A DNA stretch of 48,902 bases. Origin: a virus. The DNA lies in IMG/VR virus record IMGVR_UViG_3300036861_000240, positions 1 to 48,902 of that record; one strand, written 5' to 3'. The notes under the pieces are model-generated. The model saw only the letters and a program-made list of their open reading frames with translations. It searched no databases and was not told where the DNA came from. Position 1 is the stretch's first letter, and each line of letters begins with the position of its first letter. The translations under genes and the position numbers were made by a program. Of the stretch, positions 1 to 48,902 are shown one piece after another.

Positions 1-7
1 GGATCGC

Positions 8-262
8 GTGCGCGAGCATCGCGAGCGGATGGGCATGACTCAGATCGAGTTGGCGGCGGCGGCGCGCATGCGACGCCCGACGATCGCGGCCATCGAGGCG
101 TGTCAGGTCGAGGTGCGGCTGTCGCACCTTCTGAGGATCGGCGATGCGCTGGGGGTGGCTTTTCAGGATCTCGTCCCGCCGCTCGTGGCTCTACCCCCGC
201 CCACACAAGCGCACAGCGCAGTCCACACCACCACTCCGGCGGGGCAGCGGGGGACGGCATGA
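8..262 (+). CDS. XRE-family HTH regulator (5' end may be cut)
   Basis: Small DNA-binding protein of the Cro/CI (XRE) type, 84 residues from a GTG at base 8. Residues 1-55 show the fold: MTQIELAAAA is helix 2 and RPTIAAIEA the recognition helix, followed by LLRIGDALGV. The tail is Pro/Thr-rich and probably disordered. Reading stays open to the window edge, so the true start may lie outside. It heads the only rightward gene cluster. A palindrome related to the repeated GCGCCAC motif lies just downstream, so it is one candidate for the regulator of the accessory promoters; that is inference. Confidence 0.8.
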   Translation: MREHRERMGMTQIELAAAARMRRPTIAAIEACQVEVRLSHLLRIGDALGVAFQDLVPPLVALPPPTQAHSAVHTTTPAGQRGTA

Positions 263-274
263 GCTCAGGCCAGG

Positions 275-292
275 TAGCGCCACGTGCCGCTA
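275..292. promoter_or_regulatory. Imperfect palindrome, possible operator
   Basis: TAGCGCCACGTGCCGCTA is an 18-bp near-palindrome centred on CACGTG, between the XRE gene and the Pmp3-like gene. It contains GCGCCAC, the core found upstream of the accessory promoters on the other strand. I see no convincing -35/-10 pair around it. An operator role is inference. Confidence 0.45.
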
Positions 293-307
293 GATGGGAG
301 AACTGAG

Positions 308-556
308 ATGCGGTATCTACTCGCGATCGTCCTGCCGCCGTTGGCGGTCCTGCTCTGCGGGAAGCCTGTTCAGGCGCTGCTGAACTGTCTGCTGACCGCG
401 ATGTTGTGGGTGCCCGGAGTCATCCACGCGCTGTTCGTCGTGTCGTCGACAGAATCGCGCGCGAACGCGGATCGAATCGTCAAGGCGCAGCGCGAGAGCT
501 CGGCTCGTGTAGCGGCTGCGATAGGCCGCGCCGGGAGCTCACACTCCCCGAAGTGA
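308..556 (+). CDS. Pmp3/UPF0057-like small membrane protein
   Basis: Predicted 82-residue membrane protein. Residues 1-45 resemble Pmp3 (UPF0057): an N-terminal helix ending LPPLAVLLCG, then a second helix with the family-like WVPGVIHALFVV. Pmp3 proteins are small two-helix proteins linked to membrane potential and stress. The C-terminal 35 residues are charged and probably cytoplasmic. The ATG at 308 follows GGGAGAA at good spacing, preferred over an in-frame ATG at 284. It lies between an XRE regulator and another membrane-anchored protein. This is unusual cargo for a phage and could be a moron affecting the host envelope (inference). Confidence 0.7.
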   Translation: MRYLLAIVLPPLAVLLCGKPVQALLNCLLTAMLWVPGVIHALFVVSSTESRANADRIVKAQRESSARVAAAIGRAGSSHSPK

Positions 557-581
557 CCACGTGGCACGGAGGTAGTGCAAC

Positions 582-1139
582 GTGGCAAGACACCTCCCGC
601 GGAATGCGACCGCCTGGCTGATCGTCCTCGGCGTCATCGCGGCGGCGTTGATGGCGGTTCGGCTGCAATCCTCTGCTGCGAGAGGGATGTCGGCGACGGG
701 GTTTACGTCGCCAGCGCTTCGCTACAGTGTCGAGCTGCCCGTGGGCTGGCGCGTGAAGCCGGATGTCGCGGCGGGGCTGGCGGCGGCCTATAGCCTGCCC
801 GATGTATTCACGTGGGGCGATGAGGAGCTGGGTCGCGAGTCGGCGACGATCACGGTCGTCGGAGGACGGCCGACCGGCGAGTGGCCGGCCATCCGACGGT
901 TGAGCGACGATCCGAAGATCCGCGACGTGCGCGTCCTCGGCCTGGTCGAGGTCGGGCCGTTTCGCCCCGAGATGGCGACGTTCGATGTCTCCGAGCTGTT
1001 CGGCGTCCCGATGCGCGGCGCGCAGGTGGCCTTCCGTCGGTCTCGGGACTATGTGATAACGCTGATCGCGCCGGCTGGGATGTTCGAGGCGCGCCTCCGC
1101 GAGTATCGCGAGCTGCTGGCGTCGATGCGGTTCGCCTAG
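582..1139 (+). CDS. Membrane-anchored PsbP/DUF1795-like protein
   Basis: A 185-residue protein with one N-terminal hydrophobic segment (about residues 10-27), a signal anchor or uncleaved signal peptide. The remainder is a soluble alpha/beta domain starting RYSVELPVGW, the pattern of PsbP/Mog1/DUF1795-like folds. The GTG start follows GGAGG at 9 nt. It is last of the three rightward genes and ends 13 bp from the convergent leftward genes, with no obvious terminator between. The fold assignment is by pattern only; a secreted or surface-exposed role is inferred. Confidence 0.6.
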   Translation: MARHLPRNATAWLIVLGVIAAALMAVRLQSSAARGMSATGFTSPALRYSVELPVGWRVKPDVAAGLAAAYSLPDVFTWGDEELGRESATITVVGGRPTGEWPAIRRLSDDPKIRDVRVLGLVEVGPFRPEMATFDVSELFGVPMRGAQVAFRRSRDYVITLIAPAGMFEARLREYRELLASMRFA

Positions 1140-1152
1140 TTGACAGGATCTA

Positions 1153-1260
1153 TCAGGGTCTGCCGTAGGCTGGAAGCGCTCCGATCCATAGCCAGTAGCC
1201 TAACGCGACCAAGCCGATCGCGAGGACGAAGCCGATCCCAAACCAGCGGAGCCTGCCCAT
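1153..1260 (-). CDS. 35-residue single-span membrane peptide
   Basis: Short ORF reading MGRLRWFGIGFV..., with one hydrophobic helix (about residues 7-29) flanked by basic residues at the N terminus. It follows another 35-residue membrane peptide at the end of the leftward mini-operon. The ribosome site is weak. Composition and position support a real small membrane protein; function unknown. Spanin-like or holin-accessory roles are possible but not shown. Confidence 0.5.
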   Translation of the reverse strand: MGRLRWFGIGFVLAIGLVALGYWLWIGALPAYGRP

Positions 1261-1333
1261 CGCGTTGAGGTCTCTCACCCGGTGGACTCTACAACCGCAG
1301 TAGCGCGCGATGGAGAGCGGGCAGGCTGTTTCG

Positions 1334-1441
1334 CTACTCCCTTATGCGTTCGCTGGTGGGTGATGGCGCGCAGATGAATGAAACGATGGTGGCGACCAGG
1401 ACGAGCCCGATCAGCGCCCACCCTAGGCGTTCGTCGATCAT
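1334..1441 (-). CDS. 35-residue membrane peptide
   Basis: Starts 6 bp after the stop of the HTH/coiled-coil gene; AGAAGG lies just before its ATG. One transmembrane helix (WALIGLVLVATIVSFI) is followed by a short polar tail. Second of two consecutive 35-residue membrane peptides. Function unknown. Confidence 0.5.
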   Translation of the reverse strand: MIDERLGWALIGLVLVATIVSFICAPSPTSERIRE

Positions 1442-1447
1442 CGCCTT

Positions 1448-2008
1448 CTACCAAAATCGCCAGCGCCACCATCCATGTGGCGGGGGCGGGCTGTTGCTGG
1501 TGTCGGTTTTGTTGGCGTCACGCGCAGCGCGAGCGGCGTCCTGCCTCGCCGCCTCTAGTTGGACGTGTGTGGGCCGCGTCTCCAGCTCCGCGCGGGCTAG
1601 GTCGAGATCACGCTCGAGCTGCGCGATGCGCGCGTCGCGCTCGCTGGTTACCCGGATGATCCGCACTTCCGCCTCCGCCTCTGCTGCGCGACGGGCAAGA
1701 TCAGCGATCTCGGCGATGAATCCCGCACCGATGCCGCGCGGCGTGAGTTGCTGCAGGATCCTCGTCTCCGAGTCGGGAGGGAGTGGCGGGACTTGATCGT
1801 CCTGGACGAACACTTCCCACGCGCTCCCCTGCGGCCGCGCGATCTGGCGCGCCTCGACCTCGCCACGGCGAGCACGCCGGCGCAGCGCGTCGACGTGGAG
1901 CCCCATCCGCGCGGCGGCCGCCGCGATCGGGAGGTAACGACCGGGGCCAGTCCGTTGGTGGATGATTTTGGGCGGCTCTGGCGGGTCGGGTTTCCGTCGG
2001 CTAACCAT
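1448..2008 (-). CDS. HTH-like plus coiled-coil protein
   Basis: 186 residues. Residues 25-70 look like a MerR/excisionase-type helix-turn-helix (LPIAAAAARMGLHVDALRRR with a following basic wing). Residues 90-165 form a heptad-rich coiled coil (ERDARIAQLERDLDLARAEL). It ends in a Pro/Trp-rich tail, GWWRWRFW. This layout recalls DNA-binding coiled-coil proteins such as KfrA-like factors, but there is no specific match. The ATG overlaps the stop of the upstream Cys-rich ORF. Could be a regulator or a structural DNA binder; not resolved. Confidence 0.65.
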   Translation of the reverse strand: MVSRRKPDPPEPPKIIHQRTGPGRYLPIAAAAARMGLHVDALRRRARRGEVEARQIARPQGSAWEVFVQDDQVPPLPPDSETRILQQLTPRGIGAGFIAEIADLARRAAEAEAEVRIIRVTSERDARIAQLERDLDLARAELETRPTHVQLEAARQDAARAARDANKTDTSNSPPPPHGWWRWRFW

Positions 2009-2168
2009 CGCTCGCCCTCAAGGGTGAATGACAGCACCTCTCGCAAGTCACGCACGCCCAAGATCGGGTAATGTTCGCGTCTCCTCGATGGCCGAGGCTG
2101 CTGTTGGCCGAGCAGTTAACGTACTCGCCGCACATCGTTAGGAACGACAGGTACTCCGTCGTCCGCAT
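2001..2168 (-). CDS. Small Cys-rich protein, possible zinc ribbon
   Basis: 55 residues from the ATG at 2168. The C terminus has CVTCERCCH, and two more cysteines lie at residues 13 and 19, which suggests metal binding. Its stop overlaps the ATG of the next gene. An in-frame CTG at 2189 overlaps the previous stop and sits 8 nt after GAGGAG, so the protein may be 7 residues longer. A different frame gives an equally smooth stretch over the last 80 bases, so this call is moderate. Confidence 0.45.
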   Translation of the reverse strand: MRTTEYLSFLTMCGEYVNCSANSSLGHRGDANITRSWACVTCERCCHSPLRASDG

Positions 2169-2185
2169 CACGCCAAGGTATTCGA

Positions 2186-2365
2186 TCAGAGCCCGCGCTC
2201 CTCAGTGGCCGGATCGCACAGGTGAACGGGCTCGAAGCACGCGAGGCACAGATCGCCGCGAAGCTCGCTTTTGAGGTATCGCTTGCTCACGTGGCCGTTC
2301 GTGCAGAGCCAGGTTGGATCGTCGAACCACCGTTCGGGGATGCCGAGGAACGTGGGCTCGTTCAT
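2186..2365 (-). CDS. 59-residue zinc-ribbon protein
   Basis: Metal ligands are likely C21 and H25 (CTNGH) and C40/C43 (CLAC), with H48 and C50 close by, a small treble-clef or zinc-ribbon layout. The ATG overlaps the stop of the preceding 32-residue ORF (ATGA), indicating coupled translation. Specific function unknown. Confidence 0.6.
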   Translation of the reverse strand: MNEPTFLGIPERWFDDPTWLCTNGHVSKRYLKSELRGDLCLACFEPVHLCDPATEERGL

Positions 2366-2460
2366 AGCACTGGAGTGAGCGCCAGTCCGCGCTTCTCCCT
2401 CGGGCGCACCATGTGGACTAGGGCCCGCCCATCCCCGTCAAGGACGCGACCGCTAGTCAT
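2362..2460 (-). CDS. 32-residue coupled mini-ORF
   Basis: The ATG overlaps the stop of the gene before it and the TGA overlaps the ATG of the gene after it. The basic peptide (MTSGRVLDGD...) has no recognisable domain. The double overlap is the main evidence that it is translated; it may serve mainly to carry ribosomes across the gap. Confidence 0.45.
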   Translation of the reverse strand: MTSGRVLDGDGRALVHMVRPREKRGLALTPVL

Positions 2461-2878
2461 CGCCTTCGTCGGTGTACGGCGGAGGCTCGGGCCGTCGGCG
2501 CATAGGGCGGAAGTTGGGATCGTCGGCGCCGATCAGCAGCGCCTGCTCGATCAGCCTCGAGAGGATCGAATAGGTGAGCGGCAGTTGCAGCGTCATCTCC
2601 GGGCCGCGGAGCCGCAGGCATGGGATGTTGGTGGCCTCGGGCTTCTCGAACGATGGCACCAGGCCGGCGAGACGGATCACGTTCTCGGCGTCGCGCGCCC
2701 CGCTGAGCGTGCGCGCGCCCTCGGCGCGAGTGGCGACGACCGTCTTGAGAACGTCGTCGCGAAACCATGGGTCGCCCGTGTCCGTGTGCCGGCTGGCGGT
2801 GATCTGTAGGTCCTCGAGCACGCGATCGTAGAGCTCGGCGACGGCGCGCCAGCGGTCGTGCTGCCGGATGTCGATCAC
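2453..2878 (-). CDS. Hypothetical protein, 141 residues
   Basis: The GTG start overlaps the upstream stop (GTGA). Predicted helical N-terminal half (RWRAVAELYDRVLEDLQ) and a mixed C-terminal half ending in a Pro/Glu/Asp-rich tail. No family recognised. Second gene of the leftward mini-operon that starts at the promoter near 3265. Confidence 0.6.
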   Translation of the reverse strand: MIDIRQHDRWRAVAELYDRVLEDLQITASRHTDTGDPWFRDDVLKTVVATRAEGARTLSGARDAENVIRLAGLVPSFEKPEATNIPCLRLRGPEMTLQLPLTYSILSRLIEQALLIGADDPNFRPMRRRPEPPPYTDEGDD

Positions 2879-3228
2879 GGGCCACCGTCATCGACATCGC
2901 TGAACGGCGTGCCAGCGCGGCCGTACCGGTCGTCCAAATCAGGCGGGGTCATGGTCCGGCGTATGTGGCTGTCAAGGATGCGACGGCGAGCGCGCAGCGC
3001 TTGGCACTTCCTGCAACTCTCCGGCGAGCTACCGTCGTCATGGCGGCAGCCGGTCAGGAATGGGCCGAGCGCGCGCAGCGCTTCGGCGTAGGCGTCGAGC
3101 TGCGCGACGAGCACATCTATCCGAGCGTCGCGGATCTCTACACCGCAGCTACCGCAGGTGGCAATGCCAGCGATAGCCGTTGGTTCCCCGCATGAGGGGC
3201 AGGCGCTGCTGTGCGTTGTGACCGTCAC
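2875..3228 (-). CDS. Double CxxC zinc-ribbon protein
   Basis: 117 residues from a GTG at 3228, chosen because a longer reading would start upstream of the promoter -10 at 3260-3265. GGAGG lies about 11 nt before the GTG. Near the N terminus CPSC and CGSC are ten residues apart, a classic zinc ribbon. Further on, C-x(11)-CRKC may bind a second metal. First gene after a weak copy of the repeated accessory promoter. Likely nucleic-acid binding or a protein adaptor; unproven. Confidence 0.7.
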   Translation of the reverse strand: MTVTTHSSACPSCGEPTAIAGIATCGSCGVEIRDARIDVLVAQLDAYAEALRALGPFLTGCRHDDGSSPESCRKCQALRARRRILDSHIRRTMTPPDLDDRYGRAGTPFSDVDDGGP

Positions 3229-3259
3229 TTCCGATCCGGCCTCCGCGTCCGGTGATCTA

Positions 3260-3305
3260 AGTGTAGCAGGTCTGCCTGGTGTGCGCACGGTGCACCAGGT
3301 GGCGC
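3260..3305 (-). promoter_or_regulatory. Accessory-type promoter copy (weak -35)
   Basis: On the minus strand ACCTGC-TACACT matches the -10 block repeated through the right half. The hexamer 17 bp upstream is GTGCGC, a poor -35. GACCTGGCGCCAC (core GTGGCGC on the plus strand, 3299-3305) lies further upstream. It would drive the small genes from 3228 down to 1153. Confidence 0.55.
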
Positions 3306-3386
3306 CAGGTCTGGTGTGTCGAGTGCGTCGAGTTGGAGGGCGAGGCTCGTTTCCAGGCCTATTTCGCGTGATTCCTGGCCTCTAGC

Positions 3387-3416
3387 GCTGGAGACGGCTT
3401 CCGCGTCGTCTCCAGC
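3387..3416. other. 10-bp stem hairpin between operons
   Basis: GCTGGAGACG and CGTCTCCAGC form a perfect 10-bp stem with a 10-nt loop, between the holin-like gene and the promoter near 3265. No T tract follows on either strand, so a rho-independent terminator is possible but not shown. Confidence 0.45.
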
Positions 3417-3452
3417 CGTCGAAGGCACGCCAGCGCAATCCTGCTGCGTCGT

Positions 3453-3944
3453 CTAGGCGGTGATGGGGCCTTTTTGCCCGCTCAGGTCGCGTGCGCGCAG
3501 CGGCGGAAGCGGCGGCGGCGCGGTGGCCGTCCGTGGCTTCGGTCGCCATGATTCACCGTCTGGCTCACCCGCCGTCGTCGGCACCACGACGGCGATGGGG
3601 CGCGCCGGCTCGCCGCCGGTGCGGGTCATTGCCATCGTCACCGGCGCGAGCTGCGCGGTTGGTAGTGGATCATCGCCGTATTGCGCATTGACGCCGGAGA
3701 CGGTGCCCGAAGCGGCCGCGCCGCTCATCAGTCCGGTCAATGCAAAGAAGAGGATTCGCTCGGGCGGTAGCTGTAGCGCGAGACACGTCGCGATGCCCAG
3801 CGCCATCCCGACCGCGAGCGAGAGTGGGTAGAGGTAGCGGCTGGGAACGCCGAAGCCGCGCGCGGCCGCGACGATCGCGATGACGGCCGGTACGCCCATG
3901 AGGGGAGTCGCCTCCGGTGGGATCTGCGTCGCCATCGGCTCCAT
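3453..3944 (-). CDS. Putative holin
   Basis: 163 residues. The ATG at 3944 is preceded by AAGGAGG at 9 nt, which fixes the start. Three hydrophobic stretches lie near residues 13-30, 35-52 and 58-78 (LMGVPAVIAIVAAARGFGV, LYPLSLAVGMALGIATCLAL, ILFFALTGLMSGAAASG). A long Pro-rich polar tail follows. A compact multi-span N terminus with a charged tail fits a phage holin, which permeabilises the inner membrane at lysis. It is the last gene of the late block, next to three other small membrane or coiled proteins. Exact holin family not assigned. Confidence 0.6.
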   Translation of the reverse strand: MEPMATQIPPEATPLMGVPAVIAIVAAARGFGVPSRYLYPLSLAVGMALGIATCLALQLPPERILFFALTGLMSGAAASGTVSGVNAQYGDDPLPTAQLAPVTMAMTRTGGEPARPIAVVVPTTAGEPDGESWRPKPRTATAPPPLPPLRARDLSGQKGPITA

Positions 3945-3946
3945 GG

Positions 3947-4387
3947 TTACTTTCCTCCTTGGGATGTTCGTTCTGCGTCCTCGCGTCGCCGGTTGCGCCG
4001 CACGCCGTAGCGCTCGATCCAGCGAAAGTCGATCTCCTCGCATTTGGCGTCGATCACGATCAGGATGGCCGTCGCAAAGGATGCCAGCGATGTGAAGGTT
4101 TCATACCAGGATCCTCGCACGCTGACGGGCGGCGCGAGCAAGAGCGCCCAATATCCGATGGCGACGTTCAGCCCGAGGATGATCGAGTAGGCGACGGTCC
4201 GGCGCCGTAATCCGCGTGCGCGGCGAATGCGTTCTCCGTTCTGGCCGCCGCCGCTCAGCCAACGAACGCGAGCGTCGAAGCGGCGGAACTGCGGGATCAG
4301 GACGGTTAGACCATAGAGCGAGATCGCCAGCCACACGATCTCGAGGACGCCGATGGTCTCCAGGCTGGGGACGAGATTCAACATCAT
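3947..4387 (-). CDS. Multi-span membrane protein (lysis region)
   Basis: 146 residues with three likely membrane spans: about 13-31 (VLEIVWLAISLYGLTVLI), 66-86 and 97-113. A basic loop lies between spans 1 and 2 and the C terminus is highly charged. Its start overlaps the upstream gene and it ends just before the holin ribosome site. Could be a second holin, an antiholin or another lysis accessory; sequence alone does not decide. Confidence 0.55.
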   Translation of the reverse strand: MMLNLVPSLETIGVLEIVWLAISLYGLTVLIPQFRRFDARVRWLSGGGQNGERIRRARGLRRRTVAYSIILGLNVAIGYWALLLAPPVSVRGSWYETFTSLASFATAILIVIDAKCEEIDFRWIERYGVRRNRRREDAERTSQGGK

Positions 4388-4578
4388 CGCTGACGTCGTC
4401 GCCTCCTTTGGTCGTCGTGAATGAGGGAGAGGTCGATGTCGAGCACGCTGAGCCGTTCGTCGACAGCGTCGATCCGTTCACGCGCCTGATCGACTGCGGG
4501 TCGCCGCGGCAGCTCGTCCTCCTCGTGTGGGTGTTTGCGCACCCACAGACGCTCGACTAGGGCCTGCAGCAGATTCAT
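4384..4578 (-). CDS. Small charged coiled-coil protein
   Basis: 64 residues, helical and strongly charged, with a short coiled coil (ARERIDAVDERLSVLDIDL) and an Arg-rich end. ATGA overlaps at both ends place it firmly in the operon. No family recognised. Confidence 0.55.
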   Translation of the reverse strand: MNLLQALVERLWVRKHPHEEDELPRRPAVDQARERIDAVDERLSVLDIDLSLIHDDQRRRRRQR

Positions 4579-4838
4579 CGCGGCACGGCCCTCTTGGCTA
4601 GGTCAACGGCTGGCTCGGCCACGTCGGCCGCGCGCTCGGCGGCGCGAACGGCGCGCCGCAGCTCGGCTTTCAACTCGGCGTTCTCGGCGACCACGGCGTC
4701 GTAGACGTAGCGCGGAACCATGAGCTCGCCCTTGAGGATGTCGCGGATGACTCGCAGTAGGCCGTAGATCGCGGTTATGAGGATGCCGAGTGGCAATCCG
4801 AAGTCGCGGATGAGTGTGAGCGGATCGACTGGTGCCAA
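4575..4838 (-). CDS. Single-span holin-like protein with coiled coil
   Basis: 87 residues from a TTG start 2 bp after the upstream stop. One membrane helix (FGLPLGILITAIYGLLRVI) near the N terminus is followed by a long charged helix (AENAELKAELRRAVRAAERA). This one-span-plus-coiled-coil form is common among small phage lysis proteins. A longer reading upstream only shadows the neighbouring gene. Confidence 0.55.
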   Translation of the reverse strand: MAPVDPLTLIRDFGLPLGILITAIYGLLRVIRDILKGELMVPRYVYDAVVAENAELKAELRRAVRAAERAADVAEPAVDLAKRAVPR

Positions 4839-4840
4839 GG

Positions 4841-6784
4841 TCAGGCATCCGGCTCGACTTCGCGCATGACCTTCGATGACTGGTAGGCAGCCTCGCAGAT
4901 CGCGCCGGCGGCGGCGAGCGTGTTCGCAGTGATGAGGTCGGCGTGTGTGCCGAACCGGCGGAACTCGCCGGCCGCCGTTTCGGCGCTGCGAGCGAGCGTA
5001 TAGACGCGATCCCACAGCGGGCCGCGTGGATCGCCTGTGGGCGCCGGAGTAACGACGGTGGTCATGGCCGTGACGTCGCGATAATCAGTCGTCGACGCGG
5101 CGGCGAGCAGATCGAGGTCGTAGTCGACGAGCGAGCCGAGATCCCACACCCACGCCTGTCGCCAGCCGTGCTCGCGCAGCCACGCGAGGGCCACCTCGAG
5201 GTCGACGGAGCTGGTCGAGCCCGGGATCCCGGGCACGATCCGGTGCTCGCCGTAGCGCGCGAGTCCGGGCGCCGAGCCGACGAAGCGCTCCAGCATGGTC
5301 CGCCAGGGGAGTTGGTAGAGCGTCCAGTAGCTCTGGAGGAGGAAGTCGACGTCATCGGGTGTGTCGCCAGCCGCGTAGTCACGGCCGACCTGCTGCGGGT
5401 CCGGCACGAGCACCCATGGCAGACCGGCGAGCTTCGTCTCGAGTCGATCGACGTAGCGGCGCCAGCGCGCCGGTGACTCGCCGGCCGGGAAGAATGGCGG
5501 CGGCTGGGGGTCGGGCGGCTCGTAGTAGGGGAGTCGCCAGAAGCCGGCGTAGTCGTGCTCGCGATCGACCGCCAGGACGGTCGCGCGGCCGATCGCGTTC
5601 GCGATCGCGAGCGCGTCACCGGCCGCGTCGTCGGCCTCCCCCTCCGGATCGGCGCCGAACGGGTTGACCATCGGCGCGAGTAGGATGCCCTCGGTCCAGA
5701 GTGCTCTCGCGATCCGGACCATGTCGGCGCGGCTCTGGAAATCGATCGGCGTGTGCGAGAAGGTCCCCTGGATGCGGCGGCCCTGGCGCGTGTCCATGAT
5801 CGCGGTGGTCAGGTGCCCGCGGTGCACGGCATGCACCAAACCGCCCACGGTTTGCCGGGCGGCCGGTTGATCCGAGCCCTGGCGCATCGCCACGGACAGG
5901 CTTAGCAGCGTGCTCACGGTTGGCTCCTCCGGTGCGGGTGGATCAACGACGACGGGCGGCGGTTCCGGGGCCGGCACATCGGGACGGTGGAGGCGCCCGT
6001 GCGCCAGTCGGCCGAGCGCCGCCGCCTCGTCGTCGTTCATGCGGTAGCGCCCATCCCAGGCCGGTGGCGTCCCTGGCTCGGCGCCCAGGATGAACTGCTG
6101 ACAGGTGGCCCAGCCTGCGTCAGCCATGCGCTGCGCGGCCGCGACGACCCAGGCGGCGCGCGCCGCGCCGGGCTCGATCCCGAGCGTGCCGACCTCCGTG
6201 CAGTCGAGCGCGACGCGTAGACCGACGAAGTGCTCGAGGGCGACGCCGACCAGGTGCGCGTAGCAGTTGATGGCTTGGCGTGGCGTCGGCGGCTGGCCGC
6301 CGCAGGTCTCGAGGTACTCCGCCCACCAGTCGCGCCAGCCGGCGCGGCCGAGGGAGATCGGGGCGGCGCAGAGCAGCCATTCTTCCGCGGCCAGCAGCTC
6401 GACGACCTGGCGGAGGAACAGCGCGTAGTCGCGGCCGCTCCAGTCCCCTTCCTCCTGGAGGTTGACCTCGTTGAGGACCCGGAAGATGGCGCGGCCCTCG
6501 TCGAGGATGCGCTGTGGGATCTCGGCCGCCGCGGCGCGCATGTAGCGCACCCATAGCTCGGGCGTGATCCGGTGGCTCGGCCCGACCCGGATGCTGTAGG
6601 TGATCGAGGGGCAGCGGCGCTCGATCTCCTCGTACTCGGCCCGGCGGTGGTGCGTCCCGCCCTGCGTCGGATCGCCCGTCCAGAGCATGCCGACGACGCT
6701 GGCCTGCATCCACTGGAGTCGGCGGTACTCCTCCTCCGTCCAGGCGTGATTGGGGCCATGGGCGCCGAGCAGCAGATCGCTCAC
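4841..6784 (-). CDS. Two-domain glycosidase-like tail or lysis protein
   Basis: 647 residues from a GTG overlapping the upstream stop (GTGA). Two alpha/beta domains that look like (beta-alpha)8 barrels are joined by a Pro-rich linker (PEPPPVVVDPPAPEEP). Domain 1 (about 1-290) has possible barrel strands RAIFRVLNEVN and RVALDCTEVG, each carrying an acidic residue at a strand end as in glycoside hydrolases. Domain 2 contains TVLAVDREHDYAGFW and PWVLVPDPQQ. Downstream lie holin-like genes, upstream tail fibres, so it may be an endolysin-like or receptor-degrading enzyme. Family membership is inferred from strand and acid patterns; catalytic residues are not established. Confidence 0.55.
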   Translation of the reverse strand: MSDLLLGAHGPNHAWTEEEYRRLQWMQASVVGMLWTGDPTQGGTHHRRAEYEEIERRCPSITYSIRVGPSHRITPELWVRYMRAAAAEIPQRILDEGRAIFRVLNEVNLQEEGDWSGRDYALFLRQVVELLAAEEWLLCAAPISLGRAGWRDWWAEYLETCGGQPPTPRQAINCYAHLVGVALEHFVGLRVALDCTEVGTLGIEPGAARAAWVVAAAQRMADAGWATCQQFILGAEPGTPPAWDGRYRMNDDEAAALGRLAHGRLHRPDVPAPEPPPVVVDPPAPEEPTVSTLLSLSVAMRQGSDQPAARQTVGGLVHAVHRGHLTTAIMDTRQGRRIQGTFSHTPIDFQSRADMVRIARALWTEGILLAPMVNPFGADPEGEADDAAGDALAIANAIGRATVLAVDREHDYAGFWRLPYYEPPDPQPPPFFPAGESPARWRRYVDRLETKLAGLPWVLVPDPQQVGRDYAAGDTPDDVDFLLQSYWTLYQLPWRTMLERFVGSAPGLARYGEHRIVPGIPGSTSSVDLEVALAWLREHGWRQAWVWDLGSLVDYDLDLLAAASTTDYRDVTAMTTVVTPAPTGDPRGPLWDRVYTLARSAETAAGEFRRFGTHADLITANTLAAAGAICEAAYQSSKVMREVEPDA

Positions 6785-7812
6785 GCGCTGAACCCGGGGC
6801 GCACCGTGGCCTGGCCGAGCACGAGCGTGACCTTGTGTCCGTTCGTGAGGTTCGCCTGGACATCGTACGGCGAGACGATCGCCAGCAGCGTCGCCGTCTG
6901 CGCGGCGGTCAGCTCGGCGCGGACCTTCTTCGTGCCGGTAGCGGTCACGACGACGCCGGTGACCGTCAGCGTCTGGATGGTGAACTTGATCGTGGCGCCT
7001 GTGAGCACTGGCCAGGCGCCGCTGCTGGGCTCGGTCCACTCGAGCGATCGGGCGTCGGCGTCGAAGTAGTCGTCGCCGGCGACGATCTCGACATCCCCCT
7101 CGGCCGAGACCGGCGCCGCCACCTGGATGAGCGTCGCCGAGCCGATAAGGTTGAGCCGCGCGCCCGTCGAGCCAACCGCGACGTGATCGGCGACCGCTTC
7201 GTCCCACACCGCGTCGGCCGCCGCGGCGTTGGTCGCGCGCGAGCTGATGAGCGCATCGATGTTGTCGGCCAGACGCTTCCCGATCGAGTTCGCGACCGAG
7301 AGCGCCGCGGTCAGCCGATCCCACACGGCCGTGGCGATCGTGACGTCGGAGGGTGGCGCCGTGTAGCTCGCGGCGGCGAGACGCGTCGAGACGTCGACGT
7401 CGACGTTGTTCGCGCGCTGCCCCATCGAGCCGGCCGCGTCGTGGTCGGCCGCGGTCTCGTCCCACACCTGATCGGCGACCGCAGCCGCCGTTGGCCGACT
7501 CGAGATGGCCGCGTCCAGGTTCTCGACGCCGGCCTTCTGAATGCACCAGAGGGCCGGGATATCGCGCTGGTCGACCGTCGTGTCGGCGGTGGTGAATCGC
7601 GCGACGAGCATCTCCTCGGCGGTGTTGGAGCCTGGGGCGAGCGTGTACTTGTAGAAGCCGTCGCCGACTTCGATCGCGGCCTGCCCGGTGACGACCGCGG
7701 AGCCGTCGCTCGCTTTCCGTACTGTGCATGTAATCGTGAGGCCGGTCTTGCCGAGCTTGGCCGCCGTGTAGAAGGCGAGGAAGACGAGCGCGTTGCCAAC
7801 CTGTTCGATCAT
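6781..7812 (-). CDS. Tail or baseplate protein with VWD repeats
   Basis: 343 residues; start ATG overlaps the TAA of the 22-residue ORF upstream. The middle carries three imperfect repeats built on VWD: QVWDETAADHDAAGSMG, AVWDRLTAALSVANSIG and AVWDEAVADHVAVGSTG, typical of phage tail appendage proteins. The C terminus is beta-rich (TVTGVVVTATGTKKVRAEL). Placed between the lectin-like protein and the glycosidase-like protein. Probably structural. Confidence 0.6.
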   Translation of the reverse strand: MIEQVGNALVFLAFYTAAKLGKTGLTITCTVRKASDGSAVVTGQAAIEVGDGFYKYTLAPGSNTAEEMLVARFTTADTTVDQRDIPALWCIQKAGVENLDAAISSRPTAAAVADQVWDETAADHDAAGSMGQRANNVDVDVSTRLAAASYTAPPSDVTIATAVWDRLTAALSVANSIGKRLADNIDALISSRATNAAAADAVWDEAVADHVAVGSTGARLNLIGSATLIQVAAPVSAEGDVEIVAGDDYFDADARSLEWTEPSSGAWPVLTGATIKFTIQTLTVTGVVVTATGTKKVRAELTAAQTATLLAIVSPYDVQANLTNGHKVTLVLGQATVRPGFSA

Positions 7813-7880
7813 TAGCCGCTCACACCCTCGTTGTAGTGCGCCAGAACTTTGACCTCCGTGAGACTCGTAAGGGTTTTCAT
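7812..7880 (-). CDS. 22-residue ORF in tail block
   Basis: Reads MKTLTSLTEVKVLAHYNEGV and two more residues. Its TAA overlaps the ATG of the next gene (TAATG). Codon use here is less G+C-rich than its neighbours. A similar mini-ORF of 23 residues sits before the LamG-like gene, which strengthens the case for translation. Function unknown. Confidence 0.45.
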   Translation of the reverse strand: MKTLTSLTEVKVLAHYNEGVSG

Positions 7881-7894
7881 CGCTGAGCACAGCC

Positions 7895-8653
7895 TCATAC
7901 CGTGATGCCCCATTTAGCACCGAGGCTGGCGACCATCGCGTCTCGATCGGCCAGGCTCTTGGCGGCGTTGAAGAGCACGACCTCCGCTATCCAACCATCG
8001 AAGTAGAGGGCGTTGGTGCCGACTTTCGCGAGCAGGAGCCCAGTCGTGCTTGGAAAGACACTAAGCGCATCCAGGGATGACCCAGCAAAGCTCAGGGACT
8101 TCACGATCCCGTCAATGCGTACCTGGAGCTTGCCATTGTCGCCGAGTTGGGTTAGATCAACAGCCATCTCGAAGATGTGCCACGTCACATCCGTGAACGC
8201 GCCGCCTTGGCCGTATGAACCACCGTTCACGCGGTAATTGATCGTGTTTGAGAAAATCTGCACGCCGAACGTGTTGCCCGAGTAATAGGGCGTCTCGTTC
8301 GCGTTCGTACGCGTGTTCTTAGCGACCAGTAGAAGCAACGCACCGGTCTTGCCTGCCAGTCCATTGAAAGTCGTCCTCTCTAGGTACTGGCTGCTCGTGG
8401 CGAGGAAACGCACGGCTTGGCCACCGTTAGGGGCACCGTCTATATCCATCGTCGGCTTCCCCGCGCCAGCCTGCGTGGGGTCCCACGCGTTCCCACTGTA
8501 GTCCGTCCAGGTCGCAATCTGGGCGCCATCGGAAATGGCGAGCCTATCGGCGGGCAGCCAGAGAGAACAGTCGCCATAGGCGAGCGGGTTGAAGGATGGT
8601 CGTCCACTCCTCGAGCCGAGCGGCCCGAGCCCACCAGATAGCGGTGCCAGCAT
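7895..8653 (-). CDS. LamG/concanavalin-like tail protein
   Basis: 252 residues. After a Gly/Pro-rich start come LWLPADRLAISDGAQIATW and DYSGNAWDPTQ, the usual opening of LamG-like laminin-G/lectin domains. GLLLAKVGTNALYFDGWIAE near the end is the closing strand pair. Such domains bind glycans on the cell surface, so a receptor-binding role is likely. Its ATG overlaps the TAA of a 23-residue ORF. Confidence 0.75.
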   Translation of the reverse strand: MLAPLSGGLGPLGSRSGRPSFNPLAYGDCSLWLPADRLAISDGAQIATWTDYSGNAWDPTQAGAGKPTMDIDGAPNGGQAVRFLATSSQYLERTTFNGLAGKTGALLLLVAKNTRTNANETPYYSGNTFGVQIFSNTINYRVNGGSYGQGGAFTDVTWHIFEMAVDLTQLGDNGKLQVRIDGIVKSLSFAGSSLDALSVFPSTTGLLLAKVGTNALYFDGWIAEVVLFNAAKSLADRDAMVASLGAKWGITV

Positions 8654-8724
8654 TACGGCAGGCTCAGGATGTACCTAGCAAACACGATCAACGTCGGTAG
8701 CTCTCCTTCCCCTTGGGCGATCAC
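8653..8724 (-). CDS. 23-residue ORF in tail block
   Basis: The GTG start overlaps the stop of the upstream fibre gene (GTGA) and the TAA overlaps the next ATG. Contains LPTLIVFARYIL, a hydrophobic helix. The overlaps at both ends are the main evidence. Function unknown. Confidence 0.45.
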   Translation of the reverse strand: MIAQGEGELPTLIVFARYILSLP

Positions 8725-9380
8725 GCGGTCCGCAGCCAGCTAGCGTGGGCGAGGCGACAGTAGTACGACGACGAGGACGCGTGCTTCGTCGCCATCTTCA
8801 ACGCGAACTTCTTGCGGCCGCTCGATGCGATCGCGATTCCCGCGATCGTGGCGCGCATCCCGTACGCGGCGTTGGATTGGAGGTACTGGTCGTAGGTCGC
8901 GACGTCGACGTCATCGAGCCGGACGGTGATGATCCCGACGTTGTTATTGGTCGTGAGGTCGAGGTCGAGGTTGAGCGTCCAGGTCCCCTGACCGAGGACG
9001 ATGTACCAGTAGATCTCGGCGTTCTGTGCGCCGCTCGACGAGACGGTCTGGCCGTAGTGGAACAGGTCGCCCTTGTTGTTTCGCGTGCTCCAGTTCGTCT
9101 GACCGACCCATCCGTCGTAGGGCCAGACGTCGACCCGCCATTCCGGCGGCGGATCGACGAACACCGGGAAGTTTGCCGCCGGGTTGACCTGCAGCGCGGA
9201 GCCGCCGCGTCCAGCCGGGATGCGCGCGAGTTGCTTGTCACCGGTCGCCGCAACCATGTCCCCGGCGGCCAGGATCTTCGCCGGGGCCAGCTCGAGCATG
9301 TTGTCGCGGACCGCGCTGTTCATGACCGTCGCGTTCGGCACCTCGAGCGCCGTCCATGTCCGCGGCAGCGTCCAAGTCAT
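8721..9380 (-). CDS. Tail fibre protein, paralogue 3
   Basis: 219 residues. The N terminus (MTWTLPRTWTALEVPNATVM) matches those of the two genes upstream and probably docks to the tail. The C-terminal 120 residues are a beta-rich domain with NWSTR, SSSGAQNAEIYWYI and LKMATKHASSSSYY, all conserved in the paralogue at 9377-11038. Shortest of three tandem copies. Receptor binding is the probable role. Confidence 0.7.
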   Translation of the reverse strand: MTWTLPRTWTALEVPNATVMNSAVRDNMLELAPAKILAAGDMVAATGDKQLARIPAGRGGSALQVNPAANFPVFVDPPPEWRVDVWPYDGWVGQTNWSTRNNKGDLFHYGQTVSSSGAQNAEIYWYIVLGQGTWTLNLDLDLTTNNNVGIITVRLDDVDVATYDQYLQSNAAYGMRATIAGIAIASSGRKKFALKMATKHASSSSYYCRLAHASWLRTA

Positions 9381-11038
9381 CCCACCTCCTGAACGCGCAT
9401 GAGCGAGATGTGGTGGAGGTAGCCTTTGTAGGCGCTCGCCGAAGCGTTTTTCGTCGCCATCTTCACCTTGAGGCGCACGATGCCGTCGGCGGCGACGCGG
9501 ATGTTCGAGGTCGTCGACACGTTGCCGAGCGTGCTGCTAGCGCTGTACGTATCGATCGTGACGATCGTCGTCGCGTCGAAGGTGACGGTCATGATCCCGG
9601 CGTCGGTGTTCGCCTGGTACACGACTCCGAGCCTCCAGCGGCCGGCGTGGAGTGGGATGTCCCAATAGATCTCGTCGTTCTGCGCGCCGCTCGAGGAGAG
9701 CACCGACGTGTAGGGGCCGTTGATGCTCGCCCGCGTGCTCCAGTTCGTCTGGCCGGTCGGCGGGTCGAGCGTGTCGATCGGGATTAACCAGGGGAGCGTG
9801 TAGTCCTCGGTCAGCGCGGCTAGCGGGCCGACCGCGAGCGGCGCCCAAAACGCCCGCTGGCGGCTGCTCATGTACCAGCCGCTGGAGTGGCGCAGCAACT
9901 GGAAACCCTGCTCCTCGTCGGGCAGCGTATGGGTGATCGTCTGGATCGGCGTGTAGCGGTTGGCCGGGTCGGCGACGGCGATCATCCAGTTGTAAGGCGG
10001 CACCGCGCCGGGAGCTTCGACGTACTGGTACAGGTGATAGCCGTAGTCCGCGTCGGAGAGGCGCAGCGCCGAGCGCATGCGATAGGTCGAGCCGATCGGT
10101 GTGACGACCGAGGTCCACGAGCCGAACGTCAGCGAGGACAACGTGAAGTCGAGCGCTTCCACGCCGTGCTGGCCGATCGGGTGTTGGGAGCCGGTTTTCA
10201 TCATGTAGATAACGTCCGTCGCTGGGTCTCGCCGCGCGTCGAAGCCGGCGGGAGCCGGGTAGCGCTGGGCGCCATGCTGCGTCCGGTTGACCCAGGTAGC
10301 CGAGCCATCGCGCTCGATGTACGTGGCGGATACATCGGGGTCGCCGCTTTGGGTATCAAGGAGGTATATGACCCACGCATCGACCGTCCGGCCGAGTCCG
10401 GTCGGGCGTGAGTCGGAGGCAAGCGCACGGATGATGTTCGACCCTCCCTCGGTGTAGACAACCTCGTTGTTCCATGTCACTGCGTCCGTCGAGTAGTAGC
10501 GACGGATGACCTTCTCCGTCGCGTTTTCGACCATGTAGATGTTCACCATGTCGCGATCGGTGTCCGACGCGACGCCGATCGTGTAGGGGTCAGATGTGAC
10601 GTTTGAGAGTGCCGTCCAGGAGCCCGCCCATGCGCTCCAGTCAGTCGGGTCCGTGATCTTCTGGAAGTGGATCGAGCCGTTCGGGTCGAGGCGAACCCGC
10701 AGGAGCGGCCCGCTGTACATCTTCACGATGCGGTAGTGACCGCTGCCGCTCGAGGTCGAATTAGCCTCGAAGTTGTATGGCCCGTAGATCGGTACGAACG
10801 TCGTCGGCAGCCACCAGGCGGGCAGCGGGCTCGCTCCCTCGGCGACGCGCAGCGGCGAGTTCTCCGCGCCGGCCGCTAGGCGCGTCATCGCGCCGAGACC
10901 GGTCCCGATCGCGAGGTCGCCGTTGGCGGTGACCTTGCCGGCGATCGACTCGGCGAGTGTGTCGCGGATGTTCGCGTTGAACATCCCCTCGGTCACGACC
11001 TCATCGTCGGTCCAGGTCCGCGGCGCGACAAAGACCAT
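9377..11038 (-). CDS. Tail fibre with propeller-like insert, paralogue 2
   Basis: 553 residues. Shares the N-terminal segment (VAPRTWTDDEV) and C-terminal domain (NWSTRASINGP, SSSGAQNDEIYWDI, MATKNASASAY) with its two neighbours. Between them lies an insert of about 300 residues with repeated beta-strand blocks such as VNIYMVENATEKVIRRYYST and SGWYMSSRQRAFWAPL. It looks like a beta-propeller of the sialidase-like kind and may bind or cleave glycans. ATGA overlaps at both ends. The propeller call is inferred from strand periodicity. Confidence 0.65.
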   Translation of the reverse strand: MVFVAPRTWTDDEVVTEGMFNANIRDTLAESIAGKVTANGDLAIGTGLGAMTRLAAGAENSPLRVAEGASPLPAWWLPTTFVPIYGPYNFEANSTSSGSGHYRIVKMYSGPLLRVRLDPNGSIHFQKITDPTDWSAWAGSWTALSNVTSDPYTIGVASDTDRDMVNIYMVENATEKVIRRYYSTDAVTWNNEVVYTEGGSNIIRALASDSRPTGLGRTVDAWVIYLLDTQSGDPDVSATYIERDGSATWVNRTQHGAQRYPAPAGFDARRDPATDVIYMMKTGSQHPIGQHGVEALDFTLSSLTFGSWTSVVTPIGSTYRMRSALRLSDADYGYHLYQYVEAPGAVPPYNWMIAVADPANRYTPIQTITHTLPDEEQGFQLLRHSSGWYMSSRQRAFWAPLAVGPLAALTEDYTLPWLIPIDTLDPPTGQTNWSTRASINGPYTSVLSSSGAQNDEIYWDIPLHAGRWRLGVVYQANTDAGIMTVTFDATTIVTIDTYSASSTLGNVSTTSNIRVAADGIVRLKVKMATKNASASAYKGYLHHISLMRVQEVG

Positions 11039-11712
11039 CAGGCGGTCCGCGCCAGCGCGATGCGCGAGATGCGGGCGTTGTAGCCACTCGAGCTGGCGTT
11101 CTTCCCGGTGACCTTGAGCTTGACGGTGTGGCGGCCCGGGTTGGCGACGACGATCCCGGTGATGCTCGTCGTCTGATTGGCCGCCAGCGCCGCGGCGTAC
11201 ATGTCGATCGCCGAGCCCTGCGCCACGTCGTCGATGTAGGGCTGCACCTGGCCGGCGCTGCTGTACTTCACGTAGGCGAGCCAGAGGGTGTACGTCCCGT
11301 TGGCGATCAAGACGTACCAGCTCGCCTCGTCGTTTAGTGCGCCGCTCGGCGCCGAGTCCGCGCCATACCATTGGCGGGCGCCGCCGCCGAGGTCGGGATC
11401 GCCGGGCGCCGCGCTCCAGCCCGTGTTGAGGTTGGCGCCGCCGGCCGGCGTGATCGGCGCCACCCACGAGCGATGCCAGATCGGGAAGGCGGTGCGCCAG
11501 TTCGGCACGCCGGCGACGATCGCTAACTCCCTCCCCGCGGTCGAGATCGCGCGGCGGCCGACCGTGTGCGAGCCGGTCCCGTAAGGCAGATCCCCGGCGG
11601 TGGTGACCGCTGGGACCTCGGAGGCGAGCAGGTTGTCGCGAAGGTGCAGGTTCAACGTCGGCGCGCTGGGGACCTCGCCGACCGTCCACGATCGGGGCGC
11701 CGTCCAGACCAT
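11038..11712 (-). CDS. Tail fibre protein, paralogue 1
   Basis: 224 residues. Begins MVWTAPRSWTVGEVPSAPTL, paralogous to the next two genes. The C-terminal beta domain has SAPSGALNDEASWYV and LKVTGKNASSSGYNARIS, equivalent to the other copies but more diverged. A longer reading upstream only shadows the neighbouring gene. Probably part of the adsorption apparatus. Confidence 0.7.
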   Translation of the reverse strand: MVWTAPRSWTVGEVPSAPTLNLHLRDNLLASEVPAVTTAGDLPYGTGSHTVGRRAISTAGRELAIVAGVPNWRTAFPIWHRSWVAPITPAGGANLNTGWSAAPGDPDLGGGARQWYGADSAPSGALNDEASWYVLIANGTYTLWLAYVKYSSAGQVQPYIDDVAQGSAIDMYAAALAANQTTSITGIVVANPGRHTVKLKVTGKNASSSGYNARISRIALARTA

Positions 11713-11713
11713 C

Positions 11714-12148
11714 TCAGGCGATGCCTGCTTTAGCGTTCTCGGCGATGATCGAGGACAGCGTCTCGGCCTCCGCCAGCCCGAGCTTCCGCGCCACGCCGAG
11801 CTCGACGTCGGGTAGGAAGTTGCGTTGATGCGGGTATGGCCGTTTGAGCAGCTCGGTCTCGACGTCTCGCCAGTCTGGCGGCATCGTGACGCTGTATTCG
11901 GTTCCGCAGAAGTAGCAGAGCGCGAGCAGCCATTCGGGGTGCGCGCTCGGGCCGTTCCCGCAGGGGCACTCGACGACCCAGCGGCCCTCCGACACGAACG
12001 CAGGCAGTGGGTCGGGCGCGACGCGCAGCGCCGGCGGGACGCCCTCGGCCGCGCGTCGCGCGCGGATGAAGGAGCGGTACTCATCGGGCGTGCCGAGCTG
12101 CCAGATGACGGTCGGGTTCCCGATCGCGGTCATGAGTCGTGCCGTCAT
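11714..12148 (-). CDS. Tail-region zinc-ribbon protein
   Basis: 144 residues. A CPC pair and a CYFC pair about 18 residues apart form a zinc ribbon in the middle (ECPCGNG...LCYFCGTEY). The C terminus is helical. It starts by overlap with the distal tail gene. Proteins of this shape occur between tail-tip genes of other siphoviruses, but I cannot name a function. Confidence 0.65.
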   Translation of the reverse strand: MTARLMTAIGNPTVIWQLGTPDEYRSFIRARRAAEGVPPALRVAPDPLPAFVSEGRWVVECPCGNGPSAHPEWLLALCYFCGTEYSVTMPPDWRDVETELLKRPYPHQRNFLPDVELGVARKLGLAEAETLSSIIAENAKAGIA

Positions 12149-13659
12149 CAGAACGACAGTCCGTCGGTGCCGTCGATCGCCGACGTGCCCAGGATGAAGA
12201 ACGTCCCCGTCGTCTGCTCGCAGCCGAGTAGGACGTAGGGGGCCCGGCCAGGTGGCGCCACCACGCGGATGCTCTCCACAAACATCTCCTTGTCGAATGA
12301 GCGCCGGCTATTGATGACGCGCACCCGGTCGCCGATCTCGGCGCTGAGCGCGGCCGCGATGTTCACGTCGGTGACGAGCGGCACGGTCATCACCACCGTC
12401 GGTCGCGGCACCCCGTTGAGCGAGACGAGCGCGTTGCAGAGGCTCTGGATCGCTGCGTATTCCATCTCCGGTATGCCGTCGAGTCGGACCTGCTGACCGG
12501 TCACGCCACCCGGGCCGGCGACGGTGTTCGCAACGTCGCTGGTGTAGGCGGCGCGCGCCAGCTTGCCCTGAACGCGCATTCCGGTCGTCGCTTGCGAGGG
12601 GCCGAGGATCACGGCGCCGTCCGGCGTCGCGGTCACCGTCATCGTGAGGAGCGCGCCGCTGGTGCGGTCGAACACGATCGAGGAGATACCGCCCGAGCTC
12701 AGCGTGTAATCGGTCGTCAGCGCCGGTGCGACGACGCTCACGATCGGGTCGTCGCTGGTCGGACGCACCTGGATTTGCCGGACTTCGTTGGGTCCGAGCG
12801 TGAGCGAGCTGCCGTAGCGCCAGATCTCGCCGTTGGCCGCGTCGACGACCCGCGAGACGTATGGTGCCGTGCAGGCGCGGACGACGTGCCGCTCGCCGTC
12901 GTCATCCTTGAAGGGACTCACGTACCACGGGTCTGTGCCGTTATCGGTGTCGCGGTAGGTCTTCTGTACGACCTTGCTGCGCGTGTCGAGTGCGCGGGCG
13001 TGCCGGCTCTTGAAGGTGCTCAGGTTGGTCGGGCTGTCGTAGAGCGCCGCGCCACTCCCCTCGCTGTTCAAGATCCGGATCGCCAGGTCGAAGCCCTCAT
13101 CCTCCGGTCGTACCCAAAACCAGAGGAACTTGCTGACGCCCAGGTCGAAGGCGCGCAGGCCGGTATCGGTGAGCCCGAACGCGTCGAACAGGTAGCCCAT
13201 GGCCTGATCCGAGCGGATCGCATTCGCGATCGTGCCATCGCCGTAGAGCTGCGTGGAGCGCCCTTTGGCTCCGACGAGCCGACCGAGCTGGCTGAACGCC
13301 GTCAGCGAGACGGTCTGCTGACCCCACTCGGGATGGTTCTCGATCCGCTTGATGTAGCCGCGGATGATCTGGTAGGTGACGGCCGAGTGCGTCGCGCTCC
13401 AGCGGATCTCGCGGCCGGAGACGACGTTCGGATAGAGCGGACTCGTGACCTTCGTCGCCGTGTAGTCGCCGCTGACGTTGTTCACGACCGCGCGCCAGTC
13501 GCTCGCGAGCGGCGGCGAGCGGCTGATGATCTGGTTGCGGCCGCGCTCGGCGGCGACCTCGGCGTCTTTGAGCACGCGCAGCGTGATGTCCTCACCGGTA
13601 TCGGAGAAGTCGGCATCCGCGTTCCAATTCGCCTCGACCTTGAACGTCGGGACGGGCAT
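12148..13659 (-). CDS. Minor tail (tail-tip) protein
   Basis: 503 residues directly downstream of the tape measure gene, where distal tail and tail-associated proteins sit in siphoviruses. Beta-rich throughout. The opening (VPTFKVEANWNADADFSDTG) is typical of phage proteins in this position; EIGDRVRVINSRRSFDKEMF near the end resembles baseplate hub-like domains. Likely part of the tail tip that carries the fibres encoded next. Confidence 0.7.
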   Translation of the reverse strand: MPVPTFKVEANWNADADFSDTGEDITLRVLKDAEVAAERGRNQIISRSPPLASDWRAVVNNVSGDYTATKVTSPLYPNVVSGREIRWSATHSAVTYQIIRGYIKRIENHPEWGQQTVSLTAFSQLGRLVGAKGRSTQLYGDGTIANAIRSDQAMGYLFDAFGLTDTGLRAFDLGVSKFLWFWVRPEDEGFDLAIRILNSEGSGAALYDSPTNLSTFKSRHARALDTRSKVVQKTYRDTDNGTDPWYVSPFKDDDGERHVVRACTAPYVSRVVDAANGEIWRYGSSLTLGPNEVRQIQVRPTSDDPIVSVVAPALTTDYTLSSGGISSIVFDRTSGALLTMTVTATPDGAVILGPSQATTGMRVQGKLARAAYTSDVANTVAGPGGVTGQQVRLDGIPEMEYAAIQSLCNALVSLNGVPRPTVVMTVPLVTDVNIAAALSAEIGDRVRVINSRRSFDKEMFVESIRVVAPPGRAPYVLLGCEQTTGTFFILGTSAIDGTDGLSF

Positions 13660-16653
13660 CTAGCGCACGCCCTTGTCGGCCGCGAACTGGTTGACGCGCT
13701 GCAGGACTCGGTAGATGCGCTCCTCGCCGATGTTGACCACGACGTCGAGCACCATCTCGCCGATGCCGAACGCGGAGAGCGGCGTGAACGTGCCGGGTCG
13801 ATCGGGCGTGAAGATCTCCGGCACGCCGATGCCGTAGGAGTGATGCGGCATGCCGCGGCCGCCGGAGTCGCGCGAGGGCAGCCAGTAGCCGCCATTGCGA
13901 TAGACGACGCCTGGCAGGTTGATGTCCGAGCCGAACACCTGCCGCTCGGCCGCGCGCGCCGGCGGGTGGATCGGCGGCGGCATGTTAGCCTGCGAGCCGA
14001 TCCACTCGGCGAACGTCCGGCCGTTCAGGAGGTTCACGACCGGGCGCAGCGCCGCCTCGAGCTTGATGAGCCACCCCACCGCGACCCCTACGTTGTCGAT
14101 CCAGCGCTCCCAGGCGGCGGTCTGCGCGTTCACGAAGAACGCGACCGCGCCGAGCATGCCGTCGCCGCGCGGACCGCCGACCAGCAACGGCGCCAGCCAG
14201 CGGCCGGCAGCCTCGAGCGCGGGCACAAAGACCTCGCTGATCGCACGTCCGATGAGAGCGAACAGTCGTTCGATACGCAGACCTGTCGGCTCGAAGTCGA
14301 CCAGGAGCTTGGTGATGTCGAGCCAAATCGGCTGCATGGCCAGCTTCGCGTTCTCGAAGGCGCGCTTGAAGGCGGGCACCACGACCGGCTCGAGCCCGTC
14401 GAGCGCGGTCTTGACGGCCGGGATCGCGGTGTCCGTGATCCATTTGACGGCAGCATCCTTGATCTTGCCCAGCTCGGTCGGCAGGGAGAGCACGATCGGG
14501 CCGATCCAGTCCAGGAAGGCGCTCCCCCACTCCTTGACCTTCTCCCACACGACCGGGGCGGTCGTCCGAATCCAGTCCCACACCGCGGTGGCGAGCTCGC
14601 CGAGCTTGCCCGGGATCGCGAGCACGATCGGCGCGACCCACTCGATGAAGGCGCTTCCCCACGCCTTGAGCTTGTCCCACACGATCGGCGCGGTCGCCGT
14701 GATCCATGACCAGACGGCATCCTTCAGTTCGCCGAGGCGGTCGGGGATCGTGCGGATGATCGGGTAGATCCACGCCAGGAACGCGGATCCCCACTGCTGT
14801 AGACGGTCCCACACGAGCGGCGCCGTCGCGGTGATCCACGTCCAGAGGGCGTCTTTGAACTCGCCGAGGCGGTCGGGCAGCGCGCGCACGACCGGCGCGA
14901 TCCAGCCGAGGAGCTGCAGGCCCCACTCGCCGAGCTTCGCGAGCAGCAGCGGCGCCTGCGCGGTAATCCAGCCGAAGGCGGCCAGGGCGAGTGCGCCGAG
15001 CGCGACCAGCAGCGGCGGGATCTGCGGCGCCACCCAATCGACGAGCGCGAGCCCCCACTTGAGGAGCGCCGCGCCCAGGATCCCGCCCGCCTCGACGATC
15101 TTCGTGCCGACGTGCGTGGCCAGGCTGAGGATTCCGGCGGTGAGGGTCGGCCCTTGCGTCGTCGCCGCGGTCGAGATCCAGGTCCCGAAGGATTCGGCCC
15201 AGCCGACCAGCGCGGTCGCGAGGCGGGGGAGCTGGTCGGCGATCCAGCGGATGACATCGTTCGCGAGTCCGCCGAGGCGGGTCAGCACGATCGGGATCTG
15301 CGGCACGACCCAGCCGACGAGCGTGGCGCCCCACTCCTGCGTCTTCGTGACGAGCAGCCCGCCGAAGCGCTGTGCCTCGCCGAGCCAGGCGAGCAGCGCG
15401 CCGGCGACGCCGCCGGCGGCGAACCCGGTGCTCACAACGCTGGCCAGGTTGGCCACGACGCCGACGAGATAGCCGAGGTTCGTCGCCATGTCTTTGCCGA
15501 ACTGGATGACCATCGGGCCGTAGACGTTGACGAGCGGGATCAGGCTGTTGACGAACGTGGTGGCACCTTGCGCTACCTGGCGCAGGTAGGGGAGCGCGAG
15601 CGTGCCGATCGTGATCGCGAACGTCTCGATCGACCCCTTGAGCTGCTCGATGTCGCCGGCCAGGTTGTTCAAGCGCTCGGCGCCAACCGACTCCGCGGTG
15701 ACCTTGCCCATCGCCGCCGCCATCTCGTTGAAGCCGGTGGCGCCCGCCTTCGCGAAGATCGCCGCGGCGCGGATCGCGTCGGAGCCAAAGATGACCTCGA
15801 GCGAGGCGAGCTTTTGCGCCGACGACATCCCGCGCGTGGCGCGCTCGAGCTCGCCCGCGACCGCGGCCATGGACTTGACCTTGCCGGTCGCGTCAAAGAA
15901 GGCATTGGCGCCCGAGGCGGTGATGAGGCCCAGCTTCTTGAACTCCGCCGTCGCCGCCTTGGTGCTCGGCTGGAGGTTGAGGAACATCGTCTTGAGCGAC
16001 GTCCCGGCGTCCGAGCCGACCACGCCGGCCTTGCCCATCACGGCGATCGCCTGGGCGAGGTCGTCGAACGAGAAGCCGACCGTCGCGGCGACCGCGCCGG
16101 CCGCCTGGAGGGAGAACTTGAACTGGCCGACGTCGAGCGCCGAGGCGTTGGCGGCGCCGGCGATGAGGTCGGCGACGTGGGCCATGTCGCGGCCCTTGAG
16201 GCCGAACTGCGCGAGCGCGTTGGCCGCGATCGTCGCCGCGCTGGGCAGGTCAATCCCGCCGGCGGCCGCGAGGTCGAGCGTTGACTTCGCGGCGCCGCCC
16301 ATGACGTCGCCGACCGACAGCCCGCCCTTGATTAGCTCCTCGATGCCCGCAGCGGCCTGGCTGGCCGAGAAGCTGGTGTCGGCGCCGAGCTTGAGCGCGA
16401 GTCCGGAGAGCTGCGCCATCTCCACGGATGTGGCGCCCGCGACAGCCTTGACGCCCGACATCGTGCGCTCGAAGCCGGTGGCGGCGCCGACCGCGCTGAC
16501 CCCGGCTGCGCCGATCGCGATGGCGGCGCCGGCGAACGCGAGCGTCGCCGCCTTGGCTAGCCCGCCGATCGCTCCGTGGACGCGCGCGAATCCGGCCTCA
16601 GCGTCTGAGGTATCGGCTCCAACGGTCGCCCATAGCTTCGCGATCTCGGGCAC
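13660..16653 (-). CDS. Tape measure protein
   Basis: 997 residues from a GTG. Sets tail length and is threaded through the tail tube. N-terminal 300 residues resemble the phage TP901-type tape measure domain (SGVKAVAGATSVEMAQL, LALKLGADTSFSASQAAAGI). Hydrophobic Gly/Ala-rich helices follow. Residues of about 590-740 consist of tandem 44-residue Trp-rich units. It lies directly after the frameshifted chaperone pair, the canonical order. The last 100 residues are probably a separate domain. Confidence 0.92.
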   Translation of the reverse strand: MPEIAKLWATVGADTSDAEAGFARVHGAIGGLAKAATLAFAGAAIAIGAAGVSAVGAATGFERTMSGVKAVAGATSVEMAQLSGLALKLGADTSFSASQAAAGIEELIKGGLSVGDVMGGAAKSTLDLAAAGGIDLPSAATIAANALAQFGLKGRDMAHVADLIAGAANASALDVGQFKFSLQAAGAVAATVGFSFDDLAQAIAVMGKAGVVGSDAGTSLKTMFLNLQPSTKAATAEFKKLGLITASGANAFFDATGKVKSMAAVAGELERATRGMSSAQKLASLEVIFGSDAIRAAAIFAKAGATGFNEMAAAMGKVTAESVGAERLNNLAGDIEQLKGSIETFAITIGTLALPYLRQVAQGATTFVNSLIPLVNVYGPMVIQFGKDMATNLGYLVGVVANLASVVSTGFAAGGVAGALLAWLGEAQRFGGLLVTKTQEWGATLVGWVVPQIPIVLTRLGGLANDVIRWIADQLPRLATALVGWAESFGTWISTAATTQGPTLTAGILSLATHVGTKIVEAGGILGAALLKWGLALVDWVAPQIPPLLVALGALALAAFGWITAQAPLLLAKLGEWGLQLLGWIAPVVRALPDRLGEFKDALWTWITATAPLVWDRLQQWGSAFLAWIYPIIRTIPDRLGELKDAVWSWITATAPIVWDKLKAWGSAFIEWVAPIVLAIPGKLGELATAVWDWIRTTAPVVWEKVKEWGSAFLDWIGPIVLSLPTELGKIKDAAVKWITDTAIPAVKTALDGLEPVVVPAFKRAFENAKLAMQPIWLDITKLLVDFEPTGLRIERLFALIGRAISEVFVPALEAAGRWLAPLLVGGPRGDGMLGAVAFFVNAQTAAWERWIDNVGVAVGWLIKLEAALRPVVNLLNGRTFAEWIGSQANMPPPIHPPARAAERQVFGSDINLPGVVYRNGGYWLPSRDSGGRGMPHHSYGIGVPEIFTPDRPGTFTPLSAFGIGEMVLDVVVNIGEERIYRVLQRVNQFAADKGVR
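14484..14880 (-). repeat. 132-bp tandem repeats in tape measure gene
   Basis: Three clear 132-bp units encode 44 residues each, starting PDRLGEFKDALWTW, PDRLGELKDAVWSW and PGKLGELATAVWDW and containing WGSAF. A degenerate unit follows to about 14390, and more diverged copies (EWGLQLLGW, EWGATLVGW) extend upstream to about 15350. Expansion or loss of units would change tail length in steps. Confidence 0.8.
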
Positions 16654-16656
16654 GGC

Positions 16657-16989
16657 TCACCGCCGTCGCGGTCGCGGCAAAGCCGACGGCTTCGGTGGTG
16701 GCTTGCGCTGCAATTCGCGTTGGGCCAGCGCCATCGCGTTTCTCACGTGGCTGATCCAGGCGGGCCAGCAGAGACAGTCTGCGGTGTCGGGTAGGCCGGC
16801 GAGCTGCCAGGGTGGGATGTGAGCCCATTGGGCGGAGACGATGGTGTCGAAGTAGTCGGGGCAGCGTCCGAGACGTCCGTCGTTGACGAGCCAGAGGACG
16901 AGGGGGTCGGGCTCGAATCCGCCTCCGCCAGCCGGATCGACGGGTGCTCCGTTGGCGGCGGGGGTGGGATCGTCTCCTGACCCACCCAT
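16657..16989 (-). CDS. Tail assembly chaperone, T-domain frame
   Basis: Downstream frame of the tail chaperone pair, equivalent to lambda T. The conserved part is DPLVLWLVNDGRLGRCPDYF followed by WQLAGLPDTADCL and a basic tail. It is most likely made as a fusion with the upstream frame by -1 slippage at GGGAAAA (16995-17001). The ATG at 16989 lies just after that site and need not be used. The fusion would be about 210 residues. Confidence 0.8.
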   Translation of the reverse strand: MGGSGDDPTPAANGAPVDPAGGGGFEPDPLVLWLVNDGRLGRCPDYFDTIVSAQWAHIPPWQLAGLPDTADCLCWPAWISHVRNAMALAQRELQRKPPPKPSALPRPRRR

Positions 16990-17294
16990 AGCGGTTTTCC
17001 CACCGCGGCGACCAGCGTGTTCGTGATGGAGCCGATCACGCCGATGCCCACGGCGGTGAATCCCTCCTCGGTGAAGGGGATCACCACGCCGTCGAGCGTG
17101 ACATCCCAGGTGATCAGGATCTTCCGCAGCTCCTCGTGCAGCGGGCGAAAGTTGCCGTCCTCCTGGAGCTTCTGCAGCACGTCCTGCGTCTTGGCGTTGA
17201 CGAGCGCCGGTCGGTAGAACACCGCGATATGGAAGCCGCCGTAGTCGACGTCGGCGCGCGCGCAGTTGGCGCGCAAGCTAGCCAGGTCCGCCAT
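16743..17294 (-). CDS. Tail assembly chaperone, G frame
   Basis: Upstream frame of the tail chaperone, equivalent to lambda G. Residues 1-100 are protein-like (FRPLHEELRKILITWDVTLD). Codons 99-100 are GGA AAA within the slippery GGGAAAA. Beyond that the zero frame turns Pro/Ser-rich, as expected where the selected frame has moved. Chaperones G and GT coat the tape measure during tail assembly. It sits between tail tube and tape measure, the conserved place. Confidence 0.85.
   Translation of the reverse strand: MADLASLRANCARADVDYGGFHIAVFYRPALVNAKTQDVLQKLQEDGNFRPLHEELRKILITWDVTLDGVVIPFTEEGFTAVGIGVIGSITNTLVAAVGKPLWVGQETIPPPPPTEHPSIRLAEADSSPTPSSSGSSTTDVSDAAPTTSTPSSPPNGLTSHPGSSPAYPTPQTVSAGPPGSAT
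16995..17001 (-). promoter_or_regulatory. -1 ribosomal frameshift site GGGAAAA
   Basis: On the minus strand the codons are GTG GGA AAA CCG, giving the X XXY YYZ heptamer G GGA AAA. A -1 slip continues as AAA ACC GCT ATG, straight into the T frame. Position and geometry match lambda-type G/GT frameshifting. Confidence 0.85.
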
Positions 17295-17330
17295 GTCGTT
17301 CCTCCACTGAACGCCTCGCGGGCCGCGCGT

Positions 17331-18644
17331 TTAGAGCGCGGTCTGGATGTTCTGAACCTCCACCTGGAATGCCCGACCCCAGCCCGCGTCGTGGACGGGG
17401 TGGAACGTCCACTCGAGCGTCGATAGGCCGTCGACGTCGCCCGCTTCCGGCGCGGCCGAGACTTTCGCCGCCACGTCGATGCGCAGCCGGTAGGTGATCG
17501 CGCCCTCGATGATCGGGCCGATCGCCTCGGCGCGGATGTACTTCGTCGTGCCGGCGCGCATCGTCGCGAGGAAGGCGCGGCCGACCGCATCGTTGCCCAT
17601 CGTCAGGTGGACCTCGGTAGACGGCTTGACCTCGATGATCCCGTCATAGCTCGCGACCGCCGAGTTCAGCGGGTAGATCGGGTTGAACCGATCGCCGAGT
17701 TGGAAGGTGAAGATGAAGTCACGCAGGAGCTTCGTCGTCCCCAGCGCGCCCGACGTGTCGTCGACGTAGATCGAGACTTCCGTAGGCGCGATCGGCCGCA
17801 GCTCGGTCGCGGTTGGCGCGACGCCGGGTGTCGTGGTGGTCGGCGTCAGCGTCGGCGTGGTGCCGCCGGTCAGGCCAGAGCTGTTGGCGGTCATCAGCGA
17901 GACGTTCGTCTGCGCGTAGACGCCGCGGAACTCGACGGTCACCGGCGTGGTTGGCAACGCGCCGCCGGCGCAGAGGACATCGCCGACCGCGATGTTCGAG
18001 AGCGCCTCGAGCGCGGCCTGGACCGCGGCGGCGGTCGCGTTGTAGGCGATGCCGGCTGTGGTCTGGCCGTCGAAGGTCAGAGTGAACGTGCCACCGGTCG
18101 GGCCGCCGGTCATGGTCAGGGTCTGGATCTCGTTCGTCGAGAGCGGGACGTCGAGGGTCAGCCGCTGCGCGATGCCGGCGCCCGATAGCTCGTTGCCGCC
18201 GTTGCGATCGAACGTGATCGTGCCCTCGCGGATGATCCCGAAGGCCGCCCGCTCGGCAGCGGTCGCGCCCTTGACACCCTGCTCGATCGTGTATGTGCGG
18301 GGCGCGTCTGGCGCCGTGGAGCTGGGCGAGAACGTCCAGCGGCGCGAGTTTGTCCCGCCGCCCGGGACGGTGATCACGGGATCCGTGAGCAGTGAGGCGA
18401 GGAAGTAGATGATCTCGGAGTAGGTCGGCCGGCCGCTGATCTCGAAGCCCGTCCACTCCTTGTTGACGATCGAGAGCGTGTCGTACTTCTGGCCGTCGGG
18501 GCCGTACATGTCGACTTCGGCGTCGGCTGCGAGCGCGAAGTGCATCGCCTGGAGCAGGATCAAGGCGGGGACGGCGGTGCCAGGCGCGGCGAGCGTCTCG
18601 ACGCCGATCTGATTGACTTCCTGGACGATCGCTCGGTCTGCCAT
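17331..18644 (-). CDS. Major tail (tube) protein
   Basis: 437 residues with a strong AGGAGG site before the ATG. Beta-rich; the N-terminal and C-terminal parts (YGPDGQKYDTLSIVNKEWTG; STLEWTFHPVHDAGWGRAFQ) form the tube fold. Residues of about 185-270 are an inserted beta domain with Gly/Thr-rich strands (TMTGGPTGGTFTLTFDGQTT), probably displayed outside the tube. Located immediately upstream of the tail chaperones and downstream of the tail terminator, as in lambda-like order. Confidence 0.85.
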   Translation of the reverse strand: MADRAIVQEVNQIGVETLAAPGTAVPALILLQAMHFALAADAEVDMYGPDGQKYDTLSIVNKEWTGFEISGRPTYSEIIYFLASLLTDPVITVPGGGTNSRRWTFSPSSTAPDAPRTYTIEQGVKGATAAERAAFGIIREGTITFDRNGGNELSGAGIAQRLTLDVPLSTNEIQTLTMTGGPTGGTFTLTFDGQTTAGIAYNATAAAVQAALEALSNIAVGDVLCAGGALPTTPVTVEFRGVYAQTNVSLMTANSSGLTGGTTPTLTPTTTTPGVAPTATELRPIAPTEVSIYVDDTSGALGTTKLLRDFIFTFQLGDRFNPIYPLNSAVASYDGIIEVKPSTEVHLTMGNDAVGRAFLATMRAGTTKYIRAEAIGPIIEGAITYRLRIDVAAKVSAAPEAGDVDGLSTLEWTFHPVHDAGWGRAFQVEVQNIQTAL

Positions 18645-18655
18645 GGGACCTCCTC

Positions 18656-19105
18656 CTAGATGGGCAGGGCCTCGGTTTCAAAGACCTGGTTGAGCGTGGC
18701 GTAGCGAACACCCGCCCGAATCTCGGGTGGCTGCGGGGGAGCGTTGATCCGGCGGAGCTTGACCACGTAAACGCCGTCGACGGTTCCGGTCAGCTCGGCG
18801 AGGATCACGTGGACGCGCTTCGCGATCGGGATCAGCTTCGTGACGTAGCTAGCCGCCGCGCCGGTGAACCTGTCGGTGACCTTCACCAGGAGCTGCACGT
18901 TCTGCCAGATGTGCACGCCGCCGCGCGTGTTCAGGTCGACCGCCGCGACGGGCTGGAGTGTGATGGCCGGGAACGTTCCGCCCTCGGGTATCGCGTCGCG
19001 GTGGATCCTGCCGCCGACCGCGAGCGTGGTGTTGAGCGTCGTGTCGGCGTTGAGCGCCTGGTAGGCGAGGGCGACTACCTGCTCGGACTCGAGGAAGCCG
19101 TTCAT
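18656..19105 (-). CDS. Tail terminator-like protein
   Basis: 149 residues, between the gp10-like connector and the tail tube. Opens with ESEQVVALAYQALNADTTL followed by beta strands (FPAITLQPVAAVDL), the layout of phage tail terminator/DUF3168-type proteins that cap the tail tube at the neck. Four-base ATGA overlap with the gene upstream. Confidence 0.7.
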   Translation of the reverse strand: MNGFLESEQVVALAYQALNADTTLNTTLAVGGRIHRDAIPEGGTFPAITLQPVAAVDLNTRGGVHIWQNVQLLVKVTDRFTGAAASYVTKLIPIAKRVHVILAELTGTVDGVYVVKLRRINAPPQPPEIRAGVRYATLNQVFETEALPI

Positions 19106-19455
19106 CGGCCCGTCTCGAGCAGCTTCCGCATCTCAGCGATGAAGCGCGGCTGATCTTCGGCGGCGGCCGGGATCAGCATCGGATGGGCGGCCATATTGAC
19201 CGTGCCGAGCTCGTTGTAGATGTGGTGCGCGGCGCTGTTCACGACCGCGACCTCGCTGTCGCCCTTGACCTGCTCGACGGCCCAGCCCTGGAGCATCTCG
19301 CCCGTGTCGACGCGTGGCGGCGTCTTGAGCTTGGCTGCGAGGGCGACGCGCATCGCCGAGGCGCGCACGATCCGGTCACGGTTGCGACGCATCGCCTTGG
19401 ACATAGCGGGCACGCGGTCATAGACGACCCGCACCGAGCCGGTAGCTCGCGCCAT
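19102..19455 (-). CDS. HK97 gp10-like neck protein
   Basis: 117 residues. Contains TPPRVDTGEMLQGW and AAHHIYNELGTVNMAAHPML, the hallmark PVDTG...YAxxxExGT...AxPF pattern of HK97 gp10-like head-tail proteins. It overlaps the tail terminator gene by 4 bp. Confidence 0.85.
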   Translation of the reverse strand: MARATGSVRVVYDRVPAMSKAMRRNRDRIVRASAMRVALAAKLKTPPRVDTGEMLQGWAVEQVKGDSEVAVVNSAAHHIYNELGTVNMAAHPMLIPAAAEDQPRFIAEMRKLLETGR

Positions 19456-19461
19456 CTGGCG

Positions 19462-19686
19462 CTACCCGCTCGGGCGCCGCGCGGGCCTCGCCTCGGTGTC
19501 GGGCTCCTCCCGGCACGCCGGCGGCTTGTACGGCGATCGGTCATCCTCGAATCGGACGACGCGCCAGCCGAGCTGTTGGTAGGTGTGGCCTTCGGCGTCG
19601 ATCGCCTTCGAGCGGTAGTCGGCCAGGACGACCGCGACCTGGCGATCGCCCTTCTCGATGATGACTGTTCGCTGCTCGTCGCTCAC
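19462..19686 (-). CDS. Small neck-region protein
   Basis: 74 residues, reading TVIIEKGDRQVAVVLADYRS at the N terminus, a small beta-alpha unit, then a Pro/Arg-rich tail. It sits between the head-closure protein and the gp10-like gene. No family recognised, but the frame and position support a real gene. Confidence 0.6.
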   Translation of the reverse strand: MSDEQRTVIIEKGDRQVAVVLADYRSKAIDAEGHTYQQLGWRVVRFEDDRSPYKPPACREEPDTEARPARRPSG

Positions 19687-19696
19687 GGGCGTACTC

Positions 19697-20074
19697 CTAT
19701 GTGACGAGTCGGCAGAGCGCGATCGTCTGCGCCTCGAGCGTGCGCGGTGTGCGCGCGCTCAGGACCTCGAACGTGCGCGTCGGGGTGATGCTCGTCTGCA
19801 CGATCCGATCGGTCGGTTGGATCGACGTGCCGGCCGGCAAGCGGATGTGCCACACGGATTCGGCGACGATCGCGCTGCCAACGAGCCCCTCGCTCGGCTG
19901 GACATCGTGCGGGATCACCGCGCAGGCGTAGCTGATGCCAGATGGCACCGTCTCCGTGCTGCCACCCGCACTGTCCGACGTCGGCGCGCTCGGTCGATCG
20001 ACTCGGCAGGTCTCCGTCAAGAAGCGGTTCGAGAGCGTGCGCGCGAGCGGGAGGCGCGGCAGTGTGCCGGGCAT
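19697..20074 (-). CDS. Head closure (stopper) protein
   Basis: 125 residues, beta-rich, with HIRLPAGTSIQPTDRI and SITPTRTFEVLSA, the common pattern of phage head-closure proteins that seal the connector. Neighbours are the connector adaptor and the gp10-like protein, which supports the call. Confidence 0.7.
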   Translation of the reverse strand: MPGTLPRLPLARTLSNRFLTETCRVDRPSAPTSDSAGGSTETVPSGISYACAVIPHDVQPSEGLVGSAIVAESVWHIRLPAGTSIQPTDRIVQTSITPTRTFEVLSARTPRTLEAQTIALCRLVT

Positions 20075-20077
20075 CGT

Positions 20078-20239
20078 TCACCGCCCCACCTGGCTATATG
20101 CCATTCCCGCCAGCCAGGTGCCCAGCCGAACGAACAGGAATCCGAGCCAGACGCGCGGGTCCCGCGTGACGACGACCTCGACGGTGATCGATCTCATGAG
20201 GTGGCGCTGTGGGATGCGCATCGGCCCGATCTCAGCCAT
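20078..20239 (-). CDS. 53-residue conserved neck peptide
   Basis: Short protein with VWLGFLFVRLGTWLAGMAY, a Trp-rich amphipathic or membrane helix, after a beta strand ITVEVVVTRD. Small proteins of this shape recur in siphovirus head-tail blocks. It starts 1 bp after the connector gene and ends 3 bp before the next ATG. Function unknown. Confidence 0.65.
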   Translation of the reverse strand: MAEIGPMRIPQRHLMRSITVEVVVTRDPRVWLGFLFVRLGTWLAGMAYSQVGR

Positions 20240-20240
20240 C

Positions 20241-20660
20241 TCAGACGCCCCGACGACCCTGCGCGAGCGTGAACATCTGTGGCGGCACGTTCAGGTCCGT
20301 GGTCGTGATCACGGCGTCGACCTCGGCGGCAGCCATCGCGCGCAACTCGGCCGCGCGTGTCTGCCAGTCGACTGGACCGCGGTCGTATCGATAGTCGTCG
20401 AACGTCTCCGACCTGATCGCCGGGATCGCCGGCCCGACGCGAGCGGCCGCGAAAAGGACCGCCGCGTTCTGCACGCGCGCCAGCTCGGCGCCCGTCCGAC
20501 TCTCGGCGGCCGGGTCGAGCCGGAGAACGTCCAGGATCGCGCTGGGCACGTAGGTCGGGAGCGCGAGCACCGCGTCTGGCAGGACCGTCGCCTCGAGCGA
20601 GACGTCGATCACGGCCCGGATCGCGGGGTACTCGTTGGCCCCGATCAGCGGTGTGGGCAT
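20241..20660 (-). CDS. Head-tail connector (adaptor) protein
   Basis: 139 residues, mainly helical, with YPAIRAVIDVSLEATVLPD and LDVLRLDPAAESRTGAELAR, resembling gp6/gp15-like adaptors that bind the portal ring. Lies downstream of the major capsid gene at the expected place. Confidence 0.65.
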   Translation of the reverse strand: MPTPLIGANEYPAIRAVIDVSLEATVLPDAVLALPTYVPSAILDVLRLDPAAESRTGAELARVQNAAVLFAAARVGPAIPAIRSETFDDYRYDRGPVDWQTRAAELRAMAAAEVDAVITTTDLNVPPQMFTLAQGRRGV

Positions 20661-20663
20661 CGG

Positions 20664-20969
20664 CTAACGGCCGCCGCCTCGCGCTGGTGTGCTCGGTGGC
20701 GTCGGTGGGGTCGGTGGGGTCGCGGCCGCCGGCTCCTCGGGCTCGACGGCGCGGCCGCGCGAGGTCACCTCGATGAGGCGCTTCGCGGCGAGCGCCTCGA
20801 GGACCGAGGCGGTACGCGCGACCTCCTGCGGCTCCTGATCCTGGCCAGCGACGTAGATCTCGCCGCCCTGCGGGAATGCGTCGGTCTTGGGGTGGTCGGG
20901 ATGCTTCTCGGCCAGACCCACCCGCTCACCCTCGTTCGGGTGGGTCTTGACGAAGATTGTGTCAGCCAT
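20664..20969 (-). CDS. Small head-region protein with Pro-rich tail
   Basis: 101 residues. The N-terminal 70 form a compact domain (FVKTHPNEGERVGLAEKHPD; EVARTASVLEALAAKRLIEV). The tail is Pro/Thr-rich (TPPTPPTPPS). Sits directly after the capsid gene. It may be a minor head or connector-associated protein; no specific family. Confidence 0.6.
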   Translation of the reverse strand: MADTIFVKTHPNEGERVGLAEKHPDHPKTDAFPQGGEIYVAGQDQEPQEVARTASVLEALAAKRLIEVTSRGRAVEPEEPAAATPPTPPTPPSTPARGGGR

Positions 20970-21006
20970 CTCCTACTCCTTTAGGGTGAACTTCCGGCCG
21001 CAGCGT

Positions 21007-22287
21007 TTACGCCGCTAAGTTGAGGATGCGGACACTGTTCGGGTCGAGGACCGCGAAGCCCTCGGTGAACGAGAACGTGAGCACCTCGGTCTGGCGGGTG
21101 ATCCAGCGCTCGCTCTCGGAGATCTCGGATCCCGACTCGCGCACGTGCTCGATCGCGAAGCGGCCATCGAACCCCACCAGCTTGTCAGCCGGCGCGTCGG
21201 CGGTGATCCCGTAGCGCTGGCCCTGCGCTAGCCGCGTGTTCATCGGCGTGAATGACTGGCCGATCCCTGTCGAGGCGGGCACCATCGAGATCGGCATGTT
21301 CGAGTTCGGCATGGCCAGCATGAGGAGCTTGATGATGGGCCCGGCGTTGCCGAGCACCGCGGTCATGCCGTAGGGGTTCGACCACTTGGTCAGGAACGTC
21401 AGCCATGCCGTGACGGTCAGGTTCTGCGCGGTCGTGGCCGGGTCGAGCGTCGTCAGGTTATAGGACGTGCCGGCCGTGGATGGGTTGCCGTCGCCGTTGA
21501 TCATGACGTCGAGCGCGGCGACGACCTGATCGACCTCGGTCTGGACCGATAGTAGTCGGATGTGGAGCGAAAGGTCGTCGAGCGGCAGGCGGCGCAGCGC
21601 CTCGTAGGTCGCCCTCAGCTTCCGCCCGAACTTGCCGAGTCGGAGCACGGTCGACGTCTCGGTGATCTTCGCCTCGGGCAGCTCGGCGCCCTCGGCGACG
21701 CGGAGCAGCCGGATGTCGGCCGCCGCGACCGGCTGCACGAGCCGGCGCGCGCGGTAGTCGATCCCGTCGTTCAGGCGGGTCCGCGCCACGACCTCGCTGA
21801 GCGGGATTGCCGGGATCATCTCGGCCATCCGCAGCGTCGGATCGTCGTCGTACGGCCGCTGGATCGACCCGACGGTGTAGTCGCCGCTGAGATAGATCGC
21901 CGGGGCACGCTGGCCATCGCCGTCGCCGCCGGCGAGGTAGACCTGCGGGCCTGACTGGCGCGCGCGGGCGCCGTGCCATTGGCGGCGGCACCATTCCGGG
22001 AAGAGCGCGCGCGCCACGTCATCGGTGCCGAACGATTCCAGAACGTCGGCCCGGTAGGCGCCCGATGGGTGGCTGTTCGTGCGGATGCCCTTGACCATGA
22101 GCATCCGGCCGAAGGCATCTAGCCCGAGCCGCCGATCATCGGCGTCGGTCGGGTCCTCCGCCTCGAGGAAGTCTGATAGGTTGGCGAAGCCCTGCTTTTG
22201 GGCCTCCCGGTAGAGGTTCATGCCGCCCATCTGGTCGAGGAGCGGGCCGACGCGTGCTTTGACGTCGGTGATCGTCGGTGACTTCAT
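21007..22287 (-). CDS. Major capsid protein
   Basis: 426 residues with a strong GGAGGAG site before the ATG. HK97-fold-like signals are SEVVARTRLNDGIDYRARRL, then E-rich TVLRLGKFGRKLRATYEALR (spine helix and E-loop region) and VDQVVAALDVMINGDG, followed by a domain-A-like stretch and a C-terminal FSFTEGFAVLDPNSVRIL. Gene order protease, decoration protein, this gene, connector is standard. Forms the icosahedral shell. Confidence 0.9.
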   Translation of the reverse strand: MKSPTITDVKARVGPLLDQMGGMNLYREAQKQGFANLSDFLEAEDPTDADDRRLGLDAFGRMLMVKGIRTNSHPSGAYRADVLESFGTDDVARALFPEWCRRQWHGARARQSGPQVYLAGGDGDGQRAPAIYLSGDYTVGSIQRPYDDDPTLRMAEMIPAIPLSEVVARTRLNDGIDYRARRLVQPVAAADIRLLRVAEGAELPEAKITETSTVLRLGKFGRKLRATYEALRRLPLDDLSLHIRLLSVQTEVDQVVAALDVMINGDGNPSTAGTSYNLTTLDPATTAQNLTVTAWLTFLTKWSNPYGMTAVLGNAGPIIKLLMLAMPNSNMPISMVPASTGIGQSFTPMNTRLAQGQRYGITADAPADKLVGFDGRFAIEHVRESGSEISESERWITRQTEVLTFSFTEGFAVLDPNSVRILNLAA

Positions 22288-22312
22288 TCTCGGGATCTCC
22301 TCCGTTCCTCGC

Positions 22313-22771
22313 TTAGCCGTGGCTCAGCGCGACTTCGATCGCGGTTGACACCGCCGCGTCCAGCACTCGGTGCCCGGCGGCCGCCTGATCGTCCGCGGCG
22401 GCCTCGGCATAGGCCGCGCCCGTCGCCGCCGGCGCACGGATGTAGCCGCGGACCCCCGAGAGCGTCGCGCCCACGATCCGGTTGCCGAACGCGGGTGGCG
22501 CATCGCCGCCGGGTAGCTGCACGACCCCCATGCACTGCACGCTGCAGACGAGGTTCGTCTCGACCTGGATCAGCTTACCGAGGACGCGGCCACCGTCGAG
22601 CGTCAGCGCCACGGTGCCGGCCGCGACGAGCTGGACCGCCCGGCCGACAACCGCCGATCCGCCGACCTGCGTCTTGTCGAACGTGATCGTCGAGTTGTCG
22701 ATCAGGAACGTCAGGGTCTGAGCGGGCTCAGCACCGACGCGGTGCAGTCCGGTCGTTCGTGGATCGGGCAT
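22313..22771 (-). CDS. Capsid decoration-like protein
   Basis: 152 residues. Gly/Val-rich beta strands (GGSAVVGRAVQLVAAGTVAL; LPGGDAPPAFGNRIVGATLS) resemble DUF2190-like decoration proteins. The second half is Ala-rich and helical. It lies between protease and capsid genes, where such proteins are usually encoded. Confidence 0.65.
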   Translation of the reverse strand: MPDPRTTGLHRVGAEPAQTLTFLIDNSTITFDKTQVGGSAVVGRAVQLVAAGTVALTLDGGRVLGKLIQVETNLVCSVQCMGVVQLPGGDAPPAFGNRIVGATLSGVRGYIRAPAATGAAYAEAAADDQAAAGHRVLDAAVSTAIEVALSHG

Positions 22772-22793
22772 CGTACTCCCTCCTTCGGACTAA

Positions 22794-24164
22794 CTAGGCG
22801 CGGTACGCGGCCGCGTATGGCCGCCGGATCGGCGTCGGTGCCGGCGTGGGCGGGTCCTCGCTCTGCCGCCCGCCCGGGAACTTCGCATCCCCGAGGCGAG
22901 TCCAGTTCGCGGCCATCACCCGGATCTGCTCAGGCGTCATCCGCTGTAGGGTGGCGAGCCACTTCTCGGCGTCGAACTCGTCACCCATGGCGCGCACGCC
23001 TTCGGCGAGCGCCGTTTCGAGGAGATCGGCGCGATAGGCGCGCCCATCGGCGGCTTCACCCTCCAGTGTGACGACCTTGGCGCGGAGCGTTTCGAGCTCG
23101 GCCGCGCCGGCGCGCAGGGTCGCGATCTCGGTGGTCAGCTCCGCGACCGTCGACATGACGTCCACGATCGGGCCGCCGCTGATCGTCACGAGCAGCTCGC
23201 GCAGACCGGTGACGATCGCCTCTGCGTCATCCGGCGGTGGTGTCGCCGGTGTTGGCGGCGTCTTGGGCATGGTCATGGGTTCCTCCTGCTCAGCATCTGG
23301 CGCCACCTGGCGCTCGGTGTCGTCATCCGCGTCCGCGTCGGGAGCGCCCATGCGAGCTTCCTCCTCATTGGGGGAACCTGGAGGCGCACCCGCCCAAGAG
23401 TGATGAGCGCTCCCGATCCGCACGCGGAACTGCGTCTCGAGCATGCGCGCCGTCTCCGGCTCGAGGAGTCCGGCCTCGGCCTGTTGAATCGCCTTCATCG
23501 CCAGCACGCTGGTCTGCGGCGTCGAGCCGTCGTAGACCAGGCTGTACTCACCCAGGTGCGCGTCGTCGATGTCGGCGAAGGCTTCCACCTGCGCACGTTT
23601 GCCGGGCACCGGGTATGTGACGCCCGGTATGTGCGGACAGTCGGCGTCCCATAGCGAGAGGCCGCAGATCGAGCACATCATTCGGCCGCCCCAAAAGCCA
23701 ACCGAGACGTCGCGGAGGATGCCGAGCGACACGGCGCGGATGATCTCGTCAGTCGAGACGCCGGCGAGATTCAACCCGCCGGGGATGAAACATTCCGAGT
23801 CCACGCTCTGGACCGAGCGGGCCGTCGTCAGCACGCCGGAGAACGAGCGGCCGATGATCTGGAAGTGATCGTGGCCGTAGCAGACCGAGACGCCCGCCTC
23901 CGCTTCGGCGGCGTAGTTGGCGAGCGTCTTGGGGGTCATGCGCGTCTTGTAGGTATCTGGCAGCCCGGTCGAGATGCGCGAGCGAATGATCGTCAGCGCG
24001 CTGGCGTCGACGGCCTCGGCGAGGAATGCCTGCGCCTTGATCGCGGCGAGCGCTTCGGCGGCGGTGGCGGCGCGAACGTCGACGAGCTGCGTGCCGTAGG
24101 CGAGTCGCAGGGCCTGCGGATCGGCCGCGGCGCCTGCCTTGCCGGGAGCAGACCCTCGACCCAA
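22794..24164 (-). CDS. Prohead protease fused to scaffold-like tail
   Basis: 456 residues from a TTG at 24164. Residues 60-160 carry the HK97-type protease pattern: GVSVCYGHDH with the candidate catalytic His, then SVDSECFIPGG and LRDVSVGFWGG. A CSIC...DCPH insert (about 164-178) could bind zinc. After a Pro/Asp-rich linker, residues 330-400 are a coiled coil (TELTTEIATLRAGAAELETL), likely the scaffold. Fusion of protease and scaffold in one chain is known in phages. The TTG follows the gene-free region with its own promoter, about 70 bp downstream of TTGACA. Confidence 0.8.
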   Translation of the reverse strand: MGRGSAPGKAGAAADPQALRLAYGTQLVDVRAATAAEALAAIKAQAFLAEAVDASALTIIRSRISTGLPDTYKTRMTPKTLANYAAEAEAGVSVCYGHDHFQIIGRSFSGVLTTARSVQSVDSECFIPGGLNLAGVSTDEIIRAVSLGILRDVSVGFWGGRMMCSICGLSLWDADCPHIPGVTYPVPGKRAQVEAFADIDDAHLGEYSLVYDGSTPQTSVLAMKAIQQAEAGLLEPETARMLETQFRVRIGSAHHSWAGAPPGSPNEEEARMGAPDADADDDTERQVAPDAEQEEPMTMPKTPPTPATPPPDDAEAIVTGLRELLVTISGGPIVDVMSTVAELTTEIATLRAGAAELETLRAKVVTLEGEAADGRAYRADLLETALAEGVRAMGDEFDAEKWLATLQRMTPEQIRVMAANWTRLGDAKFPGGRQSEDPPTPAPTPIRRPYAAAYRA

Positions 24165-24561
24165 ATGCGAACCTCCGCCGCCTTCCGGGAGGTTCCCGAG
24201 GGCCGCTGGCAGCGGGGCCGCTACGCGGGACTATGCACCCATCGCGCCAGTAATGTCAAATCGCCACGTGTAGCGGACGTGGCGCCAGGTCGCGGAAGGG
24301 CGGAATCCGGGGTAGTGAGCCCCGGCCCAACCGCCGCTCGGCATCGCCTACAGCTCCGCCCCGCTCAGATTCGGTTTGATCAGAAACCGACAAACTTCCG
24401 TGCTCGAACGTCCTCTGGCATCGGGGCCGGAGCCCCAACTGGCTTCCCCTTGGAGGACGGACCGCTCACCCGGCTGCACGCACACCCAGGTCGATACGGG
24501 GCCTCAACGCTCTAGGCGACCGCGGCACTGCTTAATTGGGTATGGCGTCAACATAGCATGC
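24165..24561 (-). other. Structured 397-bp region without a gene
   Basis: No convincing ORF on either strand. Several inverted repeats are visible: CGCCACGT/ACGTGGCG (24262-24284), CCGGGG/CCCCGG (24307-24325), TCGGTTT/AAACCGA (24371-24390), and an outer CGTCCTC/GAGGACG (24409-24459) enclosing GGGGC/GCCCC. The downstream end holds a promoter. The rest could be a noncoding RNA, a regulatory leader or the remnant of an insertion. I could not match it to a known RNA family, and no IscB, TnpB or HNH gene is next to it. Confidence 0.6.
24230..24259 (-). promoter_or_regulatory. Candidate promoter for protease-capsid genes
   Basis: TTGACA (24259-24254) and CATAGT (24235-24230) are 18 bp apart on the minus strand, about 70 bp before the protease TTG. 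GCGCCAC lies 19 bp upstream of the -35, as in the accessory promoters. The -10 is a 4/6 match. Confidence 0.5.
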
Positions 24562-24909
24562 TCAGGCCGTCGTCAGGACGCCATCGCGGAGCCAGCCGTG
24601 GAAGCTTGCGCCGGCGTCGATCGATGGGTGGACCGTGATCGCGGGCGGCTCCCCGGTGACGGTCCAACCGTGCCGCTCCGCGTCCGTCGAGGGCCTCGTC
24701 GCGTGTTGGTCAACACAGAACACCCCGGCGCCGCCGGGAAGGTGGACCATGATCGGATCGCGCTTGCCGCGCCAGTCGCGGTCGTACTCGATGCTCAAAA
24801 AGTGCGCGTTCTCGGTCGTGAGCAGGTGCGGCGCGTACCACATGTCGCCCGGCTCTCCCCATGGCGGCGAGCCGGGATCATCGATGAGCCGGCAGCGGAT
24901 CGGATCTAT
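24562..24909 (-). CDS. Conserved head-region protein, start uncertain
   Basis: About 115 residues. The body is clearly coding: CRLIDDPGSPPWGEPGDMWY, VHLPGGAGVFCVDQH and a C terminus ITVHPSIDAGASFHGWLRDG. I recall similar proteins between terminase and capsid genes of other phages, but no named function. No ATG, GTG or TTG lies where the conserved N terminus begins; an ATA overlapping the upstream TAG (24909) would fit, otherwise an ATG within DMWY gives a shortened protein. Last gene before the gene-free region. Confidence 0.6.
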   Translation of the reverse strand: MDPIRCRLIDDPGSPPWGEPGDMWYAPHLLTTENAHFLSIEYDRDWRGKRDPIMVHLPGGAGVFCVDQHATRPSTDAERHGWTVTGEPPAITVHPSIDAGASFHGWLRDGVLTTA

Positions 24910-25172
24910 GGCCGAGCCTCTTCGTCCTGCTCGTGCGCCTCGCCGCTCGAGGCGTTCGCAGCCGTCTCGTTCGTCTGCTCGTCCAGCTCGGTGCGCTGGT
25001 CCACCAGGCGGTTCGCCTCGTGGAGCTCCTCGGCCTTCGCGCGCTGTTGGTCGTGAGGCAGCGCCTGGACCTCCGGCCACTGGCCGGGTTTCAGCACGAA
25101 CTGCTGGCCGTCCATGTTGTCGCGGATGATGGTCGTTCCGTCGGGCTTGCTGTCGATGACGACGAGGGTCAT
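24906..25172 (-). CDS. Small acidic helical protein
   Basis: 88 residues. N-terminal beta part (LVVIDSKPDGTTIIRDNMDG) and a charged helical C terminus rich in Glu, Gln and Asp. Overlaps the next gene by 4 bp. No family recognised. Confidence 0.6.
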   Translation of the reverse strand: MTLVVIDSKPDGTTIIRDNMDGQQFVLKPGQWPEVQALPHDQQRAKAEELHEANRLVDQRTELDEQTNETAANASSGEAHEQDEEARP

Positions 25173-25182
25173 GGCTGCTCTC

Positions 25183-25359
25183 CTATCGGCGTTGGTTTTG
25201 GTAGCCGCACTTGCGGCAGCGAAGCGACCACGGTCGCGTCAGGTGACCGGCCAACGTGCGGCCGCAGGCCTGCCCGTCGCCGCGGTCGGGGTTTGCGCAC
25301 CGCGGCGAGTAATCGGTGATCGGCTTCGCCTTCTGCTGCAGACTTGCCGGCTGAGGCAT
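25183..25359 (-). CDS. Com-like zinc finger, 58 residues
   Basis: Cysteines at 21, 32, 48 and 51, with C48-R-K-C51 in CRKCGYQNQRR, form a small zinc ribbon with a basic end, recalling Mu Com-type or rubredoxin-like knuckles. The ATG overlaps the upstream stop (ATGA). Possibly nucleic-acid binding. Confidence 0.6.
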   Translation of the reverse strand: MPQPASLQQKAKPITDYSPRCANPDRGDGQACGRTLAGHLTRPWSLRCRKCGYQNQRR

Positions 25360-25556
25360 CAGGCGTCCAGTCGCCGCGGATCGGGTCCGTCCAGCCGTCG
25401 TGGGCCGACCGGCGCGGCCGCGCGCGGGTCGACCTTTAACACGACGCCGTTCGGCGTCCAGCGGTGGCCGTGCTCGCAGCAGAAATAGTCCGGCTGGTCG
25501 GAGAGTCGGCCGTGGGAGATCCGCGAGCCGCGTGTGCCGCAGACCGGGCAGGTCAC
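25359..25556 (-). CDS. Zinc-ribbon protein, 65 residues
   Basis: MTCPVCGTRGSR at the N terminus and CCEHGHRW further on give a CxxC...CxxH metal site. Short basic tail. Coupled by overlaps at both ends with neighbouring small genes. Confidence 0.6.
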   Translation of the reverse strand: MTCPVCGTRGSRISHGRLSDQPDYFCCEHGHRWTPNGVVLKVDPRAAAPVGPRRLDGPDPRRLDA

Positions 25557-25774
25557 TCGAGCCCGCCGATCCGGCGAACGACCCGTGTTGCGAGCCGGAC
25601 GAGGACGATCATGCCGCGTAGCGAGATCCGCGCCGCCGTCTCGATCGGGCTCGGTCCGAAGCTGCCGCCCGTGATTCGCTGCCGATCGTCGCGGTGAACG
25701 ATATACGCCGTGCTCGGCCGCCCGGCCTTGAATGCGGGCTTGTCGGGGTTCGAGCGCGCGGAGCGGAGCGTCAT
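25553..25774 (-). CDS. Hypothetical protein, 73 residues
   Basis: Basic protein with ARISLRGMIVLVRLATRVVR, a possible amphipathic or membrane-associated helix, near the C terminus. Overlaps both neighbours by 4 bp. No family recognised. Confidence 0.5.
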   Translation of the reverse strand: MTLRSARSNPDKPAFKAGRPSTAYIVHRDDRQRITGGSFGPSPIETAARISLRGMIVLVRLATRVVRRIGGLE

Positions 25775-25959
25775 CAGGCGTCGTCGTCCAGTGCCATCTC
25801 GGCGAGGCGAAGCGCTTCGCTCAATTCACCGCGTGTCACGCTCACCCACGCGTCGGCGTCGTTCGTGCGTGCTCGGCCGCGGTCCAACGCTTTGCGGCCG
25901 GCGGCGACGAGAACACGGAGGACGGAAACGTCGATTGCGACCCGCGTCGTCTCGATCAT
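25774..25959 (-). CDS. Small helical protein, 61 residues
   Basis: Begins MIETTRVAIDVSVLRVLVAA and is helical to the end (LSEALRLAEMALDDDA). The ATG at 25959 overlaps the stop of the membrane peptide upstream. A longer frame upstream only shadows the portal gene region. Confidence 0.55.
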   Translation of the reverse strand: MIETTRVAIDVSVLRVLVAAGRKALDRGRARTNDADAWVSVTRGELSEALRLAEMALDDDA

Positions 25960-26099
25960 CAGCGCCGACCCATGCGTCGGACGACGTCGACCATGAGCGC
26001 CGCGATGTGGAAGCCGATGCCGAACAGGAAGCCGACGCCAACTATGCCGATCAGCCCGACGAGCCCGACCAGCCCGCTGGCGTTCCATATGTCGTTCAC
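25959..26099 (-). CDS. 46-residue membrane peptide
   Basis: GTG start preceded by AGGAG. One or two Gly-rich hydrophobic helices (GLVGLVGLIGIVGVGFLFGI) with a basic end. Sits directly after the portal gene. Function unknown. Confidence 0.55.
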   Translation of the reverse strand: MNDIWNASGLVGLVGLIGIVGVGFLFGIGFHIAALMVDVVRRMGRR

Positions 26100-26108
26100 A
26101 CGCTGCTC

Positions 26109-27527
26109 CTACCCGCCGACGATCCGCAGCGGTCGCGGCTCTCGACTCTCGCCTGGCTCGGGATTCGTGTCCGTATCCTCGCCCTCGGGCAGCGGCTCGA
26201 CTGGAGTGCTCGCCGTCGGTGCGTCCTCGACCGGCTCGTGTCCGACTGCTTCCTGCGCCGCCTCGTCCTGATCGCGCCAGCCCTGATCGCGCTCGAACGC
26301 GATGTTGGTGTTGCGGAGCTGCCGGGTCTGCTCGTCGCGGAACATCTCCGAGGCGCGCAGCTCGGCGAACGTGAGCTGGGCGCGCGCTGGGATGCCCTGG
26401 GCCTGGAGCGCGAGCGAGAGCAGGCGCGAGATGGGCGTCTCGATCAGGTGCTGGACGGCCTTGATGCCGGCGGCGTGGATCTCCCATTGCCGGTTCGCGT
26501 TCGCCTCCGACGTGCCCTCGGTCATGCCGAGCATGAGCGGCATCGTCTTGAGCGCCTGCACGAGCGAGCGCTCGAGCATCGCGATCACGCCGTCGACGCC
26601 GCCGAGCGAGGACGAGTCAACCGCGCCCTGCGGTTTGTTCATCTGCACGACGTCGGTGTGGACCCAGGCATCGTCGGGCTCGAGCGCGCCGTAGGCGGCC
26701 TGTACCTCCAGAATGATCGAGTCCGCCCACTCGCGAACCTTGACCGGATCGTTCTGGATGGAGGTCGGTATCGATGCCTTGAGCTTCTCGAGCAGGACGA
26801 CGATCTCGTGGCGCGGCCAGCCCTGCTGCGCGATGACGCGCCGGAGGTCGTGCAGTAGCCCGAGCAGGAACAGCGATGTGAACAGCGCCGGCGACCCGAG
26901 CGGGCGGCCGTAGGGCGAGCCGGGGAATGGATCGATCGGAACGTAACGGATCGTCGGCCGATCGAACACGACCCATTTCGCCCCCTGGTACTGACCCGCC
27001 TGCCACACGGTGCCACGTAGGTCATCCTTGAACCGGCGGAACCGGATCGTCTTGGGGTCGGGCGTCGCGAGGTCGATCGGTTGCCGGCCGTCCCGGTCGA
27101 GCACCAGCTCGGCGAACACCGCGCCGCGGTGAAAGGTCGAGAAGAACAGCCGGTTGAGCACGACGTCGATCGACCCGTAGAGCTCGGTCAGGTCGTCGGC
27201 GAAGTCGTCGAGCGCGCGCTGGCCGGCCGGGTGTGGTGCATCCGAGCCGACCGCGTAGGCGGTCAGCTCGAAGCCGGGATTTCCGAGCCGCTGAAAGTCC
27301 CATAGCGCCCGGCTGTAGCCGGGCTGCAGGTCGGCCAGCATGTCTAGGATCGTGTGCGGGTCGAGCGTCGAGAGTGTCTGGCGATCGAGGTTGAGGAGCC
27401 GCCAGTTATCCTCGTGCGCCGCCGGCGCCATGATCGTGAAGCCGCGGCCGAACGTGAGCGAGCCGTCGTCGCTGGTGAGGCGGCCGCCGGCCAGGCTGAC
27501 GCCGGTGAGTCCGTCGAGCCGTGGCAT
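26109..27527 (-). CDS. Portal protein
   Basis: 472 residues. Forms the dodecameric ring at the capsid vertex through which DNA is packed. Motifs typical of portals are VLNRLFFSTFHRGAVFAELV, DPFPGSPYGRPLGSPALF and LGMTEGTSEANANRQWEIHA (stem and wing). The acidic, Pro-rich C terminus is probably disordered. It follows the large terminase gene, separated by a short palindromic gap. Confidence 0.88.
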   Translation of the reverse strand: MPRLDGLTGVSLAGGRLTSDDGSLTFGRGFTIMAPAAHEDNWRLLNLDRQTLSTLDPHTILDMLADLQPGYSRALWDFQRLGNPGFELTAYAVGSDAPHPAGQRALDDFADDLTELYGSIDVVLNRLFFSTFHRGAVFAELVLDRDGRQPIDLATPDPKTIRFRRFKDDLRGTVWQAGQYQGAKWVVFDRPTIRYVPIDPFPGSPYGRPLGSPALFTSLFLLGLLHDLRRVIAQQGWPRHEIVVLLEKLKASIPTSIQNDPVKVREWADSIILEVQAAYGALEPDDAWVHTDVVQMNKPQGAVDSSSLGGVDGVIAMLERSLVQALKTMPLMLGMTEGTSEANANRQWEIHAAGIKAVQHLIETPISRLLSLALQAQGIPARAQLTFAELRASEMFRDEQTRQLRNTNIAFERDQGWRDQDEAAQEAVGHEPVEDAPTASTPVEPLPEGEDTDTNPEPGESREPRPLRIVGG

Positions 27528-27544
27528 CGGTGTACCTGCATGGT

Positions 27545-27563
27545 AGGTGCATTCGGTGCACCT
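27545..27563. other. Palindrome between terminase and portal
   Basis: AGGTGCATTCGGTGCACCT has 7-bp arms and a 5-nt loop. The same 17 inner bases recur inside the ligase gene (34516-34532). It could be a hairpin in the terminase-portal mRNA or a protein-binding site. Confidence 0.45.
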
Positions 27564-27564
27564 T

Positions 27565-28962
27565 TCAAACCGCCGGCTGCCAACCCTTCGATCTGCCGAG
27601 TCCGAGCATCGAGTCGAGCGGGTGCGCCTGCTCCGCGTCGAGCTCGGTGAGGGCGAACACCAGCGCGTCGACGATATCGTCGCCGGCGCTGGGGTCGACG
27701 GGAAAGCTCGTCATCTGCGTCTCGAGGCGGTCGAGCCGGCCGACGTGATGCACGCGCTTCTGCACGTAGAGCGCCGAGATCGGCTCGGCGCGGACGGTCT
27801 TACCGCGACTGGCGACGATCGTGGTCAACGGCGCGTGCGGCCGCAGCACGCGGACTGTCGCCTCGACCATCTCGCCGCCGGCGTTCCGCTCGGCGATGAT
27901 CCGATCGCCCTGGTAGTGGTCATATAGCTCCAGAGCGCGGCGCGCCCAGCCGTTCGGCGAGAGGCGGTAGCCGTCGGCGTGCAGGACGTAGAAATCCCCG
28001 TCCATGCCAAGCCCGGCGACGACGATGCCCGTCTCGTCGGAGTCGGGGTTCGAGGTCGTCGCCGGGTCGATCGCGACGACGACCCGGGCGAGCATGATTG
28101 CCCCGTCGCTGTCGCGCGGCACGCGCTTGACGCGCAGGTCGTCGATGATCTTCTGCGTCCAGAGCGCGCCCTCGAGGTCGTCGAGGACCTCGGCGTGCAA
28201 TTCCTGGCGGCCGAGCCTCGTGCCCTCGTAGCGCTGCAGGATCCGCCGACGGAAAATGGGTGCCAGGTTGGCCAGGTTCTCGTAGGTGGTGCCACGTGTC
28301 ACCACGACGGTCGGGTCGGCGAGGAGGTCTTTGATGATCTTCGTCGGGCGAGGCGTGGTCGTGATTACTGCGCGCGGCCGCGCGCCTTCGCGCAGGCCGA
28401 GCATGAGTTGGTCGTAGGTGTCGACGTAGCGCCAGGCGGCGAGCTCGTCGAGCCACGCGCCGTCGTGGCCTGGCCCGCGCAGAGAGTCCGGCTCTTCGGC
28501 CGAGTAGGTATGCGCCTGGGCGCCGTTCGGCCAGGTCAGAAGTCGGAGACTCGGCTGGTAGACCGGCATGAACTCTGGCGGCGAGACGGCCAGGATGCCC
28601 GAGACACCGCGGATCATGACGTCGCGCACGTCGGCGGCCGAGCGCCCGACGATCGCGAAGTTTCGGCACAGGCCCGCCCGGATCTGGTCGATCGTCCACT
28701 CGGCTCCGGTCCGCGTCTTGCCCCAGCCGCGACCTGCCAGGATCAACCAGGTCAGCCACTCCTGGTCTGTCTCCCCGATGAGGAGTGGCGGCTCGCGCTG
28801 CTCGGGGCGGGCTGGTCGACGTCGCGGGTTCGGGTCGTTCGGGTCGCCGACGTACCAGGTCCGCCGCGCCCACAGCTCGTCGAGCCGTTGCGATTCGCGG
28901 TGGCGGCGGCGCTGGGCGAGTCGGGCGCGGGTCGCGAGGAGCGCGCGGAGGGCGCGCGACAT
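27565..28962 (-). CDS. terL: Terminase large subunit
   Basis: 465 residues. The packaging ATPase and nuclease. Walker A is AGRGWGKT (residues 76-83). Walker B with the catalytic acid is GAWLDELAAW (D172/E173), and ITTTPRPTK (about 200-208) is the coupling motif. The RNase H-like nuclease part has VVVAIDPATTSNPDSDETG (D299) and DPSAGDDIVDALVF near the end. Starts by ATGA overlap with the small subunit. Confidence 0.93.
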   Translation of the reverse strand: MSRALRALLATRARLAQRRRHRESQRLDELWARRTWYVGDPNDPNPRRRPARPEQREPPLLIGETDQEWLTWLILAGRGWGKTRTGAEWTIDQIRAGLCRNFAIVGRSAADVRDVMIRGVSGILAVSPPEFMPVYQPSLRLLTWPNGAQAHTYSAEEPDSLRGPGHDGAWLDELAAWRYVDTYDQLMLGLREGARPRAVITTTPRPTKIIKDLLADPTVVVTRGTTYENLANLAPIFRRRILQRYEGTRLGRQELHAEVLDDLEGALWTQKIIDDLRVKRVPRDSDGAIMLARVVVAIDPATTSNPDSDETGIVVAGLGMDGDFYVLHADGYRLSPNGWARRALELYDHYQGDRIIAERNAGGEMVEATVRVLRPHAPLTTIVASRGKTVRAEPISALYVQKRVHHVGRLDRLETQMTSFPVDPSAGDDIVDALVFALTELDAEQAHPLDSMLGLGRSKGWQPAV

Positions 28963-29447
28963 CAGCGCTCGGGCGTTCGCCCTCGACCAGGACGCCGGCC
29001 GTTGGCGGTGGCGTTCGTCTCCGTCAGCATCCGTTCGTAGATCGCGATCGCCTCGTCGGGATCGTCGCCCTGCTCCTCGGCCTCGCGGCGCAGACGCGTG
29101 CGGATGAGATCCTCGTCATCCTCGATCTCGAGGATGCGCCGCCCCCAATCCTGCGGGTAGCGACGCTCGAGCTTCCAGGCCGCGGCCTGCCATGTGCCAT
29201 CGCGGGCGGCCCTCTCGATCACGGCCAGCCAGCCGACGGTCGCGGTCGCCTCGGCGTTTTTGACAGCCTCGTAAAACCCGCGAAACAAGGCGGGCGCACG
29301 CGGCGCCTGGGCGCGCTTCATCCAGCGGCGGAACGTGTCGTAGTCGACGCCACCGTAGGCGGCGGCGAGGCGGTAGACGGCGCCGGTCGCGATCGCGGCG
29401 CAGATCCGATCCTGGATGACCGGTGTCAGCTTGAGCGGTCTAGCCAT
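28962..29447 (-). CDS. terS: Terminase small subunit
   Basis: 161 residues. N-terminal helix-turn-helix-like part (ICAAIATGAVYRLAAAYGGV; DTFRRWMKRA) as in small subunits that recognise phage DNA. The middle WKLERRYPQDWGRR is a common feature of the family. The C terminus is acidic then basic. ATG at 29447 chosen because the longer reading only shadows the preceding gene. Confidence 0.82.
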   Translation of the reverse strand: MARPLKLTPVIQDRICAAIATGAVYRLAAAYGGVDYDTFRRWMKRAQAPRAPALFRGFYEAVKNAEATATVGWLAVIERAARDGTWQAAAWKLERRYPQDWGRRILEIEDDEDLIRTRLRREAEEQGDDPDEAIAIYERMLTETNATANGRRPGRGRTPER

Positions 29448-29652
29448 CGTCGCGGCTCGCCTCGAGCAGCGCGGTGGCCAGAAAGTCGATCGCGTCGTCG
29501 GTCGAGATCCCGACCGAGAGCATCTCGCGGTAGGAGCGCTCCATCGCGGTGCGGATGCCGAATGTCTGTGCCCATACCTCAAAGTGCAGCGCCAGCGCCT
29601 CGCGGTCGTCCTCGGACAGACGGCCGACGGCCTCGACGCCCGGCCGGCTCAC
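29440..29652 (-). CDS. Small helical protein before terS
   Basis: 70 residues. The GTG start overlaps the stop of the ParB-like gene. Helical, with LSEDDREALALHFEVWAQTF and MLSVGISTDDAIDFLATALL. No family recognised, but overlap with genes on both sides supports translation. Confidence 0.6.
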   Translation of the reverse strand: MSRPGVEAVGRLSEDDREALALHFEVWAQTFGIRTAMERSYREMLSVGISTDDAIDFLATALLEASRDDG

Positions 29653-30461
29653 GTCGCCTGCTCCGCGGCAGCGGCCTCGCGATCGAGATGAGCCTCCACG
29701 ATCTCGGCCATCGCCGCAAGCGCCGTACCGATGCTGGCGATGTTCGCCGCCTTCGAGAAGCGCGCCACGGCGGCCGCGAACGGCTCGAAGCATTCGAGCG
29801 GCGCGACGCCGACGTAGGCCGGGTGACTGCCGAGCCGCTGGATGATCGCCTCGAATGCGTCGAGTTGGTGCGGGAGAAACACGATCGCCGCCATCTTCCA
29901 CTCGAACCCGACCCGGGGCGCGAGCAGCTTCTCGAGCTCCGGGTTCGGCGGGCCGGGCAGGACGCCCTCCGGCAGAAAGGATTCCACCAGGTCATCCACG
30001 TCCGTGATCGTGCGCGCGATTTCGCGCAGGATGTCGGGGTCGTCGAATCCGGCGATCGTGTTGTGGGCGAGCTGCTTGGCCGCCACTGCCGAGCGCGTCA
30101 GGCCGGAGCGATCGATCAGGACGGGGAGCGTCTTGAGCCCCGCCGCGCGGGCGGCGCGCACGCGGTGGTGGCCACTCACGATCTCGACGCGGCGATCCAT
30201 CACCGCGCAGTAGGGCAGGCTTTCGAGCTGGCCGCGTTTCTTCACGTTCGCGACGAGTTGGTTGAACATCGCCGGCTGCATGGCTCGCGCGTTCTTGTCC
30301 TGCTCGCGCAGCGCGTCGACGGCTATGAACTCGAGCCAGATCCCGCCGCCGAGGTCGATCGCTCCCGCGCTCGGCGCCACCGCCGCTCCTCCGTCAGCCA
30401 GGCCGTCAGCGCCTGCTGAGGCGTCGTCTCCCGGAGCGGTGCCTGATAGATCAGCCGCCAT
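29649..30461 (-). CDS. ParB/Srx-like nuclease-domain protein
   Basis: 270 residues. Residues 45-130 match the ParB N-terminal fold: NQLVANVKKRGQLESLPYCA followed by VEIVSGHHRVRAARAAGL with the invariant GHHR. ParB-like proteins next to terminase genes are common in phages and may act as CTP-dependent DNA binders or nucleases. The first 35 residues are Ala/Gly-rich and overlap the upstream gene, so the start is not certain. Confidence 0.8.
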   Translation of the reverse strand: MAADLSGTAPGDDASAGADGLADGGAAVAPSAGAIDLGGGIWLEFIAVDALREQDKNARAMQPAMFNQLVANVKKRGQLESLPYCAVMDRRVEIVSGHHRVRAARAAGLKTLPVLIDRSGLTRSAVAAKQLAHNTIAGFDDPDILREIARTITDVDDLVESFLPEGVLPGPPNPELEKLLAPRVGFEWKMAAIVFLPHQLDAFEAIIQRLGSHPAYVGVAPLECFEPFAAAVARFSKAANIASIGTALAAMAEIVEAHLDREAAAAEQAT

Positions 30462-30643
30462 CGACTCTGTCTCCCTTCGGGCTCGCGCTTCCGTTTGACG
30501 AGGCGCATGAGCCCGCGCTGGTCTTTGGACTCGGGGTGGCGCGTGAGCATCGCCACGTGGTTGAGTAGACGGCTCATGCGATCGGGCGGGTGCGCGGCCG
30601 CCATCGCGTAGAGAAGCAGGATGCCGTCGCCCCGCTCGTCCAC
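30323..30643 (-). CDS. Small basic protein with S15-like segment
   Basis: 106 residues from a GTG at 30643. RMSRLLNHVAMLTRHPESKD with RGLMRLVKRKR loosely follows the core helices of ribosomal protein uS15 (RI..LTEHL...SRRGLL.LV.KRR) with a two-residue insertion. The end overlaps the ParB-like gene by 139 bp, so either the tail here or the start there is not used. It also overlaps the upstream gene by 70 bp; fusion by frameshift is possible. Low certainty on function. Confidence 0.45.
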   Translation of the reverse strand: MDERGDGILLLYAMAAAHPPDRMSRLLNHVAMLTRHPESKDQRGLMRLVKRKREPEGRQSRWRLIYQAPLRETTPQQALTAWLTEERRWRRARERSTSAAGSGSSS

Positions 30644-30822
30644 GACGCCGTACGCGCCGCCCTGAGTGGAATCATGTCGAGAGCACGCGACTCCGTGTCG
30701 GCGGCTCGGGCGTAGATCTCCCTTGCTTGCTCGACGTGACCGCGCCGCAAAAGCTCGTCCGCGCTATCGGCGAGATCCATGGCCAGATCGTGCAGGCGCA
30801 GATTGAGATTCTCGATCGACAT
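30574..30822 (-). CDS. Helical TPR-like small protein
   Basis: 82 residues. The first 50 are clearly protein-like: LHDLAMDLADSADELLRRGH then EQAREIYARAADTESRALDM, a TPR-type helix pair. The last 30 residues lie in the region where the next gene starts in another frame. First gene downstream of the tRNA-like gene. Confidence 0.6.
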   Translation of the reverse strand: MSIENLNLRLHDLAMDLADSADELLRRGHVEQAREIYARAADTESRALDMIPLRAARTASWTSGATASCFSTRWRPRTRPIA

Positions 30823-30861
30823 TGAATGTGCTTAGCTCATCGGTCTTTGGCTGCACCCGTT

Positions 30862-30936
30862 TGGACCGGCGTCGCGGCCTCGAACCGCACCCTCCCGGCT
30901 GGAGGCCGGGCGCTCCCCCTGGTGAGCTACCGCCGG
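30862..30936 (-). tRNA. tRNA-Gly (TCC)-like, CCA encoded
   Basis: 75 nt with a full cloverleaf: acceptor CCGGCGG/ACGCCGG (last pair mismatched), D-arm GCTC/GAGC, anticodon stem CCCGG/CCGGG with loop CCTCCAG, T-arm TGCGG-TTCGAGG-CCGCG, discriminator T and encoded CCA. The anticodon TCC reads Gly GGA; discriminator T73 also fits bacterial tRNA-Gly. Odd points are C33 instead of the near-universal U33 and a G7-A66 mismatch. A promoter-like pair lies about 60 bp upstream. Confidence 0.7.
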
Positions 30937-30994
30937 ATTCGAGGTCGCGGCACCTGGTGCCATCTGGTCTCCACTCCACTGAGACACCTGGGGC

Positions 30995-31023
30995 ATTGTA
31001 CGCAGACGGTGCGCCGCATGCAC
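30995..31023 (-). promoter_or_regulatory. Candidate promoter for tRNA and downstream genes
   Basis: GTGCAT (31023-31018) and TACAAT (31000-30995) are 17 bp apart on the minus strand. The region just upstream of the -35 (GCGCGACCTCAG) resembles the 32.6 kb promoter. The expected start site is about 50 bp before the tRNA. Confidence 0.55.
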
Positions 31024-31034
31024 CTGAGGTCGCG

Positions 31035-31493
31035 CTAGATGAGGCTGGCCTGTCCGGCGCGACGTGCCTTGGTCGCCGCGGTGGTCGGCGTCCACAGCTC
31101 GGGACACGCGACGTCGAGCCGCCGCTCGAGGAACTCGGCGACGATCCGGCGATGGCAGAGTTGGCCGGCGTTCACGTCCTCGAAGCAGAGGAGGACGAGC
31201 CCGCGATCGCCGTTCTCGGCGATGAGACGCCGCAGGCGTACGACGAGAGCGTCGAGGTCGAGCGCGTCGAGCTGCGCGTTCATGCGTCGGGAGAACTCCG
31301 GCCAGCCGTCGACCTTGTAGTCGGCGAGCATCGCGCGGGTCGGCGCCAACTCGGCAAGGTTCGCCACGATTTTGTAACCGAGCGGCCAGCGCGGGCGGCC
31401 GGCGGTGATTCCGATCGGCACCCACCAGCAGTCGGGCTCGCGGAGGGCCGGGTTGTGGTAGCGGGAGGTCGCGAGGGTCAGGTCGACGGACAT
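31035..31493 (-). CDS. DUF488 family protein
   Basis: 152 residues. Starts with TLATSRYHNPALREPDCWWV and contains GLVLLCFEDVNAGQLCHRRI, the DUF488 signature (LC-E-...-CHR-). The biochemical role of DUF488 is unknown; it is common in mobile elements and near DNA-modification genes. ATG preceded by GGAGG at 8 nt, with a weak copy of the repeated promoter upstream. Confidence 0.8.
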   Translation of the reverse strand: MSVDLTLATSRYHNPALREPDCWWVPIGITAGRPRWPLGYKIVANLAELAPTRAMLADYKVDGWPEFSRRMNAQLDALDLDALVVRLRRLIAENGDRGLVLLCFEDVNAGQLCHRRIVAEFLERRLDVACPELWTPTTAATKARRAGQASLI

Positions 31494-31515
31494 CGTATGT
31501 GCCTCCGGTGTCTAT

Positions 31516-31521
31516 ATTGTA
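31516..31521 (-). promoter_or_regulatory. Extended -10 of accessory-type promoter
   Basis: ACCTGC-TACAAT on the minus strand, same block as in the other accessory promoters. The hexamer 17 bp upstream (CGGCAG) is a poor -35 and lies within the end of the parB gene. It would drive the DUF488 gene. Confidence 0.5.
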
Positions 31522-31530
31522 GCAGGTGTG

Positions 31531-32437
31531 TTAGGCGGCTGCCGCTGTGTCGAGCGGGCTCGAGGTCGGCGGCTTCGCCATGTTCCCCTTGAGCAGCGAT
31601 TCGTAGAGCGCGCCGACGATGCCGGCGAGGTCGCGATGGCTCGCGTTCTCGGACGTCATCAGGTCGGCGAGGTAGTGCTCGAAGGTTGCGCCGAGGGTCA
31701 TCTTCACCGGCATCGGCGGCACGTTCTCGGCTACCGGGAACCGGCGGCGCAGCGCGGCGCGCGCGGGCGCGACGATCACGCCGGTCATGAAGTCCTCGGC
31801 GTTGAAAAGCGAGTCCTGCGCCTGCTGGGCCAGCAGCTCCCCGACAACGCTCCGCCAGACGCGGAGCGGCATGCGCTCGGTCGCGACGAGCGCGCGCAGC
31901 GCGATCCGTTGGCGGTTGTGGTCAAGTGGGGCCATGACTTCGCCGTAGCTGGCGGCCATCTGACCGACCGCGATCATCTGCTGCGCCTCCTCGACCAGAT
32001 CGAGCAGGAGCAGCCGGGCGGTGACGCGGCCGCCGCTGACCTTGGCACGTTTGGCCGTCTCCGCGGCGGTCCACCCGAATCGATCCATGCGTGAGCGGTA
32101 GGCGCGCGCCTCGTCGAGCGGGTGCAGATCGACGCGCGCGCTGTTCTCGGCCAGCGTGATCGCCGCGGCGGACTCGTCGTCGAGCTTGCGCACGATCGCG
32201 GGGATGGCAGTCCAGCCCGAGCAGTCGGCAGGCGCGACTGCGCCGCTCGCCGGCAACGATCTCGAAGCGTCCGCCCGCGATCGGCCGGACCGTGATCGGC
32301 TGCGCGAGCCCGTCGGCCTTGATCGACGCGGCCAGCTCCTCGAGCTCCGCCGGGGCGAACACGGTGCGGTCGTTGCCGCCGGCGACGAGCTTCGCCAGCG
32401 GGAGCGAGGAGACACGGTATGGGAGCTTCGCGATCAC
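31531..32437 (-). pseudogene. ParB-family gene split by a frameshift
   Basis: Two frames together encode one ParB of about 300 residues. From a GTG at 32437 the first frame gives [20 protein letters not shown] and [19 protein letters not shown]. The match then moves to the next frame, which reads [20 protein letters not shown] and ends at 31531 with a long helical C terminus. The break lies at 32200-32215 and includes a CCCC run; removing one C restores a typical GLD-x-x-PAIV join. It may be a base-calling error, a true mutation or recoding. Confidence 0.75.
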
Positions 32438-32595
32438 GGGGACCGCCGTTCGGCCTTGACGATGACACACCGGGCGCAAGGGTGTTTCTTCAAGCCGGCT
32501 TCATCCTCGGTGACCGGGCGTCCGCAGAGCGTCATCCGGCCGTCGGTGGTGATGTGGCGCAGCGCGTCGGCCACACGGGCGAATCTCACGTGCAA
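32434..32595 (-). CDS. Small zinc-binding phage protein
   Basis: 53 residues. A TTG at 32595 follows AGGAGA at 6 nt; the apparent GTG at 32631 abuts the promoter -10 and cannot be in the transcript. MTLCGRPV and [10 protein letters not shown] provide the C-x(n)-CxxC site, a form often seen in actinophage-type small proteins. Its stop overlaps the parB start (GTGA). Confidence 0.65.
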
Positions 32596-32631
32596 ATCGG
32601 TTTCTCCTGCGGTGTTGTTCAACGTGAACAC

Positions 32632-32660
32632 AGTATAGCAGGTGTAGCCGGAGGGTGCAA
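32632..32660 (-). promoter_or_regulatory. Accessory promoter P32.6
   Basis: TTGCAC (32660-32655), 17 bp, TATACT (32637-32632) on the minus strand, with ACCTGC directly before the -10. A GCGCCAG motif (plus-strand CTGGCGC, 32672-32678) lies 11 bp upstream of the -35. Drives the zinc-binding gene and parB. Confidence 0.8.
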
Positions 32661-32677
32661 GGTCGCGCGTGCTGGCG

Positions 32678-32893
32678 CTACGTGCGCGTGGCGCAGCCGC
32701 ATGGGCGCGGACCCTTCGGGCCCATGAGCACGCCGGTGTCTCGGCATGGCCGACATCGAGCCGGCAGGCCGATCTGCTCTAGCGACGCGCTCTCCTCGAG
32801 GAGGAATGGTGTCTCGCGGCGGCTCGGCGCCGTGCCTGAGAACAGGGGGAGGTCCGCGCCGTCGACGAACATCGCGCTCTGGCGGTTCTTCAT
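32678..32893 (-). CDS. Zinc-knuckle protein, 71 residues
   Basis: Starts MKNRQSAMFVDGADLPLFSG; the C-terminal part has CRPC and CGC (ARCRPCRDTGVLMGPKG, PCGCATRT), a DnaJ-type zinc knuckle. Overlaps the upstream gene (ATGA). Its TAG stop lies inside the motif of the next promoter. Confidence 0.65.
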   Translation of the reverse strand: MKNRQSAMFVDGADLPLFSGTAPSRRETPFLLEESASLEQIGLPARCRPCRDTGVLMGPKGPRPCGCATRT

Positions 32894-33426
32894 CGGCCAA
32901 TCTCCGCCAGCAGCGCGTCGACCGCGCCTGCCAATTCGACGGCCGGGATCGACCAGGCCCGCCCGACCCGGTAGGTGCGATCGGTCGGTCGAGATCGGTA
33001 GACGACCAGGCTGTCGCGTACGACCCCAGCAAGGTCGGAACGCCCGCGCAGGAAAGGCTCCGGATCGTCGATCGCCGCAGCGATCGGCCCGACGTCGATC
33101 CCCAGCGCGGGGCGCGCGGCCTGACCGAGCGATAGGTCGACCAGCCAGCGGCGATCCAGCACCGCGACCAGATGACCTGGCCAGCCACCTGGCCGCATCG
33201 CGGTCGGGTCGCCGATGTCGACCTGGTAGGATCGGTCGGCGTTCGTCACACGACAACCGCAGGCGAGCGCGTACGCGTCGACGCGATGGCGGCGCGCGAC
33301 CTCGATCGCGATGCGGGTCGCCCATATGCAGAAGCCCTCCGATCGGAAAACCTCCGGCAACGCGCGGGGCGCCGCGCGCGCGAGCGCGACGGCCAGGTCA
33401 TCGGTTGGGAGACGTGTCAACTTCAC
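32890..33426 (-). CDS. Putative Cys-His-Asp (transglutaminase-like) protein
   Basis: 178 residues from a GTG overlapping the upstream stop. Carries the order Cys, His, Asp expected of a papain/transglutaminase-type fold: SEGFCIWATRIAIEVARRH, then GGWPGHLVAVLDRRWLVDLS. In such folds the three form the catalytic triad. Similar actinobacterial hypothetical proteins share the CxxAT...GHLV...DLSLGQ pattern as I recall. Substrate unknown; it could be a protease, amidase or acyltransferase. Confidence 0.6.
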   Translation of the reverse strand: MKLTRLPTDDLAVALARAAPRALPEVFRSEGFCIWATRIAIEVARRHRVDAYALACGCRVTNADRSYQVDIGDPTAMRPGGWPGHLVAVLDRRWLVDLSLGQAARPALGIDVGPIAAAIDDPEPFLRGRSDLAGVVRDSLVVYRSRPTDRTYRVGRAWSIPAVELAGAVDALLAEIGR

Positions 33427-33620
33427 GGCTGCGAGTTCCCGATCATCTCCGTGAGCTGCTCTAGGGCGTGAGCCAGACATAGGGGGATCGGCTCCATCCG
33501 CGGATAGAACTCGGTCGAGAATGCGGCGATCGCGCGCCGGTCGCAATACTCGCATGTGACGACGCCCACCTGATCAGCCGGAAGGTTCTGGATCGTGCAG
33601 GAGAATTCGCTGAGCGCCAC
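33423..33620 (-). CDS. Small CxxC protein, 65 residues
   Basis: GTG at 33620, 1 bp after the ligase stop. CEYCDRRAIAAF and PLCLAHALEQ supply a CxxC...CxxH metal site. Sits in an overlapping gene chain. Function unknown. Confidence 0.6.
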   Translation of the reverse strand: MALSEFSCTIQNLPADQVGVVTCEYCDRRAIAAFSTEFYPRMEPIPLCLAHALEQLTEMIGNSQP

Positions 33621-33621
33621 C

Positions 33622-34704
33622 CTACTCCCCGACAACGCGCTTGGCGCGCGGGTGGCGAGGCATCCCACTCGGCATCAGGAATTGGTACTCGATCTCGATC
33701 CTTGTGCCGATCGCGATCTCGCCGCGGTCGATCCGGCGGTGCCAGTCGTTGTTGAGGACCGCGCACCGCGACTCGAGTCCCGACGGCAGGCGGTAAACGA
33801 TCACGGAGCGTGGGCCGGACTTGCCGACGTCCCAGCCGACGATCTCTACGACCGCCTCCGCGCAACCCTTCACCTTGAGCACGTCGGCGGTGCGGCGCCC
33901 GACGTAGGGAGCGGCGCGTCGCTTGAGCATCACACCCTCGCCGCCGGCGGCGACGATCGCGTCGTGCATCGTCTGGCTGGGCGGCCCTGACGTCGTGACG
34001 ATCACCGGATCGTCCGCGGTGAGCCGCGAGCCCGCCCCGGTCAGGAGCTGGCGGCGCTCATCGTAGTTGTATTGCGTCGTGTCGACGCGACCGAGCTGCA
34101 GGATGTCGAAGAGGACGACGCGCTGGCCGCCGTTCGTGCCGAGCAGCTCCCCGTCGTAGTCGCCGTCGGGCAGCGTCTCGAGCGTGGCGACGATCGCGGG
34201 CGGGAGCATGCGCGGTAGCCCCTCGCTGCGACCGCCGCCGGCGCGCGACCATGCGGTCACGACGCCGGGTGCTAGGCTCACTCCAGATCGGGCCCGCGCC
34301 CGCCAACTCGCCGGCCGAACGGCGATCAGCACGCGCACGCCATCGTACTTCTGCTCCATCGCCCAGGTCGCCGCGTCGTAGTCATCGATCGACCGACCGG
34401 CGGGCAGAACCTCGGCGAGCATGAGCGGGCGATAGATCGGCGCGTCGCGGGCGGCGAGCAACTCGGCCGCGGTCGAGGCGAAAGCGGCCGCGGCTGGAGG
34501 CGGCGCGACCGCCCGTGGTGCATTCGGTGCACCGCGCGAGACGGGCTCAGTGATCTGGCGAGTGTGCTTGCAGCCGCGCTCGGCGCCCGGCTTGACGAAC
34601 CGCCAGCCCGGGCAGTCGCAGGAGAGCTGGCCGGCGTCGTCGCGACTCACGGTGTAGGTCGCGCTGGACGACGAAGATGGGAACGTGCGGATCGTGGTCG
34701 TCAT
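33622..34704 (-). CDS. ATP-dependent DNA ligase with SWIM finger
   Basis: 360 residues. Residues 20-50 form a SWIM zinc finger (CDCPGWRF...CKH; C29, C31, C45, H47). After a linker comes a nucleotidyltransferase domain: motif I EQKYDGVR with the adenylated Lys at about 119, motif III VLFDILQLG, motif IV GEGVMLKRR and motif V DVLKVKG. The C-terminal OB part holds GTRIEIEYQFLMPSG. It would seal nicks after repair, recombination or packaging. The N-terminal SWIM fusion is unusual and may target it to DNA or a partner. Confidence 0.8.
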   Translation of the reverse strand: MTTTIRTFPSSSSSATYTVSRDDAGQLSCDCPGWRFVKPGAERGCKHTRQITEPVSRGAPNAPRAVAPPPAAAAFASTAAELLAARDAPIYRPLMLAEVLPAGRSIDDYDAATWAMEQKYDGVRVLIAVRPASWRARARSGVSLAPGVVTAWSRAGGGRSEGLPRMLPPAIVATLETLPDGDYDGELLGTNGGQRVVLFDILQLGRVDTTQYNYDERRQLLTGAGSRLTADDPVIVTTSGPPSQTMHDAIVAAGGEGVMLKRRAAPYVGRRTADVLKVKGCAEAVVEIVGWDVGKSGPRSVIVYRLPSGLESRCAVLNNDWHRRIDRGEIAIGTRIEIEYQFLMPSGMPRHPRAKRVVGE

Positions 34705-34982
34705 CGCGTGGGGTTCTCCTCATTGTGCGCCGTGGGAATGCCGCGGACCTTCTCGTACGCGTAGCCGGGTCGCTTCACCAGCTCGTGCAGAGCCCGGCCG
34801 ACCGAGGCGCCGTCGGCACCGCTATCGACCGCCGCGGCCTCGGCCGCGAGCTGCTGCCAGATCGCGGCATCGACCGTCGGGTAGCGATAGAGCGAGCCGC
34901 AGCGGAACTCGACCTCGAGTCCGATCTGCGGGTCAAATGCGATCGTCGCCACGTTGCTCGAGATGACCGCTGTGCGGTGCAT
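34701..34982 (-). CDS. KTSC domain protein
   Basis: 93 residues. Matches the KTSC pattern: ISSNVATIAFDPQIGLEVEF, GSLYRYPTVDAAIWQQL and a C-terminal GYAYEKV. KTSC domains occur in phage and DNA-repair proteins; the role is unclear. First gene after accessory promoter P35.0; GGAG lies at 8 nt before the ATG. Confidence 0.75.
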   Translation of the reverse strand: MHRTAVISSNVATIAFDPQIGLEVEFRCGSLYRYPTVDAAIWQQLAAEAAAVDSGADGASVGRALHELVKRPGYAYEKVRGIPTAHNEENPTR

Positions 34983-35013
34983 CCTGCACTCCGTCTGTGT
35001 TTCCACTGTATTC

Positions 35014-35042
35014 AGTATAGCAGGTGCGCGCACGTCGTGCAA
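35014..35042 (-). promoter_or_regulatory. Accessory promoter P35.0
   Basis: TTGCAC (35042-35037), 17 bp, TATACT (35019-35014). The GCGCCAC motif (plus-strand GTGGCGC, 35044-35050) ends 1 bp before the -35 and overlaps the end of the upstream gene region. Drives the KTSC, ligase and following genes. Confidence 0.85.
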
Positions 35043-35055
35043 GGTGGCGCCAGGT

Positions 35056-35265
35056 CTAGTAGACGTCGGTCTGACTCCTAACGGACGCCTCGAGGGCCGC
35101 GCGGATCCGGACGAGCCTCTCGCGCTCGTCCGCACGAACGCGGCGCCCGGCGGTCAAGGCGCGACCTCCGGTATCGAGGTAAGCGTCGAGCACGAGCCAC
35201 AGGAGTCGGTAGTCGTCGAGGTTGAGCCGCGGAACCCCGCCCGATCGCGCGCGTGGCTGGCTCAC
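35056..35265 (-). CDS. Small helical protein, 69 residues
   Basis: GTG overlaps the upstream stop. Reads LNLDDYRLLWLVLDAYLDTG and ADERERLVRIRAALEASVRS, fully helical and charged. Its TAG lies at the edge of the P35.0 upstream motif. No family recognised. Confidence 0.55.
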   Translation of the reverse strand: MSQPRARSGGVPRLNLDDYRLLWLVLDAYLDTGGRALTAGRRVRADERERLVRIRAALEASVRSQTDVY

Positions 35266-35597
35266 GTCGCGACCGAGCCGAGCAACGTCTCCCATTGCTC
35301 GGTGAGCATGCGTCGCCAGTCCGCGGCCGACTGCTCGTACCAGGAGCCGTCCATCCAGAAGTGAACGACGCCGGACCGCTCGTGCCTCGTCTCGCGGAGC
35401 CGCATCGCCCGGCCGACCTCGGTCGACTCGAGCCGACGCCAGACAGGTCCGCCCGGGCAGCAGCAGTGCCGCTCCGGGGTTGGCTGCTCGAACGCGGTCG
35501 CATCCCGGTGTGACTGGCCGTGGCGGAACGTGCCGCGCCGCGGCCCCCAGGCGGTCGCGAACTGCATGAGCGAGCCGCCGCACGCGGTGCAGTTCAT
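35262..35597 (-). CDS. Cys-rich protein, 111 residues
   Basis: Starts MNCTACGGSLMQFATAWGPR; a second cluster CCCPGGPVWRRLESTEV follows. The C-terminal half is Trp-rich and helical (WYEQSAADWRRML). Probably metal binding. Overlaps both neighbours (ATGA, GTGA). Confidence 0.6.
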   Translation of the reverse strand: MNCTACGGSLMQFATAWGPRRGTFRHGQSHRDATAFEQPTPERHCCCPGGPVWRRLESTEVGRAMRLRETRHERSGVVHFWMDGSWYEQSAADWRRMLTEQWETLLGSVAT

Positions 35598-35815
35598 CAC
35601 CAGGACTCCCTTCCGTCGAGCTGCTCCAGCACGCGATCGAGCTGCGCGCGCAGATCGGCGCGCTCCGAGGGCGTCGCGTCGCGAGCGTAGATCTGGCGGC
35701 CGAGGTCGTGGTAGCGCCGCACGAGCCATGGCACGGTCAGCCGGCGAGCTCGGCGGTGACTCGCCGCGGCGCGGCGGACGCGAGCGCGAGTCGGCACCGT
35801 GGCGCTCAGTCCCAT
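35597..35815 (-). CDS. Small basic protein, 72 residues
   Basis: Arg-rich N terminus, then a charged helix (SERADLRAQLDRVLEQLDGR). The ATG lies inside the end of the previous gene (10-bp overlap). No family recognised. Confidence 0.5.
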   Translation of the reverse strand: MGLSATVPTRARVRRAAASHRRARRLTVPWLVRRYHDLGRQIYARDATPSERADLRAQLDRVLEQLDGRESW

Positions 35816-36120
35816 TGTGGCACCCCGCGGATGGTGACGGCGCGGCCCTCGGCACGCTCGACGTACTCCCGTCGATAGTCACTCTGAGCGGCGACGTTGA
35901 CGCCCTGATGGTGCGCCAGACCGCCGAGCGCGAGCAGGTCGCCCAGCTCGATGCGATCGGCGTCGGTCATATAGCCGAACTCGCGGCGGCGGGCCGGCGG
36001 CGCGGTGATCTTGATCCAACCCCAGGCGGTGCCGCGGCCGCCGCTGACGCTCCAGGTCTTGCCGCTCCGCCGCTTGAGCGCGGCGCGGATCGTCGCGATC
36101 GTCTCGTCGCGATCGTTCAT
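35806..36120 (-). CDS. Conserved hypothetical, 104 residues
   Basis: Contains IRAALKRRSGKTWSVSGGRG and TAWGWIKITAPPARR, then LAHHQGVNVAAQSDYRREYV, a pattern I recall from cyanobacterial and other bacterial hypothetical proteins of the same size. No function is known to me. ATG at 36120 overlaps the upstream stop. Confidence 0.65.
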   Translation of the reverse strand: MNDRDETIATIRAALKRRSGKTWSVSGGRGTAWGWIKITAPPARRREFGYMTDADRIELGDLLALGGLAHHQGVNVAAQSDYRREYVERAEGRAVTIRGVPQWD

Positions 36121-36347
36121 CGTGGACTCACCGGCGCAGCGACCGCCTCGAGCGCGGCGTGCGCCTGCGCGAGCGCCTTCGGGTCGGACGCCTCGAGATA
36201 GGCCCGAATGTGCGGCGTGTGGACGATGACGAGCAGAGCGCACGCGAGCCCTGTGATCTCAGCCGACCAATCGCGTGACAGCGCCGGGGCGGTGCGCTCC
36301 GTGCGTCCGTTCTTTTCGTCTAGGAACTGCTGGCTAGGATGTGCCAT
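36117..36347 (-). CDS. Hypothetical protein, 76 residues
   Basis: ATG at 36347 chosen because AGGAGG lies about 10 nt before it; an upstream ATG overlapping the previous stop is possible. Helical C terminus (SDPKALAQAHAALEAVAAPV). ITGLACALLVIVH is a short hydrophobic stretch. Confidence 0.55.
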   Translation of the reverse strand: MAHPSQQFLDEKNGRTERTAPALSRDWSAEITGLACALLVIVHTPHIRAYLEASDPKALAQAHAALEAVAAPVSPR

Positions 36348-36391
36348 GGTGTGCGTCCTCCTGCGTGTGGTGATGTCGACGACCGGGCCGA

Positions 36392-36640
36392 TCATCGGGC
36401 CAACCCTCTGGTGAGCTGCTGCTGCCCTAGCCAGGCCGCCGCATAGTCGGTCTGGAGCGAGACGAGCACGAGCTGACCGATCGGCGTGCCCGTCGGCGCG
36501 TAGTTGACAACCGGGCAGCGCCCGACCTCGATTTCGCGCAGCTTTGCGCTGCCGCGCTCGGCCATGTAGGCGGCCGGTCCGATGACGGTCCCGGTCGCTA
36601 GGTCGATCGAGAACGCGCCGACGCGCGTGGGCTCAGGCAA
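36392..36640 (-). CDS. Small beta-rich protein, 82 residues
   Basis: TTG start preceded by AGGAGG at 7 nt and overlapping the region of the HNH stop. Reads VGAFSIDLATGTVIGPAAYM and PTGTPIGQLVLVSLQTDYAA. No family recognised. Confidence 0.55.
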   Translation of the reverse strand: MPEPTRVGAFSIDLATGTVIGPAAYMAERGSAKLREIEVGRCPVVNYAPTGTPIGQLVLVSLQTDYAAAWLGQQQLTRGLAR

Positions 36641-36974
36641 CTGCGTCCTCCTCTGTGATCTCGATGGTGCGGCGGATCATCGTGATCGCCTTGCCGCCCC
36701 GCTGCTCGCGCCATGACTCGTTCCAATGGCCGCTGATGTGGTGGTGCGGGCAGAGCCACACGACATCGAGCGGTCGCGAGTAGTCCGTGTGGTGCGCCTG
36801 GATCTTGCCGCCGTGTGTGCAGCCCTCGACCTCGCAGGTCGGCATCGGCAGACCAGCGCGGCGCAGACGCCGGATGTAGAACTCGACGACGCGGTGCGCG
36901 CGATCCTTCTCGGGATTCCGAGCCCGCCAGGCTTTCCGACTGTCCGGGCTGTCGATGTCCGCGCGTCCCGCCAT
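36633..36974 (-). CDS. HNH-type zinc-finger protein
   Basis: 113 residues. CEVEGCTHGGKIQAHHTDYS and VVWLCPHHHISGH give the ββα-metal layout with two Cys, HH, and CPHHH, as in small phage HNH nucleases. Could cut DNA (homing, packaging) or be a catalytically modified relative. ATG at 36974 fits the upstream promoter P37.0. Confidence 0.75.
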   Translation of the reverse strand: MAGRADIDSPDSRKAWRARNPEKDRAHRVVEFYIRRLRRAGLPMPTCEVEGCTHGGKIQAHHTDYSRPLDVVWLCPHHHISGHWNESWREQRGGKAITMIRRTIEITEEDAVA

Positions 36975-37009
36975 CTGTTCGCTTTCCTTGATCTGTGCTA
37001 CGTGTACGT

Positions 37010-37038
37010 AGTATAGCAGGTGTATACACACGATGCAA
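37010..37038 (-). promoter_or_regulatory. Accessory promoter P37.0
   Basis: TTGCAT (37038-37033), 17 bp, TATACT (37015-37010). Upstream, GCGCCACATGGCGC forms a perfect half-site palindrome; its nearer half ends 4 bp from the -35. Drives the HNH gene and those after it. Confidence 0.85.
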
Positions 37039-37063
37039 GGAGATGGCGCCATGTGGCGCGTCG

Positions 37064-37318
37064 TCAGACTCGCCGGTACTCCTGCGCCGGATCACCGTCA
37101 GGGCGTCGCCGGCCGGTCGACGGATGGCGCATCCAGCCGGGAGGCTCGGGCTCGAGGTCTAGCTCCCACGCGTTCATCGCCAGCCACGCTGGCAGAGCGC
37201 CGTCGTATCAGAAAACGTCGTCGAAGGCCGTCGACCCTGGCGGGCCGATCCCGAGTCGGGCGCGGCCGAAGGTGAGCGGGTAGATGCGCAGCTCGCGATC
37301 GCCGACCCGCCGCGTCAT
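37064..37318 (-). pseudogene. Gene interrupted by an in-frame TGA
   Basis: Same-frame reading on both sides of TGA at 37208-37210. Upstream half: MTRRVGDRELRIYPLTFGRA and GPPGSTAFDDVF. Downstream half: YDGALPAWLAMNAWELDLEP and PGWMRHPSTGRRRPDGDPAQ. From memory, similar proteins in other phages read DDVWCY...GWxRHP..GRRRPxGDPAxEY through this point, which would put the TGA where Cys or Trp is usual. The start is unclear: no start codon before ATG 37318, though protein-like sequence extends further. Possibly a nonsense mutation, an error or readthrough. Confidence 0.6.
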
Positions 37319-37391
37319 CGGCAGCAACGCGAACAGCGGATCGACTTCGATCCCGCGGCCGCGACCGCGGGATCGAGATGATCGTCCGCGC

Positions 37392-37652
37392 TCAGGATCG
37401 CATCCAGCCGAGGACGCGACGCGTGCGCGTGACGGCCGCGCCGAGCGCCTCGATGTCCGCGGCGACCTGTTCGCTGTCGAGCCTGGGCGGATCGTCCCCG
37501 GGCTCCCGGAACCCCCGCGCGATGACGGCGAGGGCCGCGTTGCGTTCGACACCCTGCACGATGGCGAGCGTCGCGGCCGCGGCCGTCAGGTGCTCGAGGT
37601 CGGCACGCGGCACGCTGATGAGTGGCCGGAGATGGGTCGGCCGGGATCTCAC
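37392..37652 (-). CDS. Helical protein, 86 residues
   Basis: GTG overlapping the upstream stop (GTGA). Helical core VPRADLEHLTAAAATLAIVQ and SEQVAADIEALGAAVTRTRR. No family recognised. The following 70 bp contain the palindromic GATCCCGCG...CGCGGGATC. Confidence 0.55.
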   Translation of the reverse strand: MRSRPTHLRPLISVPRADLEHLTAAAATLAIVQGVERNAALAVIARGFREPGDDPPRLDSEQVAADIEALGAAVTRTRRVLGWMRS

Positions 37653-38149
37653 GGCTCGACGCGTCGGCAGTGTGCGCAATCCCCATCCTCCCCAAGAGCC
37701 GTGTAGCCGCATTCGTCGCAATACTCGATATCGGGCGCCGCCGTTTCGACGCGCGCCGTCTCGAGCAGCTCGGCGTCGAGGCAGTCGCCGCAGGTGCCGT
37801 CCTGGGCGCGGCGATCGTTCCCGATGTTCGAACCGCAGCCGATGCACCGCACGATCGTGGGCAGTTCGCCGGCGAACGGCAGGACCGCGCGGCTGTGCAC
37901 GAGCTGGTCAAGCTCTTCGCGGCTGTTGAGCGGCCGATGCAACCCACTCGTGTAGCGCGACGTCTGCCACGCCCACGCATTGGCTCGGACGGCCACGCGC
38001 CGGTAGGGGTGCCTGCTCGGCGAGACCGCATTGCCAGGCGCGCCGGCGCGCCCAAATGGCAGCCATTCCAGCGTCTCGCTCCCGAAGCCGTCGTACGATT
38101 CGGGTGCGTCCGTGATGACCTCGATGATGTCGATCGTAGTCGCGCCCAA
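37649..38149 (-). CDS. Double zinc-ribbon protein
   Basis: 166 residues from TTG 38149, which follows AGGAG at 8 nt and lies downstream of P38.2; a longer reading would start in the -35 box. Two C-terminal ribbons: CIGCG...CGDC and CDECGYTALGEDGDCAHC. The N-terminal 100 residues are of unknown fold (IDIIEVITDAPESYDGFGSE). Confidence 0.65.
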   Translation of the reverse strand: MGATTIDIIEVITDAPESYDGFGSETLEWLPFGRAGAPGNAVSPSRHPYRRVAVRANAWAWQTSRYTSGLHRPLNSREELDQLVHSRAVLPFAGELPTIVRCIGCGSNIGNDRRAQDGTCGDCLDAELLETARVETAAPDIEYCDECGYTALGEDGDCAHCRRVEP

Positions 38150-38177
38150 CGTTTCTACTCCTAGTTCCTGTGTGTGT

Positions 38178-38206
38178 AGTGTAGCACGTGTCGCCACGCG
38201 GTGCAA
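38178..38206 (-). promoter_or_regulatory. Accessory promoter P38.2
   Basis: TTGCAC (38206-38201), 17 bp, TACACT (38183-38178). GACCTAGCGCCAC ends 1 bp before the -35 and contains the TAG stop of the upstream HerA-like gene. Drives the double zinc-ribbon gene and those after it. Confidence 0.82.
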
Positions 38207-38213
38207 TGTGGCG

Positions 38214-40082
38214 CTAGGTCTCGAAGAACGCCGCGCTGGCGACGATGGGTCCGCGGTCGATCAGGTCGAGGGCGCGGAGCTTCCCGAGGGCAGACGAGTA
38301 GCTGCCGCTCGATTGCGACATGGGTGTGCGCGCCGCTAGGTCATCGCGCGTGACGGCGTTTGGATAGAGATCGACGGCAGCGGCCAGGATGATTCCCGAC
38401 CAGGTGCTGGCCCCGAGTCGGGCGAGCCAGTAATCGAGTAGCGCGCGGCCGCGCGGCAGAGGCACGACGGGCCCAACCTCTGCGAGCCCGCGGGCCGTGA
38501 TCCGTAGAGGCGAAGCGTCCGTGGCGCTGCCCTCGAGGCGGCCCGCGGCGCGGCCGGCGGCGAGGGCCGATGACCAACTGCCGCTCGTCGTCGAGTAGGG
38601 CTGGAGGACGGCGAGCTGTCTGCGCGTGCGTCCCGCCGGGAATTGCGCAAGCACGTTGAGGATCGCGCGTTCGGTCGGCGTGATGGGGCGGTCCGCAGCG
38701 GGTTCGGCGCCGTTTGCCGCCAGAGGTCGCGGACGCTCATCGAGCGACGTTTTGATGACTTCGCTGCCGCGCGACACCATAGTCAGCGGTTCCTTGATCT
38801 CCTCCGTCGGCGGCTCGAATCGGAGCGGCGTCGGTGGTCCGGATCGGGCGCGTCCGCTCGGGTGGCGCTGCTGCTCGTCGTAGCGATCGACCAGGGCGCG
38901 CAGCTCGTCGCGGATCGGGTCGAGCTTCGCGGCGGCGTCGCGGAGGCGATCGAGGAAGGTCCATAGCTCGGTGATCGAGGCGGCCCAGGCGCGGAGGTCG
39001 TCGATCTGCCCGGGCGTGATGACGGGCACGTCGACGCGCTCGACGATGCGCTCCGGTTCGTCTTCTCGCAGTTTGGATGCTTGCATTTGGGACGCCTTCG
39101 CGAGTGCGCCCTCCAGCTCCGCGACGCGGGCGCGCAGGAGCTTCGGGTCATCGGCCTTCGCGCGCTCGATCGACGTCGCCAGACGTTCGCGCAGCCTGGC
39201 CAGGTCGACGTCGGCGAGCGTGCGCGGGACGAGCCGCATGGTGCCGACCTTCGGTGTGGAGGAGCTGTCGAACGTCTCGCGCGTCCGGATATGGACGCGG
39301 CGAAACACGTCGAGCCAGGCCGGCGACCAGATCCATGCCTCGCCGATCTCGAGCGTCGGCAGCGAGCTCATCAACTCGGCGCGCTGCTCGGGAGTCCCAT
39401 GGACCTTGATCCACTCGTCGATCGCGGCGCGATCCTGCGGCGCGATCGTGCGGAGCGCGATCAGGACCTCGACCTGCGTCAGCACGTCCTTGTTGATCAC
39501 CGCCGAGCGCTGCGTGATGAGCGTCACGCCCAGACCACGCGCGCGGCCGCGGCGGACGAGATCCTCGATCGCGCCGAGGAGCCGCTCGGCGCCCTTCATC
39601 GGCTTTTGCGGCGCGTAGGCGTCGGCCTCGTCCAAGACCAGGTGGAGCGGCTCGCGGTTGCGGTGGTAGAGCCGCTCCGCGAAGTCGGTCATGAACCGGA
39701 TCTGCTCGCCCTTGCGCAGGTGTTGGAAATTGAGCACGCAGGAGAGTCGCTCGTCGACGACCAGATCCGCGATCGTGGCGCCGGCGGCGACGTCGAGCGG
39801 TATGTCGCCATATTCCTCGCCGCCGATCACGACGATCGGCAGTCCAGGACTGAGACCGTCGGCCGAGGAGCGCAGCCCCCACCAGACGCCGATCGGGTCG
39901 ACCACGACGACCGGCAGCCCGGCTTTGAGCATCTCCTCGACGAGGACGCTGGCTGTATAGGTCTTACCTACGCCCCGCTTGGCCAGAATGGCGAAGGTCT
40001 GCGTTACCGCATCGAGCGGAAGCTCGAAGCCAGGAGCGATCGCGAGGGCGCCGGTTGCGGGAGCGAGCCTCGTCACGATCAC
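38214..40082 (-). CDS. HerA-like ATPase with winged-helix tail
   Basis: 622 residues. DUF87/HerA-type motor: Walker A AKRGVGKT (residues 34-41), Walker B LHLVLDEADAYAPQ (about 147-160), sensor-like GVTLITQRSAVINK. A long coiled linker follows, then two winged-helix-like repeats at the C terminus that share YS-x-TSGSWSSAL and SSGSYSSALGKL. HerA proteins normally work with the nuclease NurA in end resection, but no NurA is visible here. Could act in DNA processing, packaging or defence; undecided. Confidence 0.75.
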   Translation of the reverse strand: MIVTRLAPATGALAIAPGFELPLDAVTQTFAILAKRGVGKTYTASVLVEEMLKAGLPVVVVDPIGVWWGLRSSADGLSPGLPIVVIGGEEYGDIPLDVAAGATIADLVVDERLSCVLNFQHLRKGEQIRFMTDFAERLYHRNREPLHLVLDEADAYAPQKPMKGAERLLGAIEDLVRRGRARGLGVTLITQRSAVINKDVLTQVEVLIALRTIAPQDRAAIDEWIKVHGTPEQRAELMSSLPTLEIGEAWIWSPAWLDVFRRVHIRTRETFDSSSTPKVGTMRLVPRTLADVDLARLRERLATSIERAKADDPKLLRARVAELEGALAKASQMQASKLREDEPERIVERVDVPVITPGQIDDLRAWAASITELWTFLDRLRDAAAKLDPIRDELRALVDRYDEQQRHPSGRARSGPPTPLRFEPPTEEIKEPLTMVSRGSEVIKTSLDERPRPLAANGAEPAADRPITPTERAILNVLAQFPAGRTRRQLAVLQPYSTTSGSWSSALAAGRAAGRLEGSATDASPLRITARGLAEVGPVVPLPRGRALLDYWLARLGASTWSGIILAAAVDLYPNAVTRDDLAARTPMSQSSGSYSSALGKLRALDLIDRGPIVASAAFFET

Positions 40083-40306
40083 ACCCTGCGCAGATCGCGG
40101 CAGGCGTCAATCCAGGCGCTAAGGAGCGCATTGTCCCATGCGCGACGGCCCGCCTCGAGCGCCGCGACTTCGCTCGGCGCGATTTTTAGGTAGGCGCCGA
40201 TGGCCTTCTGTGTAATGCCGTGTTTGACACGCATTTCGCGCATAGAGCGGCCGCGGCGGATGTTCGGATCGGGCGGGGTCCAGCCCGCCGGCGGCTTGAG
40301 CGCCAT
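40079..40306 (-). CDS. XRE-type HTH protein, 75 residues
   Basis: MREMRVKHGITQKAIGAYLK and PSEVAALEAGRRAWD form a Cro/CI-type HTH. GGGAGG lies before the ATG. ATGA overlap with the HerA-like gene. Likely a small regulator. Confidence 0.75.
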   Translation of the reverse strand: MALKPPAGWTPPDPNIRRGRSMREMRVKHGITQKAIGAYLKIAPSEVAALEAGRRAWDNALLSAWIDACRDLRRV

Positions 40307-40309
40307 GAC

Positions 40310-40408
40310 CTACCTCCCGGTCAATGCTTGGCGGAGCGCGCGACCGAACGCGCGGAGCCACCAGCGGAGGAGCATCGCGTAGAGGATTCGAAGCGTGAGC
40401 CGCATCAT
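40310..40408 (-). CDS. 32-residue basic amphipathic peptide
   Basis: ATG overlaps the stop of the upstream XRE gene, and its TAG lies next to the ribosome site of the next gene. Reads RLTLRILYAMLLRWWLRAFG, a Trp/Arg-rich amphipathic helix. Possibly membrane active or only a coupling ORF. Confidence 0.4.
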   Translation of the reverse strand: MMRLTLRILYAMLLRWWLRAFGRALRQALTGR

Positions 40409-40815
40409 CCCGCTCGCCGTTCCTCGGCCTGTTCGCGTAGCGCGTCGGTCAGCTCGGCCACGATCGTGCCCATCGAGACGAGCTGCTCGTCCATCCGCCG
40501 GATCTTTTCGGCCAGAAGGGCCAGTCGGGTAGCGATGCCGGCGTCATACCTCATGCGGCCGCGGTAGCCAACGATGTCGCGCCGTTGTGCGAAGCGGTCG
40601 AGCGCCGACTCGTTCGGGTCGAGTAGTGTCTCGACATCCACCTTGAGCGCGCGCGCGACCTGCTCGATCACGCGCCGAGAGACCATCTTTTTCCCCCGCT
40701 CCATGTGACTGATCGTCTGATGGTGCAGGCCGCTCTTTTCGCCGAGGTCGAGTTGCGTCATGAGGCGCTGCGCCCGTAGGATGCGGACTCGCACGCCGAG
40801 CTGGACCGTGTTCAT
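40405..40815 (-). CDS. XRE-family regulator with coiled coil
   Basis: 136 residues. N-terminal HTH MTQLDLGEKSGLHHQTISHM followed by IEQVARALKVDVETLLDP. The C-terminal half is helical and may dimerise (LLAEKIRRMDEQLVSMGTIV). Strong candidate for the regulator of the repeated promoters, together with the XRE protein at 8-262. That link is inference. Confidence 0.85.
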   Translation of the reverse strand: MNTVQLGVRVRILRAQRLMTQLDLGEKSGLHHQTISHMERGKKMVSRRVIEQVARALKVDVETLLDPNESALDRFAQRRDIVGYRGRMRYDAGIATRLALLAEKIRRMDEQLVSMGTIVAELTDALREQAEERRAG

Positions 40816-41579
40816 CGCGCCTCGGCGAGGTGCGACTGTTGCGCAACGCGCCCTCTGAGCTGTCGCTGCAGGCTCGCGATCGCTGTCGCGAGCGCCTGGG
40901 CCGGCGGGCGCTCGATAGGCGGACGGACCCCGTGCTGCCGCGCGAGGCGCGTCAGATCGTCGTACAGCACGTCGAGGTTCGCGCCCGCCAGGTCAATGTG
41001 GAGCAGCGCGCGCGCCTCGACATCGTGCCGTGGCCAGATGGGCGTCGGTGGCGGCGGCTCCAGAGCGCTTGGGGTCTGATCTGGCTCTTTCGTGCGATCG
41101 AAGATCTCCGGGATCTCCGGCGTCCGAGCGTAGGCACCTAACACGTAGTCGTCGAAGGCGTCGTCGTGGTCGATCGGCCCGCCGTCGCGGGCCCAGCGCT
41201 CGAGCGCGACCGCGAGCCGCAGCATCGCGCTCGGTCGGACCTGGCGGCCGCCGCTGGCGAGGATCGCGGTGGCGGTGTTCATCACCGCCTGGCGGCAGAT
41301 CCGGTCCCCGTCGCCACCAGCGAACGATGTGTGCGAGGCACTCGGCGCGGTTCGCGATGGCGCGGCCGGCGTGCGAACGGTCAGGTCGCGGACGAAGTTC
41401 TTGGCGTCGAGTGCGACCTCAACCTCGTCGCCGACGTTCGGGACGTCGAGGTCTCTCGCCTTGCCGAACTGCGAGATGTTCAGCCAGCCGTCCGCGCCGA
41501 CGTCGGGCTGACCTTCGAGCGTGAAGCCACGGCCGCGCACCTTGGCGACGCGGCCGCTGATCGTCCGGGTCTCACTCAT
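40812..41579 (-). CDS. OB-fold-like protein
   Basis: 255 residues. N-terminal 65 residues look like an OB fold (ISGRVAKVRGRGFTLEGQPD; VGDEVEVALDAKNFVRDLTV). A middle helical domain has RICRQAVMNTATAILASGGR and LRLAVALERWARDGG. The C terminus is helical. It could bind single-stranded DNA or act in recombination, but there is no specific motif. Overlaps genes on both sides. Confidence 0.6.
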   Translation of the reverse strand: MSETRTISGRVAKVRGRGFTLEGQPDVGADGWLNISQFGKARDLDVPNVGDEVEVALDAKNFVRDLTVRTPAAPSRTAPSASHTSFAGGDGDRICRQAVMNTATAILASGGRQVRPSAMLRLAVALERWARDGGPIDHDDAFDDYVLGAYARTPEIPEIFDRTKEPDQTPSALEPPPPTPIWPRHDVEARALLHIDLAGANLDVLYDDLTRLARQHGVRPPIERPPAQALATAIASLQRQLRGRVAQQSHLAEAR

Positions 41580-42080
41580 GCCTTCTCTCTCCCTTGACCG
41601 TCTTCGCGTATGCCTCGTTGAGCGTCTCGCGTGTCACCCGCGGACAGGAGTTGATGAGCTCTCTGCGCTCCGCTTCGGCGCGCTGGATCGTGCGTTCGAG
41701 GATCCGCATCTTCTCGACCTTTTCGGCGTCCCACAGGCGGTATTCGCCGCCGGTGCTCCGCTCGTGGCCGCTCGCGTCGAAGAATCGGTCGCCGCGGTAG
41801 CCGCGACCCTTCTCGGCGCGCACGAGCCGGATCGGGCCCGCGACATGGTTCCGGTAGTCCGCCGCGAACACGTCGATCCCTTGCCAGCCGCCGGGTGCGT
41901 TTGACTTCGTGACGACCTGCTGGTCGAGCAGCTTCTCGATCTCGCGGAGCGTTGACTCGTGACCGTCCTGCCGTCGCGGTACAACGGCGCACCCGAGGCT
42001 GGCAGGCGGCAGGTGAAACGCCCCGACGCGGTGAGGTAGATCTCGACGCCGTTGACTTCCTTGACGAGTGTCTCGCTCAT
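41572..42080 (-). pseudogene. Gene broken by an 8-bp duplication
   Basis: The first frame (ATG 42080) gives MSETLVKEVNGVEIYLTASG and PLYRDG. The protein-like sequence then continues in another frame as HESTLREIEKLLDQQVVTK and runs to the stop at 41572 (YRNHVAGPIRLVRAEKGRGY). At the join the minus strand reads GACGGCAG then GACGGTCA: removing one 8-bp copy makes YRDG-HESTLREIEKLL continuous. The downstream frame has no good start nearer than GTG 41871. Function unknown. Confidence 0.65.
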
Positions 42081-42265
42081 ACGTCCTTTCCCTCGAGTCG
42101 GCGGAGCCGCTCGGTGCTGGCGCGGTGTAGCTCGCGGTAGCGATCGAGATGCTCGCGCGAGCAAAACCAGAGCCCGCCGGCGAGCTGTCCGTTCAGGACC
42201 TCGCGCCCGCAGCTCGCGCAGCGCGGCGGTGCCACGCGCGGTCGTGGCAGCTCGAGGAGCGGCAT
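42077..42265 (-). CDS. TRASH/MYM-like zinc protein
   Basis: 62 residues. CASCGREVLNGQLAGGLWFC then SREHLDRYRELH, the C-x2-C-x(n)-C-x3-H pattern of small TRASH-like zinc ribbons. Overlaps the next gene (ATGA). Confidence 0.65.
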   Translation of the reverse strand: MPLLELPRPRVAPPRCASCGREVLNGQLAGGLWFCSREHLDRYRELHRASTERLRRLEGKDV

Positions 42266-42266
42266 G

Positions 42267-42467
42267 TCAGTCCGCCAGCTCGGCGGCGGTGAAGCCGCTC
42301 ACGCGGTAGTGCGGCCGCGCGTAGTGGCTCTGACCGTATGCCGATCGCTGGCGAACCTTCTGCTCGAGCACGAGGTCGACGACGGCCGCGCCGCCCGCGT
42401 GCTCGCGCTCGAATCGATCCGCCAGCGCCTCGGCATCGTCGCGGCTGCGGGCGATTTCTACGTACAT
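42267..42467 (-). CDS. Small protein, 66 residues
   Basis: ATG with GGAG at 8 nt, first gene after P42.5. Reads RSRDDAEALADRFEREHAGG and a C-terminal part with QRSAYGQSHYARPHYRVSGF. No family recognised. Confidence 0.55.
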   Translation of the reverse strand: MYVEIARSRDDAEALADRFEREHAGGAAVVDLVLEQKVRQRSAYGQSHYARPHYRVSGFTAAELAD

Positions 42468-42499
42468 GGTGCGCTCCGGTGGTGGTTTCTGCTGTACAC

Positions 42500-42528
42500 A
42501 GTATAGCAGGTGTCTAGACCGGATGCAA
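42500..42528 (-). promoter_or_regulatory. Accessory promoter P42.5
   Basis: TTGCAT (42528-42523), 17 bp, TATACT (42505-42500). GCGCCAC (plus-strand GTGGCGC, 42530-42536) ends 1 bp before the -35. Motif, -35 and part of the spacer are inside the last codons of the dpdA-like gene. Confidence 0.85.
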
Positions 42529-43134
42529 GGTGGCGCGACCTGGGAGCAGGCTAGCGCGCAGGAGCGGCGATTGAGCGTTGATGTCGTCGAGCCAGCGCAG
42601 GAGTTGCGGCAGATTCCGATCCCGCCCGAACGCGAGGAAGGTTCCGTCTGCCGAGTCGTAGAGGCTCACCCGGCCCGCGCGGAGGCGGCGGTAGCTGTTG
42701 ACGCGGCCCAGGTGCACCCACTTGCCGCGCTGGTGAGCCTCGGCCGCCACCGCGTAGGCAGCTTCGCTCAGCTTCCACTCTGTCGACCCGCCCACAAACA
42801 CGCAGTCGACCGCTGGCCAGTCGAGCGTGCGCCAGTCGATACCATCCTGCGCGACCAGTGCGGCCGGGAATCCGCGCTGGCGGATCGCGGCGAGCACGGG
42901 CCGCGCAGGCTCCCAGGTGCCGATTGGGTCGCCGAGCACGTCAGGCGCGGTCACGAACAGGCACCGATCGGCGTACGGCGCGTGGAGATCGATGTAGCGC
43001 AGGTGCCGGTCGAGGTCGTAGAGGTCGGGCCGACGGAAGGTGCCATGGTCGATCGCATATGCCACGTCCGCGAGTCCGTCGCGCGCCCCGTTGCCGCCGC
43101 CTGGGTTGAGCATCAAGCCGAGGTCCGGGCGCAA
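42514..43134 (-). CDS. DpdA-like 7-deazaguanine DNA transglycosylase
   Basis: 206 residues from a TTG. The pattern fits the TGT/DpdA superfamily of phage DNA-modifying enzymes: FVTAPDVLGDP with D65, ALVAQDGIDW, CVFVGGSTEWKLSEAAYA, KWVHLGRVNSYRRLR and SLYDSADGTFLAFG. DpdA replaces guanine in DNA with a 7-deazaguanine, protecting phage DNA from restriction. I see no queC, queD, queE or folE-like gene here, so precursor would have to come from the host. Family assignment is from memory of motif order. Confidence 0.6.
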   Translation of the reverse strand: MRPDLGLMLNPGGGNGARDGLADVAYAIDHGTFRRPDLYDLDRHLRYIDLHAPYADRCLFVTAPDVLGDPIGTWEPARPVLAAIRQRGFPAALVAQDGIDWRTLDWPAVDCVFVGGSTEWKLSEAAYAVAAEAHQRGKWVHLGRVNSYRRLRAGRVSLYDSADGTFLAFGRDRNLPQLLRWLDDINAQSPLLRASLLPGRATLHPV

Positions 43135-43178
43135 CGGTAGAGACGCGGCTCCTCCCCCGGAACCGGTCAGGTAGATGA

Positions 43179-43424
43179 TCAGAGGAGCGCGAGCTGTTTG
43201 GGCGCGCGCCCGGGGCGGGCGGTCGGCCCCTTCGGGCAGAGATGCAGAACACCGGCGTCGACCGCCGCCTGTTCGCGCGCTCTATGCACGTCGCCGCCCA
43301 TGATGTTGTGTCCGCTCGGCCGCATACAGTTCCGACCGGGGGCAGCGAGACAGGTCGGGCATGCGACTTCGATCGCGGGATGACGCGGCCATTCCTGGCC
43401 GCAGTAGGCGCAGCTCATCACCAT
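43179..43424 (-). CDS. Zinc-finger protein, 81 residues
   Basis: MVMSCAYCGQEWPRHP and CPTCLAAPGRNCMRPSGH, then DVHRAREQAAVDAG. Two CxxC pairs plus C and H suggest two zinc sites. The CPTC-APG-x-C-...-SGH-...-HxARE form is common in small phage proteins. The ATG overlaps the methyltransferase stop (TGATG). Confidence 0.65.
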   Translation of the reverse strand: MVMSCAYCGQEWPRHPAIEVACPTCLAAPGRNCMRPSGHNIMGGDVHRAREQAAVDAGVLHLCPKGPTARPGRAPKQLALL

Positions 43425-45613
43425 CACGCGACCGCCTCGGCCGCCGGCCGGCGGTAGAGCATGGACGTCGCCAGCGCCTTCGCGATCCGGCAGGCGACCG
43501 CGTTCCCGATCTGCTTGCAGACCTGCGAGCGTGTGCCGGCGAAGTGGTACTCGGGCGGGAACGACATCGCCCCGGCCAGCTCGTGATTCGCGAGCATCCG
43601 AAATAGGATGTCGAGCACGTGCAGCACGCCGTCGATGTAGACGAGCCGTCGACGATCGACACCCTCGGGGATCTCGACGTCGAGCGTCGGGTCGGCCAGG
43701 CCGAAGGTCGGCTCGCTCCGGATCGTGCGGAGTGGCTCGTCGATCGAGTGCGGGCGGCGCGGCACGCCGTGGCTGTCGCCGTAGAAGGGCGCGATCATCG
43801 GCTGTGCGAGCGCGTGCGACGCCTTCGTCTGCACGACGCTGAGCGGCTCGTCGGTCGAGCGAACGTACTTGCCGTTGCCGCCCGTCTGACCGAGCTGCGC
43901 GATCACACCCTGCGCGAGCTGCGGCGTGCGCGTCGCATTGATCGTCGGCAGTGGTTGATCGACGGCGTGCGCGCGCGGCGCCTGGCCCGGTCGTTCGCCG
44001 AACGTCGCGATGAGCGCGCTCGGCTCGACTAGCGCGTGATGGTTCGTCCCGGAGATCGCCGAGAGCGGCGCGTCGGGGCTCGCCGGCGAGCTGCGGCCAT
44101 AGGCGCGGTCGATGATCGGCTGGGCGAGGGCGAGACGATCGCTCGTCATCACCGTCGGCGCCGGCAGCTCGACGGACCTGGCCTCGGCGCGCGGGCCGTA
44201 GGGGACGATCTGCGGGTCGACCAGGCCGTGCCGCTGTCGCGTCGTCGCGGACGAGAGCGGCCGCTCGAGGCTCTCCGGACCGCCGTTGCCGTAGTAGGCG
44301 CTCACGTGCGGCTCGAACAGACGAACGAAGCCGGCGGTCGCGATCGTCGGGATCGGTAGCTCCACCGGGCGCGGTTCGCCGCCGCTGGCCTGGGAGAGGA
44401 CGAATGGCGCCGCGCTCGATTCGACCAGGTAGGGCGGGCGGTCTGTCAGCGCGCCGATCGGATCGTCGGGTGACTTCGGGATCGGGTTCGACTGGCGCGC
44501 GAGCACGAAGGGCGCGGCAGTCGGCTCGACGTGGGCGATCCCGCCGCCGTGGCCGCTGGTCGCCGGCGCGACCGGCTCGTCGAGATCTCGCGGCCGGTTG
44601 TTCAGGCGGTTCGCGAAGGTGAATGGCTCGGCCGCGCCCTGCGCCAGACCGATCCGCGCGATCGAGGACACGCAGGGGATCGGCTCCCGCTCGACTGACC
44701 TCGCGCGACCTGGCACGACCTGGCGGCCGTCCCATGAGTCGCGCTGGCCGATCAGGAAAGGCTCGTGCAGCTCTTCGCGCAGTTCGGATGCTTGCATCGG
44801 GGCACCTTCGGGCAGGTCGAGCAGGCGGATGTAGAGCGGCGCCAGCGGTCCGCCGAATTGCGCGAAGCCGCGCGCGATCCGGCGGCGGGTGTTGATCGAG
44901 AGCGGCACCTTGCGGTCGAGGATCGACTTCCCGGCGAGCGACCAGTCGATGATCTCGCGCGCGGCGCGCCACGGCGCGAGCTGGGCGCCGAGGGGGCCTA
45001 GCTTCCGCGGGTCGCGGGCGTGCGTCGGCGCCGGCCACTCGATTGCCCAGCCGTCTTTCCGCGCTTGCAGAAAGAAGCGGGTGCGGGTCGTGGCGTCGCC
45101 GAAGTCGGCGGCGTTCAGGAACCGCCACTCGACGGTATAGCCGAGGCTCCAGAACGCGGCGACCCACTTCTGAAACTCGGCGCCCTTACCACGCGGCGCG
45201 AGCTTGCCGTTGACGACCGGTCCCCAGGTCGTGTACTCGGGGACGTTCTCGACCAGCACACACTGGACGTCCAACTCACGGCACCACTTGATCACTTCCC
45301 ATCCGCCGGTCCGCTTCTGGTCGAGGATCGGCTTGCCGCCGCGGGCCTGGCTGAAATGCGTGCACTCGGGCGAGGAGACGAGCAGGTCGACCCAGCCGCC
45401 CGGGACCGCTTCGTGCGGGTCGATCTTGGTGAGGTCCTGACAGAAGTGCCGGGCCCACGGGTAATTCGCGGTGTGGGTCGCGATCGCCTCGGGCGAGTGG
45501 TTGACGCCGATGAGGTCGATCGACATCCCCAGGTCGAGGGCCGCGTTGATGACGCCGGTACTCGTGCCGCCGGCGCCGCAATATTGATCGACGACGACGA
45601 GTGGCTCCGTCAT
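43424..45613 (-). CDS. 5-methylcytosine DNA methyltransferase with repeats
   Basis: 729 residues. Motif I VDQYCGAGGTSTG (8-20), catalytic motif IV SSPECTHFS with C84 (SPEC in place of the usual PPC), motif VI VENVPEY (about 121-127), motif VIII TTRTRFFLQ. Residues 270-642 hold about ten degenerate repeats of 32-38 residues, with consensus near YG....R-V-D-x-P-L-x-T-I....LV-x-P. Motifs IX and X (FPPEYHF; KQIGNAVACR) follow. The repeats sit where the target recognition domain lies, so several sequences may be methylated (inference). ATG 45613 chosen over an upstream one. Confidence 0.85.
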   Translation of the reverse strand: MTEPLVVVDQYCGAGGTSTGVINAALDLGMSIDLIGVNHSPEAIATHTANYPWARHFCQDLTKIDPHEAVPGGWVDLLVSSPECTHFSQARGGKPILDQKRTGGWEVIKWCRELDVQCVLVENVPEYTTWGPVVNGKLAPRGKGAEFQKWVAAFWSLGYTVEWRFLNAADFGDATTRTRFFLQARKDGWAIEWPAPTHARDPRKLGPLGAQLAPWRAAREIIDWSLAGKSILDRKVPLSINTRRRIARGFAQFGGPLAPLYIRLLDLPEGAPMQASELREELHEPFLIGQRDSWDGRQVVPGRARSVEREPIPCVSSIARIGLAQGAAEPFTFANRLNNRPRDLDEPVAPATSGHGGGIAHVEPTAAPFVLARQSNPIPKSPDDPIGALTDRPPYLVESSAAPFVLSQASGGEPRPVELPIPTIATAGFVRLFEPHVSAYYGNGGPESLERPLSSATTRQRHGLVDPQIVPYGPRAEARSVELPAPTVMTSDRLALAQPIIDRAYGRSSPASPDAPLSAISGTNHHALVEPSALIATFGERPGQAPRAHAVDQPLPTINATRTPQLAQGVIAQLGQTGGNGKYVRSTDEPLSVVQTKASHALAQPMIAPFYGDSHGVPRRPHSIDEPLRTIRSEPTFGLADPTLDVEIPEGVDRRRLVYIDGVLHVLDILFRMLANHELAGAMSFPPEYHFAGTRSQVCKQIGNAVACRIAKALATSMLYRRPAAEAVA
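43685..44805 (-). repeat. Recognition-domain repeats in the methyltransferase
   Basis: About ten degenerate units of 32-38 residues. Clear examples begin AAPFVLARQSN, AAPFVLSQASG, VSAYYGNGGPES, IVPYGPRAEARS, IIDRAYGRSSPAS, IAQLGQTGGNG and IAPFYGDSHGVP. DNA-level identity is low, so the array is old or under diversifying selection. Boundaries are approximate. Confidence 0.7.
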
Positions 45614-45813
45614 CGGTAGAACCTCGGCGTCGGCCGCCGTTCGGCGTTCGCCCAAACGATGGTCATCGCCGCGCGGAGCCCTTCGGCTGCGCCGGCCATG
45701 GTGCGGGCGTCGTCGTAGCGTCCGCGGCTGCGCAGGCGGTTGGATTGTTGCTGGGCGGCGGCACGCTCCGCGTCCAAGTCGGCGATCAACTTCTGCCGAA
45801 TCAGCGCCGCCAT
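45610..45813 (-). CDS. Small helical protein, 67 residues
   Basis: Helical and charged: LIADLDAERAAAQQQSNRLR, AAEGLRAAMTIVWANAERR. ATGA overlap with the methyltransferase downstream. No family recognised. Confidence 0.5.
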   Translation of the reverse strand: MAALIRQKLIADLDAERAAAQQQSNRLRSRGRYDDARTMAGAAEGLRAAMTIVWANAERRPTPRFYR

Positions 45814-46145
45814 CAGACCGTCGCCATGGTCGCCGCGCGGTACGAGGCGGTCATCGCCTCGAGCTGCCCGATGACGTGCCCCGCGACGCCGTAACCCTTG
45901 ATCGCGTGGACCGCGCCGGTCGCGCGATCGACCATGAACACGCCGCTCCAGTTGTTCGCCGGGCCCTTGTCGAGCAGGATGTACTTCCGGCGCTCGATCG
46001 CGCGCTTCACGTTGTAGACGTCGTGGGCGAGGAAGTCGGCGTGCTCTCCCCGGGTGCGGGCGAGACTCCGATCGTGGGCGGCGCGGCCGTTCTCGTGCCA
46101 GGCCGCCAGGAAGTCGACGATCGCCGGGCTCTTACTCGTCAGCAA
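45813..46145 (-). CDS. Hypothetical protein, 110 residues
   Basis: TTG 46145 chosen because AGGAGA precedes it at 6 nt. Reads IVDFLAAWHENGRAAHDRSL and WSGVFMVDRATGAVHAIKGY. A longer ATG reading exists upstream within the preceding gene. No family recognised. Confidence 0.55.
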   Translation of the reverse strand: MLTSKSPAIVDFLAAWHENGRAAHDRSLARTRGEHADFLAHDVYNVKRAIERRKYILLDKGPANNWSGVFMVDRATGAVHAIKGYGVAGHVIGQLEAMTASYRAATMATV

Positions 46146-46362
46146 TGGGATTCTCCTCAGATTGATGTGCATGGGATGCACCACTCGGCGCACGCGTCGA
46201 GTCCGCGCCGCCGAGTGCCTCGTACGCCGGTGCGATGATCGCTTCGATCGTGTAGCGGTTGCGATCGCGGAGGTCGTTCACGATCGTCGTCTCGACGACT
46301 CGGTAGCCGAGTGTCTCGATCGCACGCGCGATCCGCTCGAGTGTCTTTGGATGCAGGTGCAT
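46132..46362 (-). CDS. Hypothetical protein, 76 residues
   Basis: ATG 46362 with GAGGA upstream. Reads HPKTLERIARAIETLGYRVV then ETTIVNDLRDRNRYTIEAII, an alpha/beta unit. The tail is polar. Downstream of a weak accessory-type promoter copy. Confidence 0.55.
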   Translation of the reverse strand: MHLHPKTLERIARAIETLGYRVVETTIVNDLRDRNRYTIEAIIAPAYEALGGADSTRAPSGASHAHQSEENPIADE

Positions 46363-46387
46363 CGGTGTCCTCGTTTCGTGTGCTGCA

Positions 46388-46393
46388 AGTATA
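46388..46393 (-). promoter_or_regulatory. Accessory-type -10 near 46.4 kb
   Basis: ACCTAC-TATACT on the minus strand, one base different from the other copies. The hexamer 17 bp upstream is GTGCGG, a poor -35. It would drive the gene at 46362. Confidence 0.5.
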
Positions 46394-46418
46394 GTAGGTG
46401 TGCGCGGTGGCCGCACGC

Positions 46419-47189
46419 CTAGCCGTCGATCTGCGCGAGGCGCTCGCGGTAGCGGCGGAGGTTGCCGCCGAGGTTCGTCAGCGCGTATGGCGGGTAGCAC
46501 GTGCCGGCTGCGTACTTCGTCGCGTGGTAGGGCTGGTGCCGCGCGATCGACTGGAGGTCGGCGACTTCGCGCTCGGTGAGGGTAAGCGCGGCGTGGGCAT
46601 CGGCAACCGTCCCCTTCCGGAGGATCGCGTTGATCGCCTTCATGCGCTCGCGCTGCGTCTCCAGCTCGGCGATCTTCGCGCGCAGCTTCTCGGCGGCGTC
46701 GGGGTCGTACGAGCGGATCGAGGTATCGCTCTCGATCGAGTGTGCACGGCCCCTCCAGTAGGCGGCCTTCTGCTGCTCCTCGATCCCGCGCTGCATGCCG
46801 TTGTGGATCCGCTCCTGATCGCGCCGGGCGTGGCGCTCGCTGTGGTGGCCGACGAGGATCGGCTGGCCGAGCGGGATCATGTCCGCGATCCGGTGGACGG
46901 TCGCGAAGGCGCCGTCACTCCGGCGCTGCGCATTCTGCGCGTAGCCGAGCGCGCGATCGAGCTTCGCCTCGCGGCGCGCGGCGTACTCCTCGCGGGTCAT
47001 CGGCTCGGCGTCCGGGTGTGCGCAAAGCGTCTGGATGCTGCCGTAGCCTGGCTCGCTCGGGTCGTCGACGCGGCGCGCGCAGGCAACCGTTCGGCTGGCG
47101 CGGTCCCACGAGATCCAGGCACCGGCGTCGAACGGCTTGCCGCACGCGTCGCACCGGCCCGCTCGGCGGGCCATCATCTGCTTGGGCAT
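46419..47189 (-). CDS. DUF3560 family protein
   Basis: 256 residues. A short zinc-ribbon start (RCDACGKPFDAG), then VHRIADMIPLGQPILVGHHS and RIHNGMQRGIEEQQKAAYWR, the DUF3560 signature, and a coiled-coil stretch (AEKLRAKIAELETQRERMKA). DUF3560 proteins are widespread on mobile elements; function unknown. AGGAGG precedes the ATG. Confidence 0.78.
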   Translation of the reverse strand: MPKQMMARRAGRCDACGKPFDAGAWISWDRASRTVACARRVDDPSEPGYGSIQTLCAHPDAEPMTREEYAARREAKLDRALGYAQNAQRRSDGAFATVHRIADMIPLGQPILVGHHSERHARRDQERIHNGMQRGIEEQQKAAYWRGRAHSIESDTSIRSYDPDAAEKLRAKIAELETQRERMKAINAILRKGTVADAHAALTLTEREVADLQSIARHQPYHATKYAAGTCYPPYALTNLGGNLRRYRERLAQIDG

Positions 47190-47202
47190 TTTGAAGCTCC
47201 TC

Positions 47203-47622
47203 CTACTCGAAGCCGAGATTTCTGGTCTTGAGGCTGACGTGGCCCTCGCGGCCGACGATGACGTGATCGAGTAGCTCGACGTCCAGGAGCCGCCCCGCGG
47301 CGACCGCGCTGTGCGTGACGTCGATGTCCTGCCGGCTCGGCGTCGGATCGCCGCTCGGGTGGTTGTGGACGAGGACGATGCTCGAGGCGTTGACCCGAAT
47401 CGCCTCGCGGAACAACTCCGCCATCCGGACGTGGATGCTGTTGATCGTGCCCTGGTAGAGGACCCGCGGTTCGCCGAGCATCCGGCCCCTGTTGTCGAGA
47501 TGGACGACGCGCATCTGCTCCTGTTCGAGCTCGGTCATGTCCCACACGAATGGCAGCACGCTCGCGGGTGTGGTGATGGTCGCGCGGGTCTTGGGCGTCG
47601 CGAGCGGCATGGTTGTCTGCAT
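47203..47622 (-). CDS. RadC-like JAB/MPN domain protein
   Basis: 139 residues. Contains the RadC-type JAMM motif VLVHNHPSGDPTPSRQDIDV with the His and Asp metal ligands, and LLDVELLDHVIVGREGHVSL after it. RadC-like proteins are frequent next to DNA-modification and anti-restriction genes; catalytic role uncertain. ATG shortly after the upstream stop. Confidence 0.85.
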   Translation of the reverse strand: MQTTMPLATPKTRATITTPASVLPFVWDMTELEQEQMRVVHLDNRGRMLGEPRVLYQGTINSIHVRMAELFREAIRVNASSIVLVHNHPSGDPTPSRQDIDVTHSAVAAGRLLDVELLDHVIVGREGHVSLKTRNLGFE

Positions 47623-47625
47623 CGA

Positions 47626-48150
47626 CTAGACCCGCTTCCCGCAGACCGGGCCGATGCCGTTCGCGACCGAGGTCGCGTCCGAGAGGCGAGCGCCGCAGAC
47701 GCAGCAGACGCCGTATCGAATACCGAACGCCTTCGCCTCGTCGAGGGTCATCCGGTTGCCGGTGCGCAGCGCGCGCACCGCGCCAGGCGCGTATTGGAAC
47801 TCGAAATTGACGATCTCGTCGACCTCGGTGAGTCGCTCGCCGCCGATCTGGACGAGCTGCTTCGCGTAGAGGTTGCCGGTCTGGCTGCGCTGCACCTTGA
47901 AGATGTCCTCGCCCTGGCGGTACATCCCGACCTCGGTGACCGGCTGGCCGTCGTTCTCGGCGGTGGCGGCCGGGCCGCGCGGGGTGTTGCGGCGCAGCTC
48001 GAGCAGCTCGCCGATCAGCGCTGACGCCTCGCGGCTGGTGAGGCGGCGATCCGTGAGCGCGTCGACCGCGTGCGGCGCGTCGACCTGCACCGTCAGCGAC
48101 TGCAAGAATGCGATCTGCTTGTCGCTCGCGGGATAGGCGGTGGTGACCAT
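47626..48150 (-). CDS. Protein with C-terminal zinc ribbon (DUF6011-like)
   Basis: 174 residues from ATG 48150 (GGAG at 8 nt, downstream of P48.2). Starts AYPASDKQIAFLQSLTVQVD. The C terminus, CCVCGARLSDATSVANGIGP followed by VCGKR, is a known zinc-ribbon ending of phage and actinobacterial hypothetical proteins. Role unknown. Confidence 0.65.
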   Translation of the reverse strand: MVTTAYPASDKQIAFLQSLTVQVDAPHAVDALTDRRLTSREASALIGELLELRRNTPRGPAATAENDGQPVTEVGMYRQGEDIFKVQRSQTGNLYAKQLVQIGGERLTEVDEIVNFEFQYAPGAVRALRTGNRMTLDEAKAFGIRYGVCCVCGARLSDATSVANGIGPVCGKRV

Positions 48151-48184
48151 TCCGTGTACTCCGTTTTCTGTATCGCGTGTACGC

Positions 48185-48213
48185 AGTATAGCAGGTGTGT
48201 AGATAGAGTGCAA
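48185..48213 (-). promoter_or_regulatory. Accessory promoter P48.2
   Basis: TTGCAC (48213-48208), 17 bp, TATACT (48190-48185). GCGCCAC (plus-strand GTGGCGC, 48235-48241) lies 21 bp upstream of the -35, two helical turns further than in P35.0. Drives the RadC, DUF3560 block. Confidence 0.85.
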
Positions 48214-48270
48214 GCGGTGCTCGCGGTGTATCAGGTGGCGCGACGTGGTGCGAGGTCGCGCGATGTGCCG

Positions 48271-48746
48271 CTAGGTGCCCTGCGCCTCGTGCCTCGTTCG
48301 GTAGCCGCGCAGTTTGAGCATGAGTGGCGCCGCCTGCTCGAGGTTCAGCTCCATCTCGCGCATGAAGAACTCCATCACGAACCCGTCGCCGATCGCGCCC
48401 TCGGCGGCCTCCAGGAGGGTCAGCGCGAGTGAGCGCGCCTCGGCCGGGCTGAGCTGTAAGCCGATCAGCGCCTTGTCCCGGACCGGTCTCCTGCGTTCGA
48501 CCTGTTGGTCGGAATCGAGAGCGCGAGGCCGTCGGCGTCGCGGTGCGCGGCGCAGCGGACCCGCGTGGCCCGGAGCGGGACGGTGACCGTGCGGGTGCCT
48601 GGCTGCAAGATGTAGGCCGTGTACAGCTCGGGCTCGCCCGGTTGGCCGCAGTGGTCCGTGGTGTCGCCGGCGTAATCAGCCTCCTGCTGCGCCAGGATCG
48701 TCACCGCCGCCCGCTCGATTTCCGGGACAGGTGGCTGGTCGCTCAT
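48271..48746 (-). pseudogene. Hypothetical gene, apparently frameshifted
   Basis: The first frame (ATG 48746) encodes MSDQPPVPEIERAAVTILAQ and CGQPGEPELYTAYILQPGTR and stops at 48465. An open frame follows, DKALIGLQLSPAEARSLALT and MEFFMREMELNLEQAAPLML to the TAG at 48271, with no good start. Together they look like one actinophage-type protein of about 150 residues. A 1-nt indel near 48476-48520 would join them. It includes one arm of the terminal inverted repeat, so assembly errors are a concern. Confidence 0.55.
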
Positions 48747-48902
48747 GGCTCCGGTACGTAGTCCGCCGCGCCGGCGAGACCCCCGACGGCCGGCCCATCG
48801 GCACGACCTACGCCGGCGACACCACGGACCACTGCGGCCAACCGGGCGAGCCCGAGCTGTACACGGCCTACATCTTGCAGCCAGGCACCCGCACGGTCAC
48901 CG
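48581..48902. repeat. 94-bp inverted repeat at the right end
   Basis: 48809-48902 is the exact reverse complement of 48581-48674, with a 134-bp unique spacer. The plus-strand arm is in frame with upstream sequence reading RRAGETPDGRPIGTT, so the end could be another copy of the same gene reading outward, a recombination joint or an assembly fold-back. The contig stops exactly at the end of the arm. Confidence 0.9.

Follow-up and report, generated by a model that had tools for sequence, protein, structure and literature searches.

In tRNA-guanine transglycosylases (TGT), bases are exchanged covalently through a C-terminal Asp. The canonical DpdA enzymes of phages such as 9g, CAjan and Rosebush are encoded in operons with QueC, QueD and QueE (PMC6884629). 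Other phages have DpdA only, in the absence of FolE, QueD, QueE and QueC: these singletons form the "group 3" of Hutinet et al. (2019; PMC6884629), which includes Orion and Salmonella phage 7-11. No 7-deazaguanine was detectable in Orion, a negative result that came from a host without preQ0 genes, and Salmonella 7-11 showed a trace (PMC6884629). In the same survey, YhhQ did not correlate with any phage group (PMC6884629). The precursor supply of pathway-less dpdA phages has been a puzzle since 2019, and no clear source was evident for the largest group described. In bacteria, the dpd islands (DpdA/DpdB) insert 7-deazaguanine into DNA and about 9% of them include YhhQ (GATOR-GC preprint, PMC11888242). 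The QPTR/YhhQ family imports preQ0, preQ1 or queuine (PMC11130926), and in EC151 and the Seuratviruses a preQ0 transporter lies beside a full preQ0 pathway (PMC8310023).

The DNA analysed here (hereafter, the window) comprises all 48,902 nucleotides of one IMG/VR virus record, and poses the same supply puzzle as the group 3 phages, i.e., a DpdA-type gene without a phage precursor pathway. The relevant features of the window are the following:

42514..43182, minus strand: putative compact DpdA/TGT-type base-exchange enzyme, 222 aa from the proposed CTG start (PHROG 15826, invariant columns, AlphaFold2, hhalign)
43179..43424, minus strand: small zinc finger of phage type, putatively DNA-binding, 81 aa (PF24623 Phage_zn_bind_8, 25.9 bits against a cut-off of 24)
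43424..45655, minus strand: C5-cytosine DNA methyltransferase, 743 aa (PF00145, E 1e-27; PHROG 116)
47203..47622, minus strand: RadC/JAB-domain protein (PF04002, E 3e-36), some 4 kb upstream of the enzyme
42493..42510, minus strand: 18-base element, one of five copies, whose minus-strand reading contains TATACT

The initial annotation placed the enzyme in the minus-strand ORF at 42514-43134 (206 aa, TTG start at 43134), in which all five of the motifs it listed (APDV, VAQDG, GGSTEWK, GKWVHLGRVNS and DGTF) are indeed found; a sixth motif that it had missed, AIDHGTF, carries the first Asp of the catalytic pocket. While the ORF itself stands, its start probably does not. Upstream of the TTG, the reading frame gives IIYLTG from a CTG at 43182; relatives begin 15-20 residues before the TTG equivalent, mostly with MIYLSG.. 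or VIYLTG..; and in an AlphaFold2 model built from the CTG, residues 3-6 are barrel strand 1. The CTG is hence favoured, because IIYLTG matches the start of most relatives and forms the first strand of the model. Since, furthermore, the CTG overlaps the TGA of the upstream gene (shared CTGA), as well as agreeing with the relatives' starts, the gene is taken as 42514-43182 and residue numbers count from this proposed start. An overlapping ORF on the plus strand (42466-43140) is regarded as a shadow ORF.

The methyltransferase, the zinc finger and the enzyme form, in this order, a run of three overlapping genes, as read directly in the DNA: the start of the zinc finger overlaps the methyltransferase stop and its own TGA overlaps the CTG of the enzyme. 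The enzyme had been described as lying next to a cytosine methyltransferase and a RadC-like gene in a putative anti-restriction island. The methyltransferase is indeed close by, with the zinc finger in between, but RadC is not a neighbour. As for the island, the three genes overlap in the manner of one operon, whereas RadC is far away and PADLOC gave no match for the enzyme; an anti-restriction role for the region is thus conjectural. Five near-identical copies of TGTACACAGTATAGCAGG occur in the window (at 32625, 35007, 37003, 42493 and 48178), compared with none in 100 shuffles, and, on the basis of their sequence, they are probably promoters for minus-strand genes. The gene run ending with the enzyme is flanked by the copies at 48178 and 42493 and might constitute one transcription unit.

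The window protein matches PHROG 15826 (E 6e-52; function label: unknown), as do all 63 members of the broad alignment, the window protein included. Profile searches of Pfam and NCBIfam assigned it to no family, and a profile search of solved structures returned noise only. By tblastn, 24 phage records contain a relative, many of them labelled "DpdA-like tRNA-guanine transglycosylase" by SEA-PHAGES; two such proteins, Aoka gp40 and GreaseLightnin gp55, belong to the same PHROG and are 44-46% identical to the window protein. Pattern search plus alignment yielded relatives in at least 564 of the 599 pattern-matched stretches from viruses and in 83 of the 111 from bacterial genomes, the bacterial carriers belonging chiefly to Actinomycetota and Pseudomonadota and, less often, to Chloroflexota and other groups. 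Four family members weakly match phrog_887 (queuine tRNA-ribosyltransferase). Members of this compact family have about 205-225 aa, as opposed to the 265-357 aa of canonical phage DpdA and to the larger DpdA of the bacterial islands (436-residue chain, PDB 7ui4), whose DpdB and restriction genes were not seen here either.

The AlphaFold2 model of the window protein is a TIM barrel of eight strands (mean pLDDT 91.5). The structure of tRNA TGT aligns to it with Z 14.5 and rmsd 3.2 over 202 residues; nevertheless, pyruvate kinase and ribulose-phosphate epimerase align equally well and, in consequence, the structure search was not used alone as proof. In other words, the overlay on TGT suggested beforehand yields a confident barrel, but the fold by itself does not single out TGT. 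The Vibrio phage nt-1 protein R9TGF0 is a weak fold match only.

It is profile comparison that upholds the DpdA-type claim: the compact family matches ten canonical phage DpdA sequences (DpdA1) with an hhalign probability of 95.4 and E 1.9e-8, with the pocket motifs in order. The hhalign register pairs DHGTF with DSGAF, APD with LD, VAQDG with FHxGE, and GG with GG, while the C-terminal Asp was aligned by eye. Direct hhalign of the compact family to tRNA TGT is weak (E 0.087), with Q112 and GG nonetheless in the right register; canonical DpdA versus TGT is also weak (E 0.015). Because the direct match to TGT is not significant, DpdA is needed as the bridge. The TGT profile PF01702 did not match anything in the window record even at E 10 (14/14 controls matched).

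Ten residues are invariant in 63 sequences (D45, P80, D81, Q112, F129, G132, H157, N162, D179 and G180) and G131 is nearly so; they sit at the C-terminal strand ends of the model, as in TGT, and the pocket set of the window enzyme consists of D45, D81, Q112, G131-G132 and D179. In ReqiPine5, R29Z and SHIN8, a His stands in place of the first Asp of DSADG, so that the second one, D179, is the likely nucleophile as judged from the alignment. The compact family shares superfamily and pocket motif order with canonical phage DpdA, but differs from it in (i) Gln112, invariant as in TGT, where the ten DpdA1 sequences have an invariant His (the His of their CFHxGE motif, taken to be His196 of PMC6884629); and (ii) NGCF/DGTF instead of DSGAF/DSSSW. 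It also lacks the zinc-binding subdomain of tRNA TGT. Sequence and model thus support placing the window protein with the DpdA/TGT base-exchange enzymes, though not with canonical DpdA1, as it is compact, has Gln for His and is devoid of the TGT zinc site.

Regarding the precursor, the initial report of no queC/D/E or folE-like gene was borne out by profile searches of the whole record, which may be incomplete: FolE, QueC, QueD, TGT and Vut_1 gave no match in its 48.9 kb, and neither did QueE with a locally built profile. A salvage transporter had been offered as one way out. In the window, there is no Vut_1 match nor any ORF with at least four predicted membrane segments that could hide one, but among relatives a transporter is the commonest neighbour, which favours salvage indirectly but strongly. 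The virus with the nearest capsid has no Vut_1 and no compact enzyme (the latter according to a search run without a positive control). The terminase and capsid relatives of the window virus are scattered, so that no host can be assigned. With neither importer nor pathway in the record, the host pool or genes beyond the record must supply the base. The window gene is a member of the family without its supplier.

Neighbours were clustered in a survey of 120 dereplicated loci. The dominant cluster is a small membrane protein present in 36/120 loci, always on the same strand as the compact gene and directly adjoining it in 33 of the 36, against 5.0 expected. One of its members, ReqiPine5 gp04, is a Vut_1 protein (PF02592, 38.9 bits against a cut-off of 27.2), i.e., it belongs to the QPTR family, and three members weakly match the queuosine precursor transporter model TIGR00697, below its equivalog cut-off. 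With a profile built from the cluster, Vut_1/QPTR is found in 53/120 loci, nearly always adjoining the compact gene. On the other hand, QueC, QueD or QueE occurs in 11 loci, and in one locus only do transporter and Que genes appear together (Fisher p 0.012, a rough value because the rows are related). Hence, unlike the phage groups of PMC6884629, the compact family does show a clear correlation with a YhhQ-type transporter which, in contrast to that of EC151, mostly replaces the pathway instead of accompanying it. In Aoka and GreaseLightnin, Vut_1 is just upstream of the enzyme, where the window has the zinc finger and the methyltransferase.

Some compact members resemble canonical DpdA in their operons: in L038, L052 and L053, QueC-QueE-QueD are followed by the compact gene, and the stretch encodes no canonical DpdA (the Que genes of L038 were confirmed by NCBIfam). 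Vut_1 is present in 21/36 full records of phages or viruses (17/36 above the PF02592 cut-off) and a QueC/QueD/FolE set in three, those of Sonali, SHIN8 and R29Z. These three phages combine a canonical DpdA and the pathway with a compact member, and, because of this coexistence, the latter may do something else there. In SHIN8 (PP627280), the compact gene is split by a frameshift into two overlapping ORFs (3884-4168 and 4147-4476). The same split is seen in phiG7, which like SHIN8 (a Seuratvirus) is an Escherichia phage, and may reflect either decay or programmed frameshifting; in an identical gene order (clamp, compact gene, DNA polymerase), the Vibrio phage R29Z has the gene intact. The records of L088 and L089, for their part, contain Vut_1 and a QueC-like gene without QueD or FolE.

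In the tree, the window enzyme falls in a clade of 45 rows (support 100/98), 28 of which are labelled as transporter-bearing, "none" labels being upper bounds (one locus so labelled has a truncated Vut_1 end at its contig edge). At least ten changes of the transporter label are required on well-supported branches, which indicates that the pairing was repeatedly gained or lost. Seven of the twelve pair-bearing bacterial genomes, all seven actinobacterial, have neither QueC nor TGT; each of these gives a single Vut_1 match, namely the neighbour of its compact enzyme and, therefore, the importer-enzyme pair looks self-contained at the level of gene content.

Natural deletions are found in phages. 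A near full-length Vut_1 copy is present in 12/12 mycobacteriophage records with the compact gene. GreaseLightnin and Brusacoram are 98.8% identical over 2.56 kb, up to around codon 60 of Vut_1, from which point Brusacoram lacks about 1.6 kb, that is, the rest of Vut_1 and the whole enzyme gene in one deletion; the enzyme is likewise missing from Arib1 and LOCV4, where the breakpoints differ. In all, near-isogenic Fishburnevirus phages with and without the pair (four loci) reveal at least three deletion breakpoints. As far as these genomes tell, the two genes are lost as a unit, and phages in the laboratory can do without the module.

Family, fold, motif set, linkage in relatives and absence of the pathway from the record are direct results; from there on, we infer the catalysis, the substrate, the base, its source and the benefit. 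The reading we find reasonably probable is that of a salvage-fed base-exchange enzyme of the DpdA/TGT kind that acts on DNA and, in the window, draws its base from the host pool. By analogy with TGT, D179 would attack C1' of guanosine and guanine would leave; an incoming 7-deazaguanine base (preQ0, preQ1 or queuine-like), suggested by the gene linkage in relatives, would be held by D45, D81, Q112 and G131-G132 and inserted into DNA rather than tRNA. The DNA substrate is proposed because the tRNA-recognising zinc subdomain is missing, the family is close to DpdA and, in two loci of one Gemmataceae MAG (L121, 7947-9017; L127, 7950-9059), the compact enzyme is fused to a C-terminal zinc ribbon of the ISL3-transposase type. 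The sequence of this fusion, which in L127 also has weak helix-turn-helix matches, suggests a DNA-targeted version. The virus would not make the base: many relatives would import it through the adjoining QPTR/YhhQ-type transporter, and the window virus would take it from the host pool or rely on genes beyond those of the record. Alongside cytosine methylation, resistance of the phage DNA to host nucleases is the likely benefit. Against this reading stand the results for the published singletons Orion and Salmonella 7-11, the three phages with both canonical and compact enzymes, the members with no visible source of the base, the weak direct match to tRNA TGT and a fold shared with other barrels.

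More tentatively, and with somewhat less than even confidence, a widespread salvage pair of QPTR importer and compact DpdA may hypermodify the DNA of phages and mobile elements with a 7-deazaguanine taken up from the environment, also in hosts without 7-deazaguanine metabolism such as Mycobacterium and Micromonospora, while supply-less members such as that of the window may use the host pool or some other base.

Among the alternatives, the one that survives best, though it is unlikely, is that the window enzyme no longer has a function and is a mobile leftover of some salvage or synthesis module whose supply was lost, comparable to the singleton DpdA phages published with unmodified DNA. The empty record (no Vut_1, FolE, QueC, QueD, QueE or candidate membrane protein), the negative mass spectrometry of Orion (PMC6884629) and the free loss of the module in Fishburnevirus fit this idea. 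However, the window enzyme looks selected, since its ORF is intact, all invariant pocket residues are kept although the nearest relative is only 49% identical, and the gene lies in an overlapping operon.

Slightly less likely still is a tRNA substrate with the same fold and chemistry, in which case enzyme and importer would together provide a queuosine-like modification of tRNA in the host or the phage. The normal role of QPTR transporters lies in tRNA queuosine supply (PMC11130926), the compact family keeps the Gln of TGT instead of the His of DpdA1, and in the seven Vut_1-bearing genomes without a PF01702 TGT the compact enzyme could replace it. Against a tRNA role stand the size of the family and its missing zinc subdomain (the window protein has only two Cys), DpdA as the closest profile, the DNA-type zinc ribbon of L121 and L127, and the fact that many members reside in hosts which already have TGT.

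It is improbable that guanine is exchanged for a base other than 7-deazaguanine, at least in members without a visible source, such as the window enzyme and the Nonomuraea clade. The latter comprises compact genes from bacterial genomes (Nonomuraea and Sphaerimonospora, eight loci); the Nonomuraea genomes behind six of these loci have no QueC, TGT or Vut_1 anywhere, and a Streptosporangiaceae/Nocardia clade likewise shows no visible base source beside the gene. The Nonomuraea genomes, and the coexistence of canonical and compact enzymes in three phages, would be in line with another base, but the compact family has the same pocket residues throughout and its recognisable linked supply genes are all part of 7-deazaguanine metabolism. 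Finally, a chance resemblance of some unrelated TIM-barrel enzyme to DpdA, to which the equally good alignments of pyruvate kinase and ribulose-phosphate epimerase and the lack of a Pfam family might point, is very hard to reconcile with the hhalign match (E 2e-8), the ordered pocket motifs and the genomic linkage to QueC/D/E and QPTR.

Singleton DpdAs have already been published, while the module of compact DpdA and QPTR importer appears to be a new variant: no description of the pairing was found in the open-licence papers covered, and an earlier mention elsewhere is possible. Because the pairing recurs, the salvage answer can be directly tested with standard M. smegmatis and Arthrobacter phages, and the natural deletion phages (Brusacoram versus GreaseLightnin) serve as ready controls. 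If salvage is true, the state of modification of these phages' DNA would vary with the growth medium.

Some further observations concern the surroundings of these genes. In L080 (2834-3733) and L089 (6439-7512), a protein is encoded just upstream of the compact enzyme; the L080 copy has a radical-SAM-like cysteine motif, and this neighbour might further modify the base. The region of the window that contains the enzyme also encodes a HerA-like ATPase of 622 aa (38214-40082), whose relatives are found in anti-phage systems. Lastly, at the right end of the record there is an exact 94-base inverted repeat (48581-48674 / 48809-48902), which is either a genuine terminal hairpin or a fold-back from the assembly.
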